From Streptacidiphilus pinicola (GTDB lineage: Bacteria > Actinomycetota > Actinomycetes > Streptomycetales > Streptomycetaceae), in the NCBI RefSeq assembly GCF_003258295.1, contig NZ_QKYN01000073.1:1-50721 (forward strand): 50,721 nucleotides of DNA. Reading direction: 5' to 3'. The notes under the pieces were generated by a model, which saw nothing but the letters and a program-made list of their open reading frames with translations, was not told where the DNA came from and ran no database searches. Below are positions 1 to 50,721 of the stretch, one piece after another (the first letter of the stretch is position 1; the number at the start of each line of letters is the position of its first letter). The translations under genes and the position numbers were made by a program.

Positions 1-1496
1 ACGGTGGTGGAGGGCCAGCCGCTCGCGCGCCCGCCGCCGGTCGCCGCCTCGACAGCCGCACCCGTCGCGGGCAGTTGTGAGGCGTGCCGCAGCGCGGTGG
101 CGAGTTGCTCGCGCAGCTCGTCCAGGCCGAGCGCCCCGCCGCTGACGGCGGTTGGCGGCAGGTGGCGGGCGGGTGTGAGGTCGACTTCCTCGTCCAGCAG
201 GTCCACCACCGGTACGACGTGGCTCACACCTGGACGGTCGGCGCCGGTGCGGGTCTTTGCGGTGGCGTCGGCGCGTCCGGTGCCGGCGACCATCGCCCGC
301 CAGGCGTCCAGGGCGGCTGCGCGTGCCTCCGGCCAGGCCATGCTGCCCGTTTCGACCAACAGCACACCCGGTGCGGCGGAGGCCCCGGCGACCGGCGGGC
401 GACGCAGCACCCACAGGTGCAGTGGGATCCCGTACGGCGGGGCGGCTCCCACCGGCAGCGCGATGACGGCGCGCAGCGCTCCGCGTCGCAGCAGTTCGGC
501 GCGGATCCGGCGGCCGGAGCGCCGGGACGCGGCGGCGGGCGGCATCAGCACGACAACCGTCCCGTCCTCGCGGGAGTGGGCGAGCGCGTGCTGCACCCAG
601 GCGAGCTCGGACTCGGTGCGCGGCGGTAGGCCGTACTCCCAGCGGGAGTCGTAGGCGAGTTCGTCGTGGCCCCAGTTCCGTTCGTTGAACGGCGGATGGC
701 AGAGCACGACATCGGCTCCCGGTGCGTGCGGCGGCCGGTCGAAGGGGTCGGCCCGCAGGGCGTCGCCGGTCCGCACGTCGACCCATCCGCGTCGCGGTCC
801 CGGTCCGTTGTCCGCGCTGGTGTCGTCGCCCTCCCCGGTGAGGGCGAGCGTGAGGCGGAGGTCGGCGAGGGCGGCGAGCTCGGGGTCGGCGTCTTGACCG
901 CAGAGCCGGGCGTCCGGGTTGAGTCGCCGTGCCGCGTCGAGGAGGCCGCCGAAGCCGCAGGCCGGATCGAGCACCTCGGCGGCCGGGCCGCCCAACTCAG
1001 CCATCAGCGTGGCTGGTTCAGCGGGTGTAAGGGCGTACTGACGGGAGACGGACCCCAGGTGACGGCCCAGCAGGAAGCCGAAGGCGCCGGCCGGTCCGAG
1101 CTCCTCGGCCAGTTGCAGACCGGTGGTCAGCAGCGGAGTGTCCGTCGCGTTGGGGTCGGGGCCCAGGGTGAACGCCGCACCGAGGCGGATCAGCGCGGCC
1201 GAGGGGCCCAGCGGGTACTGCTCGACCTGTTGCCAGGCCCGCTCGCGCAGGGGCACCTGGGTCAGTTTGCCCTGGGCGCGCAGCCACGCCTCCACCTGGG
1301 CGAGATCGAAAGTGGGGCTGCTGACGGAGCCGCCGACGGGCTTGGGGAAGTCGGGATGGCGCCGCCGCCAGTTGCTCACCGCAGCCGGGCCCACGCCGGC
1401 CAGCCGGGCGATCGCGGTTGCCGTCACTTCGGCGGCGCCGCGCGGGCTTTCACTGTCTCGGGTCTCGGGCTGTCGGGCCTTGCGCTGCTGGGCCAT
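1..1496 (-). CDS. N-6 adenine DNA methylase, 3' end outside window
   Basis: The frame is open from an ATG at 1496 to the left edge, giving at least 498 residues without a stop, so the C-terminus is missing. An N-terminal winged-helix-like stretch (about residues 18-50, with AVSNWRRRHPDFPKP) precedes a class I SAM-dependent methyltransferase domain. Visible motifs are the SAM-binding LDPACGFGGLLDAA and the catalytic motif IV, which reads HPPFNERNWG where this family normally has NPPF. These proteins methylate adenine in DNA and resemble the M subunit of type I systems. No restriction or specificity subunit is visible here, so it may be an orphan or continue to the left. The His in motif IV could impair catalysis. 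Confidence 0.85.
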   Translation of the reverse strand, partial: MAQQRKARQPETRDSESPRGAAEVTATAIARLAGVGPAAVSNWRRRHPDFPKPVGGSVSSPTFDLAQVEAWLRAQGKLTQVPLRERAWQQVEQYPLGPSAALIRLGAAFTLGPDPNATDTPLLTTGLQLAEELGPAGAFGFLLGRHLGSVSRQYALTPAEPATLMAELGGPAAEVLDPACGFGGLLDAARRLNPDARLCGQDADPELAALADLRLTLALTGEGDDTSADNGPGPRRGWVDVRTGDALRADPFDRPPHAPGADVVLCHPPFNERNWGHDELAYDSRWEYGLPPRTESELAWVQHALAHSREDGTVVVLMPPAAASRRSGRRIRAELLRRGALRAVIALPVGAAPPYGIPLHLWVLRRPPVAGASAAPGVLLVETGSMAWPEARAAALDAWRAMVAGTGRADATAKTRTGADRPGVSHVVPVVDLLDEEVDLTPARHLPPTAVSGGALGLDELREQLATALRHASQLPATGAAVEAATGGGRASGWPSTT

Positions 1497-1585
1497 CGTC
1501 GCGCCTCCGTTCGGGATCCCCCCGTGGATCCGCGGCGATCATACACGCGATGCCTCGACTTCCCGCTTCACAGGCGAGACACGTG

Positions 1586-1614
1586 TTGACTGACTTAACA
1601 GCTCATGCTGTGAT
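1586..1614 (+). promoter_or_regulatory. candidate sigma-70-like promoter for the lipoprotein gene
   Basis: TTGACT at 1586-1591 is followed after 17 bases by TGTGAT at 1609-1614. It lies about 90 bases before the lipoprotein start and in the gap between two divergent genes. Hexamer match is good at -35 and moderate at -10. This is prediction from sequence only. Confidence 0.4.
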
Positions 1615-1703
1615 TCTCTCGCTGCACAGCCGTACGGGCCGCATGCCGGTCCTCAGCGTGCGCACACCCTTGACCCGCCCCTGCTCGGAAGAGGCACCCC
1701 ACC

Positions 1704-2441
1704 ATGAGTACGCATCATCGCCGCGTTGCCGCAGCAGTCCTCTGCGCCGGAGCGGGCCTGGCCCTGACGGCCTGCTCCTCCTCCGGCGGCACGTCGGTGA
1801 CCGCAGGCTCGACCCCTGGGGCTGGGGCCGGGGCCACCGCCTCGGCCGCGGCCGATCCGACCGCCGGCCTGCCCAACGGCACGAAGCTCGCCGGATGGCT
1901 GCTGCCCGCGAGCGCCGTGCCCAAGCTCAAGGCCAACCCCACGCTGGTCAACAACTCGGGTGACACGTTTGTGGAGCCGAGCAACGCGTCGATCACCAAG
2001 TCCAAGGCCTGCGACCTGCTCAACGGGACCAATTGGATGACCGCGGGTGGCGTCGGTCCGGCCGCGTTCGCCGGGACGGACTTCAACGACTCCTACGGCA
2101 ACGAGTACTACCAGGAGCTCGATGCCTTCGAGAACACCCGCGCCGCACAGGAGATCGCCGGTTTGAAGAAGGTCTTCACGGAGTGCAAGTCCTTCCCGAT
2201 GACGCAGGGAGGCACCACCTACCGGATGCACCTGAAGGTCAAGGAGCTGCCCGGCCTCGGTGACGAGGCCGTCGAGTCCCTCGTCACCTCGCCATCCCTG
2301 ACGGGTGGCCAGACGATGGTGGTGATCCGATCCGGCAAGCTCCTCATAGCCACCAGCTACAACGACCAGAACGGCAGCGGCGCCGAGGCGCTGACACTGG
2401 CCCGCCAGCTGCTCAAGAAGCTGCCCGCGGCTGCGGGCTGA
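1704..2441 (+). CDS. secreted lipoprotein of unknown function
   Basis: The 245-residue protein has a type II signal peptide with a basic start, a hydrophobic core and the lipobox LTAC (Cys at about residue 24). A Ser/Gly/Ala-rich linker follows to about residue 50. The mature domain of about 190 residues is reminiscent of actinobacterial sensor-like lipoprotein domains but I cannot name a family. GGAAGAGG lies just upstream of the ATG. It should be anchored on the outer face of the membrane. It is monocistronic: its own promoter lies upstream and a strong hairpin follows the stop. Confidence 0.85.
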   Translation: MSTHHRRVAAAVLCAGAGLALTACSSSGGTSVTAGSTPGAGAGATASAAADPTAGLPNGTKLAGWLLPASAVPKLKANPTLVNNSGDTFVEPSNASITKSKACDLLNGTNWMTAGGVGPAAFAGTDFNDSYGNEYYQELDAFENTRAAQEIAGLKKVFTECKSFPMTQGGTTYRMHLKVKELPGLGDEAVESLVTSPSLTGGQTMVVIRSGKLLIATSYNDQNGSGAEALTLARQLLKKLPAAAG

Positions 2442-2453
2442 GCAGTTCTCGAC

Positions 2454-2486
2454 GGCCCTGAGCGCGCGGGGGTAGCGCTCAGGGCC
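2454..2486 (+). terminator. strong hairpin terminator
   Basis: A perfect 12-bp stem, GGCCCTGAGCGC at 2454-2465 and GCGCTCAGGGCC at 2475-2486, with a 9-base loop, starts 13 bases after the lipoprotein stop codon. There is no U tract, which is usual in Streptomyces. About 250 bases with no recognisable gene follow. Confidence 0.75.
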
Positions 2487-2744
2487 GACATCCACCCGCC
2501 CGGCCGTCGGGGCACCTGCACCGACTTGCCGTCTGGCACGCTCCCCAGGGCAGGCGGGGTCGGTTTCACTCGGTGGAACAGCGCCGCTCGTCCGGCCGTC
2601 CGTCTCGGTGGTGCGCGCCGTCGGCGCCGGTGACGGTCGGGGAGCCGTGCAGGCCTGCGGCGGCGTGGACGTGGCACGGGTCGCCTCGGCGGCAGGCGCG
2701 GTCGGTTGAGGGAGCGCGCTTCGAAGCGGGGGTAAGGTCGGATC

Positions 2745-3143
2745 ATGCCGCTGAACGACTTCCAGCTGAGAGCGTCGATCGCCGTGTCCGACATTCAGCG
2801 GTCGGTCGCGTTCTATGAAGGCAAGCTCGGTCTGCAAGCGTTGCAGTCCGGTCCCAGTGCCGAGATCGCCGGTGGCAGCCGCGTCTACGGTTCTGGCGGT
2901 GGGCCAGCCCTGAACGTGTATCAATCCGTCACTGCGGGCCGGTCGCAAGCGACCATGGCGACCTGGTACGTCGACGACATCGACGGAGTCGTCGGCGAGC
3001 TCACCGCGGCAGGCGTCGAGTTCGCCCGGTACGCCGAATACGACCATGATCCCAACGGCATCACTGCCAGGGCCGGCGGAGGTCGTATCGCCTGGTTCCG
3101 GGATCCGGATGGCAACACCTTCGCCATCGAAGCCGACGACTGA
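2745..3143 (+). CDS. VOC (glyoxalase/bleomycin resistance) family protein
   Basis: The 132-residue protein matches a single VOC unit: an opening beta strand RASIAVSDIQRSVAFYEGKLGL, a central region ending in the second half-module TWYVDDIDGVVGELTAAGVEF, and the closing FRDPDGNTFAIE motif, which often carries a metal-binding Glu. VOC proteins act as metal-dependent lyases, dioxygenases or drug-sequestering proteins; the substrate here is unknown. GGGGTAAGG precedes the ATG. It stands alone between a terminator and a transposase remnant. Confidence 0.85.
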   Translation: MPLNDFQLRASIAVSDIQRSVAFYEGKLGLQALQSGPSAEIAGGSRVYGSGGGPALNVYQSVTAGRSQATMATWYVDDIDGVVGELTAAGVEFARYAEYDHDPNGITARAGGGRIAWFRDPDGNTFAIEADD

Positions 3144-3144
3144 G

Positions 3145-3290
3145 CGCACGGAAGACCGCCGTCGCCGCCGCCCTGCGGCTGCTGCCGATGAGCGACCACG
3201 AGAAGGGCGCGGAGATCCTCGTTCTGCGCCGCCAAATCGCCATCCTTGAACGACAGCTCGGCGGGGAGGCAGTGACGTTCACTCCGCGAG
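3145..3290 (+). pseudogene. transposase N-terminal remnant (integrase-core type)
   Basis: The frame reads AAALRLLPMSDHEKGAEILV then LRRQIAILERQLGGE, the characteristic N-terminus of actinobacterial integrase-core transposases (EILVLRHQ-AVLERQ). The catalytic DDE region is absent and the match stops at about 3290. It is only a relic, positioned between the VOC gene and the end of the LuxR gene. Confidence 0.6.
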
Positions 3291-3409
3291 GACCCGAACG
3301 TCATGGGCGGAGTGTCGGGGAACGCGTTCGCGTGAGTTCCGGAGAGGTCGGCTGCTCGGTCCTTCAGGCCTCCTCCCATCATCTCCACCGACAGTGCGAG
3401 CGACCCCTC

Positions 3410-4483
3410 TCAGCGCTGGGCCGAGGAGAGAATCGCGGCGATGAGCTCGCGGCGGCTGGCCACGCCGAAGCGGGCGAAGACTGCTGTCAGGTGTTCCTGG
3501 ACCGTGTAGGCGGACACGTGGAGCCGGTCCATGATCTCCCGCGTGGAGCACCCCTGGAGTACCAGTGCGGCCACCCGGTTCTGCGCGGGGGTGAGCCCGT
3601 GAGCGGCCAGAAGCAGGGAGCCGATCGCGGTTGCGGGGGCGGGCTCGACGATCACGCAGATCTGGTCGTCCTCGGGGCCCCGCAGGCGAGTGGCGTGCAA
3701 GGCCAGCCAGTGACCGTCACAGGTCCGCAGCCGGACCGGTCCCTGGCGGTCCGGCGCGGCTGTTCCCTGCACGTCCCGGGACCACGTCAGGCGGGCAGCC
3801 ACGGAATAGACGGGCCAGGGCAGGCCCTGGACCTTGGGGTCCGGCAGTCGCGCGAGCCACCGTTCGGCGTCCGGGCTGATCGAGACGAGGGCAAGGTCCC
3901 GGTCGAGCACGATAACGCCCGGGGCACCTGGTGTGTCGGGCCCGTTGCGCGTGATGGTGTCCTGGATGACTCCGCGGCGCAGGCCCTCGGCCAGGTGCGG
4001 GGCGATCCTCTTGAGGACGGCGAGATCCTGGTCGGAGAAACCAGCGTCGGCGTCCCCCCGGTGCAGACACAGGACGCCCCAGCAGTCGCGCCCTGCGATC
4101 AGGGCGGCCCGGAGCTCATCACCCAGCCCCAGGCCGGCCATGATCTCTCGGTATCGTGCACTGTCGGACCGTCTCCCCAGGGTTGCCCGGTCCAGGGACA
4201 TCACCGCGTCCGGTCCCCGGGCGAGCGCGGAAAACTTGTTGACGTCCTCGCGCCCGAACTCGTTGTCGAGGAAGAGCGGGCCGACGCCGGCCAGCGGCTC
4301 CTGGGCGACCACCGACGTGAACAGCAGGGTCGCCGGGTCGACGGCTGCCAAGAAGGTCGCTTCGATGGGAAGAATGCCCGGCAGGCGGCGCAGCACCTCA
4401 CCGGAGAGCGCGGGAAGTTCCAGGTCGGCATAGCAGGTGTCGATCAGCCGCTCGATGCGTCGTTCCTGGATGCCCGTGGCCAT
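3410..4483 (-). CDS. LuxR-family transcriptional regulator with GAF-like sensor region
   Basis: The 357-residue protein ends in a LuxR helix-turn-helix (about residues 293-350: LTPAQNRVAALVLQGCSTRE, then a recognition helix in VSAYTVQEHLTAVF). The first 160 residues look GAF-like, and a PAS-like stretch (about 170-275) follows. The start ATG at 4483 is 10 bases downstream of the stop of the ester cyclase gene on the same strand, so the two are probably cotranscribed and functionally linked. The ligand is unknown. Confidence 0.85.
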   Translation of the reverse strand: MATGIQERRIERLIDTCYADLELPALSGEVLRRLPGILPIEATFLAAVDPATLLFTSVVAQEPLAGVGPLFLDNEFGREDVNKFSALARGPDAVMSLDRATLGRRSDSARYREIMAGLGLGDELRAALIAGRDCWGVLCLHRGDADAGFSDQDLAVLKRIAPHLAEGLRRGVIQDTITRNGPDTPGAPGVIVLDRDLALVSISPDAERWLARLPDPKVQGLPWPVYSVAARLTWSRDVQGTAAPDRQGPVRLRTCDGHWLALHATRLRGPEDDQICVIVEPAPATAIGSLLLAAHGLTPAQNRVAALVLQGCSTREIMDRLHVSAYTVQEHLTAVFARFGVASRRELIAAILSSAQR

Positions 4484-4493
4484 GACCTCGACG

Positions 4494-4925
4494 CTACGCC
4501 GGTGCCGGCGTCGGCACGAGTCCGAGTTGGCGCAACAGGCCGAGGTCGTCGATTCGTCCCCAGCGTTCGACGATCAGGCCGCCGCGCAGCCGGAAGATGT
4601 TGATTCCCTTGAGCACGACAGTACGACCGTCGCCCTCGACACCCATCACCTCGCCGCGTTGGGTGCCCGAGGCCGTGAACTGCTCGACGACCAGGTCACC
4701 CTCCCCAACCAGGAGTCCCAGGTCGGAATGCCAGTCGGGGAACGCCCCTCGGAACAGGGCCCCCGCGGCGCGCATCCCCTCCCGGTCCGCGCTGCCGCCC
4801 ACAGGCGGGTCGTGGTCGAGGTAGTCCTCGGCGAGGTAGACATCGACGGCTGACAGGTCGCCCCTGGTGAACAGCGCGTCGATGAATGCAGTGACTGTCA
4901 GCTTGTTCCGCTCAATGGTGTCCAT
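4494..4925 (-). CDS. SnoaL-like ester cyclase / polyketide cyclase family protein
   Basis: The frame extends upstream to 5060, but the ATG at 4925 has a good GAGGA site and gives the typical SnoaL length of 143 residues. Visible features are an N-terminal helix (RNKLTVTAFIDALFTRGDLS), the EDYLDHDPP segment common in this NTF2-fold family, and strands such as GRTVVLKGINIFRLRGGLI. Family members cyclise polyketides or hydrolyse small esters; many remain uncharacterised. It is first in a two-gene unit with the LuxR regulator. No polyketide synthase is nearby, so an antibiotic role is not supported. Confidence 0.8.
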   Translation of the reverse strand: MDTIERNKLTVTAFIDALFTRGDLSAVDVYLAEDYLDHDPPVGGSADREGMRAAGALFRGAFPDWHSDLGLLVGEGDLVVEQFTASGTQRGEVMGVEGDGRTVVLKGINIFRLRGGLIVERWGRIDDLGLLRQLGLVPTPAPA

Positions 4926-5068
4926 ACGAGCGATCCTCGACCCGCCGAGCCCCGCCCGGAACCCCAACTCTCTGGGGTATCCGTTCGCACCGCCCCGGCG
5001 GCCGAGCCCCGGGGCATCTGCCGCGGGATCGTCGCTGTGATCCTGCACCGCGGGCAGCACAGCGAACG

Positions 5069-5179
5069 AGGTGGACCTGGGCCGCGGACCGGAACCGGGT
5101 CTCCGACGCCGGCCCCGAGGCAGTGGAGCGCCTTGCCGCCGAGTACGCCGAGCGGCTGAACGCCCTCAAGTCCCAGTAG
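5069..5179 (+). pseudogene. short C-terminal gene remnant, family unknown
   Basis: An open frame ending at TAG 5177-5179 reads RWTWAADRNRVSDAGPEAVE then RLAAEYAERLNALKSQ, a protein-like amphipathic C-terminal helix with good codon bias but no start or upstream body. I interpret it as the 3' end of a deleted gene. The rest of 5180-5426 shows nothing recognisable. Confidence 0.3.
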
Positions 5180-5426
5180 CCGATGCCGTCACACGAGGGG
5201 GTCGGTGCCGGCGGACAGGCAGGCGGCCTCGGGCCTGGCGGGCCGGGGCAGCGGCGCAGGAGCCCGGCCATGCAGGTGGATCCCGCAGGCGTCATGGTCC
5301 CTCGGCCCCCGTCATGACGGCTTCCGCTCCTGACGGTACGGCGTCAGTGTGCGGGACCTCGGGCTGTGCCGAGCCGCATGGGTCTCATAAGGTTCTCGCA
5401 CCATCGTGCCTTGATTTGGAGCGAAC

Positions 5427-6038
5427 GTGATCTTCGGCTCTGGCAGGACAGCTACAGCCGCGCTGGTGACGGTCGTCGCAGGCCTCTCGCTGACGGCATG
5501 CACCAGCCCGCGCGGGTCCGCGGGCGCCTCCGTGGCCTTGCCGTCCGTCGGACCGACGAGGGAGCCGACGGCATCCGCATCGCCAGCGATGATGCCGAGC
5601 CCAAGCGTCACCTCGACCGGCACCGTCCCGGTGCCGTCCCGGTCCTCGCCGACTGCCTCTGTTTCGGCGAGCCCCATAGAGCGGCCGGCCGCCGTCGACG
5701 TCGCATGTCGGAACTCGGCTGTTCCAGCCGGGGTGAAAGCCGCGGTCACGCAGACGTGGGCCAACGCAAAGCGGGTCGCGCACATCCAGCCGGAGCCGGG
5801 CGCCTTCTTCTTCGGCAGTTGCGGCAAGACGCTTTACGCCGCCGCCCGCTTCGAAGCGGCGGCTGGAGCGACCAGTGTCGACCTGGTCCAACTCCAGGAT
5901 GAGGGAACGGTGCTGCAATTCTTCCGCTTCACGCCGGCTACCGGATGGGCTTTCGTCGGCTCGGACTCCTACCCGGCCGCGAATCACTGCACCTCGGCAG
6001 TCCCGGTTGCGCTCGCGGCACAGTGGCATTGCGGCTGA
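5427..6038 (+). CDS. secreted lipoprotein, Thr/Ser/Pro-rich linker
   Basis: The 203-residue protein starts at GTG 5427 with a type II signal peptide and lipobox LTAC (Cys about residue 26). A low-complexity Ser/Thr/Pro linker runs to about residue 90. A compact C-terminal domain with four Cys residues follows (VACRNSAV, GSCGKTLYAAARF, NHCTSA and a terminal HCG), suggesting disulfides outside the cell. There is no known enzymatic motif. The start gives a complete signal peptide; upstream in-frame codons do not improve it. Confidence 0.75.
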   Translation: MIFGSGRTATAALVTVVAGLSLTACTSPRGSAGASVALPSVGPTREPTASASPAMMPSPSVTSTGTVPVPSRSSPTASVSASPIERPAAVDVACRNSAVPAGVKAAVTQTWANAKRVAHIQPEPGAFFFGSCGKTLYAAARFEAAAGATSVDLVQLQDEGTVLQFFRFTPATGWAFVGSDSYPAANHCTSAVPVALAAQWHCG

Positions 6039-6167
6039 ACCCGTTGACCCCGGGCCCACTGCTTCGCCTCTTGCGCTCGTCACCTGATGACCTGCGACGA
6101 GGCAGGTCGGGCGTGACCGGTACGAAGATTGAGCCGCTCGGGAGGGCGTGAGCGTCAAGGTTCGGAC

Positions 6168-6325
6168 ATGGACGGCGAGTTGTGGGCGGCGATCGGGCCG
6201 ATCCTGCCTCCCTGAGCCGGGCGTTGCCCCAGTCCAGGCCCGTTCTGGACCGGCTTCGCTGACATGGCAAACCGTTCGTGCTCTACATCGGGATCCCCTG
6301 GCAGCATTCGCCGTTGGAGCTGGCC
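6168..6325 (+). pseudogene. IS5-type transposase relic
   Basis: MDGELWAAIGPILPP at 6168 resembles the N-terminus of IS5-like transposases, and after a stop and frame change FVLYIGIPWQHSPLELG resembles their conserved YVLHTGIPWxxLP-ELG segment. Stops and frameshifts break it. It fills most of the gap between the lipoprotein and DUF427 genes. Confidence 0.5.
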
Positions 6326-6366
6326 ACACCGGGTGGTCTGGCTGAGCCCCGCAAACGGACCGAGTG

Positions 6367-7221
6367 TCAGGCGTCGGGTCTGGGAGACCAGGGGGTGAGG
6401 GGCCGTTCGGCGCGTTCGCCATCCACGACGATGTCGAGTCGCTCGTTGAAGAACGCGATGAGGCCCCGGATGTGCACGGCGTCGTGCAGGGGCTGCTGGT
6501 AGCTCCAGCCGATGTCGGGCAGGACGCGGTCACCGGCCGAGGCCGACCAGTAGGACGCTTGTCCCTTATAGGCGCACCAGGTGCGGGCACTGCTGGGGGC
6601 GAGCTCGGCGAGGACGTCCTCGGGGGGCAGGTAGTAGCGGGTCGGGAGCAGGGTCTCGAACAGCAGCGTGGGCCGGGACGACTCGGCCAGCACCTCGCCG
6701 TCCAGCTCCACCCGGACGTGGCGCGAGGCCGCGAGCACGTCGATGCGGTGGAACGGGTCCCTGGGGTGGGCAACGTTGCGTTCGTCCTCCTCGTACCAGG
6801 CGTCGAAGGCCCGGAAATCCAGCACGACGAATCCGTCCAGGGCCGGGTCGGCGGGGTGGAACCCGGCTCCGCGCCGTTCGTGCCCGCCGGCTCTCAGGTC
6901 GGCCTCGCGGCCCTCGGCGCTGTGCACGGTGAACGGCACCGACGGATCGAGCACCGGCCGCGCGAACAAGTCCGGCATGCGCGCGCCGGCGCCGTCCGCG
7001 GCGTCCGTCCCCGCCGTTCCGGCCGGCAACAGCTCCGCTGAGAGGTCGCCGGCCGGCACGGCGTAGGACGGCACGATCCGGCGCGGCTCCCAGACCAGCA
7101 CGGCCCTCCTCGTGTCCACGACCGTGCGCCCGTCCAGGACAGCCCGAATGCGCTTGCCGATCGGCTCATACCGGAGCTCGCCCAGGCCCTCGGTCAGCAG
7201 GTCGCGCATCCGCCTGCTCAT
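6367..7221 (-). CDS. DUF427 domain protein (two tandem units)
   Basis: From the ATG at 7221, preceded by GGAGGAG, the protein is 284 residues. The open frame continues upstream to 8010 but that part has no family resemblance. The C-terminal half carries the DUF427 signature (RHVRVELDGEVLAESSRPTL, then TRYYLPPEDV, TWCAYKGQASYWSAS and IAFFNERLDIVVDGE); a weaker related unit lies in the N-terminal half (IRAVLDGRTVVDTRRAVLVW, RRIVPSYAVP). The family is cytosolic and of unknown biochemical role. No partner gene is evident. Confidence 0.85.
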   Translation of the reverse strand: MSRRMRDLLTEGLGELRYEPIGKRIRAVLDGRTVVDTRRAVLVWEPRRIVPSYAVPAGDLSAELLPAGTAGTDAADGAGARMPDLFARPVLDPSVPFTVHSAEGREADLRAGGHERRGAGFHPADPALDGFVVLDFRAFDAWYEEDERNVAHPRDPFHRIDVLAASRHVRVELDGEVLAESSRPTLLFETLLPTRYYLPPEDVLAELAPSSARTWCAYKGQASYWSASAGDRVLPDIGWSYQQPLHDAVHIRGLIAFFNERLDIVVDGERAERPLTPWSPRPDA

Positions 7222-7279
7222 CTGCGACTCCTCCAGTAAGACGTCTCCCCGGCAAGTCCCAGCGTGGCACCAACGGGGA

Positions 7280-7303
7280 CTGCCCGCGCGCCTGCCCGGG
7301 CAG
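7280..7303. terminator. short hairpin downstream of permease remnant
   Basis: CTGCCCG at 7280-7286 pairs with CGGGCAG at 7297-7303 across a 10-base loop. It lies between the end of the permease remnant and the DUF427 start, so it could end read-through on the minus strand. The stem is only 7 bp. Confidence 0.3.
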
Positions 7304-7463
7304 TGGTCCGTGTCGCGCACCCATACGCGTTCCAGGCAAACGGGAAAGAGCCCGATGCTCGGGGACCGACGCCGGACGGGCAACGTGTCCAGCTGCTTCA
7401 GTGCCCGCTGCAACAAGTGGGCGAACGCCCGCAGCTCTCCGCTGCGCAGCAAGGCATCGGGAA

Positions 7464-7892
7464 TCAGGCCTCGACAGTGTCCTTCTCGTCCTCGGGGATG
7501 GTGATGATCCAGCGGGTGTCCGGTCGGGGGCGGAGGTAGAAGACCCAGTAGAGCGCCGCGGCCGCGGTGATGCCGCCGGCGAGCCAGAGGGCGGTGAAGC
7601 TCTGCTGGGTGACCACGTAGATCAGGACGAGGATCAGCGCGATCGGGACGGCCGGCCACAGGGGCATGCGGTACGCCTTGGCGTTCTTGTGCTTGCCCCG
7701 ACGGGCGCCCAGCGCGGCGACCGCGACGCAGCCGTAGAGGAGCGCGACGGAGACACCGGTGACGGCACTCAGGGTGTCGAGGTTGACGAAGCAGAGGATC
7801 GCGCCGGGGACGCCGACCGCCAGGGTGGAGATCCACGGGGAGCCGTAGCGCTTGCTCAGGCTGGTGAAGGCGCGGTTGACCGGCTCCGGCAA
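7464..7892 (-). pseudogene. amino acid permease (APC family), C-terminal fragment
   Basis: About 143 residues match the last third of an APC-family permease: the loop PEPVNRAFTSLSKRYGSPW, then four hydrophobic helices, ending in a cytosolic RWIITIPEDEKDTVEA tail. Upstream of 7893 the frame is open to 8108, but the sequence is non-homologous, so the first eight or so transmembrane helices are missing. It cannot be a working transporter; the break lies near a dispersed repeat at 8061. Confidence 0.75.
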
Positions 7893-8060
7893 GGTCGGCA
7901 CGGTCGTCGGCGGTGGATACGCCTTCGGCCTTCTGCCCAGTTGGTCCGGGGGGCAAGTCGCGCCTCGGAGCTCCGGCCGTAGCGGGATGCGGAGCGACCG
8001 TATGAGCCACCGCTTGTACTGGCGGCCGTCCAGCCCCGTTCGACCGTCAGCATCCGGTGC

Positions 8061-8140
8061 GTTGGGGAGGAGTTGGCCAGACCGTGACCACCCCGCGGCC
8101 GACGGCACCCGGTGCGGGGACAGCGCCGGTCCGACCTGGT
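8061..8140 (+). repeat. dispersed repeat copy A (see 46802-46881)
   Basis: GTTGGGGAGGAGTTGGCCAG opens an approximately 80-base stretch recurring in the same orientation at 46802-46881 with scattered differences. Copy A lies just beyond the 5' break of the permease remnant. Its nature is unknown; a relic of a mobile element is the simplest reading. Confidence 0.6.
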
Positions 8141-8228
8141 GGGTCTTCAGCCTGAGCCTGGTCCGCCCGCAGGTGACCTGGGCCGTCAGCGTGGTGCCGA
8201 TGGCGCGCGGATGGACGTAGTCGACTGT

Positions 8229-8525
8229 CTAGTCGGTCACCACGTTGAAGGCCTGGTAGACGGTCGGTTCGCCCATGGGCATTCCGGCCTTCTGCATCAG
8301 CGGCGCGAGCTTCTCCCCGAACTTCGCGAACGCGTCCTCGGACTCCCAGACGTCCGTTACGAACCATCCCGTGGGGCTGGGTCCGGCCGCGTGCGAGATC
8401 AGGCCGGGGACCGGCCAGTCCTTCCGGTTCCGCACCAGGCCGCGTCCGCCGGTCATCTCATTGGTGACCTGCTCGTACTGGGCCTGTGTCCCGCCGGGGA
8501 TCTCGAAGACGGTGATGATCGCCAT
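8229..8525 (-). CDS. small ABM-superfamily-like protein
   Basis: The 98-residue protein starts with MAIITVFEIPGGTQAQYEQV and contains a GWFVTDVWESEDAFAKFGEK segment, matching the dimeric alpha-beta barrel pattern of antibiotic-biosynthesis-monooxygenase-like proteins. Many such proteins are uncharacterised stress or cofactor-free oxygenase proteins. An AGAGAGG site lies just upstream of the ATG. It is alone on its strand. Confidence 0.75.
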   Translation of the reverse strand: MAIITVFEIPGGTQAQYEQVTNEMTGGRGLVRNRKDWPVPGLISHAAGPSPTGWFVTDVWESEDAFAKFGEKLAPLMQKAGMPMGEPTVYQAFNVVTD

Positions 8526-8842
<317 letters not shown>

Positions 8843-9436
8843 TCAGGCGATCGCCGTCGTTCCGGTGGCGTCGGCCGCGGCTATTGACGGTGCTGGGGCC
8901 TCGACCTCGTAGGTCAGCTTTACGATCTTCGAGAAGGTCTTCACGGCCGTGAGCCGCAGCTTGGCGTCTTGCCCCTCTCGAAAGAACTGCTTCCCGCCCC
9001 CTGCCAGAAATGGGTAGATGGTGAGGTCTATCGCATCGATCAGTCGCTCCCGTAGCAGAGTTTCCCCGAGCAGGCCGTGGCCCATGATCAGCAGGTTCCC
9101 CCCGTCCTGCTGCTTGAGCCTGGCCACCTCGGCGATGACATCGCCTCGAACGACAGTCGGGTTGCCCCAGCCGGGGTTCTCCAGCGTCGAGCTGAACACG
9201 TACTTCGGGATTGTGGTGAGACGGTCGGCCCACATTGCCTTGTGGCCCCTACCGCCGTACAGCTCAGCGAACGCCTCGTAGGTGCGGCGGCCGAACAAAA
9301 TGGCGTCGCACGCCGTCAACAGGCCCAAGCCGTCTCGCAGGTAGGCTTCATCTTGGTACTCGCCGACTCCCATGGCCACCGGGTCCTCGAAGACACCGTC
9401 CGCCGAGACCAGCACGTACTCGATCACCTTCCGCAT
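8843..9436 (-). CDS. dihydrofolate reductase family (RibD C-terminal-like) protein
   Basis: The 197-residue protein begins at ATG 9436, which has GGAGG at good spacing; the frame is open further up to 9802 without homology. It has the reductase fold of the RibD/DHFR superfamily: VIEYVLVSADGVFED, AILFGRRTYEAF, TTIPKYVFSSTL, GGNLLIMGHGLLGETLL and LTIYPFLAGGGKQFF. Such stand-alone proteins are predicted NAD(P)H-dependent reductases of unknown substrate and rarely act in folate synthesis. It is a single gene with no partner. Confidence 0.85.
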   Translation of the reverse strand: MRKVIEYVLVSADGVFEDPVAMGVGEYQDEAYLRDGLGLLTACDAILFGRRTYEAFAELYGGRGHKAMWADRLTTIPKYVFSSTLENPGWGNPTVVRGDVIAEVARLKQQDGGNLLIMGHGLLGETLLRERLIDAIDLTIYPFLAGGGKQFFREGQDAKLRLTAVKTFSKIVKLTYEVEAPAPSIAAADATGTTAIA

Positions 9437-9691
9437 AGCGCCGACCTCCATCGGTCGAACTCGCGGTGCCCGTTCCAGAACCGGCACCTCTCCGTGTCCT
9501 TCATATAGACCCCGGCCGCCCGGAAAACTGAGCGGTCCGGCAACGCCGGTTTCTCTTCTGTCGCGGCCGACTGGCTGGCCGACCGCCGCGGTCTGCGGAG
9601 GTTCGCCGAGACCCGCGCATGGACCGTGACAAGGGCCCCTACTACGTCGACGGCACTGGCCACGCGGGACAGGGGCCGCGACGCCGACATT

Positions 9692-9838
9692 CGCGAGTTC
9701 GGCAAGCCCCCGGCTGGCCAGCCCAGTCTGTGGTGCGGGTGGGAGCCCACGATGATGGGGCTGGGATCCAATGGAACCGGCGCGAGAAGTTCTACGACTC
9801 ATCCGAGTGGATGGCCTACCTGGTCGACCACTTTCTGA
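9692..9838 (+). pseudogene. frameshifted hypothetical-protein remnant
   Basis: One frame reads REFGKPPAGQPSLWCGWEPT; the neighbouring frame then continues DDGAGIQWNRREKFYDSSEW and MAYLVDHFL. Together they look like one protein of the type LWCxW-WxxxEKFYxxxEWMxYLIDHF, split by a single-base frameshift near 9750. No intact start or C-terminus remains. Confidence 0.45.
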
Positions 9839-10446
9839 GGTGCTTCACCCGTCACTTCGGCACCTGCCCCGGCACATTCAGCCACATCCACCAGGGCCTG
9901 TAGCAGTGACGTGAAGGCCAGGTGGCAGGCGCGCGGTCCGATGCTATTCGATTGCCATTCGATGCGCTTCGACAGCGCTTCGACAGTGATCCGGTGAAAG
10001 ACATGTGTCTTGCTGCGCAGAGCCTTGTTGTTCAGGCGACCTGTCATTACTGTCCATGGTCAAGCGCTTCGACACTTCGCACCTGCGTCCGGCAAGGGGA
10101 CAGCCGTTCCCGCAGTTTTTGAGTGCGCCACCTCGACGAGCTGAGCCACCTCCCATCGCGAGCAGCACTGCACGCCAACGGAGCGAAGGTGTCAACACGT
10201 CAGCTGATCGACCGTTTCGGCCGCTTGGCGTTCGGCGGGGACTCCAACTTCGAGCACTGGATGGAACAACTTCGCCCAGGACCGGCCATCAAGCCGATCA
10301 GTCGGCCAACTGCGCAAGCACCTTGGACGAGGCTGGGTAGCGCCGTCCCGAGCCCGGACTCGCCGACGAGCGACACCTCGCGGCGCCAGAGTCCGCCACC
10401 AGACGGGGGCTCCGGAAACACTCCATCGCCGTCCTTGGAGGGACAC
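9839..10446. other. gene-free region upstream of the GH12 gene
   Basis: Open frames here lack convincing homology. The region holds three copies of an 11-base motif (9964-10074, listed separately) and the leader of the glucanase gene. I see no other gene. Confidence 0.4.
9964..10074 (+). promoter_or_regulatory. three 11-bp direct repeats, candidate regulator sites
   Basis: GCGCTTCGACA occurs in tandem at 9964-9974 and 9975-9985 and again at 10064-10074, exactly 100 bases from the first copy. All are upstream of the secreted glucanase gene. The embedded AGCGCTT resembles half-sites of LacI-type sugar repressors, but no repressor gene lies next to it. Function is inferred. Confidence 0.4.
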
Positions 10447-11211
10447 ATGAGATGGCAATCCCGTAAATCCAGCAGCAGCAAGTCGGCCGGGTTCGGTCGG
10501 CTGGCCGTGATCGGCGCCGTGATCGCCGGGGTTCTGAGCTTCGCGGCTCCGGCGCAGGCCCAGGTGTACTCCACGTGCGACCAGTGGGGCAGTTACACCC
10601 AGGGCACCTGGACGATCTACAACGACGTCTGGGGCCAGAACCACGGCCTGCAGTGCCTGACCGTCAACAGCATCAAGTCCTGGTCCGTCGATTCCACCCA
10701 GTCCGGCGGCGGGGTCAAGTCCTACCCGAACACCGGAGTCCGACCCCAAACGCCGCTGTCGCAGCTGAACTCGGCGGGCTTCTGGTACAACAACTCGTCG
10801 GCCCCCACCGCCGGCAGTGACTACTGGGACTGGACGGGCGACATCTGGTCGACCAACAACCAGGACGAGATCATGACCTTCACCAGCTGGAACGGGGCGA
10901 CCGGTGGCTGGGGGAGCCAGATCGCGTCCAACGTGACCATCGGCGGCGTCCTGTACGCGTCGGTCTGGCAGGCCAATCCCGGCTGGAATGTCCTGCAGCT
11001 CTTTCCCGCCCAGCAGACCAACTCCGGCACGGTCGACGTCTCGGCGGTCTGGCGATGGGCCGCGTCGCAGAACCTCTTGCGCAACACCACCCTCGACACG
11101 ATGCAGTACGGCATTGAGATCACCTCGACCAGCGGCGTGCAGAAGCAGTACTCGCTGAACGCCTACAGCGCCTGGTGGAGCAACACCTCCGGCGGCGGAT
11201 CAAGCATCTAA
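10447..11211 (+). CDS. secreted GH12-type endoglucanase
   Basis: The 254-residue protein starts at ATG 10447 after GGAGGG. A Sec signal peptide (about residues 1-38, ending APAQA) precedes one catalytic domain with a GH12 pattern: the opening CDQWGSYTQGTWTIYNDVWG, a central WSTNNQDEIMTFTSW (candidate nucleophile Glu) and a late MQYGIEITSTSG (candidate acid/base Glu). GH12 enzymes cut beta-1,4-glucans or xyloglucan outside the cell. No carbohydrate-binding module is attached, and a short Gly/Ser tail ends the protein. The frame is open upstream to 10123, but only the 10447 start gives a signal peptide. Confidence 0.8.
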   Translation: MRWQSRKSSSSKSAGFGRLAVIGAVIAGVLSFAAPAQAQVYSTCDQWGSYTQGTWTIYNDVWGQNHGLQCLTVNSIKSWSVDSTQSGGGVKSYPNTGVRPQTPLSQLNSAGFWYNNSSAPTAGSDYWDWTGDIWSTNNQDEIMTFTSWNGATGGWGSQIASNVTIGGVLYASVWQANPGWNVLQLFPAQQTNSGTVDVSAVWRWAASQNLLRNTTLDTMQYGIEITSTSGVQKQYSLNAYSAWWSNTSGGGSSI

Positions 11212-11259
11212 TGCTCTGACCGGGAAGGTTCGCTGGGTGGGTGGTCGCAGCGTTTGGAT

Positions 11260-11790
11260 GTGCGGTGACGTCCGTCCGATCGTTGGGGGTGTGGTGGCTG
11301 GGCCTGTCCGCGTGCGCAGGTTGATTGACCAGGAGGGGCAGAAGCTGCAGCAGATCGTGCGTCGTGGCAGCACCAGTTCGGTGCGGTTCCGGCGCGCGAT
11401 GACACCGTCCGCGACGTGATCCACCGGTTCAACGAGATCGGCCTGGCTCGTCTGGACCCTCGGCGGGCGGGAGGCGCCGTCCCCGCCTGCTAGGTCCTGA
11501 CGACGAGGACTTCGTCGTCCAGACGGCCACCACCCGCGCCCGACCAAGCTCGGCCAGCCGTTCACCCCCTGGGCCATCCCGCGACCTACCACCGCACCCA
11601 TGGCGTCCGGTACTTCCACGGGTGCTACTCGATCGGCGACGACACCCTCTGGGGCGTCAACCGCCGCAAGACGGGCGGCAGTGCCCGCGACAACCAGCCG
11701 GTACACGGGCGCTGTCGGACCCCGACAATCCCGTCGAGCAGCAAGTGCGCTCACCGGCCCACCAGACCCATCTCGTAGCAGCGGTCGCCC
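11260..11790 (+). pseudogene. IS630-family transposase, decayed
   Basis: Fragments in different frames match an IS630 transposase: an N-terminal helix region, VIHRFNEIGLARLDPRRAGG, DEDFVVQTATT with KLGQPFTPW, then a jump to THGVRYFHGCYSIGDDTLWG and VNRRKTGG from the DDE domain. Internal segments are deleted and frames shift repeatedly. No intact terminal repeats were found. Confidence 0.65.
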
Positions 11791-11863
11791 GGTCCTGGAT
11801 GCCATCGTTCGGCGTCTTCACCATGTCCTGGACCGCTCGTCTTCAACCCGTCGTGGAAGCTGC

Positions 11864-13369
11864 TCAGGCTTGTCGCGGTTCAGCCGGCCGGGGCGCGATC
11901 TCTCGCTTGAGGATCTTTCCGCTGGGTCCGGTGGGCAGGGCGTCCACGATCCAAATGGACCGTGGGTACTTGTAGGCGGCCACTCTCTCCTTCGTGAACT
12001 GCTGAAGTTCCGCGGGCGTGGCGAGTGCACCGTGGCGCAGGACGACCGCGGCGCCGACGTCCTCACCCAACCGCTCGTCCGGGAGGCCGACGACGGCCGC
12101 CAGCGCCACAGCAGGGTGCTCGTGGAGCACCTCTTCGATCTCGCGTGGGTAGACGTTGTAGCCGCCGCGGATGATCAGGTCCTTCTTGCGGTCGACGATG
12201 TACAGGTAGCCGTCCTCGTCCTGGCGGGCCAGATCGCCGGTACGTAGCCAGCCGTCGGGGATGGTCGCGCGGGTTTCCTCCGGGCGGTTCCAGTATCCCT
12301 TCATCAGGTTCGGTCCGCGGACGACCAGTTCGCCGACTTCGCCGACGGCGACTTCCTGGCCGTGGTCGTCCAGCAGCCGGACTTCGACGTCGCGGATCGG
12401 TGTGCCGATGGAACCGGCCTTACGCGGGCGGTCGGGGTGGTTGAAGGTGACGACCGGGCTGGTCTCGGACATGCCGAAGCCCTCCAGGACCATGCAGCCG
12501 AAGCGGCGTTCGAAGCCATGGAGGATCTCCACCGGCAGTGAGGCGCCGCCGGAGACGCACATCCGAAGTGTGGAGACGTCTGCGTCGGTGGGCTGGTGCT
12601 GGAGGAGCGCGGCGTACATGGTCGGTACGCCGTCGAAGATCGTGGCGCGGTCGCGGGCGATGGCGTCCAGCACGGTTTGCGGGTCGAAGCGCGGGATCAG
12701 GGTGAGGGCTGCGCCGCTGCGGATCGCCGCGCTCATGGTGCAGATCTGGCCGAAGATGTGGAACAGGGGCAGACAGCCCACCACCACGTCCTGCGACGTC
12801 AGCCGCTGCACGTGCACCGCGCTGACCTCGGTGTTGTGGCGCAGCCCCGCGTGGGTGAGTGCGGCGCCCTTGGGGCGGCCCGTCGTGCCGGAGGTATAGA
12901 GGAGCACAGCGACGTCCTCACCGGCGGCCGGGGCGACCTCGGCCAGCGGCTCGTGCTGAGCGAGCGACTCGGCGAACGCGGCCGGCTCGACAACCGTGAG
13001 CGGAACCCCGGCGGAAGCCGCGCCGGCGGCACCCTCACCCGGGGCTTGGAACCACTCGAAGACCGCCACCGCTCCGGAGTCGGTCAGGTGGTACTCGACC
13101 TCCCGCTGCTTCAGTAGCGGGTTGAGTGGCACCACGATCGCGCCGGCCCGCAGCGCCCCGTAGTACAGGACGACGAACTCGGGCACGTTGGGCAACATCA
13201 TGGCGACCCGGTCACCGGGGCGTACGCCTTGGGCGCGGAGCAGCGCGGCGGCGCGTGCGCTGCGCTCGTCCAGCTCGGCGTAGTCGATGACCTGCGCGTC
13301 GAGGCGCAGTGCGGGACGGTCCGGCTGCTGCGCGGCCGTCTCCGTCAAGAATTCGGCCAGGTTGGCCAT
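11864..13369 (-). CDS. acyl-CoA synthetase / AMP-dependent ligase (class I adenylate-forming)
   Basis: The 501-residue protein starts at ATG 13369 (GGAGGTG 9 bases upstream); an upstream in-frame start at 13417 is weaker. It has the full set of adenylation motifs: LLYTSGTTGRPKG (phosphate loop), GFGMSETSPV, DGWLRTGDLARQDEDG, YIVDRKKDLIIRGGYNVYPR and the C-terminal lysine motif PTGPSGKILKRE. It should activate a fatty or aromatic carboxylate to acyl-AMP then acyl-CoA in the cytosol. It follows a DJ-1-like gene on the same strand after about 230 bases. The substrate cannot be read from sequence. Confidence 0.9.
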   Translation of the reverse strand: MANLAEFLTETAAQQPDRPALRLDAQVIDYAELDERSARAAALLRAQGVRPGDRVAMMLPNVPEFVVLYYGALRAGAIVVPLNPLLKQREVEYHLTDSGAVAVFEWFQAPGEGAAGAASAGVPLTVVEPAAFAESLAQHEPLAEVAPAAGEDVAVLLYTSGTTGRPKGAALTHAGLRHNTEVSAVHVQRLTSQDVVVGCLPLFHIFGQICTMSAAIRSGAALTLIPRFDPQTVLDAIARDRATIFDGVPTMYAALLQHQPTDADVSTLRMCVSGGASLPVEILHGFERRFGCMVLEGFGMSETSPVVTFNHPDRPRKAGSIGTPIRDVEVRLLDDHGQEVAVGEVGELVVRGPNLMKGYWNRPEETRATIPDGWLRTGDLARQDEDGYLYIVDRKKDLIIRGGYNVYPREIEEVLHEHPAVALAAVVGLPDERLGEDVGAAVVLRHGALATPAELQQFTKERVAAYKYPRSIWIVDALPTGPSGKILKREIAPRPAEPRQA

Positions 13370-13599
13370 GGCCAGGACACCTCCACTGGGTGCTTCACGT
13401 CGAGATTCGATGTTCAAGCTGACGACATGTTGGTTCGTGAGGCCGCTCGCACCGGTCGCTCCAGATTGGCTTCTGCGTGGGCCTGCCTGCAGGTCGCCTT
13501 ATGTGCTCGCGGTAACGGCCCGACGTAGTCGGGTCCTCGCAGCCAGGCGTTCTCAGAGCGGGCTGACGAGGGATGGCACGGCCTTCTGCGTTGTTCCGG

Positions 13600-14289
13600 T
13601 CATTTCTCGGTAAGGGCCTTGAGGACGTCGGCGGCGACGGCGCGGGCGGATCCGGGGTTCTGGCCGGTGATGAGGTTGCGGTCGCGGACGGAGAAGGACA
13701 TCAGCGGCAGGCGGGCCTTCTCGTAGTGGGCGCCCTGTTGTTTGACGAGGTCCTCGATGTTGTAGGGCACCTGCTTGGCGACGCCGGCGAGGATCTCCTC
13801 GTTCCAGGAGAAGCCGGTCATCCGCCTGCCCTGGAGGAGGTACTGGCCGCTGCTCAGGCGGAGGTCGGCGAATACGGTGTACCCGTGGCAGACGCTGGCG
13901 ACGATACGTCCGTTTTCGAACATGTCGCGGGCGAGTTGCTGCAGATGAGGGTCTCCCCGGAAGTCCCACATGGTGCCGTGTCCGCCGGTGAAGTAGATGG
14001 CGTCGTAGTCGGACCAGTTGACGTCGCCGGCCGACAGCGTGTGTTCGAGGCGCGCCATGAATGCCGGGTCCTGCAACCGCTGTCGCACACTGCGGTCGGC
14101 CGTGAATCGACCGAGCGAGCGGGGCTCCACCGGAGACCGTCCGCCCTTGGGGCTCGCGATGTCCTGCTGGAACCCGTGGGCCTCGAACAGGTCGTAGAAG
14201 TGAGTCAGCTCGCCCAGCCACAATCCCGTCGGCTTGTCGGAGTCGCCGTACGTGCCGTGGTTGGTCACGATATTGAGGATCTTGCCCAT
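13600..14289 (-). CDS. DJ-1/PfpI (Hsp31-like) protein 1
   Basis: The 229-residue protein has the DJ-1/PfpI fold with the expected catalytic features: an early Glu in GLWLGELTHFYDLF, the nucleophile elbow ASVCHGYTVF with Cys and His, and the YFTGGHGTMWDF strand-loop. Hsp31-like members act as glutathione-independent glyoxalases or chaperones against reactive carbonyls. It is 65 bases downstream of the SDR gene on the same strand, so the two are likely cotranscribed. A second, different DJ-1 gene lies at 15958-16644. Confidence 0.88.
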   Translation of the reverse strand: MGKILNIVTNHGTYGDSDKPTGLWLGELTHFYDLFEAHGFQQDIASPKGGRSPVEPRSLGRFTADRSVRQRLQDPAFMARLEHTLSAGDVNWSDYDAIYFTGGHGTMWDFRGDPHLQQLARDMFENGRIVASVCHGYTVFADLRLSSGQYLLQGRRMTGFSWNEEILAGVAKQVPYNIEDLVKQQGAHYEKARLPLMSFSVRDRNLITGQNPGSARAVAADVLKALTEK

Positions 14290-14354
14290 GATGTCTTCTT
14301 TTCTGGGATCGGTGTTTCTTCCTTGCGCCGACGTTGACCGTCGGTCGTGGTTGT

Positions 14355-15116
14355 TCAGACCTGCTCGGTGGGACGCACGAGCAGCTCGTTGACAGCCACG
14401 TGCCGGGGGCGGCTGACGATGTAGCCGACCGCTTCCGCGATGTCTTCGCTCTGCAGCCGTTCGACGTTGCCGAGGCCGGCATTGAGCAGTTGCTGGACGG
14501 CGTCCGAGTTGTGGGTGCGCAGTTCGGTGTCGACACTGCCCGGCTCTACGACGGACACGCGCACGTGCCGCTTGGCCAGTTCCTGGCGCAGCGCCTCGCT
14601 GAAGCCGGTGACGCCGAACTTGGTGGCGGTGTACACGGCCATCATGGCGTAGGCGTTGCGGCCGTTCAGCGAGCTGATGTTGATGATGTCCGCGACCTGG
14701 CGCGGGCCGTCGGTGGCGGCCTTGACGAGGTGGGGGACAGCCGCGTGGGTGGTGTGCAGCAGGCCCATGAGGTTGATGTCGATCATGCGCTGCCAGTCGT
14801 TCTGGTCCGCGCCGGGGGTGGGGCCGAGCAGCATGAGGCCGGCGTTGTTGACCAGGATGTCCAGGCGGCCCAGGCCATCGACGGTACGGGCGACCGCTTC
14901 CGCGGCGGCCTGGGAGGTGGTGATGTCGGCGGGTACGACCAATGCGCTCCCGCCCTCCTTGGTGATCTGTGCGGCGAGGTCGGTCAGACGGTCCTCCCGT
15001 CGGCCGACGACGGCCACCGCGGCGCCCTGGCGGGCCAGTTCCAGGGCGGTGGCGTGGCCGATGCCGCTGGAGGCTCCGGTGACAAGGGCGACGGTTCCTC
15101 CAAGACGACCAGTCAT
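14355..15116 (-). CDS. short-chain dehydrogenase/reductase (classical SDR)
   Basis: From ATG 15116 (GAAAGG upstream) the protein is 253 residues. Motifs are the NAD(P)-binding TGASSGIG, the NNAG motif, the catalytic Ser in INISSLNGRNAY, and YTATK (catalytic Tyr and Lys). An Arg (VVGRRED) after the second strand suggests NADP(H) preference. Family members reduce or oxidise small carbonyl or alcohol substrates. It sits between a TetR gene and a DJ-1 gene, consistent with carbonyl detoxification, though the substrate is unknown. Confidence 0.9.
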   Translation of the reverse strand: MTGRLGGTVALVTGASSGIGHATALELARQGAAVAVVGRREDRLTDLAAQITKEGGSALVVPADITTSQAAAEAVARTVDGLGRLDILVNNAGLMLLGPTPGADQNDWQRMIDINLMGLLHTTHAAVPHLVKAATDGPRQVADIINISSLNGRNAYAMMAVYTATKFGVTGFSEALRQELAKRHVRVSVVEPGSVDTELRTHNSDAVQQLLNAGLGNVERLQSEDIAEAVGYIVSRPRHVAVNELLVRPTEQV

Positions 15117-15364
15117 GGTTTCAGCCTTTCGAACGCCCGCTCTACTGCGGGCCGTGCCAGGTAGGGGATCTATGGTGGGGGGCTGCTTCGCAGGGGGGAC
15201 GCTGCTCAAGACCGGACCGCGCGCACCAAGGTAAGTGCGCCTGGTCTGGTAGATCGGCAACGCCACGCCATTGGTCACGATGGACGAGAGCGGCCGTCCC
15301 GCGGGACTCCTGCCAAGATCGGTTACCCACCCGGGCACCGGCAAGCTGGTGCCCGCGTCTCACC

Positions 15365-15955
15365 TCAGGGACTGAGGTGCTCCGGGTGGGGGCGAGGGCC
15401 GACGGAGCCAGCCGTTGGACGGGGTTGGAGAAGGCCGTTGATGACGGCCTCGGCGGCGGGCTCCATCAGGTGGGCCTGGTCGGGTGAGCTTTCGAAGCCG
15501 CGCAGCACCGTCAGGCAGATGTCGGCTGCGTCCTGGGGCCGGTCGGTGCCGGCCTGCTCGAAGACATCGACCAGGAAGGCGCGGAGGCGGTCGCTGAAGG
15601 CGCTGCAGATGTCGCCGCACAAGCGGGTTCGGGCGTCCAGGAGCTCGGCGACGTGCGGGGAAGCCTTGAGCGCCAGCACGAGATCCAGCTTGGCGGTGAG
15701 GATTCCCAGTGCCCGTTGCTCGGCGGTGGCGCCCTTGCGGGCGGCCGCGGCCTGTGCCGCGTCCAGCGCCCGGCGGTGCAGGCGCTCGGCGAGCAGCCGG
15801 AACGCCTCGTCCTTGTTGCGGACGTAGGTGTAGAGGCTCGACCGGGACAGGCCCGTGCGCTGGGCGATGTCGTCCATCGTGGTCCTGCGCACCCCGTACA
15901 GCAGCAGACACTCGTGGGTGGAGTCCAGGACCGCCGAGAGTCGGTCGGCAGCCAT
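15365..15955 (-). CDS. TetR-family repressor
   Basis: The 196-residue protein starts at ATG 15955, two bases after the stop of the upstream DJ-1 gene, so translation is probably coupled. An N-terminal HTH (about residues 22-50: TTMDDIAQRTGLSRSSLYTY and VRNKDEAF) precedes a helical ligand-binding domain. It probably regulates its own operon and perhaps the SDR unit downstream. A matching palindrome lies at 16750-16763 ahead of the DJ-1 gene. The inducer is unknown. Confidence 0.9.
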   Translation of the reverse strand: MAADRLSAVLDSTHECLLLYGVRRTTMDDIAQRTGLSRSSLYTYVRNKDEAFRLLAERLHRRALDAAQAAAARKGATAEQRALGILTAKLDLVLALKASPHVAELLDARTRLCGDICSAFSDRLRAFLVDVFEQAGTDRPQDAADICLTVLRGFESSPDQAHLMEPAAEAVINGLLQPRPTAGSVGPRPHPEHLSP

Positions 15956-15957
15956 TG

Positions 15958-16644
15958 TCAGCCCAGCTGCTTGAGCAGTTCGACCGCGAGCGGGCCGGAC
16001 GACATCGGGTTCTGCCCGGTGAGAAGGTTGCCGTCCAGAACCACGTTCGGCGTCCACGGGGCCGCTACCTTCACGTCCGCGCCGATGGCCTTGAGCCGGT
16101 CCTCCAGGAGCCAGATCGCCTTGTCGGCCAGGCCCCCTTGGCGTTCCTCCTCGTTGGAGAAGGCTGTGATCTTCCGGCCGGCGAAGGCGGAGGTGCCGTC
16201 CGCACGGTTCGCGGCCAGCAGTGCGGCCGGCGCGTGGCACACCACACCGAGCGGCTTGCCGGAGTCCAAGGCGTCCACGAGCAGCCGGCCGGAGGTGGGG
16301 TCGACCGCCAGGTCCTCCATCGGGCCATGGCCGCCCGGGTAGAACACCGCCTGGTAGTCCGCCAGGTCGACGTCCTCCAGCTTCAGCGGCGCCGCCAGTG
16401 CGGCGATCTCGGCCAGTTCGGGAGTGACGTCGCGGCCGCCGTTGGCCCCCGGTGCCAGACTGCCCGGGTCGGGAGCCGGGACCACCCCGCCCGGTGTGGC
16501 GAGGACGACGTCGTGGCCCGCTTCGGTGAACACCTTGTACGGGGTGAGCAGTTCCTCGGCCCAGTAGCCGGTCGGGTGCCGGGTGCCGTCGTTCAGCGTC
16601 CAGTAGGTCGCACCGGTCACCACGAAAAGAATCTTGGACATCAT
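15958..16644 (-). CDS. DJ-1/PfpI (Hsp31-like) protein 2
   Basis: The 228-residue protein starts at ATG 16644 (AAGGAGAAC just upstream). It carries Glu in GYWAEELLTPY, the VFYPGGHGPMEDLA loop and the nucleophile elbow VVCHAPAALL, so the Glu-Cys-His set of Hsp31/DJ-1 glyoxalases is intact. It differs enough from the copy at 13600-14289 not to be a recent duplicate. It is first in an operon with the TetR gene and is divergent from the LysR gene. Confidence 0.9.
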   Translation of the reverse strand: MMSKILFVVTGATYWTLNDGTRHPTGYWAEELLTPYKVFTEAGHDVVLATPGGVVPAPDPGSLAPGANGGRDVTPELAEIAALAAPLKLEDVDLADYQAVFYPGGHGPMEDLAVDPTSGRLLVDALDSGKPLGVVCHAPAALLAANRADGTSAFAGRKITAFSNEEERQGGLADKAIWLLEDRLKAIGADVKVAAPWTPNVVLDGNLLTGQNPMSSGPLAVELLKQLG

Positions 16645-16736
16645 GTTCTCCTTGCCATATTGCCGTAGCCCGGCAGTTCGACGTTTCAAGCTCAGATCGT
16701 CGATCCGCCGGTACCTCCCGACGGTAGGCCCAGTAC

Positions 16737-17687
16737 ATGCGCCCAACAAATAGACTCGTCTATGTGAGCGATAGAAAAAGCAATGGATCGCTGGACCTGG
16801 CGCAGCTACGCACATTCCTGGCCGTCTATCGCGCCGGTTCCCTGACCGCCGCCGCCCGGCTGGTCGGCCTGACCCAGCCGACGGTGACGACCCAGCTGCG
16901 CGCCCTCGAAGACCACATGGGCCGCCAACTCTTCGAACGCCTCCCCCGGGGCGTGACCCCGACCCCCGCCGCCGACGATCTGGCCGCCCGCCTCGCCGCT
17001 CCAATGGACGCCCTTGAGGCGATTGCCACCACCAGCGGCACGCTCGGCGAGACGGTGCCCGAGCCCCCCGTGCTCCTGGCCGGGCCTGCGGAGTTCCTCG
17101 CCGTCGTCGTACCCAGTCTCGGCCCGCTTCTGAAGCAGGGAGTCCGGCTCCGCATCACCACCGGCTTGTCCGAGGACCTCCTCGCAGGGCTGCGGGCCGG
17201 CAGTTACGACCTCGTCGTGTCCACGATCCGCCCTCGCGGGCGCACCCTGACCGCCGAACCGCTCGCGGACGAGGACTTCGTGCTCGTCGCCGCCCCCGAC
17301 TGGTCCGACAAGATCGACCACGACCTTCTGATCCGCGACGGGCCCGGCGCCCTCGCCGACCTCCCCCTCATCTCCTACGCCGACGACCTGCCCATTCTCC
17401 GCCGGTACTGGCGGCACGTCTTCAACACCCGTCTCGTCGCTGAACCAGCGCTGGTCATCCCCGATCTCCGGGCCGTCAAAGCTGCCGTCCTCGCAGGCTT
17501 CGGCGTGACCGTCCTGCCCCGTTACCTGTGCACCGCGGAAATCGCCGACGGCTCGCTCCGCCTCCTGCTCGACCCCGAAGACGCCCCCATCAACACAGGC
17601 TTCCTTGCCCAGCGCGCCGGCGCCCACCCCCTCCCGCACGTCGCCCTCGTCCGCGACCACCTGGTACAGGTCGCACGCTCAAGCTGA
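16737..17687 (+). CDS. LysR-family transcriptional regulator
   Basis: The protein has the LysR winged HTH (LDLAQLRTFLAVYRAGSLTA, then LTQPTVTTQLRALEDHMGRQLFER) and a periplasmic-binding-like effector domain to the C-terminus. ATG 16737 gives 316 residues and has a weak GGTAGG site. The alternative GTG 16764 gives 307 residues with a more usual N-terminus but no ribosome site, and would place the palindrome 16750-16763 outside the gene. It is divergent from the DJ-1/TetR operon and may co-regulate it. Confidence 0.85.
   Translation: MRPTNRLVYVSDRKSNGSLDLAQLRTFLAVYRAGSLTAAARLVGLTQPTVTTQLRALEDHMGRQLFERLPRGVTPTPAADDLAARLAAPMDALEAIATTSGTLGETVPEPPVLLAGPAEFLAVVVPSLGPLLKQGVRLRITTGLSEDLLAGLRAGSYDLVVSTIRPRGRTLTAEPLADEDFVLVAAPDWSDKIDHDLLIRDGPGALADLPLISYADDLPILRRYWRHVFNTRLVAEPALVIPDLRAVKAAVLAGFGVTVLPRYLCTAEIADGSLRLLLDPEDAPINTGFLAQRAGAHPLPHVALVRDHLVQVARSS
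16750..16763. promoter_or_regulatory. palindrome ATAGAC-TC-GTCTAT, candidate TetR operator
   Basis: Perfect 6-bp inverted arms flank a 2-bp spacer between the divergent DJ-1/TetR operon and the LysR gene, the usual place for an autoregulatory operator. AGAC-N2-GTCT is typical of TetR-family sites. It overlaps the annotated 5' end of the LysR frame. Confidence 0.6.
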
Positions 17688-18061
17688 TCTGCAGGGCACA
17701 GCGAGGCTCGGTGTGCACTTGACCGAATGCTGGCCACCGGGGGTCCTCGTCCGCACCTCGCGTGGGGAATCCAGCCACCAGCCCGCCAGGGCGCCAAGGG
17801 CCGTGAAGCGGCGCCTGCGCAGTCGCGAGGAAGGGGCGTGCGCAGTCGGGTACCTCGTCACCTGCGCTGCTGGACCGCCGCCGCGCAGCCCACGGAGACC
17901 GGTCCGGGCATGGCGGATCAGTTGCGGACGGCGATGACCGTGTCGTCGAAGCCTCCTGCGGCAGAGGGCTACCGGGCGGTCCCTGACGTGGGGACGCTGT
18001 GCGAGTCGGCAACGCGAGGATCTTGTTGCCCCGTCCAGCGGACGGAGGTATTGCCGGCGTG
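17688..18061. other. gene-free stretch after LysR gene
   Basis: No frame shows a recognisable protein. It is followed by remnant genes and appears to be degenerate DNA. Confidence 0.35.
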
Positions 18062-18178
18062 TCAGACTCGCTCGGCAGACGCCCATCCCTGCTGGTGGAG
18101 TCTTTCGAAGCCGTCCAGCATGAGGTCCAGGGCGAACTCGAACTCGAACTGGTCGTCACAGCCCTGGCCCACGACCGA
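18062..18178 (-). pseudogene. TetR-family C-terminal remnant
   Basis: On the minus strand the frame VVGQGCDDQFEFEFALDLML and DGFERLHQQG matches the end of the TetR C-terminal domain (DDQFEFGL-LLLDGxE). The N-terminal HTH is absent. On the plus strand just beyond (18313-18460), a hydrophobic frame resembles a degenerate MFS exporter C-terminus, which would fit a former repressor/exporter pair, but that resemblance is weak. Confidence 0.4.
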
Positions 18179-18569
18179 TTCGCTGTCGTGCGGCCGAGCC
18201 AGCACGATCTCGACGCCGGCGTTCGGCCTGCTGGTGGCGACGGGGGGCTGGAACATTGCTGCCGAGCAAGCGAAGGATCACGGCGCCTACCGCACCACGC
18301 TCCTCGTAGCTCGTGGTCGTGGCTGTCTCCGGAATCATGGCGTTCCTGCATGCGAGGGCCGGCAGCACGACAGGGTTGGCGGTGTTCGGGGCGCTCACCG
18401 GCGTGAGCGCACTGGCCGCGTTGCTCTCGGTGTGCTGCTGGCGGGTTGAGCTGTCGTCACGTGCGAGCCGTATCGGGTCGGGGTGTCGGGTGGTCGCGGA
18501 ATCAGTCGCGCCAGATGAGGCGGTAGACCTTGGTCAGGCTCGGGATGTCACCGGGAGCCGGCCGACCGG

Positions 18570-18899
18570 CTGATCGCCGACGGCCCCCTGGGCCTGGTGA
18601 TCTCCGCGGCCGGAGTGCTCACACCCCAGGATGACCTGGACCGCGACCCGCAACTGGCGGCGCTCCTGCTGCAGACCAACCTGACCGGACACGTGAGCGT
18701 CCTGCTCGCGCTCGTCGGCCACCTGCGCGCTCGCGGCCGGGGAACCCTGGTCGTGCTGTCCTCGATCGCCGCCGTGCGTCCGAGTAGGGCCAATTTCGTC
18801 TACGGCGCGGCCAAGGCCGGCCTCGCCGCGTTCGCCCGCAGCCTTGCCGACCAGCTCCACGGCACCGGAGTGCGTGTCCTGCTCGTCGGGGTGCGCGGT
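18570..18899 (+). pseudogene. SDR (DprE2-like) gene fragment
   Basis: The frame encodes the middle of a short-chain reductase: LVISAAGVLTPQDD (in place of NNAG), LVVLSSIAAVRPSRANF (catalytic Ser), VYGAAKAGLAAFARSLADQL (Tyr and Lys) and GTGVRVLLV. The pattern is closest to decaprenyl-phosphoryl-ribose 2'-epimerase subunit 2. The nucleotide-binding N-terminus and the C-terminus are missing, so it should not be functional. Confidence 0.6.
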
Positions 18900-18915
18900 G
18901 TCCGACCTGGCGGAA

Positions 18916-19428
18916 CTATGGTGCAGGGGACGGTGGTTCGGGATCCGGTGTGCGGGGTTCCGGGGTCGGCGGTTGCTTGGCGCTCGCGCTGCGGTAGTAG
19001 TCGCGGTAGATGATCTTGTAGAGGGGGATCCATCGCGGAATCCGGTTGATGCCCGGGATCCACGGCGCGAACATCGGCAGCAGGAAGCCGAACAGGATCA
19101 TGAGCAGGCCGACGTCGAGGTCGAGGTTGGCATTGCCGGAGGGGTTCAAAGCAGGGACCTGGTACATCCCCGCGTACAGCCAGAGCCAGACCTGGCCGGG
19201 GTAGTCCCACAGCTCGTTCATGACGCCCCACCGGTCGCCCGCGACGCCTTGCGCTGTCGCGACGTCGCCCCAGAGGGTGCCGTCTCCGAAGAACATGGTC
19301 CCCTTGGTGGTGTTGGTGCTCAGCTGTTGATCGCTGCCCTGGAAGTACCCGTCGAGGCTGCCGTTGGCGGCGATCAGCTGTTCCGCCTGGATGATCACCG
19401 GGACAGGGCCGTAGTCACCCTGTGGCAC
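18916..19428 (-). CDS. membrane protein, probably 5'-truncated
   Basis: From GTG 19428 the frame gives 170 residues with a central membrane segment (GLLMILFGFLLPMFAPWI) and a Pro-rich tail. The same frame stays open upstream to 19644 and is protein-like (QTTWLNNYAKALAASNAKF), but it meets a TGA inside a hairpin at 19641-19674 before any start codon. The gene therefore probably lost its N-terminus. What remains looks like an actinobacterial membrane protein with a large extracytoplasmic region; I do not recognise a family. Confidence 0.5.
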   Translation of the reverse strand: MPQGDYGPVPVIIQAEQLIAANGSLDGYFQGSDQQLSTNTTKGTMFFGDGTLWGDVATAQGVAGDRWGVMNELWDYPGQVWLWLYAGMYQVPALNPSGNANLDLDVGLLMILFGFLLPMFAPWIPGINRIPRWIPLYKIIYRDYYRSASAKQPPTPEPRTPDPEPPSPAP

Positions 19429-19640
19429 GGTGGCTGTGGTGGGAGTGAACTTCGCGTTCGACGCGGCCAGTGCCTTGGCGTAGTTGTTGAGCCACGTCGT
19501 CTGCAGGGGTGAGGCGAGTTGGTCGGCGGACGCGCCGGGGGACAGGTCGCCCGCCGACCCCGGGCCTTCGGCGGCGGTTGGGTGCGGGGCCGGAGCGAGG
19601 GAACGGATTGCGGACTTGCTCGCGCGGACCCCTTGATCAA

Positions 19641-19674
19641 CGCTTCAGCGACGTTCCACGTGGTCGCTGAAGCG
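19641..19674. repeat. 12-bp inverted repeat hairpin at a gene break
   Basis: CGCTTCAGCGAC at 19641-19652 pairs perfectly with GTCGCTGAAGCG at 19663-19674 across a 10-base loop. It lies exactly where the membrane-protein frame is cut. It could be a terminator or the trace of a mobile-element end. Confidence 0.6.
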
Positions 19675-19902
19675 CGTGGCGGGGTCGACGCCGCTCCCCC
19701 CGACGTGCTCGGTTTCGCCAGTGAAGCCACAGCACGCGCCTGCCCGTCGCGCAGTCCTGCGTTGACGGCCGGGGTCACAGTCGCGTGCAGGCCTGTCCAG
19801 GCGCTGATCCAACTTCCGGATCTGCCGGACGTCGAGTCTGGCGCCGCGCGCGAGCTCTTCCTCGGTGTCTGAGCGCGACCTGGAGCATGCTCGGCCTGGC
19901 AG

Positions 19903-20394
19903 ATGATCACCTGTGGGGGCGCAGGGGCGCCGCGCCGAGGAGTGGTCGTGCAGTCGGCCATGAGCCGTGGCCAGGGCATCGTCGAGATGTTCACCGCTCT
20001 CGCGGGGCCAGCCCTCGGATGGCAGATCCAGGAGGGGCAGTTCCGTCTGGTCTACCCCGCCGGCAAGGAGTCCGGGCACGGATCGAGTCAAGCCGCGCGG
20101 AGGGTGCGCGAGGAGCAGGCCCGCAGCCTTGGCGGCTACTTCTCCTTCGACCTGGCACGCGAACAGCTCGGCGAGACCAGCCTGGAGCGGCCGCTTGCCG
20201 TCGACGGAGCGCCGCTCCCGTTCAACGGCTTCGCCGCGGACTTCGTCTACCGCAGCATCTCGATACCCGACCTGACTGTGGACCAGATCGTGCGGCTCGG
20301 CGTGAGGCATGCGAGGAGGGCGGTCGAACAGGTCGCCGGGTTCGCCCCTGTCCGCGGTGTCGGCGACGACCGCCATCACAGCAGTGGGAAGTAG
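19903..20394 (+). CDS. hypothetical protein
   Basis: The frame ends at TAG 20392-20394 and has good codon bias from about 19945, where GAGGAG precedes GTG, so the true start may be 19945 or ATG 19960 rather than 19903. Notable segments are LGWQIQEGQFRLVYPAGKES, SLGGYFSFDLAREQL, PLPFNGFAADFVYRSISIPD and VDQIVRLGVRHARRAVEQVA. No signal peptide, membrane segment or known motif is seen. Its neighbours are remnants, so it may itself be the survivor of a larger gene. Confidence 0.4.
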   Translation: MITCGGAGAPRRGVVVQSAMSRGQGIVEMFTALAGPALGWQIQEGQFRLVYPAGKESGHGSSQAARRVREEQARSLGGYFSFDLAREQLGETSLERPLAVDGAPLPFNGFAADFVYRSISIPDLTVDQIVRLGVRHARRAVEQVAGFAPVRGVGDDRHHSSGK

Positions 20395-20429
20395 TCGATC
20401 CGGGGCCGGGACGCGCGCCCCCAGCGGCG

Positions 20430-20624
20430 GTCGGCTGCGTGCCGTCCAGGCTTCTGTGGTGGGACGAGAGCACGTCCGCGCTCTGCTTCCCGGGCGTGCG
20501 CTTCCTCCCGCGCACCGACGAAATTCCCGAACTCACCACCACCATCGCGGCCCTGCACCGGCCCGACGCCGACCTGGCCCTGCTCTCGCTGGTGGCCCTC
20601 GCAGCCGCCTCACTCGCGGGCTGA
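20430..20624 (+). pseudogene. C-terminal gene remnant, family unknown
   Basis: The frame SRLLWWDESTSALCFPGVRF then PRTDEIPELTTTIAALHRPD, ending ALAAASLAG at TGA 20622-20624, is protein-like. It has no start of its own and joins unrelated sequence upstream. I read it as the 3' end of a deleted gene. Confidence 0.3.
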
Positions 20625-20836
20625 GCGCCGGCTCACGCGGCCCATTTTCGAGTGAAGGCGTGATCGCCGGGATCCGCAGTTGGGCGTTGTGCCGCCGCAA
20701 GTGCATCCGTAACGCACCCCACGACGATCTCAACGTCGACGACCCAAGATGGTCAGTTGGCGCGGCGGACACGTCGACACCTGGTAACCCCGCCATTGAC
20801 CCTCTACGCTTCCCGCAGACACCAACTGGGGGCAGC

Positions 20837-21019
20837 GTGGTGCATCACCAATTCGAGGACGGGCCAGGCATGCTGCTCGCCTCGATCCTCTTCTTCGCCA
20901 TCCCGGCGTTCATTGTGATTGTGATTGTCGCCGTCAGCCGACGAAGGCCGCCGCCTCCACCTCCGTGGTGGTGGCAGCCTCCGCAACCGCCCCACGACGA
21001 GAGAGAAGAGGACGACTGA
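20837..21019 (+). CDS. small single-pass membrane protein with Pro/Trp tail
   Basis: A 60-residue frame from GTG 20837 (or 49 residues from ATG 20870) has one clear transmembrane helix (LLASILFFAIPAFIVIVIVAV), a basic SRRR stop-transfer, then a poly-Pro and WWW cluster and an acidic HDEREEDD end. GGGGG lies just before the GTG. A 14-bp hairpin follows the stop, so this looks like a complete transcription unit of its own. Function unknown. Confidence 0.6.
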   Translation: MVHHQFEDGPGMLLASILFFAIPAFIVIVIVAVSRRRPPPPPPWWWQPPQPPHDEREEDD

Positions 21020-21055
21020 CACGACAAGGCCCCGCTGAACTTCCCTTGGGTTCTA

Positions 21056-21100
21056 ACGGTCCTCGCAACACCCGTGATCTGTGGGAGTTGCGAGGACCGT
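21056..21100. terminator. 14-bp stem hairpin terminator
   Basis: ACGGTCCTCGCAAC at 21056-21069 pairs perfectly with GTTGCGAGGACCGT at 21087-21100 across 17 bases, 36 bases after the small membrane protein stop. Confidence 0.7.
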
Positions 21101-21136
21101 GGCTGTTGGACGCGATGATCTTTCGGGGTCCATCCG

Positions 21137-21280
21137 CGGTTCCTGACACTGGCCGAGCGCGAACGGATACGGGACCTCCGGGCGCTGGGCCGGTCGTTGC
21201 GGGAGATCGGGCGTGCCCTGGGGCGGCCGGCGAGCACGGTCAAGCGGGAGATGGGTGCGTCTCGTTTCGAGGGACGACGT
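21137..21280 (+). pseudogene. IS30-family transposase N-terminal remnant
   Basis: RFLTLAERERIRDLRALGRS then LREIGRALGRPASTVKREMG is the N-terminal HTH of an IS30 transposase. The match ends abruptly at the C-terminal end of the ISKra4-type gene, suggesting that element's insertion or a rearrangement removed the rest. Confidence 0.7.
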
Positions 21281-21283
21281 TGG

Positions 21284-22681
21284 TCAGGCTGTGAGGGCGA
21301 ACTTCTGTGGGCAGGGTTCGAGGCAGGTGCGTTGATGCTCTCGACGCGTGTGGAAGCGCCAGTAAGGGTCGAGGTCGCCGTTGGAGACGACTGCACGGAG
21401 CCTTAGGACGGCTTCGGCTCCGGGTGGGCCCCAGCGGGCGCCGGTGATGTCGAGGCGGTCCGCGATCAGGTGGCGGCAGGCACCCTCGACCGCGCCAGTG
21501 GCGATCGGCCAGCCGTTGGCGATGGCTGTGTCATAGTGCAGTTGGTCGAGGTGTCCGGTCAGGTAGCGCTGGCAGGTGTCGACGGCCTTGCGCCGGGCGA
21601 CGGGCAGTCCTTCCTGGTCGGCTTGGGCGGTCATCTCGGCCGCGGTGCGGGCGGCGTGGCCTGCGAGGATCGAGATCAGGCGGTCGGCGGCCCAGGCCTC
21701 GGCCTCGGTGGTGCCGGGTTTGTGGAAGACGTGGGCGGCCGCCCAGACGTACTCGGCGACGTGGACGAAGTCCAGCAGGACATGGACCGTGATCCCGCGT
21801 CGGCGGGCCTCGGCTTCGATCAGGTCGAGCTGGTGCCGGGCACCGTCCACCAGGACGATCCAGGGCCGCAGGCACTTCGGGTCACGAGCCTGCGCTTGGT
21901 CGAAAGCGTCCGCGATGACCTGCTCGGGCGAGCGGACCAGGGAGGCGGTGCACCACTTGTTCTCCGCCTCCGGTCCCGGACGGGCGGGGCGTTCGCCACT
22001 GCGGCCGCCTGGCGGGTGGATCACGTCGTGCGGGCGTCTGGGGGCCGGTCGGGTGTCGAAGACGCAGGCCACGGTGGCCATCCGCTTGCGGTTCGGCTTC
22101 TCGCCGGGCGCGAGCCGGCCGCGGTGGCCGCCGGCAGCCTTCTCGGCGGCTCGACGGGTGGCCTGACGCAGGGCCTCGGGACGCATGACCACGCCCGTGC
22201 CGTCGACCTGGACCACCAAAGGCATGTCCGAGCTGCACGGGATGGGGGGCCGAGCTCGGTAGAAGGCGTCGATGTCCACTTCCGCGGCGACCACGAGCTC
22301 TTCCAGCCTGCGCTTGCCGAGCACGTTCCCGCAGCGGCGCTCGATCGCCTCGTGGGCCTGGTCGAACGAACCGCGGACGGCTTCGGTGACCGCGAGCCGC
22401 CGTAAGCCGGTCGAGTGCCGGCCCGCGGGCAGCGACAACGCGTGGTCGGCGGGGTGGACGTTGCAGGTGCCGGGGCCGCGGTGGGCGACCCGGGTGACGC
22501 GGACCGGCCCGAACATGGTGGCCAACCACCGCTGGTGGCCGGGTTCCCGCCAGGGCCGCACCTGGCCGTCGGGCCCGATCACGACTGGGCCGGCACCAGC
22601 CCGGACCTGCGTCTCCTCCCGCTGAGCGCGAAGGTCGAGGTGGTCCTGCAGCAGCAGGCGGAGCAGGTCCCGCCCGGCCAT
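21284..22681 (-). CDS. ISKra4-type transposase
   Basis: From ATG 22681 the protein is 465 residues. It carries DDE-transposase features: PLVVQVDGTGVVMRPEAL (first Asp), IVLVDGARHQLDLIEAEARR (second Asp), a HVLLDFVHVAEYVWAAAHVF segment and a late TGAVEGACRHLIADRLDITG with Glu. The frame continues upstream to about 22740 (GGDATGWTHAELEEHLE), which belongs to the family N-terminus but has no start codon, so 20-40 N-terminal residues may be lost. No matching terminal inverted repeats were found, so mobility is doubtful. Confidence 0.8.
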   Translation of the reverse strand: MAGRDLLRLLLQDHLDLRAQREETQVRAGAGPVVIGPDGQVRPWREPGHQRWLATMFGPVRVTRVAHRGPGTCNVHPADHALSLPAGRHSTGLRRLAVTEAVRGSFDQAHEAIERRCGNVLGKRRLEELVVAAEVDIDAFYRARPPIPCSSDMPLVVQVDGTGVVMRPEALRQATRRAAEKAAGGHRGRLAPGEKPNRKRMATVACVFDTRPAPRRPHDVIHPPGGRSGERPARPGPEAENKWCTASLVRSPEQVIADAFDQAQARDPKCLRPWIVLVDGARHQLDLIEAEARRRGITVHVLLDFVHVAEYVWAAAHVFHKPGTTEAEAWAADRLISILAGHAARTAAEMTAQADQEGLPVARRKAVDTCQRYLTGHLDQLHYDTAIANGWPIATGAVEGACRHLIADRLDITGARWGPPGAEAVLRLRAVVSNGDLDPYWRFHTRREHQRTCLEPCPQKFALTA

Positions 22682-22961
22682 CTCGAGGTGTTCCTCCAGC
22701 TCAGCGTGGGTCCAGCCCGTCGCATCGCCGCCTGACAGGGTTCCTATCGTAGCGGTCGACGCCGCGCATGAACGCGGAGCGCGCCGATCAGCCCGTGGGA
22801 CCGGTCGAAGGACCGAGGGCCTTCGCGATGGACACGTCGTGCTCAACCCCATCGGCCTGCGGATCACCCTGGCGCCGGCGCGGCGGCGGCCGCCCGGAAC
22901 CTGGCCTTGGCGGGTTCCGCGTGAGGTCCAGGGAGAGCCGGGGAGAGTCCGGATCCTTGGC

Positions 22962-23054
22962 ACTACCGCGCATCCGACCGCGAGGATCTTCCCCAAGCTG
23001 GGCATCAAGACCCGCGCCCAGCTCCGGGACGCCCTGTCGCAGGACAGGCCGTAA
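22962..23054 (+). pseudogene. LuxR regulator C-terminal remnant
   Basis: The last 31 codons before TAA 23052-23054, with RIFPKLGIKTRAQLRDAL, match the end of a LuxR-type HTH (VFPKLGIxTRAQL). The rest of the gene is missing. It converges on the end of the kinase gene with only 3 bases between stops. Confidence 0.5.
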
Positions 23055-23057
23055 GCC

Positions 23058-25322
23058 TCAGCGGGGCGGCAGCGCATAGAGGTGGTTGTCGTGGGCGGCG
23101 AAGAGATTCGTACCGTCTGTCGCGAGCAACCAGGGCGCGGACTTGTCGCCGCGGTCGGAGAAGGACCACAGGAGGTGGCCGCTCTTGCGGTCCAACGCCA
23201 CGATCGTCTGTCCCGCGTCGAGCGGGACGAACACCGTGTCCTGAACAACCATGAGCGGGTACGCCGACGCATCGTTCACGTCACCCTGCCAGAGCTGGAG
23301 GCCGCTGCGGGCGTCCACTGCGACCACACCGAAGCCCATGGCGGAGTAGATCACTCCGTCCGCGTAGGCCGTGCCGCTGTAGAGGGAGGCACCGCCGTAG
23401 ACCGGGTCGTGTGCGGTGGCCGTGGCCATCCGCTTGTCGCCCTTGTCCAGCCCGTAGCCGATGACCTGATCGCCGGCCAGGTAGAGGGTGTCCTCGGCGA
23501 GCAATGGCATCTGCGTGGTCTTCTGACCGGCTGCCTCGGCGACCCAGAGCTGTCCACCGGTGGCCGCGTCGCGGACCACGACGTGGTCGTTGTCGTTGGT
23601 GTAGACGAGATACCTGCCGGTGGCGAACCCGGCGGCGGAGTCTCCCCCGTTGGCAGCGACCTGCCGCTTCTGGGTCCAGAGGATCGTGCGCGTCTGCGGG
23701 TCGACGGCCACCAGCAGTCCGCCCGCCGCGCTGAGGAAGACCGCCTGGTCGTTGGCGCCGAGGATGCTCTCCAGCCCGTAGTGGTTGGGCAGTTGCCAGG
23801 TCCATTTCTGGAGACCGGTGTGCGGGTCGAAGCCGGCCAGGGTGTCCAGGACGCCGCTCAGCGCGGCGACCATGAACCCACCGCTCAGCGCGAACGGCTC
23901 GTGCAGGCCGTCGACGGTTTGCTCCGGCCCCGTCCACTTCTGGGCGCCCGAGTGCGGGTCCAGCGCGGTTATGGTCTTGTCAGTGACCAGCAGGCCGTAC
24001 GGCGTCGACACGGGCGGGACGTCGAGCGTGCCGCTCGCGGTGTACGTCCAGATCGGCTGCGGCGCGACGCCCGGCGGCCGGGTCTGCGGGCGTGCCGAGG
24101 GAGCGGCGGCCGCCGTACCGCCCACCGTCGGCTTGTCGGTTCCGCTGCCGGAGAGCGCGATCGCCACGCTGCCCCCGGCTGCCGCGACGGCGGCCGCGCC
24201 GAGAACGCCGTAGAGCAGCCGACGGCGCGATAGTGAGGCGGCGGCTTGGATGTCGGCGCCCGCGGGTGTTGGGTCTTCGGCGCTCGCCCCGGTTGCCGGT
24301 GCGCCGGAGTTGACGGCTAGGGTGGGACTGTAGGCTGCGCCGCCCGCCTTGCCGTTGCTGAAGCCGGGTCCCGGCCCAGTGTTCGGCCGTGCTGCACCGC
24401 CGGCGGCGGGGCTCGGTGCCGGAGTCTCCAGTTCCATGACGCGCGCAGCGTGTTGGGCGATGCCCGAGGCGACAGGCGTCGGCAGCCAGGTGCCGCCGTG
24501 CAGCAGCGCCGCGGTACCCTCCGGGGCCAGCAGCGCCAGCAGCGCGGCCGGTGTCGGCCGTTCCACTGGGTCCTTCGCCAAGCAGGCCGCGACGGCCTCG
24601 CGCAGCGAGCCGGGCACCTGCTCAAGGTCGGGCTGCTCGTGCACGACGCGGTAGAGCAGCGACGCTGCCGACTCCTGCCCGAAGGGCCCGTTGCCCGTCG
24701 CCGCGAACGCGAGCACGGAACCGAGTGAGAAGACGTCCCCCGCCGGTCCCACCCTAAGGCCGGCAGCCTGCTCGGGGGACATGAAGCCGGGCGAGCCAAC
24801 GACCACACCGGTACTGGTGAGCGTGCTGCCCGCCTCGTTCAGCGCGCGGGCGATGCCGAAGTCGATGACGCGCGGTCCGTCCGCGGCCAGCAGCACGTTC
24901 GACGGCTTGAGGTCCCGGTGGACGAGCCCGGCGCCGTGGATCGCGGTCAACGCCTCCGCGAGGACCGCCCCGATCGCGCGCACGCTCACCTCCGGGAGGG
25001 GCCCCCACGCCGCGACGGCCTCGGCCAGAGACGGGCCCAGCACATATGTGGTGGCGAGCCACGGCGTGGCCGAGTCCCGGTCGGCGTCCACGACGGACGC
25101 GGTGAACGTCCCGTTCACGGCCTGTGCCGCCGCGACCTCGCGCCGGAAGCGGTCGCGGAATCCGGGATCGCCCGCGAGGTCCGCGCGGACGACCTTCACG
25201 GCGACCGTCCGCCCGCCGGCACTGCGGGCCAGATACACCTGACCCATTCCGCCCGCGCCGAGCCGGGCAACGAGCCGGTACGGGCCTATGCTTGGCGGAT
25301 CGTCAGTTATGAGCGGCTGCAT
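23058..25322 (-). CDS. Ser/Thr protein kinase with PQQ-type beta-propeller sensor
   Basis: The start ATG 25322 gives 754 residues; the upstream in-frame extension lacks homology. The kinase domain (about 14-270) is complete: GAGGMGQVYLAR (glycine loop), VAVKVV (ATP-anchoring Lys), HRDLKPSNVLL (catalytic Asp), DFGIA and SPEQ. A Pro/Ala linker leads to one transmembrane helix (about 367-388, LLYGVLGAAAVAAAGG). The extracellular half holds repeated PQQ-propeller blades (VVAVDARSGLQLWQGDV, IVALDRKSGHLLWSF). It should sense a cell-wall or extracellular signal and phosphorylate cytosolic targets. It is a single gene on its strand. Confidence 0.92.
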   Translation of the reverse strand: MQPLITDDPPSIGPYRLVARLGAGGMGQVYLARSAGGRTVAVKVVRADLAGDPGFRDRFRREVAAAQAVNGTFTASVVDADRDSATPWLATTYVLGPSLAEAVAAWGPLPEVSVRAIGAVLAEALTAIHGAGLVHRDLKPSNVLLAADGPRVIDFGIARALNEAGSTLTSTGVVVGSPGFMSPEQAAGLRVGPAGDVFSLGSVLAFAATGNGPFGQESAASLLYRVVHEQPDLEQVPGSLREAVAACLAKDPVERPTPAALLALLAPEGTAALLHGGTWLPTPVASGIAQHAARVMELETPAPSPAAGGAARPNTGPGPGFSNGKAGGAAYSPTLAVNSGAPATGASAEDPTPAGADIQAAASLSRRRLLYGVLGAAAVAAAGGSVAIALSGSGTDKPTVGGTAAAAPSARPQTRPPGVAPQPIWTYTASGTLDVPPVSTPYGLLVTDKTITALDPHSGAQKWTGPEQTVDGLHEPFALSGGFMVAALSGVLDTLAGFDPHTGLQKWTWQLPNHYGLESILGANDQAVFLSAAGGLLVAVDPQTRTILWTQKRQVAANGGDSAAGFATGRYLVYTNDNDHVVVRDAATGGQLWVAEAAGQKTTQMPLLAEDTLYLAGDQVIGYGLDKGDKRMATATAHDPVYGGASLYSGTAYADGVIYSAMGFGVVAVDARSGLQLWQGDVNDASAYPLMVVQDTVFVPLDAGQTIVALDRKSGHLLWSFSDRGDKSAPWLLATDGTNLFAAHDNHLYALPPR

Positions 25323-25555
25323 GAGGTGTGTCCCCGTCCCCCGGAATGCGCCGCGTGAGTTGCGGCGACGGCGCGATTCTAGTGCCGCGCCCGCTAGCCT
25401 TTGCCCTGCCGCGACGCCGGCACGCACATCGGCTGCGTTGGCGAATCACCCAAGTACACCCAGTACGAGGGCGGTCCGCCGCCTTGCAGTTGCACGTGCC
25501 GGACGCCGCAGCTTGACGGGCAAAGGTTGGCGGGCGGGCACTAGTGCTGCGTTCC

Positions 25556-25969
25556 TCAAAGGGTGTACACGTAGCGGCGCCTGAGGGTCCGGGTCGGTGG
25601 TGCGGGTCTGCCCCAGATCCAGGGTCTGGCGCGGGCGTTGAGCTGCTTGGTGGCCACGCGGGTGGCGTGGGCGATGTGGTCAGGGTCGCCGAAGGAGCGT
25701 CCCGCGAGGGCGGCCTTGCGGAAGAGACGCCACCAGCCCTCCTGCAGGTTGAGCCAGCAGGCGCCCACGGGGATGAACACGTGCTTGATGCGGGGATGCT
25801 CCTCGAGCCAGGTCCGGGTGGACGCGCTGTTGTGAGAGGACAGGTTGTCCGTGATCACGTAGATGTCGCCGGCCGGGTTGGCATCCTCGACCCGTTGGAG
25901 GAACTGCTGGTAGAAGGCGCTGTTGCGGCTGGAGGCGGTCATCGTGATCTCCTGGCCGTCGCGGACGCG
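25556..25969 (-). pseudogene. IS630-family transposase C-terminal half, interrupted
   Basis: The frame RVRDGQEITMTASSRNSAFY then DIYVITDNLSSHNS and IKHVFIPVGACWLNLQEGWW gives the second Asp and the WLN-E region of an IS630 DDE domain. Reading upstream it is cut by the IS5-family element at 25972. A few codons (STMHL) reappear beyond that element at about 26838-26860. The N-terminal half is absent. Confidence 0.75.
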
Positions 25970-25971
25970 TA

Positions 25972-26837
25972 AGACCGTGTCCTATGTGGTGAGTCGGATG
26001 AGGCGTTTGTAGCAGCAGAGGGCGGCGGCGAGGCCGAGGAAGGCCAGGTAGTTGCGGGGGTGGCGTTCGTAGCGGTGGTTGAGGCGCTGGTAGCCGGTCA
26101 GCCAACTCATGGTGCGTTCGATGACCCACCTGCGGCGCCCCAGCCGTTCGCTGGACTCGATGCCTTTGCGGGCGATGCGGATGCCGATGCGCTTGCCGCG
26201 TAACCATTTTCGCAGGTGGGGGATGTCGTAGGCCTTGTCCGCGTGGAGCCGCTGGGGTTTGAAGTGACGGCCGCGGTGAGGGTCGTGTCTCGTTTGGTGG
26301 CCCTCGACCGTGGGCTTCAGTGCTTGGCTGTCGTGGGTGTTCGCGGCGGTGACGCCGACGACCAGGGGCAGTCCGGTCGCGTCCGACAGGACGTGCATCT
26401 TGGAACCCGGCTTGCCGCGGTCCACGGGGCTCGGACCGGTGAGTTCGCCCCTTTTTTGGCCCGCACGTGGGCGGAGTCGAGCACGACGCGGGTGACGTCG
26501 ATCAGGCCGGCGTCGTCGAGCCGGTGCAGCACGGCCTCGTGGAGGCGGCCCCAGACGCCGGCTCTGGACCAGATGAGGAAGCGGCGGTGGGCGGTGGACT
26601 TCGATATCCCGAAGCACGGCGGCAGCGCGCGCCACGCGCAGCCGCTGACCAGCACGTAGATGATGGCCGCGAACAGCGTCTCATCAGGCGGTTGGCCGTT
26701 CCGCCACCCTGCGGCCGCACCCGGTCCGGCGGAATCAACGGCTTCGCGAGCTCCCACAGCCCGTCCGGAACGATCCAGCTCCACGTACCCCGCCCCATGA
26801 CCAGCCCAACGAGCCGCCACCACATAGGACACGGTCT
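25972..26837 (-). mobile_element. IS5-family (IS427-like) insertion sequence, 866 bp
   Basis: Perfect terminal inverted repeats start AGACCGTGTCCTATGTGGTG at 25972 and appear in reverse complement ending at 26837. TA is present on both sides (25970-25971 and 26838-26839), consistent with a TA target duplication. It encodes one transposase split over frames. It is inserted in an older IS630 transposase gene. The clean ends and duplication indicate relatively recent insertion. Confidence 0.9.
25982..26798 (-). pseudogene. IS5-family transposase split over three frames
   Basis: The reading begins at ATG 26798 (SWIVPDGLWELAKPLIPP), moves to a second frame near 26700 (DETLFAAIIYVLVSGCAW, TAHRRFLIWSRAGVWGRLHE) and to a third near 26450 (GKPGSKMHVLSDATGLPLVV, RRRWVIERTMSWL, YLAFLGLAAAL). 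The second change occurs at an A6G run (CCAAAAAAGG) and is a -1 shift, as in the programmed frameshift of IS427-group elements. The first change is not expected and probably is a disabling indel. The DDE residues are otherwise present. Confidence 0.75.
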
Positions 26838-26901
26838 TAGGTGCATTGTCGACATCGCCGATCGTCATGCGCAGGGAACCGTCGGTCAGTTCTTCGGCTC
26901 G

Positions 26902-27081
26902 CTAGGTGGACTTCCTCTCGAAGGTGTGACCAGCGCTGGATGGCCCGCCTGCGCTCGGGGAGGCGCAGGCAGGCGCCGTTGCCGGGAGTACGAGCTGCTT
27001 GGCTGAGGACACCTCGGACCGGCAGCCGGCGAGGCTGAGAAGGCAGACCGCTACCGTGACAGCGAGGACGGGTCGGTTCAT
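26902..27081 (-). pseudogene. lipoprotein N-terminus, truncated
   Basis: From ATG 27081 a signal peptide with lipobox LAGC is followed by a short mature stretch and unrelated sequence, ending after 59 residues at TAG. The body of the lipoprotein appears to have been lost to the IS630/IS5 insertions on its 3' side. A genuine short lipoprotein is not excluded. Confidence 0.45.
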
Positions 27082-27402
27082 CGGACCGGCTTCGGAAAAC
27101 AGAATCAACCATGACTCAACATTACTGACCGCATGGACAGTTGTAGGGGTCTGACTCCCAGAGGTCAACACTCGAACGCTCATCTTCCTTTGATTTTCGG
27201 GTGTTTGGTGACTCCAGAGCTCGACGCCGGCAGGCTCGCACTACAACAGAATCCATCAGGCATCTTGACATTTTGCCCAACGAACGACTCCTCTTACACA
27301 TAATCAACCACTGCCCGAGCGAATCGACTTCAGCCACCTCTACGGCCGCCTCCACCTCCTGACCGCACACCGGGTGGCTAGTCCTCAAAGGAGAGCCGAC
27401 GC
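27082..27402. other. AT-richer intergenic region before the GH43 gene
   Basis: Base composition drops in GC from about 27100 to 27320 compared with flanking genes. A perfect -35 hexamer TTGACA lies at 27265-27270, but no -10 box is seen at normal spacing. It probably carries the promoter of the galactanase gene. No gene recognised. Confidence 0.4.
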
Positions 27403-28893
27403 ATGTCGAACGGACACCCTCGCCGTGGCCGGCCAAGCGCCAGGCAACTTGGCACCACGTCGTTCCTCGCTCTGCTGGTCCTCCTCGCGGCGCTCCTGCT
27501 GCCGACGCAGGCCACCGCGGCCACCGCGTCGTTCACCTTGGGAGCCACCCGGACCGACCAGAACGGCAACACGCTCCAACTGCACGGGCTGGGCATCATC
27601 AAGGTCGGTGCCACCTGGTACGGCTTCGGCGAGGACAAGACCGGGGAGACGTCGTCGAACACCTCGTTCCAGGACATCCCCTGCTACACGTCGACGGACC
27701 TGGGCGGCTGGACGTATCGGGGAGTGGCACTGGGAAGGCAGGCCACTGGCGACCTGGGCCCCGACCGGATCGTGGAACGGCCGAAGGTCATCCACAACTC
27801 CTCGACCGGCCTCTACGTGATGTACATGCACATCGACAGCTCCACCTACTCCGACGCCAGGGTCGGCGTGGCGACCAGCAGTTCCCCGTGCGGCCCGTAC
27901 GCCTACCAGGACAGCTTCCGTCCGCTGGGCAACCTGAGCCGCGACATCGGCCTCTTCCAGGACACCGACGGCACCGGCTACCTGCTGAGCGAGGACCGCA
28001 ACAACGGCCTGCACATCTACCGGCTCGCCGCCGACTACCTGTCGGTCGACAGTGCGGTGGCCCTGTTGGGCGGCAGCGGCTCGGCCAGTTACGAGGCACC
28101 CGCCCTGGTCAAGGTCGGCGGTACGTACTATCTGCTCGCCTCGCACCTGACCGGCTGGGGTGCCAACGACAACGTCTACACCACCGCGACGTCACTGAGT
28201 GGCCCGTGGGCACCTGTGCGCGACTTCGCAGCGCCGGGTACCCACACCTACGACAGCCAGACCGCCAATATCATCACCGTTCAAGGCGCGTCGGGCACCA
28301 CCTACCTCTACGCGGGTGACCGATGGAACACCAGCGACCTGGGCAACTCGCCGCTCATCTGGCTGCCGCTGACCATCCGCGGCACGACCGTGAACCTGGG
28401 CCAGTACCCGAACTGGACGCTGGACACCGGCGCGGGCACCTGGGCCCCCGATTCCGGCATCCCGACGAACGCGGTGCACACCTTGACCAACGCCAATAGC
28501 TCGATGCTGATGGACGTCTCGGGCGGCTCCACGTCCAACGGCGCCAAGGTCATCCAGTGGCAGTTCAACGGCGGTGACAACCAGAAGTGGACGCTGACCC
28601 GAGTGTCCGACAACGTCTACACCCTCACCAGCGTGAAGAGCGGACTGTGCCTGGACGTGCCCGGCCAGGCGACTGCCGAGGGCATGCAGCTCGAGCAGTG
28701 GACCTGTAACGGAGGCACCAACCAGCAGTTCGCCGCCGATCTCGTCGGGAGCCTCACCGGTACGAAGTTCATGCTCGTCAACATCAACAGTGGCCTGAAC
28801 GTCGGGGTGGAATCCTCCTCCACCACCGGGGGCGCCGCCGTCGTCCAGCTCACCGGCATCGGAGCCACCAGCGAGCAGTGGACCGTCTCCTGA
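27403..28893 (+). CDS. secreted GH43 exo-beta-1,3-galactanase-like enzyme with ricin-type lectin domain
   Basis: The 496-residue protein starts at ATG 27403 after AAAGGAG. A Sec signal peptide (about 1-40) precedes a five-bladed GH43 domain (about 45-340). Its IVERPKVIHN motif carries the predicted acid Glu seen in the GH43 galactanase subfamily, followed by YVMYMHIDSS. A C-terminal ricin-B/CBM13 domain (about 360-496) has the NQKW, NQQF and EQW repeats that bind galactose-type sugars. It should act outside the cell on beta-1,3-galactan side chains such as arabinogalactan. It is followed after 66 bases by the repeat-rich surface protein and may be cotranscribed with it. Confidence 0.85.
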   Translation: MSNGHPRRGRPSARQLGTTSFLALLVLLAALLLPTQATAATASFTLGATRTDQNGNTLQLHGLGIIKVGATWYGFGEDKTGETSSNTSFQDIPCYTSTDLGGWTYRGVALGRQATGDLGPDRIVERPKVIHNSSTGLYVMYMHIDSSTYSDARVGVATSSSPCGPYAYQDSFRPLGNLSRDIGLFQDTDGTGYLLSEDRNNGLHIYRLAADYLSVDSAVALLGGSGSASYEAPALVKVGGTYYLLASHLTGWGANDNVYTTATSLSGPWAPVRDFAAPGTHTYDSQTANIITVQGASGTTYLYAGDRWNTSDLGNSPLIWLPLTIRGTTVNLGQYPNWTLDTGAGTWAPDSGIPTNAVHTLTNANSSMLMDVSGGSTSNGAKVIQWQFNGGDNQKWTLTRVSDNVYTLTSVKSGLCLDVPGQATAEGMQLEQWTCNGGTNQQFAADLVGSLTGTKFMLVNINSGLNVGVESSSTTGGAAVVQLTGIGATSEQWTVS

Positions 28894-28906
28894 CTCGGGC
28901 ACGTAC

Positions 28907-28918
28907 GTTAACGCTAAC
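28907..28918. promoter_or_regulatory. imperfect palindrome GTTAACGCTAAC, candidate LacI-type site
   Basis: Ten of twelve positions are symmetric. It lies between the galactanase and surface-protein genes, 42 bases before the latter's start, and resembles sugar-repressor operators. It does not match the palindrome at 33182-33195, so a different regulator would be implied. Confidence 0.35.
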
Positions 28919-28959
28919 ATTCAGCCGTCAACGGCGGCCGCGCAAGGAGACGAACGGCG

Positions 28960-30819
28960 ATGGCAAGGCGAACGGCGGCGCTCGTCGCGGCACTGGTCAC
29001 GGTGGTGGGCAGCACTGTTCTGGCCGGCGCGCCGGTGGCCGCGGCCATGGACATCACCGGCGCGATCCTCGCCGGGCGCGACGTGGTCCTCGACGGAGAC
29101 GCCGTGCTCTCCCTGCCTCCGGGCACAACCACCTACCGCGGTGTGCTCACGGGACAGGGCACGCTGACCTTGCGCGCCGCTGGTGGTCCGGCCACCCTGA
29201 TCCTCACCCGGGACAGTGACTTCGCTCTCCCACCCGGGCGCCGCAGGCAGGAAGTCACCACCACACCGGACCACCCGGTCACCACCGTGAGCAACCCAGA
29301 CCCGCCCGCCGTCGTCGTCGAAGCCGGGGTCACCCTCCAGTACGGGACGGGGGGTTCCACCGGCGTCATCGGTCACTACCCGTACCAGACGCCTGGATTC
29401 CAGCTCAACGCGGACAACGTCCGCGTGGACGGCACCCTCGTCCTGGACGTGGCGGGCCGCAACTACAACCTCGGCACCATCACCGGCACCGGACTGGTGA
29501 GCCAGCCCCGCGCCACCTGGGGCACGCTGGAACTGTCCGGCGACCAGCCGTTCGCCGGTACGCTCGCCAACGGCACCGGCACGGACCTCGGCACCAACGC
29601 GTACACCACCTCGCTGGACCGGCTGCGCGCGGTGCTGAACAACGGCTCGGCCATGGTCGGTGCCGCCACCGACCGCACGGAGGTACTACGCCCCGACTTC
29701 TACCAAACCGTTTACGGGAACGACATCAACTTCCACTCCTGGGGCACCGGGAAGGTCGTCATGACCGGCGTCTACAGCTACGCGGACGGTGGCTCTGAGG
29801 GTGACCCGGCACTCAGCGATCCCTCACTCAACTACGACGCCATACCACACCGGAACAACACCCGCGGCATCAACATCGAAGGCGCACACGTCCAGTGGGG
29901 CGACGGCACCACGCGGCGCTTCTTCCTGCCCGCCAACGCGGCCGACTCCTACATCAACATCCACAACAACGGCACCCTCGCCTTCGACTACGACGGCCCG
30001 GTCACCCTCGGCACACCGGTCTCCGGCGGCATCTACCACAATTCCCTGGCCACCCCTGCCTACGCCGACGTGAGCCTGCTGCCGACCCGGGGCAACGACG
30101 TCACCTTCGCCGCCCCGCAGAACTATCACGGCACCACCGCCATCGGGGCCGGCGCCGTCCTCCGCCTCGGCAGTGGCACCGCCGGAGGCGACGCGACGCT
30201 GCTCACCGACACCCCGACCGACCGCATAGTCGACGACGGGGCGCTCGTACTCCAGAACCGCACCACGCCGCTGAGCTTGTGCCGGATCACCGGCAACGGC
30301 TCCCTGACCCAGGCCGGTCCGGCCAGCACAACGATGAGGGCCCCCGTCGACTACACCGGCGCCACGACCATCTCCAACGGCACGCTGGCCCTGACCGCCG
30401 CGGCCGATCTCGCGGCGAGCAGCGGAGTGCGGCTCACCTCGGCCGCGGCCGTGCTGGACCTGCGCCGGGCCGGGAGCCCGACCGTGCGCACCCTGAGCGG
30501 GGTCCGCGGCAGCACGATTCTCATGGCGCGCGGCACCACGTTGACAGTCCTTCAAACGTCGTCGACCCGCTTCGAAGGGCGCGTCGTCGGCGGCACGCTG
30601 AAAGAACCGGGAGGTGGTGCGTCCCCCTCGTCCGGTGTCGGTGTGGTCCCTGCCCGGGCTGTCACCGGCCCCGGCACGGCTGAGGCGGCCTCCACAGGGA
30701 GCCTTCCAGCCGTGGCCGTGGCCGTGGCAACGGCAGTCGGGGTTGGCGCAGGTATCGTCCTACTGGCACGGCGGCTACGGCAGCCCAAGGCCAGGGGGCG
30801 TCGGGGCAGTCGCTCGTGA
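28960..30819 (+). CDS. secreted beta-helix-like surface protein with C-terminal membrane anchor
   Basis: The 619-residue protein starts at ATG 28960 after AAGGAGACG. It has a signal peptide (about 1-29), then a long beta-rich body with recurring motifs such as GVLTGQGTLTLRAAGG, YNLGTITGTGLVS, YHGTTAIGAGAVLRLGSGTA, LCRITGNGSLTQAG and YTGATTISNGTLALTAAADL. These resemble autotransporter-associated beta-strand repeats that build parallel beta-helices. The C-terminus has SLPAV, a hydrophobic helix (AVAVATAVGVGAGIVLLA) and a basic tail, the shape of a wall or membrane anchor. It has no catalytic motif I recognise. It could present, bind or cut a polysaccharide. The pattern is rare in this phylum. 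Confidence 0.7.
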   Translation: MARRTAALVAALVTVVGSTVLAGAPVAAAMDITGAILAGRDVVLDGDAVLSLPPGTTTYRGVLTGQGTLTLRAAGGPATLILTRDSDFALPPGRRRQEVTTTPDHPVTTVSNPDPPAVVVEAGVTLQYGTGGSTGVIGHYPYQTPGFQLNADNVRVDGTLVLDVAGRNYNLGTITGTGLVSQPRATWGTLELSGDQPFAGTLANGTGTDLGTNAYTTSLDRLRAVLNNGSAMVGAATDRTEVLRPDFYQTVYGNDINFHSWGTGKVVMTGVYSYADGGSEGDPALSDPSLNYDAIPHRNNTRGINIEGAHVQWGDGTTRRFFLPANAADSYINIHNNGTLAFDYDGPVTLGTPVSGGIYHNSLATPAYADVSLLPTRGNDVTFAAPQNYHGTTAIGAGAVLRLGSGTAGGDATLLTDTPTDRIVDDGALVLQNRTTPLSLCRITGNGSLTQAGPASTTMRAPVDYTGATTISNGTLALTAAADLAASSGVRLTSAAAVLDLRRAGSPTVRTLSGVRGSTILMARGTTLTVLQTSSTRFEGRVVGGTLKEPGGGASPSSGVGVVPARAVTGPGTAEAASTGSLPAVAVAVATAVGVGAGIVLLARRLRQPKARGRRGSRS

Positions 30820-31017
30820 GTGAGCTCGCACGAAGACGACCACACCGGCGAGTTGCCCGCACGCAGGTGCCGATCAATCATCCGGCCAGGTCAAGGTCGC
30901 GATCACTGGTCTGTGGAGTGCGACGCCGCCCGTGATGCCGAGCAGGCACAGGCAGAAGCCCCTCGTTGCGGACATGCCCCCCACCGGGCAGCTGCCAAGA
31001 GGCAGTCGCGCGGGGAG

Positions 31018-32034
31018 CTAGCCGAAGTGGAGGTCTCCACGTGTGAGCGGGGCAGGCGCGAGGCTGTCAGGCCGGGGGAGGAGGCGGGGCGGATTGGCGC
31101 CGATGCGTTCGCAGGTCAGTGAGGAGACCAGGATCGCGTCGTCCGCTGCGGGCAGGAGTGCAGCGAGGGTGGACTGCTGGAGCCGTTCCGGGGTGTGGAG
31201 GTCGTGTCGGACGAGGGCGTCGAGGAAGGCGGCGGTGAAGGAGTCCCCGGCGCCGACGGTGTCCGCGACGGCGGCCTTGCGTCCGGGCCGGGAGAGGGTC
31301 GGCTCTCCATGGCGGAAGAGGTGGGCGCCGTCCGGGCCGTCCGTGATGACGACAAGCAGTGCGCCGAGAGCGAGCCAGTGCCGGCCGATCTCCTCGAGTG
31401 AGGTGTCCGGGTAGAGCCACTCGACGTCTTCGCGGCTGGCTTTGACCACGTGGGCGGCGGTGATCGAGCGCTCGACCAGGGGGCGAGCCTTGTCGTGGCC
31501 GCCGAGCAGCAGCGGGCGAATGTTGGGGTCGTAACTGACAAGGCCCTGCCCGCCGGCGTGGAGCCGGGTGGCGAGGGCGTGGATGTGCTCGTCGCCGGGC
31601 GCGGTCCAGGAGGCGAGGGAGCCGTGGTGCAGCACGGCGGTGCCGGGCGGGAGGCGGGTGGTCTCGGCGGCGGACCACTGCCAGTCGGCAGTGCCGTCGA
31701 GGTAGAAGTCGTAGTGGGCCTGGGCGTGCTCGTTGAGGGAGACGATGGCCAGGCTGGTCGGCTCCGTGGCGCGGGGCGCGTGGCTCAGGTCGATGCCTTC
31801 GGCTTCGGCGTGGGCGCGCAGGAGGCGGCCGAAGGCGTTGTCGGCCAGGCGGGCCATGAGCGAGGTGCGGCGGCCGAGCCGGGCCAGGCCGACGGCGACG
31901 TTGAAGGGGCTGCCGCCGGGCAGTGCGCGGAAATCGCCGGGCCGCTCGCCCGGGACCATGTCGATGAGCGCTTCGCCGATGACCGTCACCACGGGGCCTG
32001 GGTGGGCTGCGGTGTTGTCGCGGGGTGGGGTCAC
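31018..32034 (-). CDS. PfkB-family carbohydrate kinase (fructokinase-like)
   Basis: The 338-residue protein has both PfkB signatures: the N-terminal GEALIDMVP plus GGSPFNVAVGLARLG, and the C-terminal DTVGAGDSFTAAFLDAL with the catalytic Asp. YDPNIRPLL also fits fructokinase-type members. It should phosphorylate an imported sugar with ATP in the cytosol, most likely fructose given the transporter and GH32 gene. Its ATG overlaps the LacI stop by 4 bases (ATGA, 32031-32034), so the repressor and kinase form one minus-strand operon. Confidence 0.9.
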   Translation of the reverse strand: MTPPRDNTAAHPGPVVTVIGEALIDMVPGERPGDFRALPGGSPFNVAVGLARLGRRTSLMARLADNAFGRLLRAHAEAEGIDLSHAPRATEPTSLAIVSLNEHAQAHYDFYLDGTADWQWSAAETTRLPPGTAVLHHGSLASWTAPGDEHIHALATRLHAGGQGLVSYDPNIRPLLLGGHDKARPLVERSITAAHVVKASREDVEWLYPDTSLEEIGRHWLALGALLVVITDGPDGAHLFRHGEPTLSRPGRKAAVADTVGAGDSFTAAFLDALVRHDLHTPERLQQSTLAALLPAADDAILVSSLTCERIGANPPRLLPRPDSLAPAPLTRGDLHFG

Positions 32035-33086
32035 GCGCGCACGCTCCTCGGGGTCAGCTCGCCCGAGCCGCGGGGGATCAGGCGGGTGGGCACGGTCATG
32101 GTTCGGGTGGCTGAGGTGTCGCCGTCCAGGCGGCTGAAGAGGACCTGGGCGGCGATGCGGCCGAGGGCGTCGGCGTCCTGGGCGATCACCGAGATTCCGG
32201 GTTCCAGGATGTCGGCGAGCGGGAAGTCGTCGAAGCCGACCATGGCCACCTCCTGGTGCTTGCGCAGTCGGCGCAGGGCGCGGCAGGCGGCGATGGTGAC
32301 CAGGTTCTGGCTGGTGAACAGGGCGGTGGGCGGTTCGGGGAGCGCGAGCAGTTGCTCGACGGCTTCCTCCGCGGCTTCGGTGGAGTGCAGATCGTGCCGG
32401 ACCAGGTCCGGGTCGAGGGGGAGGCGTGCGTACTCGAGCGCGTACTGGTAGCCGTCGAAGCGCTGGGCGGCGGTGGGAATGGTGATCTGGTCGCCGAGGT
32501 AGCCGATGCGCCGGTGCCCGTGGGCGAGGAGGTGCTCGACGGCGGTGATCGCGCCCTGCCGGTTGTCGGAGACCACGGCGTCGGCGCCGAGCAGCCCGGG
32601 TTCGCGGTCGACGAAGACCATCCGGGTGCCGGCCTGCTGCTCGGCGGCCAGGTAGCTCTGGTCCCGGCCCGCGGGCACCATCACCAGCCCGTCCACCCGC
32701 CGGTCCAGGAGCGCTTCGACGAGCTCGCGTTCACGGGCGGGGTCCTCGTCCAGGCTGCCGAAGAGCACGAGCACGCCTCGGCTGCGGGCGATGTCCTCGG
32801 CCGCGCGCATCAGCGCCGCGGAGAAGGGGTTCGCGGCGTCCTCGACGAGCATGCCGATGGTCAGGGTGCGGCCGTCGCTGCGGCGCAGGTTGCTGGCCGT
32901 CAGGTTGGGCCGGTAGCCGAGTTTCCGGGCGGCGTCCTGGACGCGCGTGGCCAGCTCGGGATCCACGGTGCTGACGCCGTTGACGACCCGGGAGACGGTC
33001 TTGATGGAGAGCCCGGCCAGTGCTGCGACGTCCTTCATCGTGGGCCGAGCGCTGCGCGCATCGGCCCCCGATTCACCCTGAGGCAT
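32031..33086 (-). CDS. LacI-family repressor of the sugar locus
   Basis: The N-terminal HTH (MKDVAALAGLSIKTVSRVVN, then VDPELATRVQDAARKLGYRP) and a periplasmic-binding-like sensor domain (VVSDNRQGAITAVEHLLAHG, VGFDDFPLADILEP) are complete. I prefer ATG 33086 (351 residues), which has GGAG six bases upstream, to ATG 33098, which has no ribosome site. CGTTGTCT at 33087-33094 is half of the palindrome at 33182-33195, suggesting autoregulation. It is divergent from the transporter operon it probably controls; the likely inducer is fructose or its phosphate. Confidence 0.92.
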   Translation of the reverse strand: MPQGESGADARSARPTMKDVAALAGLSIKTVSRVVNGVSTVDPELATRVQDAARKLGYRPNLTASNLRRSDGRTLTIGMLVEDAANPFSAALMRAAEDIARSRGVLVLFGSLDEDPARERELVEALLDRRVDGLVMVPAGRDQSYLAAEQQAGTRMVFVDREPGLLGADAVVSDNRQGAITAVEHLLAHGHRRIGYLGDQITIPTAAQRFDGYQYALEYARLPLDPDLVRHDLHSTEAAEEAVEQLLALPEPPTALFTSQNLVTIAACRALRRLRKHQEVAMVGFDDFPLADILEPGISVIAQDADALGRIAAQVLFSRLDGDTSATRTMTVPTRLIPRGSGELTPRSVRA

Positions 33087-33145
33087 CGTTGTCTCCATGA
33101 ATTCAGCGTTACCGATTCGTTACGACGGTACTTTCCACCTGCGCC

Positions 33146-33174
33146 TTGACGCAGTCTGACACGCAGGCAACGAT
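33146..33174 (+). promoter_or_regulatory. candidate promoter of the sugar ABC operon
   Basis: TTGACG at 33146-33151 and AACGAT at 33169-33174 are 17 bases apart. Transcription would begin near 33181, directly at the palindrome 33182-33195, the ideal place for repression. The -10 box is weak. Confidence 0.45.
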
Positions 33175-33181
33175 CTCGTCC

Positions 33182-33195
33182 AGACAACGTTGTCT
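33182..33195. promoter_or_regulatory. perfect 14-bp palindrome, LacI operator candidate
   Basis: AGACAACGTTGTCT is fully symmetric with the central CG typical of LacI-family sites. It lies between the divergent repressor gene and the binding-protein gene, 39 bases before the latter's ATG. Confidence 0.75.
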
Positions 33196-33234
33196 CGCCG
33201 TCGCGGCGCGAACGTTACGAAGGGACACATCCCC

Positions 33235-34362
33235 ATGAAGCTCTCCAGCACCGTTCATTTGTCGAACTCTCGCCGTCGGCGCAGGACAGTCGCTGCAGCG
33301 GCAGTAGCGATCGGCACCGCAACCGCACTGGCCGCTTGCAGCTCTTCCTCCAGCACCACCGCCTCCTCCGGCTCCGGAGGTTCCGGCGGGGGCAAGGTCG
33401 GGGTCTCGCTGATCCTCAAGACCCTGACGAACCCGTACTTCGTGAGCATGGAGAAGGACGCCAAGACCGCGGCGGCCAAGGACAACGTGAACCTCACGGT
33501 GGCCGCGGGCACCAAGGACGGCGACACCCAGACGCAGATCAATGCGATCGACAACGCGATAGCCCGGGGAGACAAGGGCATCTTGATCACCACGAACGGC
33601 GACGCGGTCAACGCGGCGCTCAACCAGGCCAAGCAGGCCGGCCTGTTCGTGATCGCACTCGACACCGCGCCCAACCCCGCCAGCACCGCCGACATCACCT
33701 TCGCGACCGACAACACCCAGGCCGGCAAGCTCGACGGCCAGTACGCTGCGGCGGCCCTCGGCGGGAAGCCGGCCGTGATCGCCATGCTGGACCTGTTCAA
33801 CAACCAGGTGGTCTCCGTGGACATCGACCGCGACCACGGCTTCCTGCAGGGCATGGGCATCGACCCGGGCAGCACGACCCAGAACGGCCAGGAGGCCAAG
33901 TCCGGCAAGTACTCCGGCGGTTCCTACTCCATCGCCTGCCACCAGCCCACCCAGGGCGCTGTCGACGGCGGGCGCACCGCGATGGAGAACTGCCTGTCGG
34001 CGAACCCGAACATCAACGTGGTCTACGCCATCAACGAGCCGGCCGCCGAGGGCGCTTACAACGCACTGAAGGCCGCAGGCAAGGCCGGACAGGTCGCCGT
34101 CTACGCGATCGACGGCAGCTGCGCTGGCCTGAAGCTGGTCGGCAGCGGCGAGTTCACGGCGGACGCGGTCCAGTACCCCGGCAAGATGGCCTCCCTCGGG
34201 GTGGACTCCATCGCCAAGCTGGCCGCCGGCGGTTCCAAGCCGAGCGTCACCAACGGCAAGTCCTTCTACGACACCGGCACTGCCCTGGCCGCGACCAAGA
34301 GCGTCTCCGGCAGCACCGTCCAGTCGCCCACCGACGCCGCCTCCGCCTGCTGGGGCAGCTGA
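33235..34362 (+). CDS. sugar ABC transporter substrate-binding lipoprotein (CUT2 type)
   Basis: The 375-residue protein starts at ATG 33235 (GAAGGGA upstream), not the upstream in-frame GTG-type starts. It has a type II signal peptide with lipobox LAAC (Cys about residue 36) and a Ser/Gly linker. A periplasmic-binding fold of the ribose/fructose class follows (VGVSLILKTLTNPYFVSMEK, AIDNAIARGDKGILITTNGD, FVIALDTAP, VYAINEPAAEGAYNALKAAG). It should capture a monosaccharide, probably fructose, at the cell surface for the permease encoded next. It is first in the operon, and a hairpin follows that may favour its higher expression. Confidence 0.93.
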   Translation: MKLSSTVHLSNSRRRRRTVAAAAVAIGTATALAACSSSSSTTASSGSGGSGGGKVGVSLILKTLTNPYFVSMEKDAKTAAAKDNVNLTVAAGTKDGDTQTQINAIDNAIARGDKGILITTNGDAVNAALNQAKQAGLFVIALDTAPNPASTADITFATDNTQAGKLDGQYAAAALGGKPAVIAMLDLFNNQVVSVDIDRDHGFLQGMGIDPGSTTQNGQEAKSGKYSGGSYSIACHQPTQGAVDGGRTAMENCLSANPNINVVYAINEPAAEGAYNALKAAGKAGQVAVYAIDGSCAGLKLVGSGEFTADAVQYPGKMASLGVDSIAKLAAGGSKPSVTNGKSFYDTGTALAATKSVSGSTVQSPTDAASACWGS

Positions 34363-34391
34363 CCGGCGGCCACCCTGCGGGGCCCCGAACG

Positions 34392-34437
34392 GGCCGAGGG
34401 CCGCGGCGTCTGCCCCGACCAGCCGCCGCCCTCGGCC
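34392..34437 (+). terminator. intra-operon hairpin between binding protein and permease
   Basis: GGCCGAGGGC at 34392-34401 pairs with GCCCTCGGCC at 34428-34437, and GCGGC/GCCGC extend the stem inward past one mismatch. Such hairpins often stabilise or attenuate so that the binding protein is made in excess over the membrane components. Confidence 0.6.
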
Positions 34438-34516
34438 GACCAACCCGACCAGACCGCCATGGCGACCGACCAGAGCGCCTCGGGTCGGCCGACCAGCCTT
34501 GACGTTAGGGAATGTT

Positions 34517-35551
34517 GTGACCATCCAATCGAGCGGCGACATCGCGCCCGCGACGGCGGAGGACTTCCGGGGCCGGCCCGCAAGCGTCGGCCAACGCGTC
34601 CACTCGGTCCTGCACCGCCAGCCCGCACTGAGCCCTGCGATCGTCCTCCTCCTCGCGGGCGTCGCCTTCGCCCTCCTCAACAGCCGCTTCTACGCCCTGC
34701 AGAACCTCTCCCTGGTCGCCCAGCAGGTCGCCGTCGTCGGCTCGCTGGCAGCGGGCCAGACCCTGGTGATCCTCACCGCCGGCATCGACCTGTCGATCGG
34801 CGCGGTCATGGTGCTCGCGTCCCTGGTGATGTCGAAGCTGGTCTTCGGCAGCCACGTGAACGGACTCCTGGCCCTGCTGATCGGGACCCTCATCGCGATC
34901 GCCGCGCAGGCGGTCAACGGCCTGCTGGTCACGAAGATCAAGCTGCCGCCCTTCATCGTCACCCTGGGCACGCTGAGCGTGTTCACCGCGATCACCCTGA
35001 TCTACGCCCAGGGCCAGACGATCGCGCTGCAGCCGGACACCTTCCTGCTGTGGAGTGCGAAGACGATCTCGATCGGCTCCCTCCGCATCACCACCGGCGT
35101 GCTGCTGATGATCGCCCTGTACGCGGTGCTCGGCTACGCGCTGCGCTACACGGCCTGGGGCCGGCACCTCTACGCGGTGGGAGACGACGTCGAGGCCGCC
35201 CGGCTGGCCGGCATCTCCGTCAACCGGGTGCTGCTGAGCGCCTACATGGTCGCGGGCGTCGCCATCGCTGTCGCGGCCTGGATCCTGGTCGGCCGCGTCG
35301 GCGGCGGCGACCCCAACAGCGGCATCAACGCCAACCTTGAGTCGATCACCGCCGTGGTCATCGGCGGCACCAGCCTCTTCGGCGGTCGCGGCGTCATCTT
35401 CGGGTCGCTGATCGGCGCGCTGATCGTCCAGGTCTTTGACAACGGCCTGGCGCTGGCCGGGTTCGATCCCAACTACCAAGTCCTCGCGGTCGGCCTGCTG
35501 GTCATCGCCGCGGTGTCCGTCGACCAGTGGATCCGGAGCGTGAAGGCATGA
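34517..35551 (+). CDS. sugar ABC transporter permease (CUT2, FrcC/RbsC-like)
   Basis: The 344-residue protein has 8-10 hydrophobic helices and the family hallmarks AAGQTLVILTAGIDLSIGAV, KLPPFIVTLGTL and GRVGGGDPNSGINANLESIT plus VVIGGTSLFGGRG. It forms the membrane channel for the sugar delivered by the lipoprotein. I prefer GTG 34517, with AGGGA upstream, over the upstream TTG at 34499. The stop overlaps the ATPase start (ATGA at 35548-35551). Confidence 0.93.
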   Translation: MTIQSSGDIAPATAEDFRGRPASVGQRVHSVLHRQPALSPAIVLLLAGVAFALLNSRFYALQNLSLVAQQVAVVGSLAAGQTLVILTAGIDLSIGAVMVLASLVMSKLVFGSHVNGLLALLIGTLIAIAAQAVNGLLVTKIKLPPFIVTLGTLSVFTAITLIYAQGQTIALQPDTFLLWSAKTISIGSLRITTGVLLMIALYAVLGYALRYTAWGRHLYAVGDDVEAARLAGISVNRVLLSAYMVAGVAIAVAAWILVGRVGGGDPNSGINANLESITAVVIGGTSLFGGRGVIFGSLIGALIVQVFDNGLALAGFDPNYQVLAVGLLVIAAVSVDQWIRSVKA

Positions 35552-36333
35552 CCACCCCCACAAGCGCCCCCGTCCTGCAGGCCAAGGGCCTGGTGAAGAC
35601 CTTCGGCCGGGTCGTCGGCCTGGACAATGTCGATCTGACCCTCCACCGCGGCGAAGTACTGGCCGTCATCGGCGACAACGGCGCGGGCAAGTCCACCCTG
35701 ATCAAGTGCCTGTCCGGCGCGCTCGTCCCGGACGAAGGCACCCTCGAGGTCGACGGGCGACCGGTCCACTTCAAGCGCCCGCAGGACGCCCGCGAGGCCG
35801 GGATCGAGACGGTCTACCAGACTCTGGCCGTCGCCCCCGCCCTGGACATCGCCAGCAACCTCTTCCTCGCCCGCGAGATCCGACGCAAGGGCCCGCTCGG
35901 CTCCGTCTTCCGGATGCTCGACACCGGCGAGATGCGCCACCGGGCCGAGGAGCACATCAAACGCCTCGGCATCAGCACCCTGCAGAACATCAACCAGGCC
36001 GTGGAGACCCTCTCCGGCGGCCAGCGGCAAGCCGTCGCGGTCGCGCGGGCCGGCGCGTTCGGCAGCAAGGTCGCCATCCTGGACGAGCCGACCGCGGCGC
36101 TGGGCGTCCGCGAGACCGGGCAGGTCCTCAAACTGGTGCGGGACCTGCGTGACCAGGGCCTGGGCGTCATCCTGATCAGCCACAACATGCCCAACGTCTT
36201 CGAGGTCGCCGACCGCATCCACATCCAACGCCTCGGCGCCTGCGCCGGCGTCATCACCCCGCAGTCGCACTCCATGGAGGACGCCGTCGCCATCATGACC
36301 GGCGCCAAGACACTCCCCCCGGCCGCCGCATGA
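35548..36333 (+). CDS. sugar ABC transporter ATPase, single-domain (FrcA-like)
   Basis: The 261-residue protein carries one nucleotide-binding domain: Walker A GDNGAGKS (about 42-49), the signature LSGGQRQAVAVARA and Walker B ILDEPTAALG, with a downstream SHN switch. Most CUT2 ATPases are fused double domains; the short single-domain type is typical of fructose/FrcA-like systems, so it probably works as a homodimer. It overlaps the permease and epimerase genes by 4 bases each, evidence of a tight operon. Confidence 0.93.
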   Translation: MTTPTSAPVLQAKGLVKTFGRVVGLDNVDLTLHRGEVLAVIGDNGAGKSTLIKCLSGALVPDEGTLEVDGRPVHFKRPQDAREAGIETVYQTLAVAPALDIASNLFLAREIRRKGPLGSVFRMLDTGEMRHRAEEHIKRLGISTLQNINQAVETLSGGQRQAVAVARAGAFGSKVAILDEPTAALGVRETGQVLKLVRDLRDQGLGVILISHNMPNVFEVADRIHIQRLGACAGVITPQSHSMEDAVAIMTGAKTLPPAAA

Positions 36334-37331
36334 CCGCCTGGACCATCGAGCCCTCCGCGTGGCAGGGCGAACCCTGCCTCACGGTCAGCAACCACGACGG
36401 CACCGTGCGCGCCGTCGTGGCCCTGCGCGGTGCGACCCTGATCAGCTGGCACATCCACATCGAGGGTGAAGACTTCGAGCTCACCGACGGCTACCGCGAC
36501 CTCGCCGAGCTCAACGAGCAGTCCGGGGTCCGTAACGGCGTGATGGCGCCGTTCTGCAACCGCGTCGCCGACGGCCGCTACCACTTCGACGGCCGGGAGC
36601 ACGACCTGCTCCCGGGCGTCACCGGCGACCGCACTGTCTACCACGGCTTCGCCCGCACCCTGCCCTTCGTCCTCGAAAGCGCCACCACGACCGGCGACGG
36701 CGCCCGGTTGGTCCTGCGCAGCGACGAGATCCGGCCCGGGCGCTTCGCCGGCTACCCCTTCGCCCTCGACCTCACGGTCACCTACACCCTCACCCAGGAC
36801 GAGATCTCCCTGGAGGTAGAGGCGACCAACACCGGAGACGCCACGGCGCCGTACGCCGCCGGCTGGCACCCCTACTTCCAGCTCCGCAACGGCACCGACG
36901 GCATCGACGACCTGGAGCTGCGCATCCCGGCCCGCACCCTGATCCGCACCGACGACGCCCTCATCCCCACCGACGGACCCGGCTGCCGCCTCGACCTCGA
37001 CGACCTGCCGCAGCTGGACTTCCGCCGGCCAAGCCCGGTCGGCCAGCGCGTCATCGACGCCTGCTACGCCGACCTCCACTTCGGGCCCGACGGCCGCGCC
37101 GAGACCACACTGCGCGACCCGAAGACTGGCCGTGAACTGCGGATCTGGCAGGAGAGCGGATTCCTGCACCTCTTCACCGGCGACACCCTGCCCCGAGACA
37201 TGCGCAAGTCCATCGCCATCGAGCCCGTCGAAGCCATGACCAACGCCTTCAACCGCGACGAGTGCCAGGCCGCGATCTCTCTTCCTCCGGGTCGGACCCG
37301 CCGCTTCCGCTGCGGCGCGTGGATCTTCTAA
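36330..37331 (+). CDS. aldose 1-epimerase (mutarotase family)
   Basis: The 333-residue protein begins in the ATGA overlap with the ATPase gene. It has galactose-mutarotase-fold motifs: VMAPFCNRVADGRYHFDG, the HGFART region (catalytic His), AGWHPYFQL (second His) and a C-terminal KSIAIEPVEAMTNAFN with candidate catalytic Glu. It interconverts sugar anomers in the cytosol, feeding the kinase or later steps. The NR in FCNRVAD fits the PYPNR-type motif of the family, with a change from the canonical form. Confidence 0.88.
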   Translation: MTAWTIEPSAWQGEPCLTVSNHDGTVRAVVALRGATLISWHIHIEGEDFELTDGYRDLAELNEQSGVRNGVMAPFCNRVADGRYHFDGREHDLLPGVTGDRTVYHGFARTLPFVLESATTTGDGARLVLRSDEIRPGRFAGYPFALDLTVTYTLTQDEISLEVEATNTGDATAPYAAGWHPYFQLRNGTDGIDDLELRIPARTLIRTDDALIPTDGPGCRLDLDDLPQLDFRRPSPVGQRVIDACYADLHFGPDGRAETTLRDPKTGRELRIWQESGFLHLFTGDTLPRDMRKSIAIEPVEAMTNAFNRDECQAAISLPPGRTRRFRCGAWIF

Positions 37332-37558
37332 GAGCCACGCGCCGCCACACCAGGCGCCCGCACTCCGGTGCATCCGCGCCGGCTCCCACCCGTATCCCAA
37401 CGCCGCGATGCCGCGGCCGCGAAGCTACCAGTTGGGGCAGCCCCGGCAGGACCGCCCCCGGCAGGCAGCTCCCTGTCCATCGACCCGTCACGCCCTGGCC
37501 TGTCCTCCCCATCTGAGCGACCTTCAGCCCAGGGCCGAGGGCAGAAAGGGAAGGCACC

Positions 37559-40072
37559 GTGTCCCGACCCACCCAGCGCCGCCGACTCCTCGCCGCCACC
37601 GCCGTCCTGACCGGGCTCGCTCTTATCAGCGCCTCCCCGGCCACCGCCGACACCGCCCTCTACCACGAGCAGTACCGCCCACAGTTCCACTTCAGCCCCA
37701 CCCAGAACTGGATGAACGACCCCAACGGCCTGATCTGGTACAGGGGCCAGTACCACCTGTTCTTCCAGTACAACCCGTCAGGGAACACCTGGGGCAACAT
37801 GTCCTGGGGCCACGCGGTCAGCACCGACCTGGTGCACTGGAAGCAACTCCCGGTGGCCATCCCGCAGGACTCCGACGAGATGGTCTTCTCCGGCAGCGTC
37901 GTCCTCGACAAGGACAACAGCAGCGGCCTCGGCACCACCGCCAACCCGCCCCTGGTGGCTGTCTACACCAGCCTCGTGAAGGCCACCGGCATCCAGCGGC
38001 AGTCCCTCGCCTACAGCATCGACGGCGGCCTGACCTGGACGAAGTACGCCGGCAACCCGGTCCTCGACCGCAACTCCCAGAACTTCCGCGACCCCAAGGT
38101 CTTCTGGTACGGGCCCGCCCGCCGCTGGCTGATGGCCGTCGCCCTCTCCGACCAGCACAAGGTCTCCTTCTACTCCTCCACCGACCTCAAGAACTGGACC
38201 CACCTCAGCGACTTCGGCCCCGCCGGGGCCACCGGCGGCGCGTGGGAGTGCCCCGACCTCTTCCCGCTGCCGGTCGACGGCAACCCGGGGAGCACCAAGT
38301 GGGTCCTGGTGGTCGGCACCCAGTCGATCGCCGGCGGCACGGGCACCCAGTACTTCACCGGCGACTTCAACGGCACTACCTTCACCACCGACGACCCTGC
38401 CAGCTACACCCCGCCGCCCGGCACCACCCTGGACGACTTCGAGTCCGGCACCTACGGAGACTGGACCACCACCGGCACAGCCTTCGGGACCGGCCCGGCC
38501 AGCGGCACCCTCCCCAACCAGCAGACCGTCTCCGGTTACCAGGGCACGTCCTACGTCAACAGCTACCACGGCGGCGACGCGTCCACCGGAACCCTCACCT
38601 CGCCCACCTTCACCCTCAGCAGGCCCTACCTGAACTTCCTCGTCGGCGGCGGCAACCACCCGCACATCGACGGCGCCGGCGACGGATCGGCGCCTCCCGG
38701 ACAGATCTTCGCCGACTTCTCCGGCGACACCTACGGCACAGGCTGGACCGCCACGGGCTCGTTCGCGAACTCCGGCCCCACCGCCGAGAGCCTCCCCGGC
38801 CAGCTCAGCCCCAAGGTCCTCGACACCTACACTCCCGAAGGCGACCCCGGCACCGGCACCATCACGTCCCCCGCCTTCACCGTCACCAGCAACTACATCG
38901 ACCTCCAGACCGCCATGGGCGACCACGCCAACGACCTGCCGAACCCGACGGCGGTCAACCTGATCGTGGACGGCAAGGTCGTGGCCACCGCGACCGGCTC
39001 CAACAGCGGCGACCTCAACTGGACCTCCTGGGACACCAGCGCCTACCTCGGCAGGCAGGCGCAGATCCAGGTGGTCGACAACAACACCGGAGGGTGGGGC
39101 CACATCGCCGTCGGCGACATCGTCTTCTCCGACCAGCCTGCCGCTCCTCGCGACATGCAGACCGCAGTCAACCTGATCGTCGACGGCAAGGTCGTCCGCA
39201 CCGCCACCGGCTCCGACAGTGAAACGCTTGACTGGACCTCCTGGAACCTGCATGACCTGCTCGGCAAGCAGGCGCAGATCCAGATCGTCGACAACAACAC
39301 CGAAGGCTGGGGCCACATCCTTGCCGACGACTTCACGCTTGCCGACGCCCCGGCGCTCAGCAGCCTCCAGCGAGCCCACTGGGTCGACTACGGCGAGGAC
39401 TTCTACGCCGCCGGCACCTACAACGACGCCCCCGGCGACCGCCGCATCATGCTCGCCTGGATGAACAACTGGAACTACGGGCAGGAGATCCCCACCAGCC
39501 CGTGGCGCAGCGCCGACACCTTCCCCCGCCAGCTCACGCTCCGCACCGTGAACGGGAAGGTCCAACTGGTGCAGCAGCCCGTCAGCGAACTCGCCACCCT
39601 GCGCGGCACCGGCACGGCCGTCCCGACCGCTACCGCCGACAGCTCCACCAGCACACTTCCCGTGTCCGGCGGCACCTTGGAACTCCAGGCCGACTTCACC
39701 CGGGGCACCGCCACCGACTTCGGCCTCGACGTCCGCACCGGCAGCGGGCAGCGCACCCGCATCGGCTACGACACCACCACCAGCCAGGTCTACATCGACC
39801 GCACCGCCTCCGGCCTCGTCGACCTCGACCCCACCTTCCCCGGCGTCCAGCGCGCGCCTCTCGCACTCGGCAGCGGACCCCTGCACCTGCACGTCCTCGT
39901 CGACACCTCCTCAGTCGAGGTCTACGCCGAGAACGCCGACGGCGAACAAGTCGTCCTCACCGACCAGGTCTTCCCCGACCCCGCCAGCACCGGCGTCGAC
40001 CTCTTCGCCGAGAACGGCACCACCACCCTCAGCCACCTGCAGGCCTGGCAGTTGAAGTCCATCTGGCCGTGA
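37559..40072 (+). CDS. secreted GH32 levanase/inulinase with large internal insertion
   Basis: The 837-residue protein starts at GTG 37559 after AAGGGAAGG and has a Sec signal peptide (about 1-31). The GH32 propeller has WMNDPNGLIWYRG (nucleophile Asp), FRDPKVFWYG (transition-state Asp) and WECPDLFPL (acid/base Glu). Between about residues 287 and 598 lie two beta-rich inserted modules. They contain near-duplicate units (TAVNLIVDGKVV with TATGS, and GWGHI), and afterwards the propeller resumes with HWVDYGEDFYAAGTYNDAPG. A beta-sandwich domain ends the protein. It should release fructose from levan or inulin outside the cell. It lies 227 bases after the epimerase, with its own start site, and is followed by a terminator. 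Confidence 0.93.
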   Translation: MSRPTQRRRLLAATAVLTGLALISASPATADTALYHEQYRPQFHFSPTQNWMNDPNGLIWYRGQYHLFFQYNPSGNTWGNMSWGHAVSTDLVHWKQLPVAIPQDSDEMVFSGSVVLDKDNSSGLGTTANPPLVAVYTSLVKATGIQRQSLAYSIDGGLTWTKYAGNPVLDRNSQNFRDPKVFWYGPARRWLMAVALSDQHKVSFYSSTDLKNWTHLSDFGPAGATGGAWECPDLFPLPVDGNPGSTKWVLVVGTQSIAGGTGTQYFTGDFNGTTFTTDDPASYTPPPGTTLDDFESGTYGDWTTTGTAFGTGPASGTLPNQQTVSGYQGTSYVNSYHGGDASTGTLTSPTFTLSRPYLNFLVGGGNHPHIDGAGDGSAPPGQIFADFSGDTYGTGWTATGSFANSGPTAESLPGQLSPKVLDTYTPEGDPGTGTITSPAFTVTSNYIDLQTAMGDHANDLPNPTAVNLIVDGKVVATATGSNSGDLNWTSWDTSAYLGRQAQIQVVDNNTGGWGHIAVGDIVFSDQPAAPRDMQTAVNLIVDGKVVRTATGSDSETLDWTSWNLHDLLGKQAQIQIVDNNTEGWGHILADDFTLADAPALSSLQRAHWVDYGEDFYAAGTYNDAPGDRRIMLAWMNNWNYGQEIPTSPWRSADTFPRQLTLRTVNGKVQLVQQPVSELATLRGTGTAVPTATADSSTSTLPVSGGTLELQADFTRGTATDFGLDVRTGSGQRTRIGYDTTTSQVYIDRTASGLVDLDPTFPGVQRAPLALGSGPLHLHVLVDTSSVEVYAENADGEQVVLTDQVFPDPASTGVDLFAENGTTTLSHLQAWQLKSIWP

Positions 40073-40090
40073 CGGCCCTCGAAGTACACC

Positions 40091-40123
40091 GCAGGGGGAT
40101 GCCGGTGACCCGCGTCCCCCTGC
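40091..40123 (+). terminator. terminator after the GH32 gene
   Basis: GCAGGGGGA at 40091-40099 pairs with TCCCCCTGC at 40115-40123 across a 15-base loop, 18 bases after the stop codon. It marks the 3' end of the sugar locus. Confidence 0.7.
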
Positions 40124-40352
40124 CCGCCACTACTGCAAACCGGTCAAAGGACCACACAGCTGACCCACACGAGTGCCCCCGCTCGCCGGCGACCACGATC
40201 GGTTGCCCGGCGCGCCATCGGCGGCCGCGATGCGCACCACGCGGCCACCCGAAACCCCGTCCCACTCCGGACCGCGGTCTGCGTCGCCCTGTCGGACCAG
40301 GTCCCCGAGGCGGACGGTTCCCCAGACCAGGCGACTCAGATACGGTGACCCG

Positions 40353-40571
40353 ATGTTGCTCACTCCACCCCTCGGCGACTACCACGCATATCTGTTCGAC
40401 TGCGACGGAACGGTCACCGACTCGATGCCGCAGCACTACGGTGTCGCCCCAGAACACTGCCTGGTGTTCGAGGACACCGATATGGGGATCCAGGCGGCCA
40501 CCGAGGCTGGCATGAACTCTGTTCGCATCCCCCAGCGCCGGACCCAGCACCCACTCGGCGGCGCACGCTAG
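40353..40571 (+). pseudogene. HAD-family phosphatase with in-frame internal deletion
   Basis: The 72-residue frame from ATG 40353 keeps HAD motif I (LFDCDGTVTDSMPQHY) and joins directly to the motif IV region (GVAPEHCLVFEDTDMGIQAA then TEAGMNSVRIPQR). The cap domain and motifs II and III, normally about 100 residues between them, are missing, but the frame stays open. A beta-phosphoglucomutase-like phosphatase was probably present. The product is unlikely to be active. Confidence 0.7.
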
Positions 40572-40909
40572 TCCGGCATGATCTCGCGCTCCTACCGTCG
40601 GGTCTGACGAACCGACCCTGTGCCGGAGCGCTCCCGACCGCCGAGTGGAACTGGCGATCCAGCGTCGGTCCGACCGCGAGCCGAACCCGGATCGCCGTCG
40701 ATTCTGACGGTCAGGCTCGGTCGCCGCTATCAGGAGCGTCGGTGCGGGCCTCGTTTCGCGAGTCCGGGGGCGCATCAGCCCCATTCATCGTGAATATATG
40801 GGTTATACGGTGGAGCGACGGAGTGAGCCCAGTGCTCGCCGTGGTCCACATGGCGGGGCAGGCGGTGTGACCGGCCTGCGCTCCGTGTGACCTTCAGCGT
40901 GACGCCCAC
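40572..40909. other. gene-free stretch with short AT-rich patch
   Basis: No coding frame is supported. The only notable feature is an AT-rich patch near 40786-40806 (TGAATATATGGGTTATAC), a possible plus-strand promoter with nothing recognisable downstream of it. Confidence 0.35.
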
Positions 40910-41524
40910 TCAAGTCTGGGGTGACAGGGCCTCCCAGCCCTTCTCCAGGAGGTCGAACGCGCGGGTGACGCTGTGGCGGGGGTTCCCACCGCCGGTGACC
41001 CGTGGGGCCTCAAGGGCGAAGTGGGCGAGTGCGGCGCAGGTGGGGTCTCCGGGCGCAAGTCCGCTGTCCTCGGCGATGGCGTGGGCGAGGGCGGTTTCGT
41101 GGCGTAGCCACATGCGTTGCGCGTAATCGCGCAACGCTGGGGTGCTTTCGACGAGTTGACTGAAGGCCGCGAATTCGGCATCGCCGTCCGCGGCGGCAAC
41201 GCGGTGGCGCAGCGCGTGCTCGCGCAGGGCCGCGGGGATGGACTGCCCTTCGGGCCGCTCGCGGACGGCGGCGAGCAGGCGGGCCTCCTGGTCGGCGTCC
41301 TCGTCGAAGACCAGGGCCTCCTTGGTCGGGAAGTGCTTGAAGAGCGTGGTGGTGGACACGTCGACGGCGTCCGCGATCTCGCGGATGCCGACCTGCTCGT
41401 AGCCGCGTTCGAGGAAGAGGCGCAGCGCCGTCTCGGCCAGAGCCTGGCGGGTGGCCGCCTTCTTGCGTTCGCGGCGCCCTGGAGGTGGTGCCGTCGCCTC
41501 GGCGGAGGGCGTGGTGTCGGTCAT
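40910..41524 (-). CDS. TetR-family repressor, divergent from monooxygenase
   Basis: The 204-residue protein has the TetR HTH (about residues 25-70: ETALRLFLERGYEQVGIREI, ADAVDVSTTTLFKHFPTKEA) and a C-terminal all-helical domain (AFSQLVESTPALRDYAQRMW). Start ATG 41524 is the first in frame. It is divergent from the FAD monooxygenase gene with a 146-base gap holding a palindrome, so it very likely represses that gene. The inducing compound is unknown. Confidence 0.9.
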   Translation of the reverse strand: MTDTTPSAEATAPPPGRRERKKAATRQALAETALRLFLERGYEQVGIREIADAVDVSTTTLFKHFPTKEALVFDEDADQEARLLAAVRERPEGQSIPAALREHALRHRVAAADGDAEFAAFSQLVESTPALRDYAQRMWLRHETALAHAIAEDSGLAPGDPTCAALAHFALEAPRVTGGGNPRHSVTRAFDLLEKGWEALSPQT

Positions 41525-41549
41525 GCCACGACTCTACCCTTCGGTTGGC

Positions 41550-41564
41550 CAACTTCAAAAGTTG
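41550..41564. promoter_or_regulatory. palindrome CAACTT-CAA-AAGTTG, TetR operator candidate
   Basis: Perfect 6-base arms with a 3-base spacer lie 26 bases from the TetR start codon and 107 bases before the monooxygenase start. Confidence 0.65.
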
Positions 41565-41670
41565 TGTTGTTGCACTTATTGAGCCGGTGTGGTCTTCTGG
41601 AGCAGGCGGTCGCGTGGCACGGCCCGGCCGCCGTCCCACACCGCCCTCCGCCAGAAAGGTGTGCTCAGCC

Positions 41671-42819
41671 ATGCCCACCCAACGCCCCATTGCGATCATC
41701 GGCGCCGGCCCCGGCGGCCTGACCTGCGCACGCATCCTGCAGCAGCACGGCCTCGCCGCCGTGGTCTACGACCTGGATGCCTCCCCCGCCTCCCGCGATC
41801 AAGGCGGCACCCTCGACATGCACCACGACTCCGGCCAGCACGCCCTGCGCCAGGCCGACCTGTGGGACGAGTTCGCCGCCCGCGCCCGACCGGAGGGCCA
41901 ACAGATGCGCCTGGTCGGCCGCGACGGCCGCATCCTGTTCGACAACGTTCCGCTGGAGACCGACGACGTCACCGAGGGCAACCCCGAGATCGACCGGGGA
42001 CAACTGCGCGACCTCCTCCTGGAGTCCCTTCACCCGGGGACCGTGAGCTGGGGACACAAACTCAACCGCCTCGAACCCCTCGGCGACGGCACCTACCGCC
42101 TGCACTTCGAGGGCCGCACGAGCGCGGACGCCGATCTGGTCGTCGGGGCCGACGGCGCCTGGTCCCGGGTGCGCCGCATCCTGTCCGCAGCAGAGCCCGC
42201 CTACACCGGCGTCACCTTCGTTGAGACCGGCCTCGGCGACGTCGACACCCGCCATCCCCACCTTGCCGCGCTCACCGGGAGCGGCACCATGATGGCCCTC
42301 GACGACAACCGGGGATTCATCGCGCAACGCAGCAGCGGCGGCCATATCCGCGTCTACATCGGAATGCGCACCCCCCAGGAGTGGCACCAGCAGCACGGCG
42401 TCAGCCTGACCGACCACGACAGCGTGCGCGACGCGCTCCTGGCACAATTCACCGGCTGGGCCCGTGACCTGCTCGACTTCATCACGGACACGGACACCGG
42501 CTACACCAACCGGCCCTTGTTCGCCCTGCCCGTTCCGCACACCTGGACCCATCGCCCAGGTGTCACCCTGCTCGGCGACGCCGCCCACCTCATGTCCCCG
42601 TTCTCCGGCATGGGGGCCAACCTCGCCATGCTCGACGGCTCCGACCTCGCCCGCGCCGTCATCGAACACCCCATCGCCGAAGCAGCCGTCCGCGCCTACG
42701 AGAGCGTCATGCACCCCCGGTCCCTCAAGGCTGCCGAAGGCGCCGCCGAAGGCATCGACAGCGCCTTCGCCCCCGACAGCGCCGCCCAGGCCCTCGCCCA
42801 CATGTCGCAACACAACTGA
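41671..42819 (+). CDS. FAD-dependent monooxygenase (TetX-like group)
   Basis: The 382-residue protein starts at ATG 41671 (AAAGGTG upstream). It has the FAD/NAD(P)-binding IAIIGAGPGGLTCARILQQH, the DG motif region (ADLVVGADGAWSRVR) and the GDAAHLMSPFSGMGANLAML motif that binds the FAD ribitol. It resembles the TetX/PHBH group that hydroxylates aromatic or tetracycline-like compounds using NADPH and oxygen. No biosynthetic gene cluster surrounds it, so detoxification is more likely than biosynthesis. It is controlled by the divergent TetR gene. Confidence 0.9.
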   Translation: MPTQRPIAIIGAGPGGLTCARILQQHGLAAVVYDLDASPASRDQGGTLDMHHDSGQHALRQADLWDEFAARARPEGQQMRLVGRDGRILFDNVPLETDDVTEGNPEIDRGQLRDLLLESLHPGTVSWGHKLNRLEPLGDGTYRLHFEGRTSADADLVVGADGAWSRVRRILSAAEPAYTGVTFVETGLGDVDTRHPHLAALTGSGTMMALDDNRGFIAQRSSGGHIRVYIGMRTPQEWHQQHGVSLTDHDSVRDALLAQFTGWARDLLDFITDTDTGYTNRPLFALPVPHTWTHRPGVTLLGDAAHLMSPFSGMGANLAMLDGSDLARAVIEHPIAEAAVRAYESVMHPRSLKAAEGAAEGIDSAFAPDSAAQALAHMSQHN

Positions 42820-42925
42820 CGGTGCGTCATGCGCTGGCCGGACCGAGTGGGCACCAAGCTGGAGCGGGTTGCCTGGCACTGACAGGGGCAGGCACGCGCC
42901 ACAACCCGTGCCCATACTCAAGTCC

Positions 42926-43843
42926 ATGAAGAGCAAGTCGCAGCTGGGACGGTTCCTGAGGACGCGCAGAGCGCAACTGCAGCCGTCGGACGTCGGGTTG
43001 CCGCAGTTCGACGAGCGGCGGCGAGTGCAGGGCCTGCGCCGGGACGAACTCGCCCACCTGGCCGGGGTCAGCGAGTCGTACTACACGCGGCTGGAGCAGG
43101 GGCTGTCGCGAGGCGCGTCCACGGCCGTACTGGACGCGCTCGCCAGGGCACTTCGGCTGGACGAGACCGAGCACCGCCACCTGTACGACCTCGCCGGCGT
43201 CGGGCGGAAGAGCGACCAGGACCGGACCCGCGAGTCACCGGCACCTGAGTACATCAACGAGACGACACGGCAGCTGATCGACGCCTTCGGCGACACGCCG
43301 GTCGTTGTGCTCGGCCGCCGCAGCGACGTTCTGGCGTGGAACCCCACCGGGCATGCGCTCTTCGCCGGACACCTCGATCCGACCAGCCCGGCAGACCCGG
43401 CCCGCCGTCCGAACACCGCACGGCTGGTCTTCCGGGACGCGCACACCCGCGAGCTCTACGAGGACTGGCCCAAGAAGGCCAAGGACGCGGTGGGCAGGCT
43501 GCGCCTCGGCGTCGGCCGATACCCGGATGATCCGTTGCTCGCCGCCTTGATCGGCGAACTAGTCATGCACAGCGAGGAGTTCACCGCCCTGTGGTCCCAG
43601 CACCGGGTCCGCGCCTGGGACACGGCCACCTACCGGATGCGACATCCGCTCGTGGGCCCCATGGATGTCACCCAGCAGGCCATGCCGGTCCCGAACCAGC
43701 AGAGCCAGCGCCTCGTTGCGGTCACCGCCGCGGCGGGTTCGGCCTCGCAAGCCGCGCTGACCCTGCTCGCCCAAACCACCGCAACGGACCGACCCGCGCG
43801 TCTGACAACCGACCACCTGTCCACCGTTTCTGAACACCTGTGA
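42926..43843 (+). CDS. XRE-family regulator with MmyB-like ligand domain
   Basis: From ATG 42926 the protein is 305 residues; in-frame GTG 42908 is also possible. The N-terminal HTH (QLGRFLRTRRAQLQP, LRRDELAHLAGVSESYYTRL, EQGLSRGAS) is followed by the MmyB-like ligand-binding domain (DTPVVVLGRRSDVLAWNPTG, LVFRDAHTRELYEDWPKKAK, LVGELxxHSEEFxALW-like ELVMHSEEFTALWSQH). This family senses small fatty or redox molecules. It ends 11 bases before the peroxidase-like gene, so the two probably form an operon. Confidence 0.9.
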   Translation: MKSKSQLGRFLRTRRAQLQPSDVGLPQFDERRRVQGLRRDELAHLAGVSESYYTRLEQGLSRGASTAVLDALARALRLDETEHRHLYDLAGVGRKSDQDRTRESPAPEYINETTRQLIDAFGDTPVVVLGRRSDVLAWNPTGHALFAGHLDPTSPADPARRPNTARLVFRDAHTRELYEDWPKKAKDAVGRLRLGVGRYPDDPLLAALIGELVMHSEEFTALWSQHRVRAWDTATYRMRHPLVGPMDVTQQAMPVPNQQSQRLVAVTAAAGSASQAALTLLAQTTATDRPARLTTDHLSTVSEHL

Positions 43844-43854
43844 ATGGAGACACC

Positions 43855-44277
43855 ATGTCCACGCTCTACACCACCGAGGCCCTCTCGACCGGCGACGGTC
43901 GCAACGGCGAGGTCCGTACCTCCGACGGCGTGCTCGACGAACTCCTCGCCGTCCCGAAGGAGATGGGCGGCCCCGGCGGCGACAGGACCAACCCCGAGCA
44001 GCTCTTCGCGGCCGGCTACGCCGCCTGCTTCCACAACGGGATGCGCGTGATAGCGGGCCAGCAGAAGGTGAAGCTGGGTGAGTCGACCGTCCGGTCCACG
44101 GTGAGCCTGATCACCCTCGACAACGGAGGCTTCTCGCTGAAGGTCGCCCTGTCCGCACACCTGCCCGGCCTGGACCAGGCGACCGCCGACCAGCTCGTGG
44201 AGACCACCCACCAGGTATGCCCGTACTCCAACGCCACCCGAGGGAACATCGAGGTCACCCTCGCAGCGACCGTCTGA
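43855..44277 (+). CDS. organic hydroperoxide resistance protein (Ohr/OsmC family)
   Basis: The 140-residue protein has the two Ohr catalytic cysteines, in GYAACFHNGM (about residue 59) and TTHQVCPYSNATRGNIEVTL (about residue 122), plus an early TSDGVLDELLAVPKEMGG. It should reduce organic peroxides through a dithiol mechanism in the cytosol. ATG 43855 follows GGAGA. It is the second gene of the unit with the XRE regulator, which could respond to peroxide; classical ohr genes are usually paired with MarR-type OhrR, so this pairing is unusual. Confidence 0.92.
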   Translation: MSTLYTTEALSTGDGRNGEVRTSDGVLDELLAVPKEMGGPGGDRTNPEQLFAAGYAACFHNGMRVIAGQQKVKLGESTVRSTVSLITLDNGGFSLKVALSAHLPGLDQATADQLVETTHQVCPYSNATRGNIEVTLAATV

Positions 44278-44485
44278 GAGGAGGCTTCATCCTGCGGATC
44301 GTGTCTGATCCCTTGATGTCGGGTCTCTCCATGTTGGGGGTGGATTCGCTGGTGAGTCTTCGGGTCATCGTGTCGATCTGGCCCAGGCACGGGGGCCAGC
44401 CGCCAGGGTGGGAGGCATGGACCTGCAGCGGTCGAGTTCCTTCAACGGCCGATGCTGAGCAGCTCCAGTTCGTTGGCCGGCCGCC

Positions 44486-44593
44486 TGGACCTACGTCCTC
44501 AACGACCACGAGGGCGGCCTGCCCTCGTCGACCCGCTACCTCGGCATCATCTCCGACGCGGCGGAGTCGGCGGGGGCACCCACGGCCACGTGA
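44486..44593 (+). pseudogene. gamma-glutamylcyclotransferase-like C-terminal remnant
   Basis: The frame WTYVLNDHEGGLPSSTRYLG then IISDAAESAGAPTAT before TGA 44591-44593 resembles the end of GGCT-like proteins (GLPSARYLGxIADAAExAGAP). No start or N-terminus is present. The rest of 44278-44653 shows nothing recognisable. Confidence 0.35.
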
Positions 44594-44653
44594 TGGAGCC
44601 GCGCGGGCGTCCGTGCTGAGGTCGCGCCGACCAGCCGGTCAGGTGCAGCCCGG

Positions 44654-45226
44654 TCAGGTGCAGGCAGCGACCGGGTCGCCGTTGTTGTTCTCGGTCAGCA
44701 CCCGGCACAGGGTGGCGTCCGCCACCTTCCAGGTGCCGTTCTCCAGGACCGCCTGGCCTTTCATGTCCTGGAGGCCTACGTCGCCGCCCAAGCACAGGGT
44801 GACGGTGACGTCGGCCGTGGTCGGGCCGGTGAAGTGCACGGCGGTCACGTTGGCGCTCCCCATGCGCTCATCCGTGTTCGTGGTGAACAGCTGCACCATC
44901 ACCGCCTTCTTCGGGCTGTCCTGGAGCAGCGCGGCCTTCGCGCTGTCGGACAGGCGTGGGTCGAAGAACTTCGTGTAGTCGTCCGCGACGCTCCGGGCCG
45001 CCGCCGCGGGGTCGCCGGGCCCGGTCCCGCTGACGGACGGCGGCCCCGCGGTGCGGCAGGCGGCCGCGAGCGTGTGGCCTGCGGTGGGCGCCGCGGTGCC
45101 GGAAGCCGTACTCAACGTGACACTGTTCGTGGTGGCGCTGCTGCAGGCCGCGACCAACAGCAGACCGGCTACGCCGCCGGTCAGAACCGCTGGACGACGC
45201 AGACGTTCGATGCGGTCCGATCGCAT
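44654..45226 (-). CDS. lipoprotein, NTF2-like mature domain
   Basis: The 190-residue protein starts at ATG 45226 with a perfect AGGAGGTGG ribosome site, overriding a longer frame upstream. Its signal peptide ends in the lipobox VAAC. The mature part (DPAAAARSVADDYTKFFDPRL, VMVQLFTTNTDERMGSANV, ENGTWKVADATLCRVLTE) has the helix-then-sheet pattern of NTF2-like domains. A pair of Cys residues flanks the last strand. It is probably an envelope protein of unknown role. It has no obvious operon partner. Confidence 0.85.
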   Translation of the reverse strand: MRSDRIERLRRPAVLTGGVAGLLLVAACSSATTNSVTLSTASGTAAPTAGHTLAAACRTAGPPSVSGTGPGDPAAAARSVADDYTKFFDPRLSDSAKAALLQDSPKKAVMVQLFTTNTDERMGSANVTAVHFTGPTTADVTVTLCLGGDVGLQDMKGQAVLENGTWKVADATLCRVLTENNNGDPVAACT

Positions 45227-45600
45227 GGTCTCCACCTCCTGCGAAGGCAGGTGCGCTTGGACCCACACCCCCATGCTCGCCCCGATGCACCGGTCCCGCC
45301 ACGGCTACACCCCCGTTGGACGACTCCCTGTGTGAGCGCTTTCAGTTGCGCGCCTGGCGACGGCGACCCACTCGAAGCGGTTACTTCCGGCGCCCAGCGG
45401 TACATCGACCTGCAGCAGGTGCAGGACGAGTCGTTCGTGCTGAGCACCGCGCTTCCTCCGAAAGCCCGGCTTCGCTTGGCCTTGGCACCCGCGGGCGAAC
45501 CGGGCGGGACCAGTGTGCGATCCGGTCAGCGCCTCCGTCGGCCTGGATTCGGCGAACAGTCTTCGTCGCCATTCGGGGAGCAATAGTCAATAGTTGTGGA
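45227..45600. other. gene-free stretch
   Basis: Open frames here show no protein-like sequence. I see no gene, repeat or RNA. Confidence 0.4.
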
Positions 45601-45972
45601 TCAGTGCGTTTCTCTTGATCCGCTTTCGGTGCCGCCTGCCTTCAGCTGCCTGCGAAGGCTCCTGAGCTCTGCGACCAGGCGGGGGACGGCTTCGCGGGCG
45701 GTGGCGATGAACTGTGCGTTCTCGTCCCAGCGCTCGTCGGCGGCATCCACGTAGCGGGGCTGCTGGACCAGTGTCGCGGCCACGATCTCGCGGTGGTCGA
45801 AGTTCGGCCAGCGCTCGCCAAGGCCGGTGTCCGGCGTGGTGCTGACAGCGACGAGGTTCATCGCATACTCGTCGTCAAGGCCGCGGACGAACCAGGGCCC
45901 GGGTGTGGCTGCCTGCGCGAGTTCGTCGAGGTCGTCGAGTTCCTCGTCGCTGAGCGGTTCCGGGCTGACCAT
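45601..45972 (-). CDS. small hypothetical protein
   Basis: The 123-residue protein begins at ATG 45972 after GAGAGGAGG. It contains SDEELDDLDELAQAATPGPW, a NFDHREIVAATLVQQPRYVD segment and a C-terminal basic coiled helix (ARLVAELRSLRRQL-like, VPRLVAELRSLRRQLKAG). Such ATPGPW proteins occur widely in actinobacteria and phages with unknown function. It lies head-to-head with the Ku remnant. Confidence 0.7.
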   Translation of the reverse strand: MVSPEPLSDEELDDLDELAQAATPGPWFVRGLDDEYAMNLVAVSTTPDTGLGERWPNFDHREIVAATLVQQPRYVDAADERWDENAQFIATAREAVPRLVAELRSLRRQLKAGGTESGSRETH

Positions 45973-46001
45973 CAGGCTGCGACCTCCTCTCGTTCCACGA
46001 G

Positions 46002-46280
46002 TTGACCGTTCTCGAACGTCGCGCCGGCTTCGACCTCGACGCCCAGCGGGACCAGGCGGTCGCCGCGCTGGAGGAGCTGATCGCCGCCAAGGTCGGCATG
46101 GGCGAAGCCCCGCACGAGGCTGAGCCAATGCCGCGCGGCGAGCCAGTGGTCGACCTCATGGCCGCGCTGCGAGCCTCCATCGCGGAGACGACCGCCGCGC
46201 GGGAAGCCGAGGCGGCCCCAGCGAAGAAGAGAGCCACGAAGAAGGCTCCGACGAAGCGGGCGCCGAGGAAGGCCGGCTGA
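46002..46280 (+). pseudogene. Ku DNA-end-binding protein, C-terminal fragment
   Basis: The frame QRDQAVAALEELIAAK then PVVDLMAALRASIAETTAAR and a Lys/Ala/Thr-rich tail (KKRATKKAPTKRAPRKAG) matches the C-terminal region of bacterial Ku, including its DNA-binding basic tail. The large N-terminal Ku beta-barrel core (about 200 residues) is absent and only a TTG start is available. A related basic-tailed DNA-binding protein is an alternative. Confidence 0.5.
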
Positions 46281-46390
46281 CCTGTCAGCCGAGGGTCTTA
46301 CCGTCGAAGGCGCGCACGAGTCCGCGTAGAGCCGCAGGCAGAGCGCGACGAGCCGGGCACTCCGATGACGGTAGAGCCGGCCCGACTGCG

Positions 46391-46774
46391 TCAGAATCCG
46401 TACACCGCCTGATGCCACAGATTGAACGCGACCGCCCACGTCAGCGTTTGCTCCGCGAAGTTCGCCGGCACCTTGTGCACCTTCGTCTCACCGGCCTGGG
46501 TCGCGACGATCACCGTGACGTGCCCGGTCTTCTTCTTGGCGCCGAGTGCGAAAAGACCGATCGTAAGGGCGCGGGTGACGGTGACGCGGCGGCCAGTCTG
46601 GTCGAGGGTCTGCACGGTGCACTGCGAGACGTGCCGTGTCCACTTCTGCCACAGCGCCCCGACGGACAGGTTCCCCTTCGCGTCGATGCTGATCTGCGAG
46701 CCGAACGGGGGCCGCGGCGCCTTCGGTGGCGGCTGCGGCGGCAAGTGGGGAAGCCCGGGCGGTGGCATCGTCAT
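46391..46774 (-). CDS. hypothetical protein, PH-like domain
   Basis: From ATG 46774 the protein is 127 residues with a Pro-rich N-terminus (PPPGLPHLPPQPPPKAPRPP) and a beta-rich body (GRRVTVTRALTIGLFALGAK, KKTGHVTVIVATQAGETKVH). It ends in a helix (AEQTLTWAVAFNLWH). The body resembles bacterial PH-like modules. The frame is open further upstream to 47080 but crosses repeat DNA, so I reject that extension. The gene lies on the minus strand downstream of the left inverted repeat at 46898-46961. Confidence 0.6.
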   Translation of the reverse strand: MTMPPPGLPHLPPQPPPKAPRPPFGSQISIDAKGNLSVGALWQKWTRHVSQCTVQTLDQTGRRVTVTRALTIGLFALGAKKKTGHVTVIVATQAGETKVHKVPANFAEQTLTWAVAFNLWHQAVYGF

Positions 46775-46801
46775 GCCGGAATTGTGACGCCGTGGCTTCC
46801 G

Positions 46802-46881
46802 GTTGGGGAGGAGTTGGTCAGACCGTGACCAACCCGCAGTCGACGTCGACCCCGGTGCGGGGACGGCGCCGGCCCGATCTC
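46802..46881 (+). repeat. dispersed repeat copy B (see 8061-8140)
   Basis: The stretch beginning GTTGGGGAGGAGTTGGTCAG matches copy A at 8061 in the same orientation over about 80 bases with scattered substitutions. It ends about 17 bases before the left inverted repeat. Confidence 0.6.
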
Positions 46882-46897
46882 GCGGGTCTGCTCTCGC

Positions 46898-46961
46898 TGT
46901 CCTGTGCCCATCGGAGCTTGAGTGCGTGCCATTGAACCTTGATCGACGCGATTCTGTGCCA
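46898..46961 (-). repeat. left copy of a 64-bp inverted repeat
   Basis: Reads TGTCCTGTGCCCATCGGAGC to TTCTGTGCCA on the plus strand. Its reverse complement recurs at 48240-48302 with one indel and only a few mismatches. It lies 22 bases past the stop of the 374-residue gene and 123 bases upstream of the start of the PH-like gene. Confidence 0.85.
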
Positions 46962-46983
46962 TCGAAGGGGCTGACTAGCGGCC

Positions 46984-48108
46984 TCAGCGGGCGGCCTTCT
47001 TCTGCAGGACCCATACGTAGTGCCACTTGCCCTGTGTGCGTTTGGGTTTGGTGTCGGCGAACGCCTGGATGGTCGGCCACAGGCCCGTGGCGCCGGCCGC
47101 GATCGTCGCGGTGAAGCCGAGCGCACCTTGGAGGGCCTCGGGGCGGACTGCGGCAAGGACAGCGCTTGTCGTACCCAGTACGGCGCCGGAGCGGCTGAGG
47201 GCCCGGGACCGGGACGTGCTGCTCATTTGCGCGGTAGCCGCGTTCACCTCGTCACGGATGGAGAGCGCGATCCGTTCCAGGGCCACCTGGGAGTCGACCG
47301 CTTCCAGCGCGCCGTCGAGTTCGAGGAGCCGGGAGCGCATGAAATCGCGGTACTGCCTGTAGGAGTCGAACTCCTCCCTGGTGACTTGAGCGAAGTCGGC
47401 GAGGCTGAGCCCATCGATGAAGGGCAGATCGATCTCCAGGACCGGCCGGACCACCCGGCTGGCAAGGGGCTTGGTCCCCGCCAGATCCACGGCGCGGCCA
47501 TGCTCTACCACGAAGTCGATCGACCGGTCACTGAACGACGGCAGCGGACCGGGCTCGCTATACGACTGATCATCACGCCGCCCCGCGCGTCCTTTTGTGA
47601 AGACCGGCCCGTACCAGACCAGCCCGCTGCGCAGCAGGGGTTCAGCATCCAAGAGCCACTGCCCCAACTGGACGAGATCGTTGGTCACCAACCCGTAGAG
47701 ATATGTCTCGATCCGGGTAGAGGGCAGTTGTTCTCCCCCAATCCCTGGCACGGCAGGACTTGAAAGGTCCTCACGCTGCTCCCCGAGTCTGTGCACTGCT
47801 CCGATGCCGTGGTCGGACAACAGCATCGTGTCCGCGACCAGGACGACCCGCTTGGTGACATGCGTGAAGCTTCCCATCTCCGAGGACAGTCCGACGTAGT
47901 ACGGGGAGGTCGCGGCTGCCTTCGTGCTCAGGAGACGCTCGTAGTCGGCGTAGAGCGTGCGGGCATAGGTGAGGGCGACGTCCCGGGGAGAGGCCCTTTC
48001 CGGCTCCACGAGCGAGTCGTAGAACTCGTTCATCCAGACGGCCACACCCCGGTTCTGATATGCGCGGAGGTCCTGCCACGCTCGCCATCCACGTCGGAAC
48101 ATACGCAC
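46984..48108 (-). CDS. unknown protein between inverted repeats
   Basis: The 374-residue frame starts at GTG 48108 or ATG 48102. The protein is mostly alpha-helical and soluble in its first two thirds (NEFYDSLVEPERASPRDVAL, GLVTNDLVQLGQWLLDAEPL, VLEIDLPFIDGLSLADFAQV). A Ser/Arg-rich stretch follows and then hydrophobic segments near the C-terminus (GTTSAVLAAVRPEALQGALG and FTATIAAGATGLWPTIQAFA). I do not recognise a family. It sits alone between the 64-bp inverted repeats, so it may be cargo of a mobile unit. Confidence 0.6.
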   Translation of the reverse strand: MRMFRRGWRAWQDLRAYQNRGVAVWMNEFYDSLVEPERASPRDVALTYARTLYADYERLLSTKAAATSPYYVGLSSEMGSFTHVTKRVVLVADTMLLSDHGIGAVHRLGEQREDLSSPAVPGIGGEQLPSTRIETYLYGLVTNDLVQLGQWLLDAEPLLRSGLVWYGPVFTKGRAGRRDDQSYSEPGPLPSFSDRSIDFVVEHGRAVDLAGTKPLASRVVRPVLEIDLPFIDGLSLADFAQVTREEFDSYRQYRDFMRSRLLELDGALEAVDSQVALERIALSIRDEVNAATAQMSSTSRSRALSRSGAVLGTTSAVLAAVRPEALQGALGFTATIAAGATGLWPTIQAFADTKPKRTQGKWHYVWVLQKKAAR

Positions 48109-48239
48109 AGCATTGCCCGTAGTCGAGCACCCCGTCCAGCGATCAACTCCCAGCGAAGCACAATGCGAACGGGCGCCCCCCCGGGTTGGTTTGTCGGTAG
48201 CTCAGCCGCTCCAGCCGACTGGGGGCGATCAATCTTGTG

Positions 48240-48302
48240 TGGCACAGAATCGCGTCGATCAAGGTTCAATGGCCCGCACTCAAGCTCCGCTGGCACAGGA
48301 CA
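48240..48302 (+). repeat. right copy of a 64-bp inverted repeat
   Basis: Starts TGGCACAGAATCGCGTCGAT and ends CTGGCACAGGACA, the inverse of 46898-46961. TGGCACAG is present at both ends of this copy (48240 and 48291). It is 132 bases upstream of the start of the 374-residue gene and 162 bases upstream of the GNAT gene on the plus strand. Confidence 0.85.
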
Positions 48303-48464
48303 CTCGCGCCAGTAGATGCGTCCGCTTCCGAGCATGACATAATCGAACACATGAGCGACTTCCAGGGTGTGAAGCCCAGCGGCTGGCCCGAGCACGTGTG
48401 ACTCGTCTAGATAGGTGTCACTTGGTCGCGACAACTGTCACCCGGAACGCGCGGAGGACCTAAG
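48303..48464. other. leader region of the GNAT gene with TGTCAC motifs
   Basis: No gene is seen. TGTCAC occurs at about 48416 and 48437. The first motif is preceded by GTCTAGATAG. These may be traces of a mobile-element end. Confidence 0.4.
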
Positions 48465-49001
48465 GTGATCGGAATGAGCGATGGACCCGTGATGCTGCGT
48501 CCCGTGGCCGAGGACGACTTGTCGGTGCTCGAGCGGTTTCTCACGGATCCTGAGGCGACTGGGCCGTTCCAATGGCTCGGCTGGTCGGATCCCGGGCGGT
48601 GGCGACGACGCTGGGCGCAGGACGGTCTGCTCGGCGATGACAGCGGCCAGCTGATGGTGGTGACTGATGCCGACAGGCTCGGCTTCGTGGCATGGCGGAA
48701 GGTCGTGACGTCGCGGAGCTCGTACTGCTGGAATGTCGGAGCCCAACTGCTGCCGGAGGGCCGGGGCCGCGGGGTCGGCACACAGGCACAGCGACTGCTG
48801 GCACGCTACCTTTTCGCCCACACACCAGTGGTCAGACTTGAAGCGGACACCGAGACGGAGAACACCGCCGAGCAGCGCGCACTGGAGAAATGCGGCTTCA
48901 CCCGTGAAGGCCTGCTACGAAGCACTGTGTTCCGGGACGGGCAGTGGCGGGACGTCGTCCGCTACAGCATGCTCCGCAGCGACAGCCTCGGACAGCGGTG
49001 A
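48465..49001 (+). CDS. GNAT-family N-acetyltransferase
   Basis: The 178-residue protein starts at GTG 48465, which has GGAGG; ATG 48474 is an alternative. The fold is visible in MLRPVAEDDLSVLERFLTD, the acetyl-CoA loop GAQLLPEGRGRGVGTQAQRL (Q/R-x-x-G-x-G/A type) and the C-terminal TENTAEQRALEKCGFTREGL with a LRSTVFRDGQWRDVVRYSML strand pair. It resembles RimJ/RimL-type enzymes that acetylate protein N-termini or small amines. The substrate is unknown. TGTCAC/GTGACA motifs lie on both sides of the gene. Confidence 0.88.
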   Translation: MIGMSDGPVMLRPVAEDDLSVLERFLTDPEATGPFQWLGWSDPGRWRRRWAQDGLLGDDSGQLMVVTDADRLGFVAWRKVVTSRSSYCWNVGAQLLPEGRGRGVGTQAQRLLARYLFAHTPVVRLEADTETENTAEQRALEKCGFTREGLLRSTVFRDGQWRDVVRYSMLRSDSLGQR

Positions 49002-49115
49002 CAACTGCGCCGAAAACTGGGAGCAGGTGACAACCAGCCCGACCATCTGGTGACAAGAAGCGTGACCACCACACCGCTGAAGCCCAGATCATCCGCCGAG
49101 TCGGTGACAGTTATC
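48990..49115 (+). repeat. cluster of GTGACA motifs after the GNAT gene
   Basis: GTGACA occurs at about 49000, 49026, 49051 and 49105, mirrored by TGTCAC at 48416 and 48437 upstream of the gene. The spacing is irregular. Such clusters occur at ends of some transposable elements, but no transposase is present. Confidence 0.35.
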
Positions 49116-49528
49116 TCGACCAGTCACAGCACGTCGACGCCCCCGGCGTCACCGGCGGCCCCTGGGAGCAGTCCGCCGCGAAGTGGCTGTTCGAGCAAGC
49201 CCCAGGCCAGTGGCGGAACTACCACGTTCTCCGCAAGAACCCGATCATGCTCGCCCGCGATGTCCGCTACCTCCTCCAGAGCTACATCCAAGCCCGCAGG
49301 GACGGCTATGCCCGAGCCCGCACCGACATCGCCGCCATCATGACTGCCAGCCTCGGCCGGCGGGACGACGGCAGCTGGGTCCACCCCGACCAGATCCCCG
49401 ACATCCCGTACACCACCCTCGACGAGTACCTGAAGGTCCACGCCCAGGAAGCCGAACGGCTCAAGCAACTCCTCGCCCAAGTCCAGGTCGTCGAAGACGC
49501 CCTCACCGGCGTCCGCTGGATACCTTAA
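49056..49528 (+). CDS. hypothetical protein, likely 5'-truncated
   Basis: A protein-like frame runs from just after the GTGACA cluster to TAA 49526-49528 (HHTAEAQIIRRVGDSYLDQS, VTGGPWEQSAAKWLFEQAPG, VLRKNPIMLARDVRYLLQSY, LDEYLKVHAQEAERLKQLLA). The first in-frame ATG, at 49247, lacks a ribosome site, and conserved-looking sequence precedes it, so the true start was probably lost at the repeat cluster. The C-terminal helix looks coiled-coil. Function unknown. Confidence 0.5.
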
Positions 49529-49582
49529 ATTTAGGTGTGTTGCGGCTGGTCGTGGTTGTGCGAACCTTCCGCCTACGAGCCG

Positions 49583-49987
49583 TTAGGAACTAGCCGCGGC
49601 GCTGCTGCCGCGCAGGCGTGGCACGAACGGCGCGATGATCCCGAGCATGCCGGTGCTGCCCCATGCGCTCGCGAGCCACGGTTCCCGGTGCATCACAGCG
49701 ATCATCGCGGCCACGAGCATGCCGACACCCAGGACTGACCCGACGCAAAGGCCTGTCATCCGCAGCACGAAATCGCGCTTGGCCTGGACCTCTTCCAAAG
49801 CCGCACGCTTCGAATCCGCTACCTCCTGCAGTGCCAGGGCCTTCATCCGCGCTACGTGCTGCCGCTTCATCTCCGGCTCCAGCGTGGACAGTGCTGCGCG
49901 AAGATGCTCGGGCGGCAGCGTTGCCCACTGTGCTGCGATCTCCAGGCCGGACAGTGGCACGCCATCCGGGGACGTCTCTGTCGTCAT
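49583..49987 (-). CDS. small two-helix membrane protein
   Basis: The 134-residue protein has an N-terminal helical, charged region (LPPEHLRAALSTLEPEMKRQ, VADSKRAALEEVQAKRD) and two membrane helices (VLRMTGLCVGSVLGVGMLVA and STGMLGIIAPFV). The layout is like DUF2335-type membrane proteins, but I cannot confirm the family. Its ATG overlaps the stop of the upstream gene (ATGA at 49984-49987), so the two should be made together. Confidence 0.65.
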   Translation of the reverse strand: MTTETSPDGVPLSGLEIAAQWATLPPEHLRAALSTLEPEMKRQHVARMKALALQEVADSKRAALEEVQAKRDFVLRMTGLCVGSVLGVGMLVAAMIAVMHREPWLASAWGSTGMLGIIAPFVPRLRGSSAAASS

Positions 49988-50595
49988 CTGCGCGAGCCCC
50001 CCGTCAGCGGCTGCGGCCCCGGTGCCGCTTCGGTCTTTAGGGAGTCGGGCGGCGGTCCAAGCGTGCGGAACATGGTGTCGAGGCCGGACGTTATGGCCAG
50101 CATTGCCGCAGCAGCGTCAGGATCCTCTAATGCCTTGAGGGCGTCGGGCCCCGTGTTGATGGCCTTGAAAACGCCTCCCGCCGAGCCGACGAGAGTGGTG
50201 GAGGCCAACTGCGGATCTGTGCGGCCAGGGAGCTCTCTGGCGATGCGAAGCGAGTCAGCGATCTCGCTGGACCGGTCGCCCATGGCGCGGGTGCGCTGTT
50301 CCACAGACCGGCGGATCTTCTCCAGATGGGTCCGCTCCAAGGCCTGGCGAGCGTTTACAAGCCCTTGCTGCTCCAGTTCCGCGAGGATCTGGCGGCGCGT
50401 CAGGCGACGCTCACGCCAAAACCTAAACCCGTGCCCTGGGACGAACTGCCGGGCAAGCCGGCGACGCTCAAGCCAACGCACCGCACACCCCCTCCCCGAC
50501 TCGATGTGTTCTGCACGCATCAAACCAGAGCGGAGGTCAACTGGTGGGCACTTCTTCTTGATCTCCTGCCAGTTCGGACAGGACCGTCGAAGCAC
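49984..50595 (-). CDS. unknown protein, operon partner of 49583-49987
   Basis: The frame gives 203 residues from GTG 50595; ATG 50520 (178 residues) is an alternative and neither has a clear ribosome site. A basic N-terminal third (RRLARQFVPGHGFRFWRERR) precedes a helical region (LAELEQQGLVNARQALERTH, LEKIRRSVEQRTRAMGD) and a C-terminal segment with LAITSGLDTMFRTLG. No family recognised. The gene overlaps the membrane-protein gene by 4 bases, which suggests a physical or functional link. The right end of the window follows with no other gene seen. Confidence 0.6.
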   Translation of the reverse strand: MLRRSCPNWQEIKKKCPPVDLRSGLMRAEHIESGRGCAVRWLERRRLARQFVPGHGFRFWRERRLTRRQILAELEQQGLVNARQALERTHLEKIRRSVEQRTRAMGDRSSEIADSLRIARELPGRTDPQLASTTLVGSAGGVFKAINTGPDALKALEDPDAAAAMLAITSGLDTMFRTLGPPPDSLKTEAAPGPQPLTGGSRR

Positions 50596-50721
50596 TCCTT
50601 ACCAGCCCGCCGCGTCGCCTTGTGTGGCCGCCACAACACGGCTGGATCACGAGGACAAAGATGGATCCCACGCAAGGCCGAGGTCGACTGGTCGAAGACC
50701 TAGCTGTTCTGACCACGGAGG

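Follow-up and report, generated by a model that had tools for sequence, protein, structure and literature searches.

A single gene in Streptacidiphilus pinicola is bordered by two near-identical, inverted copies of a 64-base sequence, and the locus raises the question of whether these copies are the ends of a mobile unit or a regulatory leader that has been duplicated. The original prediction offered both readings. The locus lies in a stretch of 50,721 nt, referred to here as the window.

Boundaries and cargo of the unit

The unit occupies positions 46898..48302 and is 1,405 bp long, with limits that are exact to the base. It opens with TGTCCTGTGCC and closes with GGCACAGGACA, such that its first bases are TGT and its last are ACA, and an exact 5-bp duplication, CTCGC, was read on each side, with the left copy at 46893..46897 and an identical right copy at 48303..48307. 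The original prediction had proposed looking for target duplications just beyond the limits of the unit, and this is where they lie. Its description of near-identical 64-base inverted repeats as borders was also confirmed: BLAST places the repeat at 46898-46961 and 48240-48302, with 95% identity. The inverted arms at 46908-46961 and 48240-48293 are 96% complementary, and are the longest inverted pair of the region 46000-49500.

A chance repeat is ruled out by this inverted pair, by the duplication and by the site-model matches described below. MITEs are short and noncoding, whereas this unit includes a 374-aa ORF. A composite transposon would have a complete IS on each side, and the repeated ends, at just 63-64 bp, could not hold a transposase gene. 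In the host assembly (8.4 Mb, 281 contigs), the repeat was found at these two places only, and we found no empty site of the unit in 13 other genomes of the genus. An 88-bp stretch directly to the left of the unit (46802-46889) recurs at positions 8061-8146 of the window with 85% identity.

The cargo is a GTG-start ORF of 374 codons on the minus strand (46984..48108), for which an alternative database prediction uses a later Met start, giving 349 aa. Among the four ORFs listed for the unit it is the longest and has the highest third-position GC (0.81). Consistent with the original description of one gene and no transposase, we found no match to TnsA, TnsB, TnsC or TniQ within the unit at E ≤ 0.01. 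Searches of Pfam and PADLOC up to E = 1 gave no family for the cargo protein, and NCBIfam models matched it only far below their cut-offs. Conserved residues can be seen among its homologues and its structure model is of moderate quality, with no fold or family match. Scoring of the 7,999 candidates with the most shared words gave at least 102 homologues (at least 137 in a profile search with a similar limit), mostly Streptomyces proteins annotated as hypothetical, and the majority are 65-83% identical among the matches listed. Homologues are encoded in 11 of 394 genomes, including that of the host, and in the other genomes no ends of this kind were found within 1.5 kb of the gene. Since the gene is present without such ends in other genomes, we take the cargo to be an ordinary gene of Streptomyces that became trapped between the ends of a transposon.

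End arrays and their relatives

Each end of the unit is an array in which S1 (bases 1-25) is abutted by S2 and, after a spacer of ~10 bp, followed by S3. The right end (48240..48302, minus strand) has three sites: S1 at 48278-48297, S2 at 48257-48276 and S3 at 48227-48246, the last of which extends inward beyond the repeat. The left end (46898..46961, plus strand) has one full site, S2 at 46925-46944, and two imperfect sites. Left S1 carries one extra base and left S3, which starts at 46955, is only partial; for these reasons the left end may be weakened. We constructed a 20-bp site model from 56 S1 sites, one from each end of 28 other elements, leaving out the window, and scanned the whole 50.7-kb window with a cut-off of 9.5 bits. 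Five matches were found, the best four of which are all at the repeats: left S2 (position 46925) scored 28.3 bits, and the right-end sites at 48278, 48227 and 48257 scored 23.2, 21.3 and 20.4 bits, respectively. The fifth match, at position 6247 and apart from the repeats, scored 10.2 bits, and left-end S1 and S3 scored below the cut-off. Ten shuffles gave between 1 and 10 matches each at ≥9.5 bits, these being match counts and not top scores. Arrays of putative transposase sites of ~20 bp are present at both ends of the unit.

Ends of this kind are not confined to the window. By DNA similarity, 6 of 394 genomes, presumably all Streptomycetaceae, match the left end, including that of the host. 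A 26-base end pattern with up to two mismatches matched 65 of the 394 genomes, and a reversed control pattern matched none; the host genome is itself missed by the pattern because its ends are too diverged. We paired convergent neighbouring ends in 78 overlapping loci (L009-L086) with no criterion other than their sequence (≤7 mismatches) and a distance of 0.3-4 kb. This yielded 24 end pairs, of which 2 are on plasmid records and none is in the window. Exact 5-bp duplications flank 14 of the pairs, 4 have duplications with one mismatch, and 6 have two or more mismatches. For a set of 38 elements, partly chosen for having duplications, the flanks agree over a length of 5 in 29 cases, over a length of 3 in one, and over lengths of 4, 6, 7 or 8 in none; as a control, flanks paired across different elements agree in 5 of 1,406 cases. 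A search in which an exact duplication was required returned 17 short pairs, one of which overlaps another.

A check proposed alongside the original prediction was whether the repeat flanks different cargo elsewhere. Similar ends indeed bracket mostly unrelated genes: when the interiors of 25 units were compared with each other, protein matches at E ≤ 1e-6 occurred only within one shared cassette. Pfam matches for ten cargo proteins comprised DUF4238, GNAT, DUF6461, SUKH (just under the cut-off), DUF4352 and a cold-shock domain, and four of the ten had no match. The shared cassette is 613-615 bp long and is found in G077, G212 and G166, with pairwise identities of 94%, 84% and 83%. The 800-bp flanks of its three sites have no similarity to each other, and at two of the three it has its own duplication; this sister cassette appears to have moved as a unit. 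In two other cassettes, L052 and L053, the first ~30 codons of tnsA remain behind the left end (E values of 7e-6 and 3e-7), and these cassettes therefore derive from full elements. A VOC/glyoxalase-like gene, named by eye, has both ends and GCCGC duplications beside recA in L059; it is found elsewhere with only a diverged left end in L201 (91.5% identity over 613 bp) and without ends in L202 (92% over 525 bp). At L069, two units (8471-9327 and 9332-10509) are 4 bp apart, apparently with common duplication bases. On the main contig (C1) of both G087 and G134, end motifs close to one contig end are mirrored, in inverted orientation, close to the other, as would be expected if the motifs were inside terminal inverted repeats.

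A scan of genome contigs for TnsB relatives identified 46 loci that encode one, whole or in part. In 12 of the 46, ends of the same kind bracket an element of 4.8-9.3 kb with exact 5-bp duplications, which were part of the criterion for this count (L133 has one mismatch), and all 12 elements have matches to TnsA, TnsB, TnsC and TniQ, some of them partial. Genome G288 has a 19.7-kb element with ACGGG duplications and tnsA, tnsB, tnsC and tniQ. Its tnsB and tnsC are interrupted by two groups of tyrosine-recombinase genes (L044 3397-7289, called by Pfam, and L045 276-4147, called by eye). As a reference we used a 4,671-bp element of S. netropsis (G141; L056) with the same kind of ends and intact tnsA-tnsB-tnsC-tniQ; in this element, and in L119, both ends are present and the flanks do not match.

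The L056 TnsA scored 285.6 bits against NF033179 TnsA_like_Actin (cut-off 110) and was below the cut-off for Pfam TnsA (17.8 of 26.5). Its TnsB matched Mu-transpos_C (25.6 bits; cut-off 21.7) and was below the cut-off for rve (21.9 of 32.6), its TnsC matched TniB (53.8 bits; cut-off 22.4), and its TniQ-like protein was below the TniQ cut-off (22.9 of 27). The nearest solved TnsB and TnsC sequences are from Tn6677 and ShTns (E values of about 2e-4 and 5e-5), which we take to be CRISPR-associated transposons. In the L056 TnsB, residues 382 and 418 form a D-35-E pair within a CDHG context, and an Asp upstream of them belongs to an IDST motif; five further D-35-E spacings occur in the protein, and our reading is that the 382/418 pair and the IDST Asp are the putative catalytic residues. 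The ends of the window unit are 60-73% identical to those of the 14 autonomous elements compared, and we therefore assign no exact partner element.

Origin and mobility

The window unit combines transposon-type inverted ends and a target duplication with the lack of a transposase inside, and its ends are like those of an autonomous transposon. We are highly confident that it is a non-autonomous single-gene cassette with actinobacterial Tn7-like (TnsABC-TniQ) ends, a level of confidence that applies to its anatomy and end family. Of the two original readings, the ends of a non-autonomous mobile unit is thus the one supported, by the TGT...ACA termini, the 5-bp duplication and the similar ends of TnsABC-TniQ elements. 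We infer that the unit was transposed, most likely moving in by TnsAB cut-and-paste together with TnsC/TniQ, all acting in trans. TnsB supplied in trans would bind the ~20-bp subsites of both ends, TnsA/TnsB would cut out the unit together with its gene, and insertion elsewhere would be directed by TnsC/TniQ, giving rise to the 5-bp duplication. The gene may have come to lie between two ends when the tns genes there were lost or replaced. Unless a helper element comes into the cell, the unit is probably unable to move today.

We consider it probable that the unit arrived at its present site as a cassette, with the remaining weight going to a history as a relic. The latter, which we judge unlikely although it is the strongest of the alternatives, proposes that a full Tn7-like element inserted here and was then reduced by an internal deletion that removed tnsABC, with one gene retained or acquired at the site, and that the unit never moved as a cassette. 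A dead relic would be consistent with the imperfect left end and with the host assembly, in which we found neither a second copy of the unit nor a TnsB relative; a TnsB relative was found in all eight of the other genomes tested alongside, which were picked for holding ends. Moreover, the tnsA remnants in L052 and L053 show that deletion derivatives exist. However, the sister cassette points to movement as a unit, given its three unrelated sites with their own duplications at two, and no trace of tns genes was found in the window unit at the threshold given above. Its two ends are also 94% identical to each other over 65 bp, above the values for all 14 autonomous elements compared (65-80%). 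The relic and cassette readings have the anatomy in common, differ in the history, and overlap in their odds.

It is very improbable that the ends derive from another transposase family with TGT...ACA termini, such as IS481, IS21 or Tn5053-like elements, with the match to TnsB elements being due to convergence. Proteins of L056 do have weak NCBIfam scores of this type, the TnsB against IS481 (58.6 bits; cut-off 224) and the TniQ-region protein against IS21 (38.1 bits; cut-off 160), but the subsite sequence, the subsite spacing and the 5-bp duplication all match elements that encode TnsA, a TniB-type TnsC and a TniQ-like protein.

The neighbouring GNAT gene (48465-49001) is enclosed by a second unit, identified by its end pair and duplication. 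This unit is 732 bp long (48397..49128), has TGT...ACA termini and inverted ends (TGTGACTNGTCNAGATA...), and is flanked by GCACG at 48392..48396 and 49129..49133. It is separated from the first unit by 94 bp and has a different type of end. Its left-end bases 48405-48465 (61 bases) have matches at E ≤ 0.01 in 11 of 200 genomes, including that of the host; G131, G133, G001, G134, G140 and G074 match over most of the outer 38 bases, and the other four genomes match in inner parts only. In G133 (L215), a relative of the GNAT unit is 92.8% identical over 599 bp that include the GNAT gene; its left end is present, and its right end was looked for and not found. We found no helper element for this second end type. 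A regulatory leader duplicated so as to point outward at the PH-like gene on one side and the GNAT gene on the other would fit copies that are near identical and face outward, but we give this reading almost no weight, since the repeats stop exactly at the 5-bp duplication, same-kind ends bracket unrelated genes and TnsABC-TniQ genes and stop at target duplications elsewhere, the GNAT gene belongs to another unit, which has ends and a duplication of its own, and a scan of 46850-48500 (sigma-70 only, and weak as evidence) found no promoter-like or terminator-like site.

In four loci (L053, L057, L059 and L122), an end of the first family is 219-250 bp from the recA start motif, and an end of L044 is also near recA, as recognized by the Walker A motif only. 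The recA-side ends belong to cassettes and an autonomous element alike. This suggests that the recA side is a favoured target. In other Streptomyces, the two sides of the recA spot are about 0.05 to 13 kb apart; one of 15 such loci has good first-family ends (L200, apparently from the same genome as L122).

Extending the cassette reading beyond the window, we tentatively propose that Streptomycetaceae hold a large, integron-like pool of single-gene cassettes moved in trans by Tn7-like machinery. The end arrays would serve as a general gene-capture frame, with new cassettes arising by replacement of tns genes or by a gene becoming trapped between ends, and some copies would insert at a preferred position immediately upstream of recA. 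The window would then contain two such cassettes, with different end types, 94 bp apart. If this is true, small genes of Streptomyces, among them those for acetyltransferase, cold-shock, SUKH-like and DUF4238 proteins, would move as cassettes served by transposons elsewhere. Antibiotic producers would then have a route for gene flow, and minimal ends for Tn7-like elements that lack experimental characterisation could be taken from nature. Helper elements in other cells could mobilise the single-gene cassettes that are scattered in soil bacteria.

Comparison with known systems

Actinobacterial Tn7-like transposons share with the window unit the TGT...ACA termini, the arrays of ~20-bp sites and the 5-bp duplication; the autonomous relatives encode TnsA, TnsB, TnsC and TniQ, whereas the unit encodes none of these. 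Judging from host and gene content, the autonomous relatives are probably the 'clade 2' of Benler et al. 2021 (PMC8649781), a survey that, in the sections concerned, describes a Tn7-like clade dominated by Actinobacteria with no member then characterised by experiment. That large survey, as its method is given there, starts from tnsB, such that tnsB-less cassettes were not searched for and units like this one would be missed (PMC8649781). The original prediction had held that being part of a known element would remove the novelty of the repeat. This applies to the autonomous class, which is in print and in NCBIfam (NF033179 TnsA_like_Actin), but not to the single-gene cassettes, no description of which was found in a literature search by title and beginning of abstract, with subscription literature mostly outside its scope. 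In the parts concerned, Faure et al. 2023 name Streptomyces only in a reagent line, and the Kitasatospora genome paper reports a TnsA-like heteromeric transposase on a megaplasmid and no cassettes.

We conclude that the window unit is, in our reading of its ends, a mobile insertion cassette (MIC) with Tn7-like ends, one of many, of a variant that we did not find described. MICs have a passenger gene between inverted transposon ends and no transposase inside, as does the window unit; classic MICs use IS ends. MIC231 of Bacillus cereus is reportedly a MIC. The window unit differs in having multi-site Tn7-like ends, for which a multi-protein transposase would be required, and in belonging to a family in which several different cargo genes share one type of end. 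The ISsaga paper, which uses the term MIC, states that a related transposase can activate some transposon-like structures that do not encode one themselves (PMC3129680). TIMEs, as described in part of the work that reports them (PMC4133298), are likewise non-autonomous, with duplications of 5-6 bp and with ends from a large transposon family that are able to mobilise the DNA enclosed by them; these miniature elements differ in being derived from Tn3, with Tn3-type ends of 38 bp, and in having been shown to move in the laboratory.

Tn7 of E. coli has TGT...ACA termini and a 5-bp duplication, as does the window unit. Like the unit, it also has multiple TnsB sites at each end, according to the relevant section of the Tn7-like survey (PMC8649781). 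The window-unit family differs from Tn7 in having no single fixed attachment site, given that its duplications and flanks vary from one insertion to the next.
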